From the NCBI RefSeq assembly GCF_018139625.1, contig NZ_JAGSOH010000053.1:1-46882 (forward strand): a stretch of DNA of 46,882 bases, written 5' to 3'. The position numbers and the translations under genes were made by a program. This stretch comes from Actinospica acidithermotolerans (GTDB lineage Bacteria > Actinomycetota > Actinomycetes > Streptomycetales > Catenulisporaceae). Below, piece after piece: positions 1-46,882 of the stretch. The first letter of the stretch is position 1. Every line of letters starts with the position of its first letter. The notes under the pieces were generated by a model, which was given only the letters and a program-made list of their open reading frames with translations, did no database searches and was not told where the DNA came from.

Positions 1-139
1 ACCCTCCGGCGACCTCCCCGTGAACCGCGCCCACCCCGCCCAAGCAATGCGTGGTGCGAAGCCCGCCTGATCTTTGGTATTGTTCTCACGTCGCCGAGGG
101 GCGCGCCGCGAAGCCGGTAATCCCGAGGTAGATGACCCA

Positions 140-226
140 GTCCGGGTGGCGGAATGGCAGACGCGCTAGCTTGAGGTGCTAGTGCCCGTTAAGGGCGTGG
201 GGGTTCAAGTCCCCCCTCGGACACCA
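140..226 (+). tRNA. tRNA-Leu (anticodon GAG)
   Basis: A class II tRNA with a long variable arm. The acceptor strands GTCCGGG (140-146) and CTCGGAC (216-222) pair with one G-U. The discriminator is A223 and CCA is encoded at 224-226. The anticodon stem CTAGC/GCTAG encloses the loop TTGAGGT, giving anticodon GAG, which decodes CTC and CTT leucine codons. The T arm GGGGGTTCAAGTCCCCC is perfect. tRNA-Leu genes can serve as integration sites, but I saw no second copy of the 3' end in the window that would mark an integrated element. Confidence 0.96.
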
Positions 227-602
227 CCGATTGCACCTATAACCCCATAGATTTCCAGCCCAGGAGTTACGTTAGCTGGTCGCCTGGTCTACATCCGGGC
301 TTGTGTGTCAACCTAAGCCGATGTCCTGAGAGTAATTCTCCCCGTAGGGCCGCGCCCTGGATTACGGCGCGCGAGTCGCCAAGCGCCCTGAGAGTAGCCG
401 CGCTAGCGTCTGCGGACTGCAACGGCGCGCTGCGCATGAGTAGTCCGGTCATGATCTCGCCAATCATTACGCCGGTGGGTTTCACCGGGTCGGGAAAGAC
501 TGCGGATGCGGTGCAAAGGCGTACGCGACGTGATCGGTCACAACGTCGGAGGGCCCGAAAGCGCTTGGCGGCCGTGCGGGTAACCGCCTGTTCGGTCGGC
601 GT
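227..602. other. Intergenic stretch without a recognisable gene
   Basis: About 375 bp lie between the tRNA and the stop codon of the first protein gene. Short open frames exist on both strands, but their translations are arginine/serine-rich, as expected for out-of-frame GC-rich DNA, and none has a convincing ribosome binding site or recognisable motif. I see no clear hairpin or repeat. Confidence 0.5.
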
Positions 603-1220
603 TTATCCGCGGGGACGGGCGCGGACGGAACGGAGTCGGCGGACGTCGTCCTGATCGAGTTCGTACGTCTTGTCGGGAAACTCGCCGACCAGGTAGTTCC
701 GCAGGTACCTGAAGTACGCCGACATCTCCGAGTCCGTCATCGGACGATCCTCGGCGAACGCTCGTTCCGCCACGGCTGATCCGGCGGTGATCCCGCGATC
801 GTCATCCGACGCTGACCAGCCGGACACGACCTCGTCTTCGTTCCGCCGACGCCTCAGCAGCGTTTGGCCGAGGCTCGCGACGTAGCGGAGGGCTGAATCG
901 GCGCCGTCGTTGAATGCGAACGAGACTGACGCGGCCACGCTCGGCATTACCAGGATGATCTCGGCCTGCCGCGCGAACGGCTCGACCCAGTACCGCGGCC
1001 CACCGGTCGCGAGCCAGCGGGGCTCGGCTGCCAGTTCACGCGCGAACCGCTCGCGTTCCTCCGGCGGGCGAGCAACACCGCGCGCGTCGTAGAGGTAGGC
1101 GCCGTAGTCGATGACTTCGAGGCCGAGCGTCTGTGGCAGGTCCCGGTACAGGCCGCGGAACGTGAGCACGTAGACCTCTGTGACCTGTCCCGCAAGCAGT
1201 CGCGACCACAGATCATTCAT
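603..1220 (-). CDS. Hypothetical protein (about 205 aa)
   Basis: The product is a soluble protein of about 205 residues beginning MNDLWSRLLAG. The ATG at 1218-1220 is preferred over an upstream in-frame start because the residues before it look non-coding; a GGAG lies about 11 bp upstream. It has no signal peptide, membrane segment or catalytic motif that I recognise. The first half is ordered and aromatic-rich (TEVYVLTFRGLYRDLP), and the C-terminus has a charged helix and an arginine-rich tail. It lies 80 bp downstream of the duplicated-domain gene on the same strand and may be cotranscribed with it. Its place in the island suggests an immunity-like or housekeeping DUF protein, but no function can be assigned. 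Confidence 0.75.
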   Translation of the reverse strand: MNDLWSRLLAGQVTEVYVLTFRGLYRDLPQTLGLEVIDYGAYLYDARGVARPPEERERFARELAAEPRWLATGGPRYWVEPFARQAEIILVMPSVAASVSFAFNDGADSALRYVASLGQTLLRRRRNEDEVVSGWSASDDDRGITAGSAVAERAFAEDRPMTDSEMSAYFRYLRNYLVGEFPDKTYELDQDDVRRLRSVRARPRG

Positions 1221-1300
1221 AGCGCCCTGCTCCATCCTCTGGCATGACGTCATCGGGCATATTGGTCACAGCTCACGAGCATACGCCCAGGATCAATCTG

Positions 1301-2416
1301 TTAGCCTGCAAACGGCCTGGTGAGGCGGGATTTCCATGGTTCGCCGCCGTCGAGTCGGGTCGGGGGCAGTGGCTGGTCGTAGTAGCCGGGTGGTCCGGCG
1401 AGTACGGCTTGGAAGTATTGCGGTCGGCCGTCCGGCGCGAGGGGGACGTCGTGACCACGCGTGCGGGTGAAGCCGATCGCGAGTTCGGGGAATCGCGGGT
1501 GGTCGGGGTCGGTGTCGTCGAGCGTGTAGCCGCGAGCGACGAGGAGGTCGAGGAGTTCGAGGGCGGGGGTGTTGAAGACGTCGATCCCCAGGAGTTCGAC
1601 GGTGATCCGATCTTGCCCTCGGTCGGGGTTCGGCGCCCATAGTTCGATGGCGGTGAGCGTGTATCCGTCCTCGCACGCGAAGATCGCCGTGAACGAGGGG
1701 CGCACGACGAAGAGCATCGCGTAGAGATCGGGTCGGGCCTGGGCGAGGTCTTCTAGGCGCACGTGGCCGAGGGGTGTCGTGGCCGCGACCAGTTCCTCCA
1801 TCGGCATGCCGAAGGGGAAGCCGGCGACGCCGTTGGGCGGGTCGATCTCGAAGCGGTGCTCCAGCGGCTCCGGCCCGATCTTGCTGAAGTCGAAGTCCGG
1901 TTCCCGTCCGTAGTACCTGTCGCCCGCGACGAGAACGGACTGCATGAACAGCGGCTCGCCATCGTCGGCTCGCGGCACGTCGTGACCAGCGTTGCGAGTG
2001 AAGCCGAACGGTAGCTCGGGGACGGTGTAGTGCCCCGGCGCCTCGCGGCGGTCGATCTCGAAGCCCTCCGCCTCGATCCGCTCGAGCAGTTCGAGCGCGG
2101 GCGTCCGGAACACGTCGATGCCTCGCCAGGTCACGTGCAGATCGTCGGTGTCAGTGCCCTCACGGCCGGGCAACGGGCGTGGAGCATGCAGTTCGAAGTA
2201 CGTGAGCGTGCATCCGTCCTCGAGCCCGAAGACGATGGCGAAGCTCGAATTCTCCAGGTAGACCGTGAGGTCCACTTTCATGTAGTGCAGGCCGGCCTGG
2301 TCGGGATCGGTGATCACGACCCTGCCGCTGGAGACTGCTGCGGGAATGAGTTCGCCTACGGGCATGCCGATCTTATAGCCGGTGGCGCCGTTCGGCGGGT
2401 CGAGTTCGATCTCCAT
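1301..2416 (-). CDS. Hypothetical protein with two tandem copies of one domain
   Basis: The product has 371 residues starting MEIELDPPNGATGYKIGMP; the ATG at 2414-2416 is chosen because the first repeat begins exactly there. The protein consists of two copies of a domain of about 180 residues. Copy 1 begins ELDPPNGATGYKIGMP and copy 2 EIDPPNGVAGFPFGMP. Later landmarks also pair: GIDVFRTPALELLERI with GIDVFNTPALELLDLL, and PFGFTRNAGHDVP with AIGFTRTRGHDVP. There is no signal peptide or membrane segment. This looks like an intragenic duplication that has diverged considerably. The family is unknown to me. It is divergent from the DUF6348/DUF2199 gene, with only 58 bp between the starts. Confidence 0.82.
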   Translation of the reverse strand: MEIELDPPNGATGYKIGMPVGELIPAAVSSGRVVITDPDQAGLHYMKVDLTVYLENSSFAIVFGLEDGCTLTYFELHAPRPLPGREGTDTDDLHVTWRGIDVFRTPALELLERIEAEGFEIDRREAPGHYTVPELPFGFTRNAGHDVPRADDGEPLFMQSVLVAGDRYYGREPDFDFSKIGPEPLEHRFEIDPPNGVAGFPFGMPMEELVAATTPLGHVRLEDLAQARPDLYAMLFVVRPSFTAIFACEDGYTLTAIELWAPNPDRGQDRITVELLGIDVFNTPALELLDLLVARGYTLDDTDPDHPRFPELAIGFTRTRGHDVPLAPDGRPQYFQAVLAGPPGYYDQPLPPTRLDGGEPWKSRLTRPFAG

Positions 2417-2474
2417 GGCCACCCACGGGATTTTGCCATGCGGCCGTCTGCCGCGTGCCACTATTCTCGGGCTC

Positions 2475-3776
2475 ATGTCCTTGATACGCCGCCGTAAGCC
2501 TGCTGCCGAGCCGCCCCCGGTGCGCCTTCCGGACCTCGAGTTCCTCGCTCTTGTGAAGGAGAGCCTCGAGGCGTGCGCGCCCGGGGTGACGGAGGGGGCG
2601 GAACTGAAGGGCAATTCGCTGATCAGCCCGCGTGGCTGGGCGGTAGGAGTGCTGCCGCCTCGCCACGCGGGCGGCCACCACTACGACCTGGCCGTGGCCC
2701 CGGACGTGAACCTCCAGCCCGATGTCCCGATGTTCCTCGAGTGCGCCGTCGCGATCACCGGCAACCCTCGGCACGCGGCCGACAGTTGGGCGCAGACGGC
2801 CGGAGCGTGCCTGCTCGAACTGCTCGACCGGCGCGAACGCTTCGCCGACCACGCTGGCCCCGAGGACCACCGGGGTGTTCCCGGCTGGCACATGATCGCC
2901 TCCGGGGCCACTGGCATGGGACTCGACGTCGCGGAGAACCAGCGGCTGCAGTTGGCGCTGGTGAACGCGAACGTGTTGCACCGCATCGCGGACAGCTTCA
3001 CCGCGGGCCTGGAGTCGCCGTACTTCAACGGGGTCAAGGTCTTCTACGGCGGGCAGCCCGGTGCGATGGAGGCCGAGGTCCGCGTGAACGGCGAGCGGCA
3101 CGCCGCCGCCTCGGCCGCTATGGCCGCGCTCAACCTGCCGGAACCCAAGGTCTTCACGGCGGTGCGCTACTACGCGCTGCTGCTTCCCCTGCCTCCCGGC
3201 CGGAGCGAGCCCGAATACCCGGCCGTCCGCCTTGAACTCGAGGACGCGGGCGATCACTGCCACGCCCACAATGCGACGTGCCGATGCGGCGGCGACTTGG
3301 ACCCGGAGCACCCGGGCTTCGAGATAGGCCTGCCGCATCTGGTCGCGGAACTCTCCGACGAGGAACGCGCGCGGTCGGTGCGGATCGACACCGGGGCGAT
3401 GATCGTCGCCGACGGCGTCGGCAACTTCCTCAAGGTCCGCCTCCCTATCCAGCTCGAGGACGGCCGTACAGTGGTCTACCTGGCCTGGGCCTACCTCGAG
3501 GCGGAAGTCTTCAACGAGGTCGGGAGACGAGGTCGAAGCCAGAGCCTGGAAGGCCATCGCTTCAAGGGCCTGTTCTGCAACGCCGTCGGGCCGTGGGGTG
3601 AGCATCTGCTGCGCGCGCCGATCATCCTGGAAGGCCGGCCGGCCAGCGAGCCCGGCGCGGTCGGCTACTGCGAAGTCGTCGAGACCAGCCACCCGCTGCT
3701 GAACAAGGTGCTGACGGAACGCTGGCCCGCGGACTTCGTGCTCGGCGACCGGGATCCGCGTTTGCGCGCTGCGTAG
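2475..3776 (+). CDS. DUF6348-like / DUF2199 two-domain protein
   Basis: The product has 433 residues from ATG 2475 (MSLIRRRKPAAEPP). Residues 1 to about 235 resemble the DUF6348 family of actinomycete proteins. Residues from about 255 to the end match the DUF2199 pattern: a single CRCGG knuckle, the EERARSVRIDTGAMIV stretch, the strand VRLPIQLEDG, an aromatic WAYLE segment and a final hydrophobic segment ending near ERWPADFVLG. It is cytoplasmic, and neither domain has an established biochemical role. The fusion of two domains usually found in immunity-like or unknown neighbourhoods fits the surrounding island. The family names come from motif memory and need an HMM search. Confidence 0.8.
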   Translation: MSLIRRRKPAAEPPPVRLPDLEFLALVKESLEACAPGVTEGAELKGNSLISPRGWAVGVLPPRHAGGHHYDLAVAPDVNLQPDVPMFLECAVAITGNPRHAADSWAQTAGACLLELLDRRERFADHAGPEDHRGVPGWHMIASGATGMGLDVAENQRLQLALVNANVLHRIADSFTAGLESPYFNGVKVFYGGQPGAMEAEVRVNGERHAAASAAMAALNLPEPKVFTAVRYYALLLPLPPGRSEPEYPAVRLELEDAGDHCHAHNATCRCGGDLDPEHPGFEIGLPHLVAELSDEERARSVRIDTGAMIVADGVGNFLKVRLPIQLEDGRTVVYLAWAYLEAEVFNEVGRRGRSQSLEGHRFKGLFCNAVGPWGEHLLRAPIILEGRPASEPGAVGYCEVVETSHPLLNKVLTERWPADFVLGDRDPRLRAA

Positions 3777-3804
3777 GCGACCGAGGTCGTCCCGGAGTCG
3801 GCCT

Positions 3805-4065
3805 TCAGCTCCCAGTTGCTCTCGGCACGAAGGGCGTGGCGTCCATACGTATGAAGAAGGCTCTGCCGTTACTGCTGCGCGCCGTCGCCACGTTGTCGTG
3901 GAGGTCGAGGGCGACGAACGGGTTGGAGCCCTCGAAGTAGGCGACCCATCGCAGGCTCCCGTCAGGCGGAGGCATCGCGAGATAGCCCTCAGAACCGTGG
4001 TCGCATTCGCCGCCCTGAAGCACGCAACCGGAAGCAGGGACGACCGTCTCGACTAGGGCCTGTAT
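3805..4065 (-). pseudogene. 3' fragment of a hypothetical gene, 5' end lost
   Basis: On the minus strand the frame from about 4065 to the stop at 3805 reads like real protein (VPASGCVLQGGEC, then RWVAYFEGSNPFVALDLH, ending FVPRATGS). The continuous open frame upstream of this is only the antisense shadow of the DUF6928 fragment. The gene therefore seems cut at about 4065-4080, leaving roughly its last 85 codons without a start. It abuts the equally truncated DUF6928 gene back-to-back. The original family is not recognised. Confidence 0.55.
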
Positions 4066-4095
4066 CGAGTTCGGATTGTTCGGCCCCAGCGTCTC

Positions 4096-4581
4096 TTGGA
4101 GGCGGCGAACGGGCGCGCGGTCATCCTGCACGCGATGCACAGCGTGGTGGACTGGCTGGCCTTCGCGATCTGGATCGACGGCGACCTGGTCCGCTCCCTC
4201 AGCATCTCGCCGGATGGCGGAATCCAGGAGAACATCGGTGAGCCGCTCTCCTTCGAGGCGCCGTTCTGGGGCGGCGAGCATCCGGTAGAGCGGACACCAG
4301 GCTGGCCGAACCAGGAGCCGTATCCGCTGTCGTTCCACCCGCTGGAGCTCGGCGAGGAGGCGCTGCGGTCACTGTTCGGATTCGTCCTGGAAGGGTTCCC
4401 CGACCCGGAGGATGTGGATGCCTCAGAGGTTCCGGCGCACGGATTCCGCCTGCTCGATCCAGACGGGCCGACGCCGGAGCAGCGTCAGGCCGAAAGAGAC
4501 GCTCTGATCGTGCAGATGGGTCCGCCACGATTCTTCCGGATGCAGCCGGACGGTTCGATGCTCGAGGTGGACCTCCCGTAG
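4096..4581 (+). pseudogene. DUF6928 family protein, N-terminus missing
   Basis: The translated frame carries the DUF6928 hallmarks: LHAMHSVVDWLAFAIW near the start, then ISPDGGIQENIGEPLSFEAP, then the PLSFHPLELGEEALRSLFGF segment. Family members normally carry a further N-terminal part of 80 or more residues before LHAMHSVVDW. Here that part is absent: the frame runs back only to a stop at 4054-4056 and the residues between do not match the family. A TTG at 4096 is the only start-like codon. The gene is best read as a truncated remnant whose 5' part was removed at the same junction that cut the minus-strand neighbour. Translation from TTG cannot be excluded. Confidence 0.7.
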
Positions 4582-4881
4582 TCTCCTGGCCACGGCAGGT
4601 CCCGCTGGGTGTGCCGCCGGTTCGGCGGGGACATAGATAAGGGGCGAATGACTTGCCATTGCCTTGCGTCCTGTGTCCGATGATCCACGTCTACGCGACG
4701 ATGCCTGACGGGCTGGCCGAGATCGGCAGCGACCTCCTCGGCACCCGCGCTGGAGCTGTCACCGGGCTCGGCTACAGTCCGACCATGGCAGTAAGACCTT
4801 CACAACGCTGGCGCGAGGGCGTCGGGCAGGACGCGCATGAGATAGATCGAGGCGGGAATACTCGACCCCGAAGAGGGCTGT

Positions 4882-5190
4882 ATGGCCGCGCTATTCCCGG
4901 AGTCGCTTCTGACGCGCACCGACGAGGTGCTCGCAGTCTTCGAAGTCGAAGTTGCTGCGCTGAACGACCCATCGGACGAGCAGGTGTTCACGGCTGTCCG
5001 AAACGTCGTTCTCGCGTTGAACCGGGTGAACCGCGAGAACGGCGGCGTCGGCTATGAAACCGGCGAGCGCGAGCAGCTCTGCGACTACATCGACAAGACG
5101 CTGGCAGAATTCGGAATCGACGTTCCCGCGCTGGCCGAGCGCAGCGACCTCGGTCGGTACGCGATCACCGACCGGTGGCGCACGTGGTAG
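4882..5190 (+). CDS. Small acidic hypothetical protein (102 aa)
   Basis: The product has 102 residues starting MAALFPESLLTRTDEV. ATG 4882 is preceded by GAAGAGGG at good spacing, which decides the start. It is acidic and helical, with the patterns DEVLAVFEVEVAALNDPSDE, ETGEREQLCDYIDKTL and a C-terminal RYAITDRWRTW. Homologues of this size and pattern are common as single genes in actinomycetes, but I know of no assigned function. It has no signal or membrane segment. The 300 bp upstream contain no convincing gene; an open frame starting at 4683 (MIHVYATMPDGLAEIG) runs through but loses protein-like character. Confidence 0.82.
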   Translation: MAALFPESLLTRTDEVLAVFEVEVAALNDPSDEQVFTAVRNVVLALNRVNRENGGVGYETGEREQLCDYIDKTLAEFGIDVPALAERSDLGRYAITDRWRTW

Positions 5191-5282
5191 ACCGCGCCGA
5201 GTGACGCCGGCGCCCTCAACGGCGCGCTAACCTCAAGCACTGCACACCCGACGATCTTCGCAGGAGAGCGAGCCCGCGACCG

Positions 5283-5765
5283 ATGAATACGACGCCCGAC
5301 AGCATTGAGCTCATCCGCCTTGGCGCCGGGGCTCAGCATCTGAGTGTCATCGTGCTCGGCCGGCATACGCCCGGAGTGCTGCCGCTGCACGACATGCTGC
5401 GCGCCGAGATCGTCATCGAAACCGGGATCGGGACGCTGCGCCTTGAGACCACGATCTCCCCATCAGACATCGATGCTTGGGAACGCGCCATCGACGCGCT
5501 GGCCGAGGACGAGCCCATCTCCTGGCTCGGCAACCGCTGCCCCGAGATCGAGATCGGGCCCGGAGACGGGAGCGGTTTCTGGCACGCGACCGTGTCCGAC
5601 CCCGCGCAGTCCGGCGCGATCGTCCAGATCCCGATCACCATCGACGTGGACGAGTCCCGGGCGAGACTCACGGCCGTGCAGCAGGCATATCCGCCCGAAG
5701 TCGTCTCGACCTCGGCTGGCAGCTACGAGTGGCGCCCAACGCGGCAAGACGGCACACCTCAATAG
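5283..5765 (+). CDS. DUF5959 family protein
   Basis: The product has 160 residues starting MNTTPDSIELIRLGAG. The pattern matches DUF5959: VIVLGRHTPGVLPLHDMLRAE, then ETTISPSDIDAWERAIDALA, then SWLGNRCPEIEIGPGD, and a C-terminal strand and helix ending RLTAVQQAYPPEV. It is cytoplasmic and all-beta at the front, of unknown function. Its stop overlaps the 3' end of the convergent downstream gene by 7 bp, so the two genes share their ends tail-to-tail. The start is the ATG that follows GGAGAGCGAGC at a spacing of about 8. Confidence 0.85.
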   Translation: MNTTPDSIELIRLGAGAQHLSVIVLGRHTPGVLPLHDMLRAEIVIETGIGTLRLETTISPSDIDAWERAIDALAEDEPISWLGNRCPEIEIGPGDGSGFWHATVSDPAQSGAIVQIPITIDVDESRARLTAVQQAYPPEVVSTSAGSYEWRPTRQDGTPQ

Positions 5766-6226
5766 TGGGCTCTCACCTGCCGAACCGGGTGTCCCAGAAC
5801 CTTTCCGATCGCGGCGAGGTCCCACTCCTCGAGCCAGTCTCGCTCCGGATTCCAGATCGGCACGTCGAAGCGGGCGAAACCGCACGGCCAGCGGTAGTCA
5901 AGATCGTTCAGTGAGTGCACTGCAGCACAGCACGGCATCAGCACCTCCAGGTCCTCGAAACCGCCCACAGCCCGAGCGTCGACGGCCTGGGACCACCACG
6001 TCAGCTCGAGCGGCGTGCCGCACAGTCGGCAGCCGACTGCCTCGAAATTGCTGCCACAGTCGACGAAGACAACACCCTCGTGCCACCGGGGCTCGGTGGG
6101 TACGGGCGCTGTCCGACGGCCGACGGGAGCCAACTCGGCTGCGAGAGCCGCAGCGCGAGTACCGCCGACCCGGCTCGGCTGCCAATACGGGTCGGTAGGG
6201 AAGACGGTCAACACGTCGCTACTCAC
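5759..6226 (-). CDS. Hypothetical protein with a zinc-ribbon-like cysteine cluster
   Basis: The product has 155 residues (MSSDVLTVFPTDPYW). The middle carries CRLCGTPLELTWW and, about 30 residues later, MPCCAAVHSLNDLDY. The four cysteines (CxxC and CC) could form a small zinc site. The C-terminus is tryptophan-rich (WPCGFARFDVPIWNP, WLEEWDLA). It has no signal or membrane segment. Similar single-copy proteins occur across streptomycetes without a known role. It is convergent with the DUF5959 gene, overlapping it by 7 bp. Confidence 0.8.
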   Translation of the reverse strand: MSSDVLTVFPTDPYWQPSRVGGTRAAALAAELAPVGRRTAPVPTEPRWHEGVVFVDCGSNFEAVGCRLCGTPLELTWWSQAVDARAVGGFEDLEVLMPCCAAVHSLNDLDYRWPCGFARFDVPIWNPERDWLEEWDLAAIGKVLGHPVRQVRAHY

Positions 6227-6296
6227 GGCGCGCAGACTAGCAACCTATCCGGGCCAGCGGTTCGAATGAGCAAGTCCGTACTCGATGGCCTGAGCG

Positions 6297-6905
6297 TCAA
6301 TACCACTGCACAATGCCGAGTGCACCCTGTGAGCTTCGGCTTGCGCGCTTCAGGATCCGCCCGGGGCCGTCGATGAGCCCTTCAATATCGAAGTTGCCTG
6401 GCGCGTCACCGGTGACCTGGAGCCAAGCGCTAATCCTGGCTGCGACACTCGCACGCCGAACGGGGTCCATGGCGAGGACCGTGTCAGTGGCCTGTGCGGC
6501 TTCCGAGACTACTTCGGCGGTAAGCAGGAAGCAACCAGACCGCCCCGGCATGGCGAGAGCGGCTTCGAATCCGAGGCCGTAGTAGAGCGCTGCTACTGGA
6601 TCGCCCTTGCGGATGGATGCAACGAACCGGCCCTGCTCCGGGACGTCCGCCAGCAGATCCATGCACGCGTCCACGTCGAAGTTCGGGCGCCGGGCGTCGT
6701 GCATCTCGCAGAAGCGGAGTACCGCATCAGTGGGGCAGTGCCGCCCATATCCGCGGGACTCCGGCTCCGCGAGCGCCGCGGAATCCATCGCCTGCCACCA
6801 CGAAAGATCCTCCGGCGCTTGGGGCTCACCGGGGATGTCGGCACGCAGTTGCGGGATTGCCGCCGACGGCACGGCGGCGACGATCCAGAAGCCGGTGACG
6901 CTCAT
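6297..6905 (-). CDS. Conserved hypothetical protein (about 202 aa)
   Basis: The product starts MSVTGFWIVAAVPSAA at ATG 6903-6905. This ATG overlaps the stop of the upstream SUKH gene as ATGA, so translation is probably coupled. Landmarks are WWQAMDSAALAEPESRGYG, GRHCPTDAVLRFCE, RFVASIRKGDPVAALYYGLG and LLTAEVVSEAA. The same pattern is familiar from actinomycete proteins of about 200 residues, usually annotated as hypothetical. No catalytic motif is evident. Tight coupling to a SUKH protein suggests that the two act together or are moved as a unit. Confidence 0.83.
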   Translation of the reverse strand: MSVTGFWIVAAVPSAAIPQLRADIPGEPQAPEDLSWWQAMDSAALAEPESRGYGRHCPTDAVLRFCEMHDARRPNFDVDACMDLLADVPEQGRFVASIRKGDPVAALYYGLGFEAALAMPGRSGCFLLTAEVVSEAAQATDTVLAMDPVRRASVAARISAWLQVTGDAPGNFDIEGLIDGPGRILKRASRSSQGALGIVQWY

Positions 6906-7501
6906 CGCTCTTCCGTAGGAGGATTTGAAAGTGCCGTCGCCTCCTGACGGTCCCACCACTCCTTCCCGTCGGCCCAGTGCTTCACCCAGCCGGCAAACCC
7001 GGGCTCGCCGGTGGTGAGGCCGAATTCGGCACCGAAGGGGGTCGCTGCCATCTCGTCGATGAGGTAGATGTGGCCGCGGTGCTCACCTGTGACGATCAGG
7101 TGCCAGTACATGCCGCAGCCATCGGTGCCCAGTACGAGAGATCCGTGGTCGTAAACCGGGGCGAGCTCGTCTTCATCCGGCTCCGGCGCATCGCCGCCCT
7201 CCCAGATCCACTGCCCTGTCAGCGGGAACGGCTTGCCCAGATCCCGCTCCGGTCGACCCGCTCCCCAGTCCGGGGGAAGCACGCCGAGTTCCATGAGGCC
7301 GTAGTCCGGAGGACCCGAGTACGAGCCGTCGCCGATAGTCGCGACGAAGCTGCGATAGGGCTCGGGCAGAACGATGCCGTGCTCGCTTTCGAAGGCGTAC
7401 ACCGCGTCCCATCCCAGCGGCGTGCTATCGGGCCTGAACTCTTCGCGCAGCATGGCCAGGTCCTTGGGCGTGGCGTGGGCGGCGTCCAGGAGGTAGCTCA
7501 T
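6902..7501 (-). CDS. SMI1/KNR4 (SUKH) family protein
   Basis: The product has 199 residues from ATG 7499-7501 (MSYLLDAAHATPKDL). The SUKH fold signature is visible: LGWDAVYAFESEHGIVLPEPYRSFVATIGDGSY (residues about 30-60), then the turn and strands up to HGSLVLGTDGCGMYWHLIVTG and HIYLIDEM. SUKH proteins are known as immunity proteins against polymorphic toxins and contact-dependent effectors, and some have other regulatory roles. No toxin gene lies beside it. Its stop overlaps the ATG of the next gene by 4 bp. Upstream in-frame codons look non-coding and were excluded. Confidence 0.86.
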   Translation of the reverse strand: MSYLLDAAHATPKDLAMLREEFRPDSTPLGWDAVYAFESEHGIVLPEPYRSFVATIGDGSYSGPPDYGLMELGVLPPDWGAGRPERDLGKPFPLTGQWIWEGGDAPEPDEDELAPVYDHGSLVLGTDGCGMYWHLIVTGEHRGHIYLIDEMAATPFGAEFGLTTGEPGFAGWVKHWADGKEWWDRQEATALSNPPTEER

Positions 7502-7595
7502 GGCGGGCAAGGCTAGCGGAGTCGCAATCTCGGCGTCGGTGGGCGCGGGCCGTCGGACGCAGCGTCTGTCGTAGCCGTGGTGCATAGTGCGGGTC

Positions 7596-9698
7596 ATGTT
7601 CGCCGACCTCTTCGACATCGAGTGGGCTTCACTCACACACGCCTACGGCTCAGCTGAGGACGTGCCGGACATCCTGCAGGGCCTGGTGTCGGACGATCCC
7701 GACGAGCGGGAGATCGCCCTGGACAGGTTCCACGGGGCTGTCCACCATCAAGGCGACATCTACGACTCGACTGTTGCGTGTCTGCCATTCCTGTTCGACG
7801 CGGTCGCGGACGCGACGGTGGCAGGGCGTGGGGCGGTGGCCGAACTCTTCGTGAGCATCGGCGAGTCGACGGTCGGTTCGCCGCGGGCGCGCGGAGATGA
7901 CGAGGCGGACTGGGCGGTGCCGTATCGGCAGGCTGAGACACTGATACGGACGCGGGCAGTTGAATTCGTGGCCTGGCTCGCAGATGAGGACGCGCAGGTC
8001 AGATCAGCCGCCGTGGCCGCTCTGGCGCACTTCACGGCTCAACCGATGGAGACCTTGCGGCTATTCATGCACCGGCTGGCTCTGGAGCCGGTCGTAGAGA
8101 GCCGCATCGCGATCATTACGGCGGCGGCCGATGTCGCGGTACGTACCCCGGAGGTCGGCGACCAAGTCGCCGAATGGCTGCTGGAAGTGGTCGGCGGGGA
8201 CGCCGACCCTGGCACTCGGCTGGCCGCACTCGTTCATCTTGCCCGCTCGGCGCCCGAGCGGAGGGTCGAGGACCTGACCGGCCGCGCTGTGCGTCTCCTC
8301 GGCGAGATTAGTGCCCATCCCGGCTACAACGCCCCGCCGATCGATGATCGGCCGGCGACACCGACCCTGGTCGGGGCGGTGCGCGTGACGTTCGCTCCCG
8401 AGCGCGAGGGTCGTGCGGATGCCTGGACTGCGGATCTGGTCCGCGTCTTGCACGACGCGCTCGCCGAGCGGGTCGCCGACCGGATCGCGTTGATCGTCGA
8501 CCAGCTGCGCCAGCCCGAGCCGGGGCGGCGGGTGGATGCGTTGCGCATGGGCAGTCAGCTGATCGGCCGCTGGCGCGGCCCGTTCGAGAATCTGGTCCGG
8601 CTCATCGGGTGCCAACTCGACGCACCGGAGCATCCGGTGCGCTACATGGCCGCGCTGGCGTTGCAAGACACGTACGAACTGGCGACGCCGGCGGCCGACA
8701 CACTGGCCGCACAAGTAGTCGCCGCCGGCCCCGAAGCCTGGGTCAGCCCGGACCGGAAGGTTCAAGACTCGTACCGGATGATGCTGCTCGCGCTCGCCCG
8801 CCTGGGCGATCCACGCGCCGTGCCGGGCATCATCGCCGCGCTGGACAGCGGAGCTGAAACCTCCATGCTCGTTCAGACGCTTGGGCAGTACCGCGATTAC
8901 CGGCACAAGTTCACGCCGCGACTGCTCTCGCGACTCGCGACAGTGCAGGCCGAGATAGATCCCGCCCGGCGGAACAGCATCAGCAACATGCTCACCGCCG
9001 CGCGGCAGCTCGGCGCGGCCGAGGCTCTGCCCGACGTCACACGGATCCTGGACATTGCGATGCGCTCGGAGAACCACACGATCATCCAGAGTGCGCTGCA
9101 CACGCTCAAGTCACAGGGCACGGCCGCCCAACCCTCCCTGGTGCACGTGCAACGCCTCACCGACCACGCGGACGCGCATATCGCGCTGCCGGCCATCGAA
9201 ATAGCCTGGGCGATCACGCATGATCTGGAGGCCTTCCTCTGCGACCTGCGACCCCGCATCGACGGCACCGACCAGCGTGCTGCGGGTCTGGCTGCGCAGT
9301 GCGCCGGGGCAGCTGGCACTGGAGCGGCACCGTTGGCCGGATCCATCCGGGTCCTGGCAGGATCCGAGGATCTTTGGACCCGTGTCCGAGCCTCCACCGC
9401 GCTGGTCAAGATCTCCGCCAGCGCCGATGCGCTGCTGCCGGTTCTGGTAGCGGCATGGCAGGAGAACGCCCATACACGCACCCTCATCGCAGAGTGCATC
9501 GGCAGCCTGGGGGCTCAGGCGTCTGACTTCCTGCCGCTGTTGCGTGCCGAACTGGCCGATCCGCGCCGCTACACATTCCGCCAAGGCCTCTGGTCCAACA
9601 GCAACGTCCCGAGCGATGAGAGGCTGCTGGCTGCATGCGTGGACGCCGTCGAACGCATCGCATGGCCCAGCAGCACCGAATCGGCGGGATCCTCGTGA
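7596..9698 (+). CDS. HEAT-repeat protein
   Basis: The product has 700 residues from ATG 7596 (MFADLFDIEWASLTHAYG); a GTG 9 bp upstream is less likely. The whole chain is alpha-helical pairs typical of HEAT repeats, for example AVEFVAWLADEDAQVRSAAVA, RYMAALALQDTYELATPAAD and TRVRASTALVKISASADAL. The N-terminal block (AEDVPDILQGL, then HHQGDIYDSTVACLPFL) is conserved in actinomycete members of this group. HEAT solenoids are scaffolds for protein-protein binding, and HEAT-like proteins occur as immunity proteins in toxin loci. It is divergent from the SUKH operon. A short fragment resembling its N-terminus occurs near 16.1 kb. Confidence 0.87.
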   Translation: MFADLFDIEWASLTHAYGSAEDVPDILQGLVSDDPDEREIALDRFHGAVHHQGDIYDSTVACLPFLFDAVADATVAGRGAVAELFVSIGESTVGSPRARGDDEADWAVPYRQAETLIRTRAVEFVAWLADEDAQVRSAAVAALAHFTAQPMETLRLFMHRLALEPVVESRIAIITAAADVAVRTPEVGDQVAEWLLEVVGGDADPGTRLAALVHLARSAPERRVEDLTGRAVRLLGEISAHPGYNAPPIDDRPATPTLVGAVRVTFAPEREGRADAWTADLVRVLHDALAERVADRIALIVDQLRQPEPGRRVDALRMGSQLIGRWRGPFENLVRLIGCQLDAPEHPVRYMAALALQDTYELATPAADTLAAQVVAAGPEAWVSPDRKVQDSYRMMLLALARLGDPRAVPGIIAALDSGAETSMLVQTLGQYRDYRHKFTPRLLSRLATVQAEIDPARRNSISNMLTAARQLGAAEALPDVTRILDIAMRSENHTIIQSALHTLKSQGTAAQPSLVHVQRLTDHADAHIALPAIEIAWAITHDLEAFLCDLRPRIDGTDQRAAGLAAQCAGAAGTGAAPLAGSIRVLAGSEDLWTRVRASTALVKISASADALLPVLVAAWQENAHTRTLIAECIGSLGAQASDFLPLLRAELADPRRYTFRQGLWSNSNVPSDERLLAACVDAVERIAWPSSTESAGSS

Positions 9699-9806
9699 CG
9701 TCGACTCTTCGGCACCGGCAGAGTTGGTACCTTGACGGTCGCGGCCATCCAAAATGTCGGACGTCACCCCTGACGGTCTGATCCTCGTCTACCGAAAGGT
9801 GTGAGC

Positions 9807-10856
9807 ATGGATGCTCAAGAGACGCCGCTGGGCGAGATCACGTGCCCGTCCGGCGTGCTGACGATCCTTGACGGCGGCTACCTCGGTTCCTGGTCGGCGG
9901 ATCGTTCGCCGCAGGACGTCGATCCAGAGACGCTCGGCCTCCAGGATCCTCAACTGGCCGCTGAGATTGCTTCGGCCGTCGACTTCGAGGTGATCGGGCC
10001 GGACGCCGAGGCCGCTGCGCGCAGCTTCAACCAATGGGCCGGTCTGACGTTGTACGACATTCCCGGCTCAAGGACGCAGGCGTTCACGGCCAAGTTCGCG
10101 GAGCACTGTCGCGAGCGCGGTCTCGAGGCTGGTCTCTCACCGTTCCCGCAGCAGATTGCGCACCGTCATCGAGCAAGGCGCGCTGCGGGCAGGAATGGTG
10201 CTGGCGCGTTCCCGTTCTTCGGAGTCCCGGCTGTGGCGGTCGGCGGACTGCCTGACGATCGACCACTCGCGGTCAGCGGCACGCGGTCGCTCTCCGCCGA
10301 CTTTGAGGATCGCTGGTCGAGCCTGACACTGCATGTCCATGACGCTCCGGCCGTCCGGAGTGTCGAAGTCGGAGTGGTCGGCGTCGACTGGGCTCGGTTG
10401 ATGTTCGCTGACGTCGATGCTCTCTCGTCCTGGCAGCACGAGCACTCGATCGACGGCCTGGCCGACGTGGCGTTCTGGGGCCGCGACGCCGATCAGGCCG
10501 CTACGGAGCTCGACGCGCCGGTGCTCGGCACGGTCGGCGAGGACAACGTCCGGGGCTGGAGAAACCTGGCTTACGACGACGCGTGCCAGCATGCGGTGGA
10601 GGTCGGCTCCTGGAAGGCCGCCGATCCGGCCCGGCGCCTGGCGTTCGACTTCCGGCCCCACTCGCACCACTGGCAGGCGATGGCCGGCGTCAGAGCCTCG
10701 GACACCGAAGCGTCGACTGTGGATGTGGGCGGCGCCCGCATGCTGATGGCGATGACGAGTTGGGGTGACGGCATGTTCCCGGTACACGCCGAATTCGGCG
10801 AACACGGCGACGTGGTCCGGGTGCGGGTGGCCTTCGAAACCGAGATCGGGGAGTGA
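9807..10856 (+). CDS. Hypothetical protein, DUF4241-like C-terminus
   Basis: The product has about 349 residues. ATG 9807 is chosen over GTG 9801 because the GAAAGG at 9794-9799 would sit too close to the GTG. The C-terminal 50 residues (ARMLMAMTSWGDGMFPVHAE, followed by a VVRVRVAF strand) resemble the end of DUF4241 and related proteins, in which a GDG-F/Y-P-V motif precedes a final strand. The N-terminal half (ITCPSGVLTILDGGYLGSW) also fits that superfamily. It is cytoplasmic, with no catalytic motif and no known function. It lies alone, about 100 bp after the HEAT gene. Confidence 0.78.
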   Translation: MDAQETPLGEITCPSGVLTILDGGYLGSWSADRSPQDVDPETLGLQDPQLAAEIASAVDFEVIGPDAEAAARSFNQWAGLTLYDIPGSRTQAFTAKFAEHCRERGLEAGLSPFPQQIAHRHRARRAAGRNGAGAFPFFGVPAVAVGGLPDDRPLAVSGTRSLSADFEDRWSSLTLHVHDAPAVRSVEVGVVGVDWARLMFADVDALSSWQHEHSIDGLADVAFWGRDADQAATELDAPVLGTVGEDNVRGWRNLAYDDACQHAVEVGSWKAADPARRLAFDFRPHSHHWQAMAGVRASDTEASTVDVGGARMLMAMTSWGDGMFPVHAEFGEHGDVVRVRVAFETEIGE

Positions 10857-10916
10857 ACCGTACAACGAGTTGAATTAGCAGAGGTCAACGCGCCGGGCAT
10901 CGGTCATACTGGCCGA

Positions 10917-11498
10917 ATGTCGGAGGCGTCGGAAGAGCTCAACGGGGACAAAGCGTCCGTGCTGCTGGCGTTCGGGATCGCGGCCAACGTCAAGCATGAG
11001 ATCGGGCGGGGCGAAGGCGGTCTGGACATTCGGCGCGGCACCAAGCACTTCGCGGCGGGAGCGAAGGTGTGGGTGCTGCCGCCGCGCTGGGGCGATGGCG
11101 GAGAGCAGGTCGGGGTCGTCGGACGGCACCGCGGAAGCCCGGGGCCGTACATCCTGCTGGTGATGCCGCGCCGGCACCTGGAGAACTTCCGGACGCAGGG
11201 CGTGTACAGTCCCGCGCTATTCGCCGCGATGACCAGACCGATGAAGCGCGGAGGGAGTCCGGGGACGTCGTTCGCGCTCTGGGAGGATAAGGAGGCTGCC
11301 GCGCAGGTCGCCGCGATGTGGAATCAGCCGACCATGGAGGCGCACTTCGATGAGCCCCGGGGCTGGGGCTATGTTCCGGACCCGCCGCCGATGGAGCTGG
11401 AACGCGACCGGGTCGTGTTCTACCTCGCGCACTTCAACGCCAACCGTGCCTGGTATTCCTCGCGGTTGCCACCCCGTGAGGCGGGCGACGCTGCGTGA
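10917..11498 (+). CDS. Hypothetical protein, first gene of a coupled group
   Basis: The product has 193 residues starting MSEASEELNGDKASVLLAFG. A central beta-rich part (HFAAGAKVWVLPPRWGDGGEQVGVVGRHRG) looks like a small SH3-like barrel and is followed by ILLVMPRRHLENFRTQGVYSPALF. I do not recognise a family with confidence. The stop overlaps the GTG start of the next gene as GTGA, so translational coupling is likely. Confidence 0.8.
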   Translation: MSEASEELNGDKASVLLAFGIAANVKHEIGRGEGGLDIRRGTKHFAAGAKVWVLPPRWGDGGEQVGVVGRHRGSPGPYILLVMPRRHLENFRTQGVYSPALFAAMTRPMKRGGSPGTSFALWEDKEAAAQVAAMWNQPTMEAHFDEPRGWGYVPDPPPMELERDRVVFYLAHFNANRAWYSSRLPPREAGDAA

Positions 11499-12040
11499 GG
11501 CTCACGGCCGATGAGTACCAGCGGACCGTGGCCGGGCTGGTGGGACGGACCATCACGGCCATCGCCTACTTCCCGTTGATGTGCGGAGAAGACGGGCTGG
11601 TTGTCGACGAGTGGGACGCCGGCGCCTGGCACGAGCCGACTATGGGCGTCGAACTGACCACGGCGACCGGCGAGGTCTATTCGGCTGTGTGGGGTCACAG
11701 CTTCGACTACTACGGCCTGGAAGTCTTTCCCACGCCGATGACTGCCCATCTGCGCGACCCCGGTACGCCGGGCGGATCGGCTCGGATCGACGTCACTGAC
11801 CACGCGCAGTGGGCGGGCCTCGTCGGGCAGCCGGTTTCGTCGTCGGACATCATCTGGAGCACCGAGCCGGAGGCACCGCCGACCCCGGCCGCTGTGCACC
11901 TGCGCACAACGGCCTGCCAGGTGTGGATCGCGGCAGGTCGCCCAGCCGCATGGCCACCGAACGGGAAGTTCGACCTCCATACAGACGACGTCCTCGTCGT
12001 GTTCGACGAGGTGCTTGCGGATCAGATCGGGCTCGTTTGA
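11495..12040 (+). CDS. Hypothetical protein, second gene of a coupled group
   Basis: The product has 181 residues from a GTG that overlaps the preceding stop (GTGA), starting MRLTADEYQRTVAGLVG. It is beta-rich (TITAIAYFPLM, GVELTTATGEVYSAVWGHSFD, LVGQPVSSSDIIW), with a late segment VHLRTTACQVWIAAGR and an acidic C-terminus. It may be a compact beta barrel. No family is recognised. About 260 bp of apparently non-coding DNA follow. Confidence 0.8.
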   Translation: MRLTADEYQRTVAGLVGRTITAIAYFPLMCGEDGLVVDEWDAGAWHEPTMGVELTTATGEVYSAVWGHSFDYYGLEVFPTPMTAHLRDPGTPGGSARIDVTDHAQWAGLVGQPVSSSDIIWSTEPEAPPTPAAVHLRTTACQVWIAAGRPAAWPPNGKFDLHTDDVLVVFDEVLADQIGLV

Positions 12041-12300
12041 GCGCGTGGGCCGAAGGAATCGCTTCAGCCTCGCCGCCCGGCTCTCTTCAGTGCGACCAGG
12101 CAGGGTCGATAATGCTGCCCCGAAGCCGCTGTGCGGCACGGCGTGGCTGTGGGCGCCCACTGCCGATGCCCGCCGACGGCGGCGAGCCGCGCTACCCGGC
12201 GACCAGCCTCGGGCTGGACGACGACGATGCCGATGACGACGATCGAGAAGCGGGTGGAATGGCGTCGCGCCATCCCGGCCCGGCGTGTCATCATCGCCGG

Positions 12301-13109
12301 ATGAGCGAGACGGAGGCGTGGACGACGCCGGAGCAGATCGCGGCGAAGACCACCGAGTTCGAGGCGGCGGCGAGCGCCGCGTTCGGCTATGTCCGCCCAA
12401 TCGCGGGATCTGCCACGACGATGTCGACGGGTCGGTTGTCGTGGACCGGGTCAACGTCCCGGTGCGGCTGCTGCCGGCCGCCGCGATGGCGCTGGTGCTG
12501 GGTGAGCGGTGGGCGCCGAACTGCGCGGTGCGGGTCAGCGCTGTGGAGCTCGATCAGGCGCGGACGATCGCAGGGCCAGCCGAGGCGTGCACCGAGATGC
12601 CGCACCCGAACCTCATCGCGTGGCGCTATCTACGCGAAGAGATCGGCGACCACGGGACCGCCGTCGCTGTCTACCTCGAGTGCATCGACATGACGGATAT
12701 CGGCGACGCGTACATCGACGCCGTTCTCGGCGAGATTCACCGAGGACGGATCGAGAGCGCGGATGGGACGACGACGCTGTGGCGCCCGGTCGGCCCGGCC
12801 GAACTCGATCTCCTGCGTACTTCAGGGATGACGGCGTGGTCGCCGCGCCTGCCCGACCAGCCCATCTTCTACCCGGTCTTGAACCAGGACTACGCCGAGC
12901 ACATCGCTCGCGAGTGGAACGTCGCCGCGTCCGGCTCCGGCTACGTCACCCGATTCAATGTGCTGACCTCGTTCGCCCGCCGCTACCCGACGCAGCAGGC
13001 CGGTGGTGCCGGGCATCTGGAGCTGTGGATCCCGGCCGAGGACGTCGACGAGCTAAACCGCAGCATCGTCGGCCCGATCGAGATCGTCGGCGAGCACCGT
13101 GGGCTATGA
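12301..13109 (+). CDS. Hypothetical protein, probably frameshifted near codon 35
   Basis: The ATG at 12301 opens a good N-terminus (MSETEAWTTPEQIAAKTTEF, continuing AAASAAFGYVRP). That frame then loses protein character. The rest of the protein continues in another frame from about 12410 (CHDDVDGSVVVDRVNVPVRL, LPAAAMALVLGERWAPNCAV) to the stop at 13107-13109. Together the two parts form one protein of about 270 residues. Either a base was gained or lost at about 12395-12415 or the sequence has an error there; no strong start exists for the second frame alone. The C-terminus (HLELWIPAEDVDELNRSIVG) is typical folded protein. The 3' end overlaps the next gene by 11 bp. No family is recognised. 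Confidence 0.65.
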
Positions 13110-14328
13110 ACTACGGGCCCTGGTAGCCGCCGACACCGTTCTGGACTCGGTGTCCGGCCTGCCCCCGGGCGCGGTCGTCCGTCTCGCGCAAGGACTGAGC
13201 CTGCTCGCGCTCACCATCGAACTGCAGGACCGTCTCGACGAATCCGGGCCGCGCACACCGGAGCAGCGTGCCGCGGCCTGGTCGGCGGCCGGCCCGGTGG
13301 CGATGGTGTTCGCCGATTACTTCGGCGGTGTCGGCGAGCAATCGGCAACTGTCTGGGACAGCGGCCGTCTCGTCCTCGGTCCGCTCACGGTCGGGGACCG
13401 CGAGCCGTTCCCCGCCGACGGCAGCCCGATTTCGCGGGCGCTGCGGCTCCTTGGCGCGCAGGCGGATGGCGGTCGGGACGAGTTCGACACAGTCGGCCTG
13501 GCACGCCACCGCAACACCGAGGACTGGCCACAGCCTCCGCGGCCGATCCCGGACGAGCACATCGTCCACGCGGCGGCGATCCGTGCAGAGGAGATCGCGG
13601 TCGGCTACGTCGACGGTTGGCTCACCGGCGAGGCCGCTCGCCGTCTGGCATGGTGGCGTGCCTGCGACCTGGCTGATCCCACGAGCACGATCGGCGGGCT
13701 CGCGGCGCTGCGCGACGACGTCGACGCCTTCGACCGGATGTGCCACGACCTGGCCGCCCCCGTCGGCGGCGGCGAACGGAACGCGATCTGGCACTACCTC
13801 GATCTCGATCACCGCAAGGCTCATCTATCCCGCGAGGTTCGTGACTCGATCGCGGTGATCCGCGACGGCCGGCAGCGGTTCCTGATCGACCGGGCGGTCT
13901 CAGGCGAGGGTATGAACTGGTCTTCGCACAGCGCACTGCTGGGCACCGACCGCCCCGAGGAGATTGACGCCGCGCTCGACCGCGCCGATCCGCTGGCCGG
14001 CGTCGCGCTGATCGGACTGGCAATGACCCACCCGGATCCGGGGCAGATCCTGCCGCGCATCGCCCGCGCCTACGCGATCGGCGGCGACCAAATGACGCAA
14101 CAGGCGACTGTCGCTACCGCCCACGTCGCCCGGCTGCACCTCACCACCAGCCCCGAAGTCCTGGCCCATGTCCGCAGCAGACGCCGCGGCAACGAAGCGG
14201 ACATGGACCTGTGGTCGTTCGTCCCGCGTCGCCGCTTGCCGTGGTGGCTGTGGCGGTACGAGCTTCCCCACGTCCTCGGCGCCCGGCTGCACGGGTGGTG
14301 GCTTGTGCTCACGCGCCGCGCCGGATGA
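13099..14328 (+). CDS. Hypothetical protein (409 aa), C-terminal helical repeats
   Basis: The product starts from a GTG at 13099 (MGYELRALVAADTVLD) that lies inside the end of the preceding gene, implying coupling. Residues 1 to about 145 form one domain (LSLLALTIELQDRLDE, VAMVFADYFGGVGEQSATVW). Residues from about 155 on are helical and include WLTGEAARRLAWWRACDLAD and a region that reads like HEAT-type pairs (ADPLAGVALIGLAMTHPDPG, TQQATVATAHVARLHL). It has no signal peptide. The C-terminus is rich in W and R (PWWLWRYELPHVLG) but has no clear membrane span. Function unknown. Confidence 0.8.
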   Translation: MGYELRALVAADTVLDSVSGLPPGAVVRLAQGLSLLALTIELQDRLDESGPRTPEQRAAAWSAAGPVAMVFADYFGGVGEQSATVWDSGRLVLGPLTVGDREPFPADGSPISRALRLLGAQADGGRDEFDTVGLARHRNTEDWPQPPRPIPDEHIVHAAAIRAEEIAVGYVDGWLTGEAARRLAWWRACDLADPTSTIGGLAALRDDVDAFDRMCHDLAAPVGGGERNAIWHYLDLDHRKAHLSREVRDSIAVIRDGRQRFLIDRAVSGEGMNWSSHSALLGTDRPEEIDAALDRADPLAGVALIGLAMTHPDPGQILPRIARAYAIGGDQMTQQATVATAHVARLHLTTSPEVLAHVRSRRRGNEADMDLWSFVPRRRLPWWLWRYELPHVLGARLHGWWLVLTRRAG

Positions 14329-14356
14329 CGAGAGTTCCTCAGTCCCACCAGAAGAA

Positions 14357-15118
14357 CTAGGTGTGGCTGAACACCTGCGGTTCGGCGAGCGCCGTTGTGG
14401 TGCCGGTGCCCTGGTCGACGATGTCGGGGCAGTACCCGGTCTGCTCCTCGGCGACTTTCGCGACCAGGGCCGGCGCGGTGGGCGGTTCGGGGACGTTAAG
14501 CTCGATGACGTCGTGGCCGAGGGTCAGCAGTTCGGCGCCGAACCGAGCGCGCCAGTGCTCGAGGACGGCTTCGTGCTGGGCACCGGTGATGTCGTAGTTG
14601 CAGGCGCCGCCCCATTCCATCCTGCGCAGGATGTCCAGGCCGCCGGGGCCGGCCGGGCACAGGCCGATGACCGTGGTGTCAGCGGCCCAGGATCCGCCCG
14701 GTGGAGGCTCGTTCGGCAGGTCGAGTTCGCCGCAGCGGTGCGCAGCTGTCATCTCGTCGCGGTCGTCGTCGGTGAGGAACAGGTCGCCGTTCTCGTCTCT
14801 CTCGCCGCCGCCCTGCTCGCAGTCCGCCTTCAGGTCGGCCAGCAGATCGACGACGTCGCCGCGCCAGGGATCGTCGATTGTGACGACGTAACGGCCGTCC
14901 AGGTGTCGCCACACGGTCGGGTCACGGTCCCGATCAGCCTGGTTCGGGTCGGTGAGGAACGGCCACAACCCGGTCTCGCCGTGCAGCGCCTTCAACGCAT
15001 TCCACACGTCGCGCGCCGACCCGGCTGGCACGTCGACGGCAAGGATTTCCGCACCGTCGACGAGAGCGCCCATCGTGCGGGACGTGCCCAGCAGCGCTTG
15101 TGCTTCGCACTTGTTCAT
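14357..15118 (-). CDS. DUF4253 domain protein
   Basis: The product has 253 residues from ATG 15116-15118 (MNKCEAQALLGTSRTMGALV). The DUF4253 signature is at the C-terminus: NYDITGAQHEAVLEHWRARF, then GAELLTLGHDVIELNVPEPP, then ALVAKVAEEQTGYCPDIVDQ. The ATG overlaps the stop of the DUF4259 gene (ATGA), so the two are a coupled pair. DUF4253 proteins recur in immunity-type neighbourhoods but have no proven activity. The N-terminal 120 residues (AEILAVDVPAGSARDVWNAL and an acidic loop) are less conserved. Confidence 0.86.
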   Translation of the reverse strand: MNKCEAQALLGTSRTMGALVDGAEILAVDVPAGSARDVWNALKALHGETGLWPFLTDPNQADRDRDPTVWRHLDGRYVVTIDDPWRGDVVDLLADLKADCEQGGGERDENGDLFLTDDDRDEMTAAHRCGELDLPNEPPPGGSWAADTTVIGLCPAGPGGLDILRRMEWGGACNYDITGAQHEAVLEHWRARFGAELLTLGHDVIELNVPEPPTAPALVAKVAEEQTGYCPDIVDQGTGTTTALAEPQVFSHT

Positions 15119-15468
15119 GCAGCGGCGAGGATGTCGCGCAGCCGCCGGGTCGAGGCCAGCCAGGGGCCGTCTCCGGTCTCGTCGCCCTCCAGCCACAGTT
15201 GCCTGATCTCGCTGTCCTCGCCGAGGATCCGTTCGACGTAGGCGTCCGAGGCGAACTCCTGGCCGCCGGGCAGTTCGCGGGCCGCGATCGCCGACGCGGC
15301 CAGCGCCTCCACCCCGAAGTCGCTGTCGAGATAGGCGTCGCAGGCGATGACCGCATCGAGCGCGCGGCGCAGCAGCGGGATCCGCTCGTGCTCGGCCGCG
15401 TCGTCCAGGTCGTTGGCGAAGTCGGCGGCCGTGTCGTTGTCGAACGGCCCGATATCCCAGGCGCCCAT
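15115..15468 (-). CDS. DUF4259 domain protein
   Basis: The product has 117 residues starting MGAWDIGPFDNDTAADFAND, which is the diagnostic N-terminus of DUF4259. This ATG (15466-15468) matches the family start; two further in-frame ATGs lie 6 and 12 bp upstream. It is a helical, acidic protein with ALDAVIACDAYLDSDFGVEA and IAARELPGGQ. It is transcribed just ahead of the DUF4253 gene with a 4-bp overlap. DUF4259 is widespread in bacteria with no known role. Confidence 0.88.
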   Translation of the reverse strand: MGAWDIGPFDNDTAADFANDLDDAAEHERIPLLRRALDAVIACDAYLDSDFGVEALAASAIAARELPGGQEFASDAYVERILGEDSEIRQLWLEGDETGDGPWLASTRRLRDILAAA

Positions 15469-15567
15469 GAGCATCCCCATCCCTTGTTGATCGTCGCGAG
15501 GACCGTATCCGACGCCGCCGACAATCCCCGTCGCCGCCTGTCGGCGCGGGCCGCTACGGTCGTCGTC

Positions 15568-16047
15568 ATGGTGGGGATCGACTACATGTGCGGGGACGCG
15601 ACGGCGCCCAACGGCAAGGGCGTCAAGGTGATCGCGCACGTCTGCAACGACCGCGGCGGCTGGGGCAAGGGCTTCGTCCTCGCGCTGTCTAAGCGCTGGC
15701 CGCAGCCCGAAGCCGAGTACCGAGCCTGGCATCGCGACCGGGCGCGCAACGACTTCGGACTCGGCGCGCTGCAGATGGTCCAGGTCGATGGACTGCTGTG
15801 GGTGGCGAACCTGATCGGCCAGCACGGCACCCGGACCAGCCGCTCCAGCGGCGTCCCAGTCCGGTACGAGGCAATCGGCCAGGCGCTGGCGAAACTCGTG
15901 CCCCGCGCCCTCGCGTTGGGCGCCTCGGTCCACATGCCGCGCATCGGCTGCTGCCTGGCCGGCGGGCGTTGGGAGCGCGTCGAGCCGCTGATCGAGGCGA
16001 CGCTCGTCTCCGCCGGGATACCCGTCACCGTCTATGACCGTGACTGA
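15568..16047 (+). CDS. Macro-domain protein (ADP-ribose binding/hydrolysing)
   Basis: The product has 159 residues from ATG 15568 (MVGIDYMCGDATAPNGKG). It is a stand-alone macro domain: GDATAPNGKGVKVIAHVCND is the adenine/ribose-binding strand-loop, GGWGKGFVLALSKRWPQPE is the loop equivalent to the GKG motif of OARD1-like macro domains, and HMPRIGCCLAGGRWERVEPL is the phosphate-binding loop. Macro domains bind ADP-ribose, and many remove it from protein esters, O-acetyl-ADP-ribose or DNA. The gene is divergent from the DUF4259/DUF4253 pair. An ADP-ribosylglycohydrolase lies 2.3 kb away in the same island, suggesting a shared ADP-ribose theme. Confidence 0.88.
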   Translation: MVGIDYMCGDATAPNGKGVKVIAHVCNDRGGWGKGFVLALSKRWPQPEAEYRAWHRDRARNDFGLGALQMVQVDGLLWVANLIGQHGTRTSRSSGVPVRYEAIGQALAKLVPRALALGASVHMPRIGCCLAGGRWERVEPLIEATLVSAGIPVTVYDRD

Positions 16048-16146
16048 ATCAGTACCCTCATTCCGAAGGATGCGCTGGCCGGGCTGGACGGCATCGATTG
16101 GACGCGGCTGCACCACGCCTACGGGCGCATCAGCGATGTCGCCGGG
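16048..16146 (+). pseudogene. Fragment like the N-terminus of the HEAT-repeat protein
   Basis: Reading on in the macro gene frame past its stop gives IPKDALAGLDGIDWTRLHHA and then YGRISDVAGLP. This resembles the start of the HEAT protein at 7.6 kb (LFDIEWASLTHAYGSAEDVP). Homology ends abruptly at about 16146, where a minus-strand fragment begins. The remnant is about 30 codons long, too short to fold, and is probably what survived a deletion. Confidence 0.5.
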
Positions 16147-16233
16147 CTACCGAGCTGCCGTAGCCCCCGCGAGTGCCCACGCAGTCTCGTTGAACCGGGG
16201 CGAGATCACGAGGACGGGCTTGGTGGCGGTCAT
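16147..16233 (-). pseudogene. 5' fragment of an ATP-grasp-like gene
   Basis: On the minus strand, ATG 16231-16233 opens MTATKPVLVISPRFNETAWA, ending shortly after with LAGATAAR and a TAG. This resembles the first strand and helix of actinomycete ATP-grasp proteins (ILLVSPR...ALRRAA). The frame stops exactly where the plus-strand HEAT-like fragment begins. It is therefore a beheaded gene remnant of 28 codons, and the family assignment is tentative. Confidence 0.4.
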
Positions 16234-16285
16234 GACGACCATCGTGGCCGTGACCGTGGGTGCAGCGCGAGCGAGGTCCTGCAGG

Positions 16286-16765
16286 TCACGCCGTGATGCC
16301 ATGCGGCGGCACGCGCGCGAGCAGGACTCTGTACACGTCGCCGCGCTGATCGACGGACACCTGCACCGTCGAGCCCGGCCTCCAGAACTGGCGCAGTTCC
16401 GGGTCCTCCGCCCTGGCCTCGACCAGTGCGACGCCGTCGGTCGCAAGGAGTGCCTCGAGGTCCGTGAAGGAGATGCGAGGCCGCAGCGGGCCGTAGGCGG
16501 CGATCAGGGCAGGGCTCTGGTCGGCGACTGTGAGCCAGTGGCGGTGACACTCGATGGTGATGTAGCAGCATGTCCAGTCCGGTGAGCCCTTGAGCCGGTC
16601 CCACCAGATCTCGACACCGCCGAAATCGCGTCCGAGCCGCCGTCGGAGCCGGTTCTCGGCATAGCAGTCGCCCAGACGCGCGGCCGCATCGTCAGGGCTG
16701 CACGAGCAGTCCAGGCCGAGCAGTGCACCGCCGGCGATCACCTCGGCGAGGACCGTGGCGCTCAT
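16286..16765 (-). CDS. Hypothetical protein, third gene of a coupled operon
   Basis: The product has 159 residues starting MSATVLAEVIAGGALLGLDC. The ATG overlaps the previous gene's stop (ATGA). It has a pair of close cysteines (LDCSCSPDDAAARLGDCYAE), followed by a beta-rich stretch (VEIWWDRLKGSPDWTCCYIT, LRPRISFTDLEALLATDGV). The fold may be a small alpha/beta sandwich like other immunity-type proteins, but no family is recognised. It is the last gene of a three-gene chain that starts at 17879. Confidence 0.78.
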   Translation of the reverse strand: MSATVLAEVIAGGALLGLDCSCSPDDAAARLGDCYAENRLRRRLGRDFGGVEIWWDRLKGSPDWTCCYITIECHRHWLTVADQSPALIAAYGPLRPRISFTDLEALLATDGVALVEARAEDPELRQFWRPGSTVQVSVDQRGDVYRVLLARVPPHGITA

Positions 16766-17325
16766 CGCAGCGTCGCGATCGCGACCGCGGTCCAGAATGC
16801 CGGCTCGGGTGCCTGGTCATCCGGCCGGTCGCCGATCCACCGCCGCACGGCTTCGGCATGCTCGAACGACGCGAACAGCCCGTTGCCGCCGATGCGAACG
16901 CCGAGGTCGGCAAGCGCGGCGGCCTCGTAGCTGTGACACAGCCATGAGTGCACGGCGCTGAGCCACGATTCGATGCCGATCACGTCGTATCCGAGGATCT
17001 CGATGGTGCCCTGCGTCGGCTGGGACCACGGGAACCACGCGGCGGCCGACGGTGCGAGCGCAGCGTGCTGCTCGACCAGCTCGGCGCGGTCATCATCGGT
17101 CATCAACACCGCGTATTCGACGGTGGCCTTCGGTGGATCGTTCAGGCGCTCCCGATGCCAGGGACGGAAGTCCTCCTCAGTGAGGACCGGGTCCGTCAAG
17201 CAGCCGCTGATCGTGACGAACCGCTCGGGGACCAGCTCAGTGTCCTGCCACGGCTGCCGCACGGCGCCCGGCGCGTAGACGTAGCCGACCACGCCCCACC
17301 CGCTGCCGGGCGCGACGGCGTTCAC
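16762..17325 (-). CDS. Hypothetical protein, second gene of a coupled operon
   Basis: The product has 187 residues. The GTG at 17323-17325 overlaps the upstream stop (GTGA), and translation starts MNAVAPGSGWGVVGYVYAPG; the longer open frame upstream is antisense of the neighbour's coding frame. Landmarks are DTELVPERFVTISGCLTDPV, VEYAVLMTDDDRAELVEQHA, TIEILGYDVIGIESWLSAVH and a C-terminal segment LFASFEHAEAVRRWIGDRP. No catalytic motif is seen. The stop overlaps the next ATG by 4 bp. Confidence 0.8.
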   Translation of the reverse strand: MNAVAPGSGWGVVGYVYAPGAVRQPWQDTELVPERFVTISGCLTDPVLTEEDFRPWHRERLNDPPKATVEYAVLMTDDDRAELVEQHAALAPSAAAWFPWSQPTQGTIEILGYDVIGIESWLSAVHSWLCHSYEAAALADLGVRIGGNGLFASFEHAEAVRRWIGDRPDDQAPEPAFWTAVAIATLR

Positions 17326-17879
17326 TGGCCGCTCGGGTGGTTGCTCAGCCAGTCGGCGAACCGGGACATCAAGTGCGCACGCTGGCCCAGGGTCGCGGCG
17401 ATGACGTCGCCGCCGCCGTCGTACGGGTGGTAAAGCCACGCAAGATCCCTCGGCGCGGTAACTGCACCGCCGTACCGGCCATCGGCGATCTGGCGTAGCA
17501 GCGGATCGAGTGCGCCGAGGTCGTCGCTGCGGATGGCCCCGGCCCAGACGATCGCCGGGCTGCCGCCTGCGTCGTCTTCGGGTACGAACAACCGCCACAG
17601 TCCAGCCCCGGGCAGCAGTGCGAAGTCCAGCGGCCAGTGCGGCCATGTCACGACCGTGACGACGAGGTCGCCGCCACGATCGCCGAGCAGGGCAGTGAGT
17701 AGCGCGTGGTGACGGTCGAGGACGGACTGCATCTCGGCCTCACCTTCCGGATACCGTTTGGACCCCGGCAGGCTGTGAAACCGCACCCAGCGCTCGGGAA
17801 CCTTCTGACGGAGCCGCCAGCCGATCGGCTCGACTCCCGGCCAAACCCGGTCCCAGCGCGCAAAGCCTGGACGGTTCAC
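17322..17879 (-). CDS. DUF3885-like hypothetical protein, first gene of a coupled operon
   Basis: The product has 185 residues from a GTG at 17877-17879 (MNRPGFARWDRVWPG). The segment WVRFHSLPGSKRYPEGEAEM followed by LDRHHALLTALLG is the pattern of DUF3885-type proteins, preceded by the usual P-I-G-W-R-L-R helix. The second half is beta-rich with LAWLYHPYDGGGDVI and a C-terminal helix. Function unknown. It heads a three-gene run (17879 to 16286) joined by a GTGA and then an ATGA overlap. Confidence 0.75.
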   Translation of the reverse strand: MNRPGFARWDRVWPGVEPIGWRLRQKVPERWVRFHSLPGSKRYPEGEAEMQSVLDRHHALLTALLGDRGGDLVVTVVTWPHWPLDFALLPGAGLWRLFVPEDDAGGSPAIVWAGAIRSDDLGALDPLLRQIADGRYGGAVTAPRDLAWLYHPYDGGGDVIAATLGQRAHLMSRFADWLSNHPSGQ

Positions 17880-17942
17880 CGAACGCGGGCACCGGCCGAC
17901 CGAGGACGAGCGCCGTCGGACATCCTGTCGGGCTTGTCGCCC

Positions 17943-18347
17943 TCACGTCGGGTCGCCGCGGTCGGCGATGACGCCGACGTCATCAGGCCAGGTGCCGTGG
18001 TCGATCAGGTGCGCGACGGCGCGTCCGGCGGTGTCCAGCGGGACGGTGTCGCGGTCGGCGTAGGTGTCGGACTGACCGTTGGCCAGGATGTAGCCGCAGG
18101 ACTCGCCTTCGGCGCCGAAGGCCGCGAGGTGTTCGCCGGGGTCGTCGTCGCCGTTCACCAGGATCACCATCGCGCGGGCACCGTTGGTGACGACGCCGAG
18201 CCGACGGCCGTCGTCGGCAGCGAACCACGTTTCGGCGGTTGCCCAGGCAAACCGGGAACCGATCAGGCGGCGCGCCTGCTCGCCGTCGTACCCGACGCCC
18301 GCGTCATCGGCGTCGCTCAGGCGCCAGCCCGTCCCGGTGTTCGTCAC
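17943..18347 (-). CDS. Imm1-like immunity family protein
   Basis: A GTG at 18345-18347 overlaps the stop of the ADP-ribosylglycohydrolase (GTGA) and gives a 134-residue product (MTNTGTGWRLSDADDAGVGY). An ATG 48 bp further upstream would overlap the neighbour by 52 bp and is less likely. The C-terminal half (GVVTNGARAMVILVNGDDDP, AEGESCGYILANGQSDTYAD, VPLDTAGRAVAHLIDHG) has the order seen in Imm1-type immunity proteins: a strand pair, an aspartate-rich turn and a final helix before H-G-x-x-P. The assignment is by pattern only. Coupling to the ADP-ribosylglycohydrolase is clear. Confidence 0.72.
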   Translation of the reverse strand: MTNTGTGWRLSDADDAGVGYDGEQARRLIGSRFAWATAETWFAADDGRRLGVVTNGARAMVILVNGDDDPGEHLAAFGAEGESCGYILANGQSDTYADRDTVPLDTAGRAVAHLIDHGTWPDDVGVIADRGDPT

Positions 18348-19237
18348 GAGCCGATCCCAGCCCAGGTCGGCAGGGGCTCGCAGCGGGTCTGCCATTCGGT
18401 GGGGATGTCTTCGACACCGAGACGGGTGGTGACGATCCCGCCGACGATGGCGCAGTTGGTGTCGATGTCACCGCCGACGATCGCGGTATCCCAGAATGCT
18501 GCGACATAGTCGTCCAGGTGCTTCGATGCGACCCAGAGACAGAAGGGGACGGTGTCGGGCGCGGAGATCTCCCGGCCATTACCGAGTGACGCGGCCGCTG
18601 AGCGTGGGTCGTCCAGGTGGATCAGGCGGATGGCGTTCTCGATCCCGTCCCGGACCAGGCCCGGCGGTGCCACGTCGGCGACCAGCCGCAGGAACTCCGC
18701 CTCGTGTACCGACGGCACAGACGCGGCGAGCGCGGCTGCCGCGGCGACGGCGATCGCCCCGGCCACGCCCTCCGGATGCGTGTGTGTCACCTCGGCCGAC
18801 AGCTTCGCCTCGGCCACGGTACGCTCCACATCGTCGGCGAACCATGCTCCCAGTGGGGCCACGCGCATCGCGGCGCCGTTGCCCCACGAGCCGCGTCCGT
18901 CCCACGATTCGGCGGCCAGTTGTCGCCAGTCACCGCCTTCCTGGCGGATCAGCCGCAGCATCCGGTTCACACCCGGGCCGTAGCCACGGTCGAAATCGTG
19001 ATGCTTCGCGAACGAGGCGGCCAGCGCGTCCTGGTCGATCCGGTCGTGCCGGTCGATGACCGCGAACACGGAGCAGGCCATCTCGGCGTCGTCGGTCCAG
19101 TACCACGGGTCCGGCGGCAAGCGCCGCTCGCGCAGCGCAGGCACGTTGTCGGGTACGAAGAAGCAGGAGCCGATCGCGTCACCCACGGCCAGGCCGCGCA
19201 GCGACGCGGCGGCACGGGCACGGCGGTCGGCGATCAT
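18344..19237 (-). CDS. ADP-ribosylglycohydrolase (DraG family)
   Basis: The product has 297 residues from ATG 19235-19237 (MIADRRARAAASLRGLAVGD). The family signatures are present: GLAVGDAIGSCFF at the N-terminus, YWTDDAEMACSVFAVIDRH carrying the T-D-D magnesium ligands, WGNGAAMRVAPLGAWF in the middle, THTHPEGVAGAIAVAAA, and GGDIDTNCAIVGGIV with the second metal-binding D-x-D. DraG enzymes use two Mg ions to hydrolyse ADP-ribose from arginine or related linkages, and members also serve as immunity proteins against ADP-ribosylating toxins. The stop overlaps the GTG of the Imm1-like gene. Confidence 0.93.
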   Translation of the reverse strand: MIADRRARAAASLRGLAVGDAIGSCFFVPDNVPALRERRLPPDPWYWTDDAEMACSVFAVIDRHDRIDQDALAASFAKHHDFDRGYGPGVNRMLRLIRQEGGDWRQLAAESWDGRGSWGNGAAMRVAPLGAWFADDVERTVAEAKLSAEVTHTHPEGVAGAIAVAAAAALAASVPSVHEAEFLRLVADVAPPGLVRDGIENAIRLIHLDDPRSAAASLGNGREISAPDTVPFCLWVASKHLDDYVAAFWDTAIVGGDIDTNCAIVGGIVTTRLGVEDIPTEWQTRCEPLPTWAGIGS

Positions 19238-19518
19238 GCCGCTTATCCTCCCAAGTGAAGCTGGCGTCACGCTACCGGAATACAAGGCGATGACGGCCTT
19301 GTCCGCCGACGTCCGAGCGTTCCTGTACCTGGAGCCGGGCGTCAATGTCTGAGATCCAGCCGAACATCGCCCGGTGCCGGCCACGGCGGGCTTGCCATGT
19401 ACGGTTCTCGACCGCCATGATCCCAGACATAACGACGCGAAAGGGCTATGCCGCGTAGGCGCCCCAAGGACGTGCCCTCGGCTCGGGGCACCGCGACATC
19501 CGCTGTCCCGCGCCTGCG

Positions 19519-19796
19519 GTGCCGGTCAGCGATCTGGCCATCAGAGTCACGGATCCAGACCCGGACTACTGGTTCGACAACCAGGTGGTCATCGAGATCG
19601 ATGGTGTTCCGTTCCTGGACAAAGATCTCGAGCACATTCACACGGTGGCGACCCCGAGGTACTCCTCGGCCCGGCCGGTTTCCTGCTGCCCGGCGACGAA
19701 CCACGCGAAGCACCTCTCGGCACGCCCAACTGGTGCGTCGCCGAATGCTGCGGCGTGTCGGCCAGCACCAACGACCTCGCCACCCCCACGCAATAA
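19519..19796 (+). pseudogene. Frameshifted and truncated hypothetical gene
   Basis: From 19519 one frame reads MPVSDLAIRVTDPDPDYWFD and then VVIEIDGVPFLDKDLEHI. At about 19645 the coding signal moves to another frame, GDPEVLLGPAGFLLPGDEPR, then NWCVAECCGVSASTNDLATP, with a stop at 19794-19796. Together they match an actinomycete protein pattern (I-x-V-D/N-G-V...DP-x-x-LGP...L-P-x-D-x-PRE...C-C-G) that normally continues for another 60 or more residues. The gene thus carries a frameshift and lacks its 3' part. The 280 bp between it and the ADP-ribosylglycohydrolase hold no recognisable gene. Confidence 0.6.
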
Positions 19797-19862
19797 AACC
19801 AAATCAATCGTCTAGCGGCGTGCATTCCAAGATCGGCCTTGTCTCGGCACGTGACCGGCCCC

Positions 19863-20882
19863 TCATTCGCTGTCGTGGGAGTGGGGCCGGGGATGCATGC
19901 GGGCTTGGAGCCAGTCCTCGAGGGTACGGCGTGCGCGTGCCGTGATCGCTGCCTCGGGCAGCATGCTGTCGAACGCGTGCGGGCCGTCGGCGAACACGTG
20001 CAGGTCGGTCGGCACGCCGGCGGCGATCAGTCTGCGGGCGTACTCGAGGTCTTCATCGAGCAGGCCGTCGAGGTTGCCGACGGAGACGAAAGCGGGCGGC
20101 AGGCCGGTCAGGTCGCGGGCCCGTGCCGGGACCGCGTAGCCGGGAACGTCAGGGGCGGATCGGTATGGGCCGAGGTATGAGTGCCAGCCGTACTGGTTGG
20201 TCGCGGGGCCCCAGAGCGGGGCGCCGGCCCGGCTCGATTCGGCCGGCAGCCGATCGTCGAGCATCGGGTAGTTCAGCACTTGGAAGCTGATCGGGATCTC
20301 GCCCCGGTCGCGGGCGAGCAGGGTCAGGCCTGCGGCGAGTCCGCCACCCGCGCTGCCGCCGATGACTCCGATCCGGGTGGGGTCGATGCCGAGTTCGGGT
20401 GCGTTGCGGTGGGCCCAGCGCAGCGCCGTGTAGCAGTCCTCGAGCGGGCCCGGGTAGGGCGTCTCGGGGGCTAGCCGGTAGCCGACCGAGATCCCGACGC
20501 ACGCCAGCGTGGTGCACCACCGGTCGAACCGTCCGTCCTCGCCCAGGTGCGAGCCGATCACATAGCCGCCGCCGTGGATCGAGATCAGGCAGGGTCTCGG
20601 GAGCGTCGTGCCGCGTTCGCGGTGCAGGCGCACCGCGACGTCCGGGTCGCCGGGGGCGTGGCGGTTGAGGTGTTCGACGGTGCCGGTCGGCGTGCCGGAC
20701 GAGCGCAGCGTGCGCCCGCGCATAGCGGCCAGGTTTGTCTCGTCGATGGTGACCTCGCCGATCTCCTCGAGTCGTTGCCGCACGTCGGCGGGCAGCGCTG
20801 CGAGGAGCAGGGCAAGGTAGTCGGCTCTCTGTGGCGCGGGTCGGGTGGTCGGGGTGGTGGGTGTCGGGCCTGATGCGGACAT
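19863..20882 (-). CDS. Alpha/beta hydrolase, hormone-sensitive-lipase type esterase
   Basis: The product has 339 residues. ATG 20880-20882 is preceded by GAGG at a suitable distance and is preferred over GTG 20894. It has a cap region (residues 1-70), then the HSL-family oxyanion motif ISIHGGGYVIGSH, the nucleophile elbow IGGSAGGGLAAGL (Ser in G-S-A-G-G), the acid region LDGLLDEDLEYARRL and the catalytic histidine in GPHAFDSMLP. It is probably a cytoplasmic carboxylesterase acting on short acyl esters or lactones. It is divergent from a MarR regulator whose start is 115 bp away, a typical regulator/target arrangement. Confidence 0.92.
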   Translation of the reverse strand: MSASGPTPTTPTTRPAPQRADYLALLLAALPADVRQRLEEIGEVTIDETNLAAMRGRTLRSSGTPTGTVEHLNRHAPGDPDVAVRLHRERGTTLPRPCLISIHGGGYVIGSHLGEDGRFDRWCTTLACVGISVGYRLAPETPYPGPLEDCYTALRWAHRNAPELGIDPTRIGVIGGSAGGGLAAGLTLLARDRGEIPISFQVLNYPMLDDRLPAESSRAGAPLWGPATNQYGWHSYLGPYRSAPDVPGYAVPARARDLTGLPPAFVSVGNLDGLLDEDLEYARRLIAAGVPTDLHVFADGPHAFDSMLPEAAITARARRTLEDWLQARMHPRPHSHDSE

Positions 20883-20905
20883 GGAGCGCCTCACACGGTA
20901 GGATT

Positions 20906-20922
20906 GCTTATATGTTTAAAGC
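20906..20922. promoter_or_regulatory. Possible MarR operator in the esterase/MarR gap
   Basis: GCTTATATGTTTAAAGC is a strikingly AT-rich imperfect dyad (outer arms GCTT/AAGC) in otherwise GC-rich DNA. It lies 24 bp from the esterase start and 76 bp from the MarR start, where a MarR dimer could repress both genes. The dyad is imperfect in the centre, so confidence is limited. Confidence 0.4.
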
Positions 20923-20997
20923 TATCAGGGTTACCGGGAAGCGGCGAGCCGCGCCCGTACCGCCTGAGAGCGCCGCGCAGACGAAGGACGGACGGCC

Positions 20998-21507
20998 ATG
21001 CCAGAACAGGAACACCACGACCTGGCAGCGGACGCAGGCCTGCAGGCGGACCCGGATACGGCCCGGCTCGCCGTGTCCGCCTGGGCGGCCATGTCCGAGT
21101 TCGTCCGCAGCTTCGACCCGGCCGAGGAGCTGCGCAGCACGCTCGCGCTCGGCCGCGGCTCCGGGCGGGTCAAGACACTGCTGGGGCTTGCCCGGGAGCC
21201 ACTGAGCGTCGCACAGCTCGCCGCGACCGTTGGCCTAGACGCCCCCTACACGACGCTCATCGTGAACGAGCTCCAAGCGCTCGGACTCGTCTCGCGCACC
21301 AGCGACGAGCACGACCGACGACGCAGAATGGTGGCATTGACCCCGCGCGGGCAGGAAGCCGTGCAGACGGCACAGGGCATCATCGCCCGCCCGCCGGCCG
21401 CCTTGCACGCCTTACCCGCCGAAGACCTCGCACACCTGCACCGGATCCTCGAACGCCTCACCAACCTGCACCACAAGGACATCCAGCACACACCGAGCCC
21501 GCACTGA
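20998..21507 (+). CDS. MarR family transcriptional regulator
   Basis: The product has 169 residues (MPEQEHHDLAADAGLQADPD). The winged helix-turn-helix lies at about residues 55-105: VKTLLGLAREPLSVAQLAAT, LDAPYTTLIVNELQALGLVS for the recognition helix, then the wing SRTSDEHDRRRRMVALTPRG. The flanking helices would form the dimer interface. Cytoplasmic. It probably represses the divergent esterase gene and itself through the AT-rich site between them, with a small hydrophobic or ester ligand as inducer; this is inferred from position. Confidence 0.9.
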   Translation: MPEQEHHDLAADAGLQADPDTARLAVSAWAAMSEFVRSFDPAEELRSTLALGRGSGRVKTLLGLAREPLSVAQLAATVGLDAPYTTLIVNELQALGLVSRTSDEHDRRRRMVALTPRGQEAVQTAQGIIARPPAALHALPAEDLAHLHRILERLTNLHHKDIQHTPSPH

Positions 21508-21554
21508 GCGCCGGACGGGGCCTCCCCCCGGGTGGTGGACACGCTGATACTGGA

Positions 21555-22110
21555 TCTTGCAACGGGCACCGGCCCAAGACCTTGACCACTGCGGCCGGGG
21601 ACCTGGATCTGCGGATCCCGAAGGTGCGGGTCGGCTCGTTCTTCCCGTCGCTGCTCGAGCGCCGCCGCCGGATCGACCGGGCCCTGTTCGCGGTCGTGAT
21701 GGAGGCGTACCTGCATGGGGTCTCCACCCGCTCGGTCGACGACCTGGTGGTGGCGATGGGCGCGAACACGGGCATCTCGAAGTCCGAGGTCTCCCGGATC
21801 TGCCAGAACCTCGATACGGAGGTCGCGGCGTTCCGCGACCGGCCGCTGTCGCACATCGCCTTCCCGTACGTGTTCTTGGACGCGACCTACTGCAAGACCC
21901 GGGTCGATCACCGGATCGTCTCCCAGGCCGTGGTCATCGCCACCGGCATCTCCGCCGACGGCCGGCGCGAGGTCCTCGGCTTCCAGGTCGGTGACAGCGA
22001 GGACGCCGCCTTCTGGACCGAGTTCCTCCGGTCCCAGCGCCGCGCGGATGTCGTCGGCGTCTTCCCGAACCCCGCCGCCCTCGAACGCCTCGCCGGCGCG
22101 ATCCTCGCCG
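21555..22110 (+). mobile_element. IS256 (mutator) transposase remnant with internal deletion
   Basis: The frame begins abruptly inside the transposase (NGHRPKTLTTAAGDLDLRIP) and continues RRIDRALFAVVMEAYLHGVS and IAFPYVFLDATYCKTRVDHR, which contains the first catalytic Asp, then AFWTEFLRSQ. From about 22035 it jumps directly to RRADVVGVFPNPAALERLAG, which belongs near the C-terminus of IS256 proteins. The middle, with the second Asp (normally I-S-D-A-H-x-G) and the Glu, is missing in frame. Both outer ends are also absent and no terminal inverted repeats are seen, so the element is inactive. Confidence 0.85.
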
Positions 22111-22174
22111 AGCTTTGGGTCGAGTTGTCGGGCGTGCCTGTTCGGGTGACGCTGCCAGGGGTGCACCGGCTCTG

Positions 22175-22531
22175 ACCGCTTGCCGGAAGCGCGGTGAGCG
22201 CCCACTGGTTGGTGTCGTCGCCGCCGAAGGCATTGACTGCTGGACCACGGTGCTACCGGTGATCGGCATGATCGAGCGTAGTTTCGCCACATGTGCGCGG
22301 CCTGCGCGTCGTCGTTCACGTTCGGGACGCCGACCTGGTTGGCCATCAGCGCGGGTTGGTAGGAGTCGCGGCCTTGGATCAGTTAGGCGTCGAACCAACC
22401 GCCGACGGCCACCGCCCCGGCCACGGCCGCGAACATCGCCGCGACGGCCGGGGTGGTGCGGGCCGTGTTCCGTGCACTGTCGCGCAGCGCGAGGCGGGGA
22501 CCGCGCGGCAGGAGCAGAATGCTGTCATGCA
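22175..22531 (-). pseudogene. FtsX-like ABC permease fragment, frameshifted
   Basis: On the minus strand, LLLPRGPRLALRDSARNTAR and TTPAVAAMFAAVAGAVAVGG match the junction of FtsX-like permeases where a cytosolic R-x-x-R-x-x-P loop enters a membrane helix. A stop follows at 22383-22385. The homologous reading resumes as LIQGRDSYQPALMANQVGVP and, in another frame, as KLRSIMPITGSTVVQQ. At least one nonsense change and one frameshift are present, and both ends of the gene are missing. It is wedged between IS256 and IS1182 debris. Confidence 0.6.
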
Positions 22532-22581
22532 GGGTGAGTGGACGGGCGAACGGGCTGGTCCGGACATGTTGGGGAGTGCGG

Positions 22582-22770
22582 TGTGACCCGCAGTGGAAGG
22601 CCGCTTGCGGGCTGGGGCTGTACGACAACGCGTTCGACTCCTCGTTGCAGGCCTACTTCCTCCGGCGCCTGGCGCGCTCGAGCGACCCGCAGCGGATCTT
22701 CACCGCGGTACGCGCCGTGGTTGCCGAGACCAGGGTCCTGAGGAGCAAGGTGCGCCGGGCTCTGGATTCT
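22582..22770 (+). mobile_element. IS1182-type transposase fragment (middle region)
   Basis: The frame reads WKAACGLGLYDNAFDSSLQA, LRRLARSSDPQRIFTAVRAV and VAETRVLRSKVRRALDS. This is the characteristic stretch of IS1182-type transposases that leads to R-R-A-L-D-S-T-V-L-D-D-A-V. Homology stops right after A-L-D-S. Neither start nor catalytic end is present. Downstream DNA to about 22940 shows nothing I recognise. Confidence 0.75.
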
Positions 22771-22997
22771 CGGGCGGTCATGTCCATACCGCGGAATGCG
22801 ATCGTGATTCTGCCCGCGTCTGCCGCGTGCGCGACGGCCCCGTGGGAACTGATCAACGCCTCGCTCAACAACAGTGCGGCGCGTGCGGTTGAGAGCCTCA
22901 CGACCATTGATCATCCGCAATTATGCGCATTGCGCCGCCATTGACATGGCCTATCGATCATCGCGCGCGGAGTCCTTGACGGACACGACGCACCCGC

Positions 22998-23033
22998 TGC
23001 ACACTGGTGTACAGTGATGCACGCCGGTGTGCA
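22998..23033. promoter_or_regulatory. Twin palindromic operators upstream of the AhpD-like gene
   Basis: Two 16-bp dyads lie side by side: TGCACACTGGTGTACA (22998-23013) and TGCACGCCGGTGTGCA (23018-23033). Their centres are 20 bp apart, about two helical turns. The same motif class occurs twice in the TetR/epoxide-hydrolase gap at 34887-34929. A possible -35 (TTGACG, 22976-22981) lies just upstream, so binding here would cover the promoter. Probably bound by the TetR protein encoded at 34941-35546. Confidence 0.75.
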
Positions 23034-23118
23034 ACGGAGAAGCGGGGTGCGCTTCGAAGCTCCGAGGTCGGTGGGGTCGACGCCTTCTTCTCCGCCGAAT
23101 CCGAGACAAGGAAAGATC

Positions 23119-23700
23119 ATGGCCCGTCTGCCCGAACCCGACCGCTCGACCTTCCCGCAGGACCTTCAGGACTTCCTCGCGACGATCCCGGAGCACAAGA
23201 ACTTCACCATGATGTCGTATTCGATATCAACGATCGAGCAATATATCCGCCAGGGCGTGGCTCAGTACACCGGGCTCGAGCTTCCGGCGCGGACCCGCGA
23301 GCTGGTCATCTTGACGACGGCGGCTGTGGCCCAGGCCGAATACGAGTTCGTCCAGCACGTTCCGATCTCCGAGTCGGCCGGAGTCGACCCGGAGATCCGC
23401 GAGGTGATCCACCGGCTCGAGTTCGACTCGCCACGGTTGTCGGCCGGAGACCGGGCGGTGGTGAACTTCGCCGCCGCGGTCGTGCGCCACCCCACCGTCT
23501 CCGACGAGGTTTTCGACGCCGTCCACGCCGTGCTGAGCAACCGCGAGACTCTCGAGGCGATGCAGGTCATCGGCTTCTACTGGTCGTTCGGCCGGGTCGC
23601 AACGGTACTGCAGGTAGAGATCGAGCCAGCGCACGGAACCGCCGTCGTCGAAGCCAGCAGGATGTTGGGCGCGGCCAGAAAGGAAATCAGCGAGTGTTGA
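23119..23700 (+). CDS. Carboxymuconolactone decarboxylase / AhpD-like family protein
   Basis: The product has 193 residues from ATG 23119, preceded by AAGGAAAG (MARLPEPDRSTFPQDLQDFL). It is an all-helical CMD fold: YIRQGVAQYTGLELPARTRELVILTTAAVAQ followed by EYEFVQHVPISESAGVDPEI. The peroxidase-type C-x-x-C of true AhpD is absent; instead the E-Y-E-F-x-x-H segment typical of decarboxylase or lactone-processing relatives is present. A role in small-molecule catabolism is therefore more likely than peroxide defence. The gene sits behind twin operators shared with the TetR locus at 34.9 kb and upstream of an epoxide hydrolase and a GMC oxidoreductase. Confidence 0.88.
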   Translation: MARLPEPDRSTFPQDLQDFLATIPEHKNFTMMSYSISTIEQYIRQGVAQYTGLELPARTRELVILTTAAVAQAEYEFVQHVPISESAGVDPEIREVIHRLEFDSPRLSAGDRAVVNFAAAVVRHPTVSDEVFDAVHAVLSNRETLEAMQVIGFYWSFGRVATVLQVEIEPAHGTAVVEASRMLGAARKEISEC

Positions 23701-24347
23701 AACTCTGGAAGGGCTGCATGGGGTTGCCGCCGCAGTGGTAGCGCGCAACGCCGTTGTGCTCAAGTATTCTGTCCGACCGCGGCCAAGAGTTCCCCGGGAC
23801 CTATCTCACCATACCCGGGTTGCGGTTTAGCCGAGGCGATTTGAGCGTGCGCCGGAGATACCAACACGAGGGGCGTGCCGACGTTGACGGCACGCCTAAA
23901 CCCACCTCCGAGTAAGTCCTCAACGCGATGCCGACTCTCAATCAGCAGGAATCTCCTAGTGATATATGACACAAGAAAATTCGCCCCGCGGCGCGGCGTA
24001 CTCCTACATCGGATGACCCGGCGAGGGTATCTTCGCCCAGCTCAACCTTGAAAGACCCGACTGGCCCGAGCCGAGCGGGGGCGCCGGACCCAAGCCGAGT
24101 GCCGCGACTGCCTGCCCCCAGAGCGTGAGAACCTCCGCCAACTCACCCTCGGAAAATCCAGGCACACACGCGGAGAAACACGGCTTCAACAGAAAGCCCT
24201 TGAATATCACGGTGCGTTCGGGCCGCCGATCGCTGTTGCAGCATGCGCGGCATCAGCCTGCGAACTCAACCGCGGAATGTGTGCTATCGCATGGGTCACA
24301 ACCTTAGTGGCGCACTTGCGCATTGAGTGTTTCTATCCGCTACAGTT
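23701..24347. other. Long gap without a recognisable gene
   Basis: About 650 bp separate the AhpD-like gene from the epoxide hydrolase. The sequence is visibly less GC-rich in places (for example around 23950-24000) than its neighbours. Minus-strand open frames at 23760-23972 (MSYITRRFLLIESRHRVEDL) and 24004-24210 (MIFKGFLLKPCFSACVPGFS) have some protein-like composition but no family I recognise and no good ribosome binding site. They may be remnants of imported genes. I see no transposase motif here. Confidence 0.45.
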
Positions 24348-25514
24348 ATGGACGTGACCGAGATCGAATCTTTTCCGGTATACATCCCTGAACACGACCT
24401 CGAGGACCTGCAGGAGCGCCTGGACCGTGTCCGGCTTCCCGAAGCGGAGACGGTCCAGGACGGTACGCAAGGCATCGGCCTGGATCATCTGCAGAGCCTG
24501 CTGGACACCTGGCGTGCGCATGACTGGCGGTCCCTGGAAGCGCGGTGGAATGCGAGACCGCATTACCGCACCCGCCTGGACGGCCTGGACATCGCGTTCT
24601 GGCATGTACGCTCGGCCGAGCCGGGCGCCTTTCCCCTGGTACTGACGCACGGCTGGCCCGGCTCTGTCCTGGAATTCCAGAGCATCATCGGGCCGCTGAC
24701 CGACCCGGTCGCGCACGGCGGCGCCGCCGAGGACGCCTTTGATGTGGTCATCCCGGCGCTGCCGGGCTTCGGCTTCAGCGAGCGGCCCCGGGAACGCGGC
24801 TGGACCCCCGGCCGCACAGCACAGGCCTGGGCGGAACTGATGACCAGGCTCGGGTACGAACGCTTCGGGGCGCACGGCGGCGACTGGGGCGCGTCCGTGA
24901 GTAGCTACCTGGCCGGCCTGGAGCCCGAGCGGGTCGCCGCGCTGCATTTGACCATGCCGTTCGCGTCCCCGCTGCCCGAAGACGTGGCGGCTGCGGACGA
25001 CGCGGAGAAGCTCATGCTGGCCAAGCGTGACAGGTTCCTGAGAACCGGCCCCACCCACGCGATCGTCCAGAGCGTGTTCCCGCAGACGCTGGGCTATTCC
25101 CTGACCGACTCTCCGGCCGGGCTCGCCGCGTGGCTCGGCCAGGCGCTGGTCGACTTCTCGGACAGGCGGCCCGAGGCGGGCGGCGGCGTCAGCATGGCCC
25201 AGCAGGTGGAGAACATCGCCCTGTACTGGTTCACCCGTACCGGAGCCTCCGCAGCACGCTGGTACTGGGAGTCGGCGCGGTCGACGCCGCGCAGCGCAGA
25301 GGCGCAGAACAAGGAGACGGTGACCGTACCTACCGCCTTCACGCTGTTTCCCGGCGAGCCCTACCCGACCGCCCGGCGCTGGGCGGAACACCGCTACCGC
25401 AACATCATCAGCTGGAACGCGATGGAGTACGGCGGGCACTTCGCGGGCTGGGAAAAGCCCGGCCAGCTGGTCAGCGAACTCAGGAATGCCTTCCGTCAGG
25501 TCCGCGACCGTTAG
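24348..25514 (+). CDS. Epoxide hydrolase (EHN-type alpha/beta hydrolase)
   Basis: The product has 388 residues from ATG 24348 (MDVTEIESFPVYIPEHDLED). The N-terminal EHN domain (residues 1-95) contains LEDLQERLDRVRLPE, the WRAHDWRSLEARWNARPHYR segment and LDGLDIAFWHVRS. The hydrolase core follows: oxyanion loop HGWPGS (101-106), nucleophile Asp in HGGDWG (about 179), and catalytic His in GGHFAGWEKP (about 364). These enzymes open epoxides to vicinal diols, in microsomal-type fashion. No signal peptide. It is followed 75 bp later by a GMC oxidoreductase on the same strand, probably one transcript. A broken paralogue lies at 34.3-34.8 kb. Confidence 0.93.
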   Translation: MDVTEIESFPVYIPEHDLEDLQERLDRVRLPEAETVQDGTQGIGLDHLQSLLDTWRAHDWRSLEARWNARPHYRTRLDGLDIAFWHVRSAEPGAFPLVLTHGWPGSVLEFQSIIGPLTDPVAHGGAAEDAFDVVIPALPGFGFSERPRERGWTPGRTAQAWAELMTRLGYERFGAHGGDWGASVSSYLAGLEPERVAALHLTMPFASPLPEDVAAADDAEKLMLAKRDRFLRTGPTHAIVQSVFPQTLGYSLTDSPAGLAAWLGQALVDFSDRRPEAGGGVSMAQQVENIALYWFTRTGASAARWYWESARSTPRSAEAQNKETVTVPTAFTLFPGEPYPTARRWAEHRYRNIISWNAMEYGGHFAGWEKPGQLVSELRNAFRQVRDR

Positions 25515-25589
25515 GTTCCGAGCGATCGGGCGACGGCCTATGCACCGTCAACCGGTACCGACCTGGACCCCGAGGAGTTGAGCAAAGGC

Positions 25590-27176
25590 ATGCAGGACGA
25601 GAAAGGACTGGAGCCGATGGAGGAGTTCGACGTCATCGTGTGCGGCGCCGGTTCCGCGGGCTCGACGGCCGCGGGATATCTGGCCGCCGACGAGGACCTG
25701 CGGGTGCTGGTCCTGGAGGCGGGGCCCGACGATGAGGACGAGCGGGTAACCGACCCTGACCGATGGCCCGAGAACCTCGGCGGCGAGCGCGACTGGGGGT
25801 ACCTGACCGCGCCGGAGGCCGGGCTCGACGGGCGGCGCCTGCTGTATTCAATGGGCAAAGGCCTCGGCGGCGGTTCGAGCATCAACGTCGGAGTCTGGTC
25901 GCGCGGCCACCGGCGCGACTGGGAGGATCTGGCTGCCCAGTGCGCGGACCCGCGATGGTCATACGAGTCGACGCTGGAGATCTACCGCGAGATCGAGACC
26001 TGGCGCGGCAAGCCCGACCCGGCCCGGCGCGGCACGGCCGGCCCCATGCACATCCAGCCGGCTCAGCCGCTGGATCCCTTCTTCGACGCGATGCTCGACG
26101 GAGCAGAAGCGGCGGGCCTCGAACGTTACGACAGTCCCAACGGGGAGCTCGCCGAACGAGGCACCGGCTGCGCCGTGCGCGACGAGATCGTCGAGAACGG
26201 CGTCCGGCGCTCACCGTACCGCGCGCTGCTCGCCCCACGGCGCCGACAGCGACATCTGACGGTGCGGACGGGGACGCACGTCACCCGCGTGCTGTTCGAG
26301 GGCCGACGCGCGATCGGCGTCGAGGCCGTCGCGGACGGACGCCTCGTGCGGTTCCGGGCCGAACGGGAGGTCGTGCTCAGCCTCGGGACGGTCCAGACGC
26401 CGAAGGTCCTCATGCACTCCGGTCTCGGTCCGGCTCGGCACCTCGAACCTCTGGGCATCGACGTCCTCGAAAACCTTCCCGGGGTCGGCGCCAACCTGGA
26501 CGACCATCTGCTCATCGGATGCGTCTTCGAGGCCGGTGAGCGGGAACTGCCCCCGCCTGCGCGCGCGCAGGCGGTGTGCTTCTGGGGAAGCGACGGTCGG
26601 CCCGAATCACCGAAGTTCGTCATGTACTCCGGAGGGGCGGCGTTCATGAGTCCCGAAGCCGCGGCGCGCTACGGTAGCCCGGCGTCGGCGTTCACGTTCC
26701 TGCTCGGCATGCGCCTGCGCTCCCGCGGATCGGTGCGGCTCGCCGACGCCGACCCGGCGAGCACACCGGTGATCGAGACCGGCTTTTTCACCGAACCCGA
26801 GGACCTTCACGACGCCGTCGAGGCCTACCGCTTCGCCGAGACCGTCGCCGACGCGCCGGCGATGCGGCGTTACCGCGGCGAACGCGCAATCCCGGGACCG
26901 GCGTCGGACGCGGATGTCGCCGCGTACCTCCGCACGGCCGCTTCAACGTTCTGGCACCAGTGCGGCACGGCCAGGATCGGCGCCGCGGACGACGCGGACG
27001 CCGTCGTCGACCACGAACTGCGAGTCCGGGGCACGCAGAACCTGCGTATCGCGGACGCGTCGGTCCTGCCTCGCGTCACCTCGGGAAACACCATGGCTCC
27101 GTCCGTGGTGGTCGGCTACAGGGCGGCCGCACTGATCAGCGGTCGAGCGACCGCCCCGCTCGCCGCGGACCGATGA
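25590..27176 (+). CDS. GMC family FAD-dependent oxidoreductase (choline dehydrogenase-like)
   Basis: The product has about 528 residues. Starts at TTG 25578, ATG 25590 and ATG 25617 are all possible; 25590 is chosen as a compromise. The FAD-binding motif FDVIVCGAGSAGS lies near the N-terminus, followed by LVLEAGP, the GMC signature GKGLGGGSSINVGVWSRGH, the second signature with LGTVQTPKVLMHSGLGP, and the active site FWHQCGTARIG (catalytic His) plus SGNTMAPSVVVGY (Asn). It oxidises primary alcohols or related substrates to aldehydes; the substrate is unknown. It probably acts in one catabolic route with the preceding epoxide hydrolase, for example on a diol product, but this is inferred from adjacency. 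Confidence 0.92.
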   Translation: MQDEKGLEPMEEFDVIVCGAGSAGSTAAGYLAADEDLRVLVLEAGPDDEDERVTDPDRWPENLGGERDWGYLTAPEAGLDGRRLLYSMGKGLGGGSSINVGVWSRGHRRDWEDLAAQCADPRWSYESTLEIYREIETWRGKPDPARRGTAGPMHIQPAQPLDPFFDAMLDGAEAAGLERYDSPNGELAERGTGCAVRDEIVENGVRRSPYRALLAPRRRQRHLTVRTGTHVTRVLFEGRRAIGVEAVADGRLVRFRAEREVVLSLGTVQTPKVLMHSGLGPARHLEPLGIDVLENLPGVGANLDDHLLIGCVFEAGERELPPPARAQAVCFWGSDGRPESPKFVMYSGGAAFMSPEAAARYGSPASAFTFLLGMRLRSRGSVRLADADPASTPVIETGFFTEPEDLHDAVEAYRFAETVADAPAMRRYRGERAIPGPASDADVAAYLRTAASTFWHQCGTARIGAADDADAVVDHELRVRGTQNLRIADASVLPRVTSGNTMAPSVVVGYRAAALISGRATAPLAADR

Positions 27177-27398
27177 GAATACGCGGTCACCCGATCAGTC
27201 GGCGTCACCTTCGTTCGCTTTATCCCGGGCGGCGGCCGTCCGGCACTGCTGGGTTCCGCCGAGCCGCGCGAGATCTGACCTCCCTGCCGCGCACTGTTCT
27301 GACAGGTTGACGGCTGGCTCCGCCCAGTCATCCGGATGGGTGGCTGGGCGGGCCATGCGGCCGGGGGCGACGCTCGCGCCGCGACGCCGGGTCGGGAA

Positions 27399-27720
27399 TC
27401 ACGCGCGCATCGATCGTTTGACCAGGAGGCCGACAATGACGGGAGAGCGCGATGGAGACGCCTACGCCGATGAATGTCAGGGCACTACCGAGCCCGCTCG
27501 CCGCGCCGCCGAGGCCGTAGGCGCCGAACGCGATCGCGGGGGCCCACACCAACGCGCCGGCGGCGTTCGCCACGACGAATCCGGGCCGCCTCATCGCGAC
27601 CATCCCGGCGATGAACGCGGCATACGTGCGCAGGCCGGATATGAACCTCGAGTAGAAGACGACCGTGCCGCCGTGGCGGTCGAACAGGTATCGGCCGACC
27701 TTGAGCCTGCGCGGTGTCAA
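27399..27720 (-). pseudogene. DedA family membrane protein, truncated and frameshifted
   Basis: The minus strand reads TPRRLKVGRYLFDRHGGTVV, FYSRFISGLRTYAAFIAGM and a hydrophobic stretch through GALVWAPAIAFGAYGLGG. This is the conserved R-F-I-P/S-G-x-R core of DedA proteins. The N-terminal half is missing upstream of 27720. Near 27435 the frame changes: the natural C-terminus SPVIVGLLVKRSMRA, ending at TGA 27399-27401, is in another frame. The gene is therefore inactivated twice. An IS1182 fragment abuts its broken end. Confidence 0.75.
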
Positions 27721-27923
27721 TCCGACGTGGCGTCCGTAGCGTCGCGGACGGGACCGACGAAGCCAAAACGCAAGTCCAGCACGTGCTGACCGTCGTCGGC
27801 ACCGACCTTGTCCGTCTGTTCACTAACGATCGGCCCGAACGAGCATCCCCGGCCCACGCGACGCATCAGCCGCCTACAACGCCGCTGTCAGCTGCTCGAC
27901 AGGTGGCAGGCGAAGGTCGCTAA
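27720..27923 (+). mobile_element. IS1182-type transposase C-terminal fragment
   Basis: The frame reads GTDEAKTQVQHVLTVVGTDL followed by VRLF and, after a less conserved part, HATHQPPTTPLSAARQVAG. The A-K-T-x-x-Q-H-x-L-T-x-x-x-x-(N/D)-L-V-R motif is the typical end of IS1182-type transposases. Only the last 60 or so codons are present. It meets the truncated DedA gene at about 27720, suggesting that insertion and decay of this element broke DedA. Confidence 0.6.
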
Positions 27924-27966
27924 CAGCACCCCGACGCTCCGACGGAGCCGCAGACCACGCAGCCCC

Positions 27967-28950
27967 TCAGCGCAAAGGCAGGCTCTCTATGGTGAAAGTG
28001 GGGCTGGTGAGCGGGGAGCCGTATAGATACGTGTCCATCTGGGAGTTGGTCACCAGCAACCGGTCTCCGCTTATCGCGACGCCGGTGGTGGTGTCCGCGC
28101 CGGGGTAGGTGCGCTCGGCCGTAAGGCTTGCACGCGTGTCGCCGTCGGAGAGCCGCACGGTGTCGACCTCGTTGTTCACGGAGCGGGCGATATACAGGAT
28201 TCGACCTTGCCGCGCGATGCCGTCGGCGCTCGGCAGAGCCGGCGCGTCGATCTTCTCAACGGCACCGGTGTCGAGCGTGAGCCGGTAGAGAGCGCCCGTG
28301 TACCAGTAGCCGATGATCAAAGACCTGCCGTCAGGGGCGGTGACGATGCCGTTGCCGTTGGACTGGCCGGCCACGTAGTCCGGTAGGTGATAGGCCACCT
28401 GGAGGGTCCGGTGGGCTCCGGTGGCGGGGGCATAGACCTCGGCGGCCGGTATGCGATAGACGACCGGGCGGAAGGAGTCGGTGATGTAGACGTCTCCGTT
28501 GGGAGCGACGGTCTCATCATTGACGAGAGTCTTCCGGCCGGTGGCGGGCACGGTGTAGGAGGCGACGAGCTTCCCGGTGTCGGTGTAGATGAAGAAGCGG
28601 CCGGTGAAGGCGCCGGCGACCAGCAGGCGGTCGCCGGCGATCTTGATCCCGGTGGCCTGGGTCCGGCCGTCTTGGCCTGCCGTCAAAAAGGTTTCGAGCG
28701 TCTTCGCTCCGACGCGTCCGCGATAGACGGAGCCGTCGTCGATGCTTCCGGTGTAGATGTACGTGCTGTCGGCCGCGACGCTTTCGGGAAAGGCGTTGGC
28801 GCCATCGACCGTGATCGCGTAGGTACCGCCGTGGGCCTGGACGGTCGCGGCGTCGGCGGGAAGCGTGAGTGCGGCGAGAGCGGCGGACGTGGTGGCGAAA
28901 GTGAACAGGGCACGCCGGAACGTGGCGTGTGCGGATGCGCTCGTGTGCAT
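27967..28950 (-). CDS. Secreted beta-propeller protein (SMP-30/gluconolactonase-like)
   Basis: The product has 327 residues from ATG 28948-28950, preceded by AAAGG (MHTSASAHATFRRALFTFAT). It has a clear secretory signal peptide: positively charged n-region, hydrophobic core, cleavage after PADA. The mature part has repeated four-stranded blades with motifs such as YIYTGSIDDGSVYRG, GIKIAGDRLLVAG, VAPNGDVYITDSFRPVVYRI, VTAPDGRSLIIGYWYTGALY and IARQGRILYIARSVNN. This repeat pattern is that of six-bladed SMP-30/NHL-like propellers. Export suggests an extracellular binding or lactonase-like role; no catalytic assignment is certain. Confidence 0.85.
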   Translation of the reverse strand: MHTSASAHATFRRALFTFATTSAALAALTLPADAATVQAHGGTYAITVDGANAFPESVAADSTYIYTGSIDDGSVYRGRVGAKTLETFLTAGQDGRTQATGIKIAGDRLLVAGAFTGRFFIYTDTGKLVASYTVPATGRKTLVNDETVAPNGDVYITDSFRPVVYRIPAAEVYAPATGAHRTLQVAYHLPDYVAGQSNGNGIVTAPDGRSLIIGYWYTGALYRLTLDTGAVEKIDAPALPSADGIARQGRILYIARSVNNEVDTVRLSDGDTRASLTAERTYPGADTTTGVAISGDRLLVTNSQMDTYLYGSPLTSPTFTIESLPLR

Positions 28951-29065
28951 GATGATCAACCTTTGTGTTCGACGCGGGAGGAAAACGAGCTCTGTGGCGC
29001 TGACAGGAAGTGGCCATCGACTTCGAACTCGTGCTCGAGCCCGATGCCTGGTAGCTGGATCCTTG

Positions 29066-29926
29066 TCAGCGCACTGCGCTGGCGACCATGTCGGCCAGCG
29101 GGGTAGTGGGCCGCCCGATGAGGCGGCTCAGGTCGCCCGAGTCGGTGAAAAGTTCGCCGCGGGCGAGGCCGAGATCTGCGTCGGCGAGGACGTGCGCGAG
29201 TTCGGCGGGCAGACCCGCCGTGGTCAGCGCCTGGGTGAGTTGCTCCGCGGGCAGATCGCTGTAAGCGATCGGCTGGCCGGTGGCCGTAGAGACCGCCGCT
29301 GCGAGTTCGGCCAGCGTGAACGCCTCATCGCCGCCCAACTCGTACACTTCGCCGGCGTGCCCATCCGTGGTCAGTACTGCCGCGGCGGCCTCGGCGTAAT
29401 CGGCGCGGGAGGCGGCACTGACCCTGCCCTCGCCGGCGGCTCCGATGAAGGCGCCGTGCTGTAGGACCACGGGGAGTTGGCTCGTGTAGTTCTCCAGGTA
29501 CCAACTGTTCCGCAGCAACGCGCAGGGGATCTCGCATTCACGCAGGTAGGCCTCGGTGGCGCGATGGGTGGCGGCGAGGATCGTGGTCGCCGTGTCGGCG
29601 CGCGTCATGCTCGTGTACGCGATGAGGGAAACACCCGCGGCCCGCGCTGCGTCGATGGCCCGCCGGTGGTTGCCGAGCCGTTCTTCGACCGGGAACGAGG
29701 CCGAGATCAGCAGCAACTTGTCGGCTCCCTCAAAGGCCGCCCCAAGGCTCCCCGGATCGGCAAAATCGGCCCTGCGCACGACGACGCCGCGCTCGGCCAG
29801 GTCTTTGATCCCATCGGTATCCCGGCCCGTCGCGACGATCTCGGCGGGCGGCACTCCGCGCCGCAGGAGCGCCTCGACGGCAAGCCTGCCCAGCTGGCCG
29901 GTTGCCCCTGTGACGACGATGGACAT
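29066..29926 (-). CDS. NmrA-like / quinone-oxidoreductase-type NAD(P)-binding protein
   Basis: The product has 286 residues from ATG 29924-29926, preceded by GGAGATCC (MSIVVTGATGQLGRLAVEAL). The GATGQLG motif marks an atypical SDR of the NmrA/HSCARG/QOR2 group. Other landmarks are VVATGRD-type NADP recognition (IVATGRDTDGIKDL), DKLLLISASFPVEERLGNHR, YTSMTRADTATTILAATHRA, and the C-terminal LSRLIGRPTTPLADMVASAV. These proteins sense redox state or reduce quinones. It is divergent from a TetR gene across a gap with two good dyad operators. A truncated paralogue lies at 36.6-37.0 kb. Confidence 0.9.
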   Translation of the reverse strand: MSIVVTGATGQLGRLAVEALLRRGVPPAEIVATGRDTDGIKDLAERGVVVRRADFADPGSLGAAFEGADKLLLISASFPVEERLGNHRRAIDAARAAGVSLIAYTSMTRADTATTILAATHRATEAYLRECEIPCALLRNSWYLENYTSQLPVVLQHGAFIGAAGEGRVSAASRADYAEAAAAVLTTDGHAGEVYELGGDEAFTLAELAAAVSTATGQPIAYSDLPAEQLTQALTTAGLPAELAHVLADADLGLARGELFTDSGDLSRLIGRPTTPLADMVASAVR

Positions 29927-30020
29927 GAGGATCTCCTCTCCGCCGCGGGCGTCGCGGCGTGACAAGTAGGTGCGAGACAGGTACGTGCAGGCGGCTGAGG
30001 TCTTCCCCGGCACCCACCAC

Positions 30021-30040
30021 AATCGGACCGTAGTCCGCTT
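30021..30040. promoter_or_regulatory. Operator 1 in the NmrA/TetR gap
   Basis: AATCGGACCGTAGTCCGCTT contains the perfect dyad CGGAC-N4-GTCCG (30024-30037). The same 20-bp sequence with three mismatches recurs at 30062-30081, and the pair flanks the middle of the divergent gap. Probably bound by the adjacent TetR protein. Confidence 0.75.
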
Positions 30041-30061
30041 GTGGACAGATTTGTAGCACGG

Positions 30062-30081
30062 AATCGGACCGAGGTCCACTT
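30062..30081. promoter_or_regulatory. Operator 2 in the NmrA/TetR gap
   Basis: AATCGGACCGAGGTCCACTT contains the perfect dyad GGACC-GA-GGTCC (30066-30077). It is a direct repeat of operator 1, 41 bp away (about four helical turns), and ends 29 bp before the TetR start codon. Confidence 0.75.
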
Positions 30082-30109
30082 AGCCTCCCGAAAACGCTAT
30101 GCTGGCCCC

Positions 30110-30790
30110 ATGACCGCGTCGTCCCCGCCGCCCGACCCCGTCGCGCCGAGCCGCGCGGCGCAGGCCGCGGCACTCCAACTGCTGGGCCAAGCTCCGCCAA
30201 GCGAGCGCGCCGACGCGGCACGCAACCGGGCCAGACTGCTCCAGGCCGCCGCCACCCTGATCCAAGAGCAGGGCGCCGAGCACTTGACGATGGACGCGGT
30301 CGCGGCGGCTGCGGGCGTGGGCAAGGGCACCGTGTTCCGACGCTTCGGCGACCGGTCCGGCCTGCTGTTCGCTCTCCTGGACGAGACGGAGCTCACCTTC
30401 CAGAACGCCTTCATGCTCGGCCCACCCCCGCTCGGCCCCGGAGCCGGACCGATCGCACGCCTGGAGGCCTTCGGCACAGCCAGGCTGCGGCACCTCCTCG
30501 ACAACCTGAACCTCTATCTCGAGGCCGACCAGCAGGCCACCGCGCGCTACACGTCCCCCTCGCGCAACGTCCGGGCCCGGCACATCGCGATCCTCCTGCA
30601 CGAAGCGGACGTTCGCGGTGATCTGGACCTGCTCGCCGAGACCCTGCTCGGCACGCTCGACCCCACCTTCGTCCACCACCTCCTCGCCCGCCGCGGCCAC
30701 GACGCCGACCAACTCGAAGCCGGCTGGCGCGACCTCGTGGCCCGCATCACGCACCCCGCGATCACGCGGGAAGCCGCCCACGTCAGGTGA
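30110..30790 (+). CDS. TetR family transcriptional regulator
   Basis: The product has 226 residues from ATG 30110 (MTASSPPPDPVAPSRAAQAA). The helix-turn-helix is at about residues 40-85: LLQAAATLIQEQGAEHLTMD, VAAAAGVGKGTVFRRFGDRS and GLLFALLDE. An unusual proline/alanine-rich extension of about 35 residues precedes it. The C-terminal domain is helical and binds an unknown ligand. It probably represses itself and the divergent NmrA-like gene through the two GGACC dyads between them. NmrA/TetR pairs of this kind are common in actinomycetes. Confidence 0.92.
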   Translation: MTASSPPPDPVAPSRAAQAAALQLLGQAPPSERADAARNRARLLQAAATLIQEQGAEHLTMDAVAAAAGVGKGTVFRRFGDRSGLLFALLDETELTFQNAFMLGPPPLGPGAGPIARLEAFGTARLRHLLDNLNLYLEADQQATARYTSPSRNVRARHIAILLHEADVRGDLDLLAETLLGTLDPTFVHHLLARRGHDADQLEAGWRDLVARITHPAITREAAHVR

Positions 30791-30983
30791 TCGGGCGGAC
30801 CGGGATGGCTGACAGAATCCTGCCGAACCCGCCCCCCGCCGACCACCGTCCATCAGGGATCGTGCACCGGACGCGGCGTCAGATATGCCGCGGGTGTCGG
30901 GTTCGCGCGTCGTAACGGGCTTCAAGGCCGGGGCGGACTGAAGCGCTCGGCCGTCCTCCAGGGATCCGTGCGACGATTGACGG

Positions 30984-31700
30984 ATGGCGCTTGCGAACAC
31001 GATCGACACCCTCCTGTTCGATGTCCTTGGTACCGTGGTGGACGAGGCCGGTTCGATGCGCGCCGAGGTCGCGGCCGCGCTCGCCGATGTCGGCGCCGCG
31101 GGAAGGGCCGACGAGGTGACGTCGGCCTGGTCTCGGCGCTTCGCCACCCTGGTCTCCGCGATCCGCGAGGGCGCGCCATGGCGCTCGACCGACGAACTCA
31201 ACGCCGAGGCGCTCGCGTCCGCGTTGCGTGATGGACCGCGACTGCCGGAGGCCGATGTCTCTCGGCTCGCCCTGGTGGGGCATCGGTTAAGGCCCTGGCC
31301 GGACGCACGGGCCGCGCTGCGGAAACTCAGCGAGCGGTACACCGTCGTGGCACTGTCGAACGGCAACCTTTCGATGCTCGCCGACCTGTTTTCCGCAGGC
31401 GGGCTGACTTGGCACTGTGTGCTTTCCGGCGAGATGGTGCACGCCTACAAACCCGATCCGGCCGTGTACCGGCTCGCTCTTCATCGGTTGGAACTCGACC
31501 CGAGCCGCACACTCATGGTCGCCGCTCACCCGTGGGACCTGCGCGCAGCCGCGAACCTCGGACTGCGCACGGCGTACGTGCAACGCGCGGGCGAAGGCGA
31601 TCCGGAGGCCTCAGACGTCTTCGACCTGGTTATGCCCGACCTCGCCGCCTTGGCCGAGGAACTGCTCCGCGGCCAGTTCGACGCAGCGCCTGCCTGGTAG
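30984..31700 (+). CDS. HAD hydrolase, haloacid dehalogenase type II
   Basis: The product has 238 residues (MALANTIDTLLFDVLGTVVD). HAD motif I is FDVLGTVVD (Asp nucleophile at about 13), motif II is VVALSNGNLSML, motif III lysine is in HAYKPDPAVYRLAL, and the motif IV region is VAAHPWDLRAAANLGLRTAY. The S-N-G-N and A-x-H-x-W-D-L-x-x-A patterns are those of L-2-haloacid dehalogenases, which replace halogen by hydroxyl via an aspartyl ester. Cytoplasmic. It may instead act on another small phosphorylated or halogenated acid. Confidence 0.9.
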   Translation: MALANTIDTLLFDVLGTVVDEAGSMRAEVAAALADVGAAGRADEVTSAWSRRFATLVSAIREGAPWRSTDELNAEALASALRDGPRLPEADVSRLALVGHRLRPWPDARAALRKLSERYTVVALSNGNLSMLADLFSAGGLTWHCVLSGEMVHAYKPDPAVYRLALHRLELDPSRTLMVAAHPWDLRAAANLGLRTAYVQRAGEGDPEASDVFDLVMPDLAALAEELLRGQFDAAPAW

Positions 31701-31825
31701 ACCTGCCCGGGCTGCGGCGCGCGGAGGGAATATCGCCCCTCGTCCTTGTCCTTCGGCAGCTGGTCGTAGCAGGTTGGCCGACCCGCAGAGATCGCAGGTC
31801 AGCTGGCCGTGGATGCGCTGGAGTG

Positions 31826-32398
31826 ATGTACTCTGGCGGCGTGATCGCGAGCGGGACCGTCTTGTCGGACCAGGTGCGGATCCGTCCGCTGGGGGATTCC
31901 GATGCCGGGCCTCTTCTGGAGGCTTACGTCTCGAACCGTGAGCACCTCAGGCCATGGGATCTTGACCGGGCCGAGGACTTCTTCACCTTTGAGGTCCAGG
32001 AGAGCCGGGTTCGTAGCCAGCTGAAGCTTCAGGAGGCGGGGCGGCTGCTGCCCTGGGTGCTGGCGACCGGCGACAGGATCGTCGGAGCGGTGACACTGTC
32101 CGATATCGCATTGGGCCCAGCTCGGAGCGCGAACCTCGGCTACTGGATCGACGAGGGGCACACGGGGCAGGGCCTGGCGACCCTGGCCGTCGAGTACGTC
32201 TGCCGTATTGCCGACGAGGAGGTCGACCTCCACCGGATCGAGGCGGCCACGTCGGCGGACAACGTCGGGTCACGGCGCGTGTTGGCGAAGTCAGGGTTCA
32301 CGCTCATCGGCACCGCTCACAGCTACCTGCACATCAACGGAGCATGGCGCGATCACATGATCTTCCAGCGCATTCTCAACGATCGCCTGGCGGTGTAG
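31826..32398 (+). CDS. GNAT acetyltransferase, RimJ/RimL type
   Basis: The product has 190 residues from ATG 31826 (MYSGGVIASGTVLSDQVRIR); GTG 31841 is an equally plausible start, since a GGAG lies only two bases before the ATG. The GNAT core shows RIRPLGDSDAGPLLEAYVSN, NREHLRPWD, RIVGAVTLSDI, GYWIDEGHTGQGLATLAVEY with the acetyl-CoA pyrophosphate loop (G-x-G-x-A), HRIEAATSADNVGSRRVLAK and SGFTLIGTA. Such enzymes acetylate protein N-termini or small amines with acetyl-CoA. Substrate unknown. Stand-alone gene. Confidence 0.92.
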   Translation: MYSGGVIASGTVLSDQVRIRPLGDSDAGPLLEAYVSNREHLRPWDLDRAEDFFTFEVQESRVRSQLKLQEAGRLLPWVLATGDRIVGAVTLSDIALGPARSANLGYWIDEGHTGQGLATLAVEYVCRIADEEVDLHRIEAATSADNVGSRRVLAKSGFTLIGTAHSYLHINGAWRDHMIFQRILNDRLAV

Positions 32399-32449
32399 GA
32401 CCCAGCAGCGGGCCCGAGGCCACGGCCGGTCAACGGCAGTCCTCTGGGG

Positions 32450-32543
32450 CCGGCAGGTCGCGGTCTTCTCGCGATCGAGGCGGCCGTGGACCGTGGAGCG
32501 GGGCACACCCAGGGCTTCTACGAGTGCTTGTACGTTCGCGGGG
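32450..32543 (-). mobile_element. Serine recombinase/resolvase HTH fragment
   Basis: On the minus strand the frame reads NVQALVEALGVPRSTVHGRL and DREKT. This is the C-terminal helix-turn-helix of resolvase/invertase proteins (V-x-x-L-A-x-x-L-G-V-x-R-x-T-V-Y). Nothing of the catalytic domain is present. It abuts the TlpA fragment at about 32544, so two unrelated gene pieces are joined here. Confidence 0.5.
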
Positions 32544-32685
32544 CTAGAGGTTGATCACGGTCACATGCCCGGTATACGACAGGGGGAGTGGCTTACCATG
32601 CAGCGTCATGCCGCTGGGCATGGCATCGCCTGCCGCTCGGCGGCCAGGACCTGTGATATTCCGGCCGCGACGTCTGGTCAGCCAC
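32544..32685 (-). pseudogene. Fragment of a TlpA-like gene, paralogous to the copy at 35.9 kb
   Basis: The minus strand reads MTLHGKPLPLSYTGHVTVIN, closely matching TTLQGKQLSLSYTGHVTVIN of the intact lipoprotein. Upstream, a shifted frame reads SQVLAAERQAMP against SQVVAADRQAMP in the intact protein, so the similarity covers about 140 bp at DNA level. It ends just before the W-x-x-W-C-x-x-C active site. The fragment has a frameshift and no start or catalytic part. It is in inverted orientation relative to the intact gene 3.3 kb away. Confidence 0.7.
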
Positions 32686-32782
32686 GCAATCCCGAACGGC
32701 ACGCCCCGCCCACGACTCTCCTGCACCCGGGCCGCTCTGATCGATCAGCTCCACGTCGGCTTCGACACGGGCGACTTCGTCA

Positions 32783-33222
32783 CTGGATGAGTACAAGCCC
32801 TACCTGCGCCGACGACTGGCCGAAGGCTGCGGCAACGCCGCAGCGCTGCACAAGGAGATCAAAGCGCTCGGCTTCCCCGGCAGCTACGCCGCCGTACGCG
32901 ACTTCGTGCGCGCACGCCGCTCCGGCCAACAACCCGCTACCGCGCCTGCCCCCAGTTGCGCCAGGTCACCGGCTGGCTCACCTGCCACCCTCGCAGCCTG
33001 GATGACGAAGAGGAGGCGCAAAGGGCGCAGATACTCGAACGCTGCCCCGAACTCGCAGCCCTGGCCGGCCGTGTGCGCACCTTCGCGGCGGTGATGACCG
33101 AGCGCCAAGGGCACCTGCTCGATAAGTGGATCGCCGCCACCCAGGCCAGTGGCCTGGGGCCGCTGGCCGGCTTCGCCCATGGGCTGACCGGCGACTACGA
33201 TGCGGTACGCAACGGACCGTCG
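32783..33222 (+). mobile_element. ISL3-type transposase remnant, C-terminal half
   Basis: The first frame reads LDEYKPYLRRRLAEGCGNAA, LHKEIKALGFPGSYAAVRDF; after a shift near 32945 the second frame continues LRQVTGWLTCHPRSLDDEEE, LERCPELAALAGRVRTFAAV, MTERQGHLLDKWIAATQA and DYDAVRNGPSLP. This is the order of the ISL3 transposase C-terminal half. The final S-x-G-x-V-E-G segment with the catalytic Glu is missing, replaced by IstB sequence. Inactive. Confidence 0.8.
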
Positions 33223-33235
33223 CTGCCGACGCCGC

Positions 33236-33608
33236 GATGCCCGGTTACCGGGTGCGCTGCACCCTGGCCACGAAACTGGTCAACGAGCTGATCGAAGCTG
33301 CCGACGAGAAGCAGCTGACCAAGACTGTCGCCCGCTACGGGCGGGTGGATTTACTTTGCATCGATGAGCTCGTATATATGTAGCTGGATAAGCATGGCGC
33401 GGAGCTGCTGTTCCAGATTCTTATCGAGCGGGAGGAGAAGGCGAGCGTGGCGATCGACTTGAATGAGAGTTTCGGAGGATGGACAAAGACCTTTGCGGAC
33501 CCTCGGCTGTGCGCCGCTATTGTCGATCGTCTCACATTCGGCGGGAACATCATCGAGACCGGCAACGACTCGTATCGTCTCGCCCAGACCCGTGCCCAGG
33601 CCGCATGA
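33236..33608 (+). mobile_element. IS21-type IstB ATPase remnant with in-frame stop
   Basis: The frame reads GYRVRCTLATKLVNELIEAA, DEKQLTKTVARYGRVDLLCI, DELVYM, then a TAG at 33381-33383. It resumes LDKHGAELLFQILIEREEKA, SFGGWTKTFADPRLCAAIVD and RLTFGGNIIETGNDSYRL up to the natural TGA at 33606-33608. The Walker B-like L-L-C-I-D-E-L is present, but the N-terminal part with the Walker A loop is missing. The premature stop and the missing N-terminus make it inactive. It directly follows the truncated ISL3 gene. Confidence 0.88.
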
Positions 33609-33697
33609 CCTTGGCCTGCGACGAGCATCGACGACCATGGTGCACTGGGAAAGAGCCGATACCGCCGACATGGCGGTCCGAAGATTTGACCGCGTTG

Positions 33698-34258
33698 CTA
33701 CGAGCCGTTCCAAAGATAGAGGTCACGCAGCAGACAGATCTCCGCGCCGTGGTGGATGACCTCGCGGTGGGTGTGCATGATGCGCTTCACCATCGGCGCG
33801 TCGGCATACTGCGGCGGTGAGATTGCGCCCTGCGGCCGTGCGAGTCCCGCAGCGCCGAGGCTGCGCAGGTCGCGGACCCACGCGTCGTGCCCTTCATCGA
33901 GCTGGCGCAACGCCCCCTCGGCGGTGCCCGAGTAGCCATCGACCGGGTCATGGGCGCGTGGACCATCGAAATGCGACGCCGTCGGGTTCCCGAACACATC
34001 GATCAGGTGCGCAAGCCGCCACGCGATCGTGGTGACAGGCTCGCGATCGTGCGGCGGCTCGGCATAGTCCATGGTGAATTCGCCCGTGCCGAGCGAGATA
34101 GGCGCCGAGCTCTCACCACGACGGCTGAGCGTCCAGCACCCACGGACCGGCTGCCAGAAGTACTCCTCATCGCTCAACCCGTCCAGTCGGGGACGAAGCT
34201 GACCGTGCCAGTGCTCCTCAAGCTGATCGACCAGCTCAGCATTCCAGTCAATATCCAT
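33698..34258 (-). CDS. DinB family protein
   Basis: The product has 186 residues (MDIDWNAELVDQLEEHWHGQ). The four-helix DinB/DinB_2 pattern is clear: LRPRLDGLSDEEYFWQPVRG, VTTIAWRLAHLIDVFG with the first metal-binding His, and IMHTHREVIHHGAEICLLRD with the second cluster of histidines. These proteins are metal-dependent and related to mycothiol- or bacillithiol-dependent transferases, though many are unassigned. The gene is intact despite transposase debris on both sides. It lies downstream of and in the same direction as the broken epoxide hydrolase. Confidence 0.92.
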   Translation of the reverse strand: MDIDWNAELVDQLEEHWHGQLRPRLDGLSDEEYFWQPVRGCWTLSRRGESSAPISLGTGEFTMDYAEPPHDREPVTTIAWRLAHLIDVFGNPTASHFDGPRAHDPVDGYSGTAEGALRQLDEGHDAWVRDLRSLGAAGLARPQGAISPPQYADAPMVKRIMHTHREVIHHGAEICLLRDLYLWNGS

Positions 34259-34342
34259 GATCAGACCGTAGCCGGTGGCGAACTCGAAAGACGGACGGGC
34301 AACCGCCTCCGGTCCCGAGCGGGCTACAAGCGCTGCCAGAAC

Positions 34343-34842
34343 TCATCGACAAGTACTGTCGCCAGTCATAGACGAAGCCACCCCGAGCTCGGTGGTGACG
34401 ACGGCGCCCCAATCGCTTCCTTGCGCGGCCCACCTCGAGTAGCCCAGGCGCTTCATCGGTTCCGCCCACGCGCTCGCGATGCGCCCTACGTTCCATCCGG
34501 TCTCGGTGGGCTTTCCGGAGAACCCGAACCCGGGCAGGGAGGGCACGACCACGTCGAACGAGTCGGCGGCGTCTCCTCTGTGCGCGACCGGATCGGTCAG
34601 CGGGCCGATCAGAATCAGGAAGTCGGCGTTCGAGCTCGGCCATCCGTGCGTGAGGATCAGCGGCAGCGCGTCGGGGTTCTTGGACCTGACGTGGACGTCA
34701 CCCACCGTTTCCGGATCCGGCCACCGAGTCCCGGCCAGTCGCCGCTTCACGTCATCGATCTCGGCATCCGTATCTCGGCATCCGAGATCGAGACGGTGAA
34801 CGGGCGGACGAGGGGCGAGGTCGGCGACGTCGGTGCGGTCAT
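34343..34842 (-). pseudogene. Epoxide hydrolase pseudogene (14-bp duplication, 3' truncation)
   Basis: ATG 34840-34842 with a GGAGAAGG ribosome binding site starts MTAPTSPTSPLVRPFTVSIS. A direct repeat of ATCTCGGCATCCG (plus-strand copies at 34758-34770 and 34772-34784) adds 14 bp and shifts the frame after S-D-A-E-I. Removing one 14-bp unit restores SDAEIDDVKRRLAGTRWPDP. The other frame continues through HGWPSSNADFLILIGPLTDP and ends near AAQGSDWGAVVTTELG, containing the nucleophile Asp. The last 200 or so residues with the catalytic His are missing. The gene is therefore dead twice over. It is divergent from the TetR gene, with the promoter and operators intact. Confidence 0.87.
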
Positions 34843-34881
34843 CGCCTTCTCCTCGTCTCGCGAGTTTCGAAGCGCAGCGTA

Positions 34882-34910
34882 TTGACTGCACACTGCTGTA
34901 CAGTTAACGC
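34882..34910 (+). promoter_or_regulatory. Promoter for the TetR gene
   Basis: TTGACT (34882-34887) and TAACGC (34905-34910) are separated by 17 bp. The first operator dyad fills the spacer, so regulator binding would block RNA polymerase. The predicted start of transcription lies in the second dyad, about 25 bp before the GTG start codon. Confidence 0.5.
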
Positions 34911-34929
34911 CACTGTACACGCGTGTGCA
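34887..34929. promoter_or_regulatory. Two TetR operators in the TetR/epoxide-hydrolase gap
   Basis: Dyad A is TGCACACTGCTGTACA (34887-34902) and dyad B is TGTACACGCGTGTGCA (34914-34929), with centres 27 bp apart. Both share the TG[C/T]ACAC...GTGT[A/G]CA form found upstream of the AhpD-like gene at 22998-23033. The 18-bp stretch TGCACACTGCTGTACAGT here differs at a single base from TGCACACTGGTGTACAGT there. Confidence 0.78.
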
Positions 34930-34940
34930 ATACTGGTGTC

Positions 34941-35546
34941 GTGCCCACCGAGTCCTTTCGTGCGCGATCGATGAACGAGACACGCAATCGCATCCTCGAC
35001 GTCGCGCTCGACGTGCTCGGAGAGAAACCCGACGCCGGAATGGGGGAGATCGCCACCGCCGCCGGTGTCGTCCGGCGCACGGTCTACGACCACTTCCCCT
35101 CGCGCCTGGACCTGGTCCGGACACTCACGGAACGGGCCGTCACCGAGATGACGGCCGTGCTCACCGACGTCAACGCCTCCGACGCGGACGCGGACGCGGA
35201 CGCGGCGTGGGCCGAGTTCATCGCCCGCCTCTGGCCGCTCGCGCACCGGTACCGGGTACTGCTCGCGCTGCGCCGCGGCGAGTTCGGCGAGGCGATCCAC
35301 GCCCTGCTCGGGCCGCTCGACGAACTCCTCGCCGGCCTCGTACAACGCGGCCAGGACGGTGGCGTGTTCGCGAAGCATCTGCCTGCCGCCCTGCTGAGCC
35401 AGGCCGCCTACGGGGTCGTGTTCGCCATCGCGGACCACGGCCGATCGGGCGCGACCCTCGACGCCCGAGCAGCGACGATCACAAGCCTCATGATGCTCGG
35501 AGTCCCCGAGCCACGCGCCACCACACTCGCGGACAACCAGCCCTGA
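34941..35546 (+). CDS. TetR family transcriptional regulator
   Basis: The product has about 201 residues from GTG 34941 (MPTESFRARSMNETRNRILD); ATG 34971 is an alternative. The helix-turn-helix is IATAAGVVRRTVYDHFPSRL at about residues 38-57, preceded by RILDVALDVLGEKPDAG. The C-terminal domain is helical with an acidic alanine-rich linker (ASDADADADAAW). It probably controls the divergent (now broken) epoxide hydrolase, itself and, through matching operators, the AhpD-like gene at 23.1 kb. The ligand may be an epoxide, lactone or other electrophile, judged only from the neighbours. Confidence 0.9.
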   Translation: MPTESFRARSMNETRNRILDVALDVLGEKPDAGMGEIATAAGVVRRTVYDHFPSRLDLVRTLTERAVTEMTAVLTDVNASDADADADAAWAEFIARLWPLAHRYRVLLALRRGEFGEAIHALLGPLDELLAGLVQRGQDGGVFAKHLPAALLSQAAYGVVFAIADHGRSGATLDARAATITSLMMLGVPEPRATTLADNQP

Positions 35547-35912
35547 CCCGCAGCGCTCGAGCGGAGTCGCGACTGCGAACTTACGGCACGGGCGCGGATC
35601 GCGGGCTCGGACTACGGGGGGTGACCTCCGGTAGCGGAATCACCCCGACGGCCTGCGACTACCGACTTCCGCATGAGCACCACGAATGCGGACCGCGTGG
35701 TCGTGCTGGCGATGGCGCCGCGTCTTCAGAGGGCGAAACAGGGCCGCATGTCCGATTCGCTGGGGTGTCGTCGGCTCCTGTTTTTGCGGGGCTGGTCAAG
35801 CGTAGTCGAATGCGTAGGTTGCTATAGTCCGCGCTGGGTAACGGCGAGCTTTGCGTTGCTGAGCCGCTGACCCGGCGGCTTTGCCAGACATTAGGAATGT
35901 TAGATTCTCTGC
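35547..35912. other. Gap upstream of the TlpA lipoprotein without a recognisable gene
   Basis: About 365 bp contain only short open frames with out-of-frame composition. The last 40 bp have TAGATT (35901-35906) close to the ATG at 35913. This could be a -10 element giving a nearly leaderless mRNA, but no convincing -35 is visible. Confidence 0.4.
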
Positions 35913-36503
35913 ATGGTGACATCGAACCCTGCTCGCTGCCGCGCTTACGCCCTCGTGGCCGTGAGCCTCACCGCGACCGCGGTCCTCGCGGGCTGCGGTG
36001 GTGCGGGCAGACCGAACGCAGGGCAGGCCGGCTACGTCAGCGTCACCGCCGGGATCTCGCAGGTCGTGGCCGCCGACCGCCAGGCGATGCCCGCGCTCAG
36101 CGGCACGACACTGCAAGGTAAGCAGCTCTCCCTCTCGTACACCGGGCATGTGACCGTGATCAACGTCTGGGCCTCGTGGTGCGTGCCGTGCCGCGAGGAG
36201 GCGCCGGACTTCGCCGAGGCCTTTCAGAAGGACCGGTCCAAGGGCGTCCAGTTCGTCGGCATCAACTTCGAGGACGACAACGCCGCCGCGATCGCCTATA
36301 ACTCGCAGTTCCAGATTTCGTACCCCTCGCTGCAGGACCGGGACGAATCCCTGGTGCTCAAGCTCAGGCAGATCATCCCGGCAACCAGCGTGCCCTCCAC
36401 GCTGATCGTCGACAGCAGCGGCAAGGTGGCCGTGCGCGCGCTCGGCGGGATCACCGAGCCAGAGCTGATCAAGGAGATCGCCTACACCCTCACCGGGAGC
36501 TGA
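35913..36503 (+). CDS. TlpA-like thiol-disulfide lipoprotein
   Basis: The product has 196 residues (MVTSNPARCRAYALVAVSLT). The signal peptide ends in the lipobox LAGC, giving lipid-modified Cys28, so the protein is anchored outside the membrane. The thioredoxin-like domain follows: HVTVINVWASWCVPCREEAP with the redox pair C-V-P-C, QFVGINFEDDNAAAIAYNSQ, and the cis-proline region SVPSTLIVDSSGKVAV. It is of the TlpA/ResA type, which reduces or isomerises disulfides in secreted proteins or apocytochromes. No cytochrome biogenesis genes are adjacent. A fragment of a second copy lies at 32.5 kb. Confidence 0.93.
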   Translation: MVTSNPARCRAYALVAVSLTATAVLAGCGGAGRPNAGQAGYVSVTAGISQVVAADRQAMPALSGTTLQGKQLSLSYTGHVTVINVWASWCVPCREEAPDFAEAFQKDRSKGVQFVGINFEDDNAAAIAYNSQFQISYPSLQDRDESLVLKLRQIIPATSVPSTLIVDSSGKVAVRALGGITEPELIKEIAYTLTGS

Positions 36504-36574
36504 CCTTGTTGATCGGGCCACCCGAGGACGGGGCCGAACCCGCGATAGCGCGTCTTCTCGTGTTCGTGATCCAT
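36482..36574 (-). pseudogene. 5' stub of an unknown gene with a strong ribosome binding site
   Basis: On the minus strand GGAGGTG precedes ATG 36572-36574 at good spacing, giving MDHEHEKTRYRGFGPVLGWP and ending after 30 codons inside the 3' end of the TlpA gene. Upstream on the same strand is the NmrA-like remnant, so this looks like the start of the next gene in a former operon, cut off where the TlpA gene now begins. The product family is unknown. A real 30-residue peptide cannot be excluded. Confidence 0.35.
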
Positions 36575-36612
36575 GGGGAATTGCACCTCCATTGTGTTCT
36601 TGCGCCGGACGG

Positions 36613-36996
36613 TCAGCGCGCGGCGAGGGCGGCGGCCACGGCGGTGGCGAGCGGGGTCGTGGGGCGTCCGATCAGGCGGGCCAGGTCGCCGCTGTCGGTG
36701 TGCAGCCACCGCGTCGGATGCCCTGATCGGCGTCGGCGAGCAGGTGCGCGAGGGCGTCGGACAGGCCCGCCTCGGCGAGGACGCGGGCGTGCGCGGTCTC
36801 GGGCACGTCCGTGTAGCGCACCTCGGTGCCGGATCGCCTGGTGATCTCGGCGGCCAGTTCCGCCAGGGTGCACGCCGGGTCGCCGCCAAGTTCATAGACG
36901 CGGTTCTCGTGGTCTTGGCCGGTGAGGACCTCGGCTGCTGCTGCGGCGTAGTCGACGCGGGCCGCTCCGCTCACGAGTCCGTCGCCGGCACCGGAT
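36613..36996 (-). pseudogene. NmrA-like gene, 3' half with a frameshift
   Basis: The minus strand reads GAGDGLVSGAARVDYAAAAA, VYELGGDPACTLAELAAEIT and LSDALAHLLADADQGI, then in another frame HTDSGDLARLIGRPTTPLAT and AVAAALAAR. It closely follows the C-terminal half of the intact NmrA-like protein at 29.1-29.9 kb (GAAGEGRVSAASRADYAEAA, DSGDLSRLIGRPTTPLAD). The NAD-binding half is gone, replaced at about 36996 by IS4 sequence, and a frameshift near 36710 breaks the rest. Confidence 0.82.
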
Positions 36997-37000
36997 CGCG

Positions 37001-37115
37001 GTGGGGGTGCTCACGCGTGGGTGCCGCCTGCGCTGGTCGGCGAGGTGCTGGCCGCGTGTGAGCGGCCCGAGCAGCGTCATCGGATGCTCCCGACGCGGTT
37101 GGCGACGGAGAAGAT
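37001..37115 (+). mobile_element. IS4-type transposase N-terminal fragment
   Basis: After VGVLTR in one frame, the next frame reads VPPALVGEVLAACERPEQRH and RMLPTRL. This is the usual beginning of actinomycete IS4-type transposases (L-T-x-x-x-P-x-E-L-V-D-x-V-L-A-x-T-x-x-x-x-x-R-x-R-x-L-P-x-R). Only about 35 codons remain. Its left edge coincides with the break in the NmrA-like gene. Confidence 0.6.
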
Positions 37116-37138
37116 CTTCCTCGGACTTCGATCGTCGG

Positions 37139-37762
37139 TCAGCGTCCGTCTACGGGACGGAGATCGACGAGTCGGAGCATCGCGGGGAGTAGGTCGCTTG
37201 CCAGCGGGTCGGCGGCTTGCTCGTCGATCGCTCCCTCGAGCGCGAGGCTGGTGTACCCGTGGACGAGTGACCATACTGCGTAACTCTGCACTGACCCCGG
37301 GTCCTCATCGGACGTCGATCCGGCGTCCGTGCCGCGGAGGACGCGATCCAGTGCGCGCAGGGCGCGGTGCTTCTGCTCGGCCAGTTCCGGATCGTCGTAG
37401 TCGAACTGCGTCATGCGCCACATGAGGTCGAACAGCGCGCGGTTGTCCCGCGCGAACGCAACGTATTCGACTGCGAGGCCCGTCACTCGCTCGCGCGCAT
37501 CGAGCCCGGAGCACTCCACGCCCTCGAGGCGCTCGCAGAGCTGGCGGTAGGCGCGCGTGGCGAGCGCGCCGAGCAGCCCGCGCGTATCGCCGAAATGGTG
37601 CTTCGGCGCGGACTGCGACACGCCGGCTCTGCGCGCTGCCTCGCGCATGCTGAAGCCGGCGACGCCGGTCTCGGTCAGCACCTCCAAGGCGCTTTCAAGC
37701 AGCGCCGCGCGCAGGTTGCCGTGATGGTAGCGATCACCGGTTCTAGCTTGCTCGGTCACCAT
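37139..37762 (-). CDS. TetR family transcriptional regulator
   Basis: The product has 207 residues (MVTEQARTGDRYHHGNLRAA). The Y-H-H-G-N-L-R start and the helix-turn-helix FSMREAARRAGVSQSAPKHHFGDTRGL are typical of one TetR subgroup with a TetR_C_33-like ligand domain (YVAFARDNRALFDLMWRM, WSLVHGYTSLALEG). It is divergent from the NAD-dependent epimerase/reductase gene. The 76-bp gap holds a perfect 13-bp inverted repeat, so autorepression and repression of the epimerase gene are likely. Confidence 0.92.
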   Translation of the reverse strand: MVTEQARTGDRYHHGNLRAALLESALEVLTETGVAGFSMREAARRAGVSQSAPKHHFGDTRGLLGALATRAYRQLCERLEGVECSGLDARERVTGLAVEYVAFARDNRALFDLMWRMTQFDYDDPELAEQKHRALRALDRVLRGTDAGSTSDEDPGSVQSYAVWSLVHGYTSLALEGAIDEQAADPLASDLLPAMLRLVDLRPVDGR

Positions 37763-37771
37763 GATACGTCC

Positions 37772-37817
37772 ATCTTGACAGTGAATAGATCGGCTGTAAA
37801 CTACTCACTGTCAAGAT
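37772..37817. promoter_or_regulatory. Divergent promoters inside a perfect 13-bp inverted repeat
   Basis: ATCTTGACAGTGA (37772-37784) and its exact reverse complement TCACTGTCAAGAT (37805-37817) are separated by 20 bp. Each arm contains TTGACA, the -35 consensus, pointing inward. On the plus strand TTGACA (37775-37780) is followed after 16 bp by TAAACT (37797-37802), a good promoter for the epimerase gene. On the minus strand TTGACA (37814-37809) faces the TetR gene, with a weaker -10 around 37785-37791. The operator and both promoters therefore coincide. Confidence 0.82.
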
Positions 37818-37838
37818 TGTCGATCGTGGGAGACGGGC

Positions 37839-38858
37839 ATGGCGGAGACGGTACTGGTCACGGGCGTTTCTGGATTCATCGGCGGCCACATCGCCGCTGA
37901 GCTTCTTCGCCGCGGGTACGCGGTCCGCGGGTCGGTGCGTTCGCCGGCCCGCGGCGACGAGGTGCGCGCCGCGATGGCGGCCGCCGGGGTGGACGTCGCG
38001 TTGCTGGAGATCGTGCGACTCGACCTCCTCGCGGACGAGGGCTGGTCGGCCGCCGCCGAAGGCTGTCGATTCGTGCAGCATGTCGCGTCCCCCTTCGTCA
38101 CGACGAAGCCGAAGGACCCAGACGATCTGATCCGGCCCGCTGTTCAGGGCACGACGAGGGCGGTCAACGCCGCGCTCGACGCGGGCGCCCAGCGGGTGGT
38201 GGTCACCTCCTCCCTCGGGGCCTTGCAGTACGCCCCGGTGCGTAACGGCCACCTGTTCACGGCGTCCGACTGGACCCCACTCGACCGGCGGGGGCTCGGC
38301 GCCTACGTCACCTCGAAGGTGCGGGCCGAGCGTGCGGCCTGGGATATCGCCGAGCGGCGCGGCGCGCGCGACTCTCTCGCCGTCGTCAACCCCGGCGCGG
38401 TCATCGGCCCCCTTCTCTCCGACGACCCCGGAACCTCCGTCACAGCGATCCAGCAGATCATGGCTGGGGCGCTGCCGATGATTCCCGACCTGCGACTGCC
38501 CTGGATCGACGTGCGGGATGTGGCCGACGCACAGATCGAGGCCATGACCGCGACGTCAGCGGGCGGCAGCCGCACGATCGTCGCCACGGACCCGTCTTCG
38601 CTCATCGATGTCGCCACTGTGCTGCGCGAGCGGCTTCCCGAAGCGAGCGCGAAGATGCCCAGCCGCGCGATGCCGACCTGGTTGACCTGGGTCGCGAGCA
38701 TCTTTGAAACTCAGTTGCGCGACAACCGATGGCTCATCGGATCGGCGCAGCGCTTCGACCGGGGCCCCGCCGAAGCGCTCCTTGGCCGGCCTCTCCGCTC
38801 GATACCTGATGCGATCGAGGAGACCGCCCGAAGCCTCGTCGAGCGCGGACTCGTCTAG
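37839..38858 (+). CDS. NAD-dependent epimerase/dehydratase (dihydroflavonol-4-reductase-like SDR)
   Basis: The product has 339 residues (MAETVLVTGVSGFIGGHIAA). It is an extended SDR: GVSGFIGG nucleotide loop, GSVRS for NADP preference, VQHVASPFVTT, the VVVTSSLGALQY strand carrying the Ser, and YVTSKVRAE with the catalytic Y-x-x-x-K. The pattern matches bacterial aldehyde or ketone reductases related to dihydroflavonol reductase. Cytoplasmic, reducing an unknown carbonyl substrate with NADPH. Controlled by the divergent TetR protein through the inverted repeat at 37772-37817. Confidence 0.93.
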   Translation: MAETVLVTGVSGFIGGHIAAELLRRGYAVRGSVRSPARGDEVRAAMAAAGVDVALLEIVRLDLLADEGWSAAAEGCRFVQHVASPFVTTKPKDPDDLIRPAVQGTTRAVNAALDAGAQRVVVTSSLGALQYAPVRNGHLFTASDWTPLDRRGLGAYVTSKVRAERAAWDIAERRGARDSLAVVNPGAVIGPLLSDDPGTSVTAIQQIMAGALPMIPDLRLPWIDVRDVADAQIEAMTATSAGGSRTIVATDPSSLIDVATVLRERLPEASAKMPSRAMPTWLTWVASIFETQLRDNRWLIGSAQRFDRGPAEALLGRPLRSIPDAIEETARSLVERGLV

Positions 38859-38939
38859 AGCGGGCAATTAAGGATGGTTCGCGTGGCGGTTCGCGCGCGA
38901 TCGGCTGATCGGGGAACTCCGCGACAGACGATTGCCATC

Positions 38940-39323
38940 TCAGGAGGAGCTGTTCTGGTGGGCGTCGAGGCCTGCCGGGGCCGCGGCGCCGGAAAGGTAG
39001 CGTTCGAGCATCTCCCGTCGCAGTGAGAGTTGCTGTTCCTGCTGCGCGAGTTGGTCGCGGACCTGCTCGACGCGGGCGAGCAGTGCGCCGCAGTCGCCTT
39101 GAGGTTCGGCGGATCCGGCGCACGGCAGGATCTGCCGGATGATCTCGGAGGGTAGCCCGGCGCGGTAGAGATCCTGGATGAAGGCGACCACCTGCACGGC
39201 CTGCTCACTGTAGTCCCGGTATCCGTTGGTGCTTCGGCTTGCGGGCAGCAGTCCTTGTTCCTCGTAGTAGCGCAGTGAACGGGTGCTGACGCCGGTGGCT
39301 CTGGCGAGTTCTCCGATGCGCAT
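38940..39323 (-). CDS. MerR family transcriptional regulator
   Basis: The product has 127 residues (MRIGELARATGVSTRSLRYY). The N-terminal winged HTH is canonical (EEQGLLPASRSTNGYRDYSE), followed by AVQVVAFIQDLYRAGLPSEI and a C-terminal coiled-coil helix (LLARVEQVRDQLAQQEQQLS). There is one Cys pair region (PCAGSAEPQGDCGAL), whose two cysteines could sense metal or redox state but may only be structural. Divergent from an SDR gene whose promoter region carries the matching dyad. Confidence 0.93.
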   Translation of the reverse strand: MRIGELARATGVSTRSLRYYEEQGLLPASRSTNGYRDYSEQAVQVVAFIQDLYRAGLPSEIIRQILPCAGSAEPQGDCGALLARVEQVRDQLAQQEQQLSLRREMLERYLSGAAAPAGLDAHQNSSS

Positions 39324-39347
39324 GCCGTCTCCTCGACCGGGCCAGCC

Positions 39348-39369
39348 TTGACATTCACGTTAGTGTCAA
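39348..39369. promoter_or_regulatory. MerR-type operator/promoter upstream of the SDR gene
   Basis: The 22-bp dyad has arms TTGACATTCAC and GTTAGTGTCAA (9 of 11 positions symmetric). TTGACA (39348-39353) is a perfect -35; candidate -10 sequences (TTTAGC/TTAGCG, 39372-39378) sit 18-19 bp away. This is the over-long spacing that MerR proteins correct by twisting DNA. The SDR ATG at 39387 is close to the expected transcription start, so the mRNA may be leaderless. Confidence 0.72.
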
Positions 39370-39386
39370 AGTTTAGCGTGGCCGAC

Positions 39387-40181
39387 ATGGACGTCACAAC
39401 GAGAGAACCGATCAAGCAGGGCACCGTGCTGGTCACCGGCGCCACCATGGGAATCGGGGCGGCGATCGCCGAGCGAATGGCGCGGGAGGGTATGGACCTG
39501 GTGCTGGTCGCGCGCGACGGCGCACGGCTGGAGGCCGCGGCGAAACGTCTGCGTGCCGATCACGGCGTCGAGGTGCTCGCCGTTCCGCTGGACTTGTCGC
39601 GCGAGCAGGCGTCGGTGCGGCTGGCCGAGCGGCTCAGGGATGAGCGGATCGAGGTCGAGATCCTCGTCAACAACGCCGGTACAGCCCTGGCCGCGGCAGT
39701 CGCCGCTACGGATCCGGCGCGAGTGCGGGCACTGGTGGATCTGAACGCAGGGGCGGTGGTGGAATTGACCTCGCTGCTGCTGCCCGGCATGATCGCACGT
39801 GGCCACGGCGCGATCGTGAACATCGCCAGCACCGCCGCGTACGCACCGGCGCCGTATAACGCGGCCTACGGCGCCTCGAAGGCGTTCGTGCTCTCTTTCA
39901 CCCGTGCCTTGTGGGCGGAGACGCTCGGGACCGGGGTGCGGGTGGCGGCGGTCAGCCCCGGAGCGACCGAGACCCCGATGAACACCCGCCAGGCCCCCGG
40001 CAAGCGCCAGCCGGAGCAGGTGGCAGAAACCGTGATCAAAGCCCTGCGGGGCCGCGGCCCCGCCGTCGTCGACGGCCGGTTCAACTCTGTCCAGGCCTTC
40101 GTCTTCGGTCGCCTGCTACCGACGCGGACCGCCGCCCGGATCACCGGGCAGTTCTTCCGCAAGGCAGTCTGGGAAAACTGA
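39387..40181 (+). CDS. Short-chain dehydrogenase/reductase
   Basis: The product has 264 residues from ATG 39387 (MDVTTREPIKQGTVLVTGAT); an upstream in-frame start at 39348 lies inside the operator and is rejected. It is a classical SDR: TGATMGIGAAIA cofactor loop, LVARDGARLE, NNAGTA, the Ser in IVNIASTAAYAPAPYNAAYG, and the Y-G-A-S-K catalytic motif, then SPGATETPMN. It resembles DltE/SadH-type oxidoreductases with a C-terminal basic or hydrophobic tail (LLPTRTAARITGQFFRKAVW). Likely activated by the divergent MerR protein. Confidence 0.92.
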   Translation: MDVTTREPIKQGTVLVTGATMGIGAAIAERMAREGMDLVLVARDGARLEAAAKRLRADHGVEVLAVPLDLSREQASVRLAERLRDERIEVEILVNNAGTALAAAVAATDPARVRALVDLNAGAVVELTSLLLPGMIARGHGAIVNIASTAAYAPAPYNAAYGASKAFVLSFTRALWAETLGTGVRVAAVSPGATETPMNTRQAPGKRQPEQVAETVIKALRGRGPAVVDGRFNSVQAFVFGRLLPTRTAARITGQFFRKAVWEN

Positions 40182-40299
40182 CCGCGGCCTCTACTGACTC
40201 TTTCGGGTTGAAGTCAGGTGACGGGTGATGACGCCGGTTGTAGTCCGCGCTACCTCTGTTATGTGAGGTATGCGCAGGGTGGTGGGGTGGACCTGGCTG

Positions 40300-40455
40300 A
40301 GAACAGCACCGCCGAAGCTCTGATCTTCGAGCGGGTCCTCGAAGTCCTGGCCCACGCCGACCTAGTGACAGGTGGCGGCCGGGCCCGCACGGACTCGCCG
40401 TTATCGCGCAGGTCAGGAACCTCGAGCGGCTGGAGTTGGTCGGCGAGACGAACGG
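40300..40455 (+). mobile_element. IS1182-type transposase fragment (plus strand, middle)
   Basis: The frame reads STAEALIFERVLEVLAHADL and VTGGGRARTDSP; the next frame then continues VIAQVRNLERLELVGET. In intact elements this is the G-G-G-R-x-R-T-D-S-T-H-V-x-A-x-V-R-x-L-N-R-L-E-L-V-G-E-T stretch. The frameshift sits exactly at T-D-S. It meets a minus-strand IS1182 fragment at about 40460. Confidence 0.75.
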
Positions 40456-40465
40456 CGCTCGAGAG

Positions 40466-40726
40466 ACGAACGGCATCTGCCGCCTGCCGATCCGTGAGCC
40501 CCTCGGCGAACTGAAGTACGCTGACGGTCGCGAGCGTGCCCGGGGATGCGGGCGGGCGTCCGCGCGAGGCGAGCTGGCTGGCGAATGCGGCGTGATCGAA
40601 CACCACGCCCAGCCCATCCCTCCAACGCATCGCGAAACACCCCTCCGGCATCAGCTGCCGGGCCAGCCTCGCTGTACCTTCGGGAACTCCGCGATCCCCA
40701 TGCGGCCACAACGACATTACGATCAC
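40466..40726 (-). mobile_element. IS1182-type transposase N-terminal fragment (minus strand)
   Basis: The minus strand reads VPEGTARLARQLMPEGCFAM, RWRDGLGVVFDHAAFASQLA, RGRPPASPGTLATVSVLQFA and EGLTDRQAADAVR. This is the classical start of IS1182-type transposases. It breaks immediately after A-A-D-A-V-R. The next fragment of the same family is on the opposite strand, so an inversion or two independent insertions must be involved. Confidence 0.82.
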
Positions 40727-40740
40727 CCCGCTCCAGATCG

Positions 40741-41363
40741 CCGCTCCCCGCTGCGGAGCCTGGCATTACCGCAGGTCAGCCGAAAGCGGCGTCGACCCTA
40801 GTGAATCGCGCAGAATCGCCAGCAGAGTCCGAGCAGCTCGCGCTCAGGTGCGTCTACCTCGCCATGATGAGCCTGGACCCGACCTGCGCCGGCCAGAAAC
40901 GCCGGATCGCTCCAGCGCCTCGGGGCGAAGATCACGATCCCGGGGCTCGCAGATTGCATCATCGGGGGGAGAGAGACACGACCATTGCCCGCAATAGATC
41001 ACTCTTGGTGCCGGCAAAGCCGTCGCGATCGGTGTCGACGCGACGCTGGCTGCCATCACCGATGAAGTGGATGCTCCCGGCGCACGGCCGGGAGCCCGTG
41101 TTTGAAGTGCCGATCAGGCAGGACCCGGTTTATTCCGTACCGCGTGCGGGATCCGTGGTCACCACGCGGAGCAGCGGTCTGTCCTCGACACGGCCACATC
41201 CACCCGGCAAGGGCCCGGGGCGCGCCGCAATTCTTTACCAGGCCGGTCCCGTTCAGAATCGGCTCGCTCATCTCTCGAAGCTGCAAGTGATCGAGGCGCC
41301 GGAGACGGCCGTGACGGCGCCGCCGAAACCGCGCGCACCGCGCCCCTCGCCGCCGCAGATCGC
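40741..41363. other. Decayed region without a recognisable intact gene
   Basis: An open plus-strand frame runs through most of this stretch but has shadow-like composition. One short segment (about 40836-40900, LALRCVYLAMMSLDPTCAGQ) resembles the C-terminal R-C-V-Y-L-A-x-x-S-L-D-P-T-G motif of IS256-type transposases, after which similarity is lost. The rest shows nothing I can name. Probably transposon debris. Confidence 0.4.
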
Positions 41364-41950
41364 TACCACTGTTCGCAGTCCACGATGCACCGGATCCTGC
41401 GCGAGGCGGGCGAGGTGCGCGAACGACGCCGTCACGCGACCCATCCGCCGCGCAAAAGACCCGAGTTGATGGCGGACGGGCCGGGCCAGGTGTGGTCCTG
41501 GGACATCACGAAGCTGCGCGGCCCGGGCAAGGGCGTCTGGTACAGCCTCTACGTGATCATCGACATCTACTCCCGGTACGTCCCCGGCTACCTGGTGGCC
41601 CCCGACTGAGGACGCGGAGCTGGCCGAGGCGCTGATCGCGGACGCGATCGACCGCGCCCCGTGCGCGCCGCGCGTGGTGCACGCCGACCGCGGCAGCTCG
41701 ATGACCTCGCGCACCGTGGCCGAACTGCTGGCCGAGCTCGGTGTCACCGAAGCCATTCGAGACCGAAGACGTCCAACGACAACCCGTACAGCGAGGCACA
41801 GTTCAAAACCCTGAAATACCACCCGGACTTCCCGGTCCGTTCGGGCCGATCCAGCACGCCAGAGCGTTCGGCGACCAGTTCTTCACCGCCTACAACCACG
41901 AGCACAGACACTCCGGAATCGGGCTGCACCCCCCGCCTCGGTCCATTTCG
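41364..41950 (+). mobile_element. IS3-type transposase (OrfB) remnant with several frameshifts
   Basis: The first frame reads RYHCSQSTMHRILREAGEVR, LMADGPGQVWSWDITKLRGP (first catalytic Asp in W-D-I-T) and VWYSLYVIIDIYSRYVPGYL, stopping at 41607-41609. Other frames carry the remaining parts: AEALIADAID and HADRGSSMTS (second Asp), then SRPKTSNDNPYSEAQFKTLK and YHPDFP (with Glu), then GPIQHARAFGDQFFTAYNHE and HRHSGIGLHPP. All catalytic residues are recognisable but spread over three frames, so the gene is inactive. The N-terminal part of OrfB and any OrfA are missing. Confidence 0.9.
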
Positions 41951-42110
41951 GCACCGCCGCCCAGATCCGCGCCGAGCACGTCTGCGGCGTAGGAGGAGCC
42001 TGTGCCGATCCGGGCGAGCCACGCCATGCCCACGCCGACGGTCAGCGTGCCTGCGGCGATCAGCGGCCTGAGCCGCAGCGAGGCCACCACACCAGCCGCG
42101 CGGCCACCGC
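41950..42110 (-). pseudogene. Fragment of an MFS (DHA2-type) transporter
   Basis: On the minus strand the segment RLRPLIAAGTLTVGVGMAWL followed by ARIGTGSSYAADVLGA matches the loop and helix pair typical of actinomycete DHA2 drug-efflux permeases (R-x-G-x-R-P-L-L-x-x-G, helix, R-x-x-x-x-S-x-Y). Only about 50 codons remain and no start or stop belongs to it. It abuts the IS3 remnant. Confidence 0.5.
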
Positions 42111-42344
42111 GTCCTCGGCCGTTTCGAACTCGGCTATGTCCACCGGCGGCCGAGTCGCCAGCGCCACAAAGGTTCACAGGCGCGGCCGTGCGCCGTGAAG
42201 CCGGTACGGTAGCATCGGGCAACTGGCGGTGACCGTGTGTTCTGGGGTGGGCCCGAACACCGTGGCACCGCACGCGACTCCAGCACAATCGCGAAATCCA
42301 TTGGGTGAGCCACAGTTCGCCGGGGATCCGGCCGAAGGAGTCTT

Positions 42345-43505
42345 ATGGACGCGACCGGTCAGGGTCTCGAGGACACCGAGGGCCGCGCCTCTGCGTTCCG
42401 GCGGGCGCTCGACGCCCAGGCCGAGGTCGCATACCCGGGGCAGGCGCTGGTACCGCGCGGTCCGCACGATCAGACGGCCCCGATCAATCGGGCGCAGATA
42501 CTCGAGGCCTTAGCCGACCCGCAGGCCGCACAGACGTCCCCGGAAGAAGCGGAGTCGGCGGAAGGCGGGGCTGCCGACGCACGGACGCGGGTTCCGCCGT
42601 GGTCGCCCGAGATCAACTGGGTGGACGGCACTCCCGCACCTGCGGACAGCGGCGAAACGGTTCAGACCGCGCCGTCGTCAGCGATCGCGCCGCTCGGCAA
42701 CCCGCCCTCGAAGCCGACGCAGACCAAAGCCGCGCGCACAGTGCCAACGCCAGGGCCAGGGCGTATCTGGATCGTGCTCGTCGCGTCCACGGTGCTTGCC
42801 GCCGCCGCGGCGGTTGTCGTCTTCATCCAGATCGACGGCGACAGCACAGGGTTTCCGTCCGCGCTGACCACGGAGCCGCAGATGCCCGGCGGCGGCGCCG
42901 TTGCGGCGGCGAGCGCCACCGGCGGTGAAGGATTCGGTAGCCCGAAAGCCAAGGCGAGCCGATCCGCCTTGCCGTCATCGAAGCCCACCTCGTCCGCAAA
43001 CCCGCACGGCAGCGCGACCGCGAGGGCGAAGCAGACTTCGAACGCAGCGGTGAGCGCGACCGCGAGTTCCTCGTCCACCGGCGTGGGAACAGCCACCGCC
43101 GGGACCTCGCCAACCGCAAAGGGCGCCGCCGACTCGGCGCTGAGCAACACGCAGACCGGCCAATGCCTGGACACCCCCGGATCGGCGTACTCCTCGGGCG
43201 CCGTGGAGCAGGTCGCTGCCTGCAGCGCGAGCGCCTTTCAGACGTGGACCCTCACCTCCGACGGCCAGCTGACCCAGGACGGCGGCTCATACTGCCTCGA
43301 CGACTACAACTGGGACTCGACACCGGGCAGCGAAGTCGACCTTTGGCCGTGCAACGGCGGGAGCAACCAGCAGTGGACGCTCGAATCCGACGGCTCGATT
43401 GTCGGCGTCCACTCGGACCTCTGCGTTACCACCACCGGCCAGGGCAACGCAGTGGATCTCGAATCCTGCGACGGCTCGGCGGCCCAGAAGTGGTCGTGGG
43501 GCTGA
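42345..43505 (+). CDS. Membrane-anchored protein with C-terminal ricin B-type lectin domain
   Basis: The product has 386 residues from ATG 42345, preceded by GAAGGAG (MDATGQGLEDTEGRASAFRR). Residues 1 to about 140 are a hydrophilic, proline- and alanine-rich cytoplasmic part. A single transmembrane helix follows (IWIVLVASTVLAAAAAVVVF). Next comes a long Ser/Thr/Ala linker (about 170-260), then a ricin-type trefoil domain with QCLDTPGSAYSSGAVEQVAA and three Q-x-W motifs (FQTWTL, NQQWTL, AQKWSW). The topology would place the lectin outside the membrane, where it could bind cell-wall or external sugars. It lies about 285 bp before the phosphatase gene, so a functional link is possible but unproven. 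Confidence 0.9.
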   Translation: MDATGQGLEDTEGRASAFRRALDAQAEVAYPGQALVPRGPHDQTAPINRAQILEALADPQAAQTSPEEAESAEGGAADARTRVPPWSPEINWVDGTPAPADSGETVQTAPSSAIAPLGNPPSKPTQTKAARTVPTPGPGRIWIVLVASTVLAAAAAVVVFIQIDGDSTGFPSALTTEPQMPGGGAVAAASATGGEGFGSPKAKASRSALPSSKPTSSANPHGSATARAKQTSNAAVSATASSSSTGVGTATAGTSPTAKGAADSALSNTQTGQCLDTPGSAYSSGAVEQVAACSASAFQTWTLTSDGQLTQDGGSYCLDDYNWDSTPGSEVDLWPCNGGSNQQWTLESDGSIVGVHSDLCVTTTGQGNAVDLESCDGSAAQKWSWG

Positions 43506-43790
43506 GCCGCCTCAATTATGTCTCACCGCTTCGACCGCGTTGTCCATGTCTGTACCGCGTTCGTCCGTAGATCGAGGCGCGGACGCTCTCTGGAGCGAGA
43601 AGTGCGGTGTCAGTCCGGGACGTGAGCACCGTGGCGCGGGCCGCCCCACACCCCGGCGCTCGGTAGACGGCCTTCGCGGCCGGCGACGGGCCCCGCGGAT
43701 GGTGCGATTGGCGAGCCTGCGGAATGATGGGCGTAATGATACGTCGCCCTTCGACGGAGATCGGCGAGTCTCATCGAGGAGCGTGGCAGT

Positions 43791-46508
43791 GTGCCCCGGC
43801 AGGCCCGTCAACAGGGGCTCCGTCCGAGACGTGGTCGCGGGCGCAGGATCTCTCAGCAGATTCTGCTTGTTCAGCTGGTCATCCTGGCGCTGACGAGTCT
43901 GATCGGTTTCGCGCTGTTCGCCTTCACCCAGCGCGGGCAGCTGGACAGCTACTTCGAGCAGCGCGCCGTGGCGATCGCCCAGGTCGCGGCCGGTGACCCT
44001 TTGATCCGTAGCGCGATGGCCGCGGGCACAGCGCCGAGCCCGCACGGCATCGTGCAGATCGAGGCCCAGCGCATCGCCTACGACTCCGGTGCCTCATACA
44101 TCGTGGTGATCGACCTCAACCGGATACGGCACTCGCACCCGATCCCCTCGCTGGTCGGGCAGCCGGTGTCTGAGCCGATCGTAGTGCGGGACGGTCAGCC
44201 ACACGTGCGTGTCGACTCCGGCGCCACCGGGCGCTCGGCGAACGGACGGGTGCCCCTCTACGCGCCGGGTCCGGGCCGCCAGCTGGTCGGCGAGGTCTCC
44301 GCGGGTATAGCGGAGGCGCAGGCCAGCTCACAGTTCAGCCATGAACTCTCGGCTTTCGGCCTCTACGTCGGGATCGCCCTCGGCATCGGCGCGGCCGCCT
44401 CCTACGTGCTGGCCAGGCGGCTGAAGCGGACCACCTTCGGACTGGAGTTCGACGATGTCGCGGGCTTGCTTCAAGACCGCGAGGCGACGCTGCACGGAAT
44501 CCACGAAGGCGTGGTCGGCTGTGACGCGCGGGGCCGTGTCACGGTGATCAACGGTGAGGCGCGCCGGCTGCTCGGCCTGCCGGAGGGCGAACTGGAGGGG
44601 CGTCGGTTGACCGAGATCGGGCTCAACCCGGCGGTGGCCTCCGTGCTGGGTCCTGGGCAGTCCGCCAAGGACGAGGTGCTGACGGTCGGCGACCTGCTGC
44701 TGGTGGTCAACAGCTGGCCGACCGGGCGCGACGGCGGCCCACCGGGCAGCGTGGCGACGCTGCGGGATTCCACCGAACTACGGCTGCTCTCGCAAAAGGC
44801 GGAGACTGTGCGCAAGCGGCTGAAGCTGCTCTACGACGCCAGCGGAGCCGTCGGCAGCACCCTGGACGTCGAGCGGACCGCGGACGAGCTGACGCGTGTG
44901 GCGGTGCCGCACTTCGCCGACTTCATCGTCGTCGATCTCGTCGCGGGCGTGGTGGAGGGCGATGAGCCACGTTCGGCCGACCGCGTCCGGCTGCACCGGG
45001 TGGCCATGTACGGGATCCACGACGTGTATCCCTTCACTCCGCTGGGTGAGGTGTTCGAACCGAAGCCGGGCTCCCCGCCGGCGCGCGCGATCGAGTGCGG
45101 GCGCGCTGTGCTCGAGACGAACTTGGAGACGGCCGTCGAGTGGCGCTCCCAAGACCCCGAGCGTGCGCAGGCCGCCCTCGACCTCGGGCTGCGCTCCAGC
45201 ATCACCGCACCACTGCGCGCACGCGGCGTCCTGCTCGGCATCGCATACTTCTGGCGCTCCCTCGATCGACCGGCCTTCGAACAAGACGATGTCAGCCTCG
45301 CCGAGGAACTCGTCGCCCGCGCGGCGCTCAGCATCGACAATGCCCGCCGATACACGCGAGAACACGAGACGGCCGTCACCCTCCAGCGCAGTCTGCTTCC
45401 GCGTCGAATGCCCGAGGTGAGTGCGGTGGAGCTGGCCTTCCGCTATCTGCCGGCCCAGTCGGTCGGTGGCGACTGGTTCGACGTCATTCCGCTGCCCGGC
45501 GCGCGTGTCGCGCTGGCGGTCGGAGACGTCGTCGGGCACGGCTTGCACGCGGCTGCCACCATGGGCCGCCTGCGTACGGCGGTGCGCAACTTCTCCGCCC
45601 TCGACCTGCCGCCCGACGAGTTGCTGTGGCATCTCGACGAATTGGTCGGGAGGATCGACCAGGAAGAGTCCGGCGACGTCGGCCCGACGTCGATCCTCGG
45701 GGCGTCCTGTCTGTACGCGATCTACGATCCGACCACGCGAAGCTGCGCGATGGCGCGGGCGGCGCATCCGCCGCCGGCCCTGATGCTGCCGGACGGGACA
45801 GTGTCGTTTCCGGACGTACCGGCCGGTCCACCGCTCGGCCTGGCCATGTTCCCGTTCGAAACGGTGGAGATCGAACTGCCCGAAGGGAGCCAGTTGGTGC
45901 TCTACACGGACGGACTGATCGAGCAGCGCGGCCGTGACCTCGACGAGAGCCTGGACCTGCTGCGCGCCGCCCTCGGCAACGGCAGCAAGACGCCTGAGCA
46001 GACCTGCGTCGCCGTGCTGAACGCGATGCCTCCCTCGCGCGCTGACGACGTCGCTTTGCTCGTCGCGCGCACCTACGCGCTGCCTGAAGACAGGATCATC
46101 GAGTGGGAGGTTCCCGCGGACCCCGCCGCGGTGTCCGCGGTGCGCTCTCACATCAGCCGGCAATTGCTGCTCTGGGGTCTCGGGGACATGGAATTCACCA
46201 CGGAGCTGATTCTCAGCGAGCTCGCTACCAACGCGATACGGTACGCAACGGGACCGATAAGGGTGCGCGTGCTGTATGACCGTACCCTTATCTGCGAGGT
46301 TTCCGATACGAGCAGCACCTCGCCGCACCTGCGCTACGCGACCCTGACCGACGAAGGCGGTCGAGGCTTGTTCCTGGTCGCCCAGCTAGCCGAGCGGTGG
46401 GGAACCAGGTACCTGCCCGCAGGAAAGATCATCTGGGCGGAGCAGGCGCTGCCCGAGCCCTCGGACCACGTGCAACCGGCTCCGCCGACTCGTCCAGGCG
46501 ACTCGTAG
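43791..46508 (+). CDS. Membrane sensor with PAS, GAF, SpoIIE/PP2C phosphatase and anti-sigma-type ATPase domains
   Basis: The product has 905 residues from GTG 43791, with GAGGAG 7 bp upstream. Order: TM1 (about 25-45), an extracellular CACHE-like sensor, TM2 (about 185-207, FGLYVGIALGIGAAASYVL), PAS (about 228-335, IHEGVVGCDARGRVTVINGE), GAF (about 345-520), SpoIIE-type PP2C (about 535-735) with GGDWFDVIPL, VGDVVGHGLHAAATMGRLRT and LVLYTDGLIEQRGRDLDESL, then a HATPase_c domain (about 755-880) with ELILSELATNAIRYATGPIR and DEGGRGLFLVAQLAERWG. It can in principle both dephosphorylate and phosphorylate anti-anti-sigma proteins in a partner-switching cascade controlled by an external signal. No sigma factor or STAS protein is adjacent. 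Confidence 0.95.
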   Translation: MPRQARQQGLRPRRGRGRRISQQILLVQLVILALTSLIGFALFAFTQRGQLDSYFEQRAVAIAQVAAGDPLIRSAMAAGTAPSPHGIVQIEAQRIAYDSGASYIVVIDLNRIRHSHPIPSLVGQPVSEPIVVRDGQPHVRVDSGATGRSANGRVPLYAPGPGRQLVGEVSAGIAEAQASSQFSHELSAFGLYVGIALGIGAAASYVLARRLKRTTFGLEFDDVAGLLQDREATLHGIHEGVVGCDARGRVTVINGEARRLLGLPEGELEGRRLTEIGLNPAVASVLGPGQSAKDEVLTVGDLLLVVNSWPTGRDGGPPGSVATLRDSTELRLLSQKAETVRKRLKLLYDASGAVGSTLDVERTADELTRVAVPHFADFIVVDLVAGVVEGDEPRSADRVRLHRVAMYGIHDVYPFTPLGEVFEPKPGSPPARAIECGRAVLETNLETAVEWRSQDPERAQAALDLGLRSSITAPLRARGVLLGIAYFWRSLDRPAFEQDDVSLAEELVARAALSIDNARRYTREHETAVTLQRSLLPRRMPEVSAVELAFRYLPAQSVGGDWFDVIPLPGARVALAVGDVVGHGLHAAATMGRLRTAVRNFSALDLPPDELLWHLDELVGRIDQEESGDVGPTSILGASCLYAIYDPTTRSCAMARAAHPPPALMLPDGTVSFPDVPAGPPLGLAMFPFETVEIELPEGSQLVLYTDGLIEQRGRDLDESLDLLRAALGNGSKTPEQTCVAVLNAMPPSRADDVALLVARTYALPEDRIIEWEVPADPAAVSAVRSHISRQLLLWGLGDMEFTTELILSELATNAIRYATGPIRVRVLYDRTLICEVSDTSSTSPHLRYATLTDEGGRGLFLVAQLAERWGTRYLPAGKIIWAEQALPEPSDHVQPAPPTRPGDS

Positions 46509-46689
46509 CCTCGGATATTAGTGCGCTCGGCAGAACTGCAGGCATGGCCGTGGCGTGCATCGACGTGAGGTGGCACCATCCAGCGGGCCCAGGGTCGCGG
46601 CGCTGGCAGGTGACTTGGCTGGCCGGCGTTGCGTAGCGCTCCGGTGTGGTGCTGGTGGAGTCGAAGCCTGTGGTCGGTATGGGCTCTGG

Positions 46690-46882
46690 TTATGCGCGCA
46701 ATGCGCTCCGGTCGAACGCGTCGGCGAGCCGTTCGAGCATGGTCGCTAGCTCTGTTTTGTCTCCGAGATCGCGCAGCGCAGTCGACTGTACTTCGCTGAC
46801 GGCGGAGGCGACCCGGCCGTGCAGTTCGAGGCCGCGTTCGGCGGCGTGGACGAGGACGCGGCGGCGGTCGGCGGGGTCGGGG
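46690..46882 (-). CDS. MarR family regulator, 3' part (runs off the window)
   Basis: The minus-strand frame from the window edge to TAA at 46690-46692 reads PDPADRRRVLVHAAERGLEL, HGRVASAVSEVQSTALRDLG and a final helix MLERLADAFDRSALRA. The D-x-D-R-R-R-V-L-V wing followed by a long helix is the C-terminal half of MarR proteins. The recognition helix and start lie beyond the end of the window. It is convergent with the phosphatase gene, and about 180 bp between them hold nothing obvious. Confidence 0.75.
   Translation of the reverse strand, partial: PDPADRRRVLVHAAERGLELHGRVASAVSEVQSTALRDLGDKTELATMLERLADAFDRSALRA

Follow-up and report, generated by a model that had tools for sequence, protein, structure and literature searches.

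The 46-bp palindrome that lies between a TetR-family repressor gene and a divergently transcribed reductase gene is best explained, with a probability that we put at a little over 80%, as a pair of mirror-image 19-bp operators of the neighbouring TetR, each predicted to bind one dimer and together controlling the reductase gene and probably tetR itself. As a type of switch, a self-regulated TetR with a divergent target is ordinary. The palindrome nevertheless offers, for a group of TetR regulators that are still uncharacterised, a predicted binding site open to test, and it links two protein features to two parts of that site, which could help to name targets and to build reporters for ligands.

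The repressor gene (positions 37139-37762, reverse strand) encodes a 207-aa TetR-family protein of the TetR_C_33 type, with both domains above their curated cut-offs (Pfam PF00440 TetR_N, E 3.5e-8, 33.6 bits, cut-off 24; PF13305 TetR_C_33, E 1e-14, 55.4 bits, cut-off 26.8), and its top PDB sequence match is the probable regulator 3on2 (E 4.3e-22). The divergent gene (37839-38858, forward strand) encodes a 339-aa extended-SDR protein whose top PDB sequence matches (cinnamoyl-CoA reductase 5tqm, E 1.1e-37; 4qtz, E 1.3e-33) name cinnamoyl-CoA reductase and dihydroflavonol-4-reductase, despite its membership of the Pfam Epimerase family (PF01370). No listed NCBIfam model reached its cut-off against this protein, and no DNA-binding family is among its domain matches. 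The original prediction, which named the neighbours a TetR and an epimerase gene, had the gene pair right, but the putative epimerase is an extended SDR closest to reductases in the PDB; SDR reductase would be a better name. A 100-aa open reading frame that lies downstream of the TetR gene (36672-36974, reverse strand) partially matches TIGR03649, which we take to be an NmrA-like model (profile positions 174-257 of 287, far under the cut-off), and may represent what is left of a decayed SDR gene. Adjoining the studied pair is a second divergent pair of regulator and SDR genes, in which a MerR-type gene (38940-39323, reverse strand) and a short-chain dehydrogenase gene (39348-40181, forward strand) start about 25 bp apart, and another TetR_N regulator, without a second Pfam domain, is encoded at 34923-35546 (forward strand).

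The perfect 13-bp inverted repeat with a 20-bp spacer that first drew attention to this gap is exact. ATCTTGACAGTGA occupies 37772-37784, its exact complement occupies 37805-37817, and TTGACA is present in each arm. The resulting 46-bp block, ATCTTGACAGTGA-N20-TCACTGTCAAGAT (37772-37817), matches once and in 0 of 100 shuffles, and it is the sole perfect 13-bp inverted repeat with a spacer of at most 60 bp in the window, by which we mean the whole 46,882-base stretch of DNA analysed; a looser extension of the repeat has 22-nt arms that are 86% complementary. The gap between the two genes is 76 bp long and 49% G+C, in a window that is 68% G+C, and first-order resampling of the gap produced a repeat of this length in 0 of 20,000 trials. 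Because resamples of the whole window held 0-2 such pairs each, with at least one in 5 of 20, the length of the repeat alone is indecisive, and its position and conservation are what decide.

Conservation was followed in a homologue set of 53 loci obtained by searching genome contigs with the TetR. Eleven of these (L009-L019) are close orthologues from Nocardia, Streptomyces, Actinacidiphila, Actinocatenispora, Haloactinopolyspora and Amycolatopsis, with TetRs 74-87% identical to the window's and a divergent reductase that is 69-88% identical in 11/11, so that the reductase is present in all 12 close sequences, window included. In 12/12 the block measures exactly 46 bp, both sites are present (at most 2/12 mismatches) and the site spacing is exactly 27 bp. 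In the reductase sense, the invariant pattern of the 12 sequences is ATCTTGACA.TGA..AGA......GTAAACT.CTC...GTCAAGAT, and conservation therefore reaches past the 13-bp arms and across the 19-bp sites described next.

The most plausible reading of the two arms is that each forms the strong half of its own predicted 19-bp TetR operator, with the consensus ATCTnnnCAnTGnnnAGAT. Predicted operator 1, ATCTTGACAGTGAATAGAT (37772-37790, forward strand), has 0 mismatches to this consensus, with a strong outer half, ATCTTGACA, and a weaker inner half. Predicted operator 2, ATCTTGACAGTGAGTAGTT (37799-37817, reverse strand), is its mirror copy, and its sole mismatch to the family motif falls where the reductase -10 element overlaps. 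The two centres are 27 bp apart, 8 bp separate the sites, which do not overlap, and the strong halves face outward in mirror image. The inner halves are degenerate in the window's clade (6/9 and 5/9 symmetric positions by hand count), so the assignment of one dimer per arm rests on relatives, in which each site is a full palindrome. On these grounds the claim that the arms are TetR operators with one dimer each is very probably correct, but the 13-bp arm is not the operator unit: the arms correspond to the strong halves plus the operator centres, the unit is 19 bp, and relatives space the sites differently. The same full palindromes led us to reject the 46-bp block as one operator for a single dimer.

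More distant relatives carry related sites. The distant set comprises 42 loci (L020-L061; by record title 36 Pseudomonadota, 5 Actinomycetota and 1 Myxococcaceae) with TetRs about 30-43% identical to the window's, L059 being a 57-residue match only, and palindromes such as ATCTTGACAGTGTCAAGCT or ATCTTTCCAGTGGAAAGAT lie upstream of these genes. The 15-mer CTTKMCASTGKMAAG (at most 2 mismatches) has 63 sites in the 15,540 bp that lie close to the TetR start versus 6 in 198,898 bp elsewhere, and is found in 32 of the 42 loci, 31 of which have exactly two sites. With the consensus ATCTnnnCAnTGnnnAGAT (at most 2/12 mismatches) the corresponding counts are 64 and 5 in the same lengths, with sites in 35 of 42 loci and exactly two in 25, although these loci are related by descent and the site counts are not independent events. 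Thirty permuted palindromes run on the distant set gave a mean of 0.13 near sites and a maximum of 2. A second set was drawn from 394 class genomes, 13 of which have a TetR match at E 1e-30 or better, giving 10 loci once the window and two duplicates of L016 and L017 were dropped. Here the consensus, which was written after these loci had been seen and is not blind to them, found 17 sites near the TetR start and 1 elsewhere, in 8/10 loci. With up to 3 mismatches allowed, the previously fixed 15-mer found 13 near sites (7/10 loci) and 2 elsewhere; a limit of 2 left 4 sites in 3/10 loci. A plasmid set (8 of 45 records), retrieved once the consensus had been fixed, gave a weaker result, with one consensus site each in 3/8 loci and none elsewhere in 25,108 bp. 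In the five plasmid loci without a site, APYKHF, APTRHF or APRRHF replaces the APxHHF of the recognition helix, a difference that came to light only after the count, and the plasmid result narrowed our claim to TetRs with an HHF helix.

The arrangement of the two sites bears on whether the dimers act together. It is conceivable that the whole 46-bp palindrome forms a single cooperative operator on which two dimers touch or loop the DNA, somewhat as in QacR, whose dimers overlap at a fixed spacing. The exact 27-bp spacing in all 12 close sequences does imply some spacing constraint in the clade, and the weak inner halves could need the help of a partner dimer. We nevertheless consider a cooperative operator unlikely. 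Among relatives the two sites stand 18 to 59 bp apart without a preferred helical phase (R 0.24, p ~0.24, for 25 spacings, in which the Variovorax group and the close group were each entered once and L081 and L082 were omitted), and L078 has near-identical mirror arms like the window's that are 38 bp apart instead of 27. Furthermore, the constant 27 bp is also explained by a constant reductase promoter. Cooperative binding across this distance, though conceivable, is not needed. QacR is described as a tetramer on a 28-bp palindrome (PMC4482099). The present arrangement resembles a QacR-type operator in that an inverted repeat would take at least two dimers of a TetR-family protein, and differs from it in that the sites are separate and variably spaced in relatives. 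At locus L081, a TetR/SDR pair (38% and 40% identical to the window's) is accompanied by two operator-like direct repeats of diverged sequence, 18 bp apart, in the stretch from about 81 to about 45 bp upstream of the TetR match.

Both predicted operators overlap a predicted reductase promoter. Its -35 element, TTGACA (37775-37780, forward strand), lies inside operator 1, and its -10 element, TAAACT (37797-37802), follows after a 16-bp spacer and overlaps operator 2 by 4 bp. TTGACA-16-TAAACT (37775-37802) scores 10/12 in a simple promoter scan and is the sole promoter-like match in a scan of 36800-38800. Since both elements are identical in 12/12 close sequences, we conclude that operator and core promoter overlap, and the original claim that they are the same sequence holds in the reductase direction, where an operator half-site doubles as the -35 box. 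In the TetR direction the claim is not supported, the -10 there being poor. No TAnnnT-type -10 is present on that side at 16-18 bp from the TTGACA of the arm, and the candidate TCTATT (37784-37789, reverse strand), 19 bp past the TTGACA at 37809-37814, is weak and doubtful. When TetR-side choices at spacers of 16-19 were scored, TCTAYT at a 19-bp spacer was the best arm-linked choice in 7/12 sequences (TCTATT in 1, the window; TCTACT in 6) and other hexamers were best in 5/12 (TCTGCT in 1; TCATCT in 2; CATCTT in 1; CAAGAT in 1). The TCTAYT hexamer also sits in the inner half of the operator, which could explain its conservation. A tetR promoter at the repeat is thus possible, as a weak one.

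These observations weigh against the proposal that two equal face-to-face promoters share an operator and a -35 box, so that tetR and the reductase gene would form a bistable switch, a reading that we judge very improbable. TTGACA does occur in both arms, TCTAYT could serve as a weak -10 in the 7/12 sequences in which it was the best choice, and polymerases would exclude each other if both promoters were real. Only the reductase side, however, is good and conserved. TTGACA is not kept in the Variovorax operators, which, read by eye, appear to lie over sequences resembling a -10 element instead (TGGTAAGAT and the AATATC complement). One operator for each promoter may be the general rule, with the sharing of TTGACA its local form. 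A repressor bound to both sites would also silence the reductase gene and probably tetR rather than toggle between them, and no double-negative loop is visible because the reductase is an SDR and not a regulator.

Paired operators with one dimer each, our preferred reading, would instead act by simple occlusion. Transcription of the reductase gene is expected to start at about 37808-37810, so that operator 1 would cover the -35 element and operator 2 the -10 end and the start, and a dimer on either should silence the gene. With one or both operators occupied, tetR would probably be off as well, making the repressor autoregulatory. We hypothesize that a small ligand, perhaps a carbonyl compound akin to the substrate of the reductase, would bind the TetR_C_33 domain, free the repressor and turn both genes on.

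This arrangement has close parallels among known systems. The two operators of the Tn10 tet region overlap promoters, with no cooperativity between them indicated (PMC3037858). As in Tn10 tetR/tetA, with its tetO1 and tetO2, a TetR-family gene and its presumed target share a region with two promoter-overlapping operators, here a 76-bp gap between divergent genes with two palindromes over the predicted target promoter, and a dimer on each operator would silence the genes until a ligand releases it. Unlike the Tn10 operators, those predicted here are 19 bp long, have another sequence and carry one degenerate half, with the strong halves facing outward as mirror images; the target here is a reductase rather than an efflux pump, and the tetR promoter is only a weak candidate. 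A TetR gene less than 200 bp from a divergent gene, with palindromic sites between, is described as a standard arrangement in Streptomyces and mycobacteria (PMC4482099). The present locus resembles these divergent TetR/enzyme pairs in its layout; their motifs are shown in that survey as logos. Literature searches on this operator or on TetR_C_33/WHG regulators yielded no description of the operator among the matches listed, and none of the titles listed for short operator strings concerned a TetR regulator.

The reductase genes offer a comparison of their own. A reductase search of 394 genomes gave 51 matches, and the 30 for which a locus was retrieved were compared. Three, namely the window and close orthologues, each carry both sites; one, L107, has a 37% identical TetR nearby and one site; and in the 26 without a TetR match in the retrieved stretch the consensus ATCTnnnCAnTGnnnAGAT was found in 0/26. 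A looser match to the 15-mer occurs in 3 of these 26, in two cases 14 bp before the match start. The predicted operator, then, follows the TetR and not the reductase. This also speaks to the notion that the repeat is unrelated to the TetR and represents two -35 boxes, a hairpin, a terminator or the end of a mobile element. An inverted repeat with two TTGACA hexamers would fit such an origin, but we find it barely credible, since conservation spans the 19-bp sites and tracks the TetR and its recognition helix, no terminator-like site was found in 36800-38800, and Rfam gave no match at gathering score in 37100-38900. A terminator, an RNA element and a mobile-element end were each rejected on these scans and on the fact that the repeat keeps its place between this pair of genes, and twin -35 boxes were rejected as the origin of the repeat because Variovorax has the same operator with TTTCCA in place of TTGACA.

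Within the window's own genome the two arms are the only exact matches to ATCTTGACANTGANNAG, and the repressor therefore looks local; five more matches appear at 2 mismatches, versus 4 of a reversed control pattern. Across the 394 class genomes the inverted-repeat pattern occurs in 2, both times beside this TetR; a close TetR also occurs in a third genome (G177), whose variant repeat the exact pattern missed. Close TetR orthologues (E <1e-90) are patchy, occurring in 3/394 class genomes, window included, and the two other genomes of the same genus yielded no orthologue, only a single short match (51%, 69 residues) close to the end of a contig. The best TetR matches are in Nocardia, which together with the patchy distribution suggests that the locus spread horizontally.

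Two features of the protein appear to track the operator. A site (by either motif) is present in 59/63 loci whose TetR has an HHF recognition helix, leaving 4/63 without one, and in 1/8 with RHF or KHF (Fisher p 2e-6, uncorrected for kinship and with the split chosen after seeing the data). Two further helix types among the 73 loci compared, with one locus each and both with a site, were kept out of the Fisher test. The second feature is an N-terminal YHHG motif, which is absent from five TetRs (L022, L023, L025, L035 and L049). Sites were picked by their inner 15 bases at up to 4 mismatches, and the outer A, T, A and T positions gave on average 3.49/4 matches at 77 sites from 45 of the remaining 59 loci (L060 has an arm that could not be resolved), versus 0.62/4 at 8 sites lacking a YHHG arm, the best sites of L022, L023, L035 and L049; no operator site was found at L025. 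This suggests that the YHHG arm reads the A/T flanks of the operator, although the five TetRs without it are all actinobacterial, perhaps of one clade, and may represent a single event.

From these comparisons we lean, by a modest degree, towards a broader proposal in which, in Actinomycetota and Pseudomonadota alike, a TetR branch defined by the N-terminal YHHG arm and the APxHHF helix shares a single operator code, ATCTnnnCAnTGnnnAGAT, frequently present twice. Partner genes (reductase, RPE65-type oxygenase, DUF2306, ABA4-like, DoxX) would be swapped freely, the arm would read the outer A/T flanks and the helix the inner part, and the operator would thus be predictable from the protein sequence. 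The 18 ORFs scanned next to other TetRs, each taken from a different locus, include RPE65-type oxygenase, DUF2306, ABA4-like, DoxX, DUF1707, thioesterase, monooxygenase-like, SDR and HTH_67 proteins, with one lacking a family and one below cut-off. RPE65-type oxygenases adjoin the TetRs of L032 (Variovorax) and L060 (Bradyrhizobium), and ABA4-like or DUF2306 membrane proteins adjoin those of L031, L050, L021 and L039.
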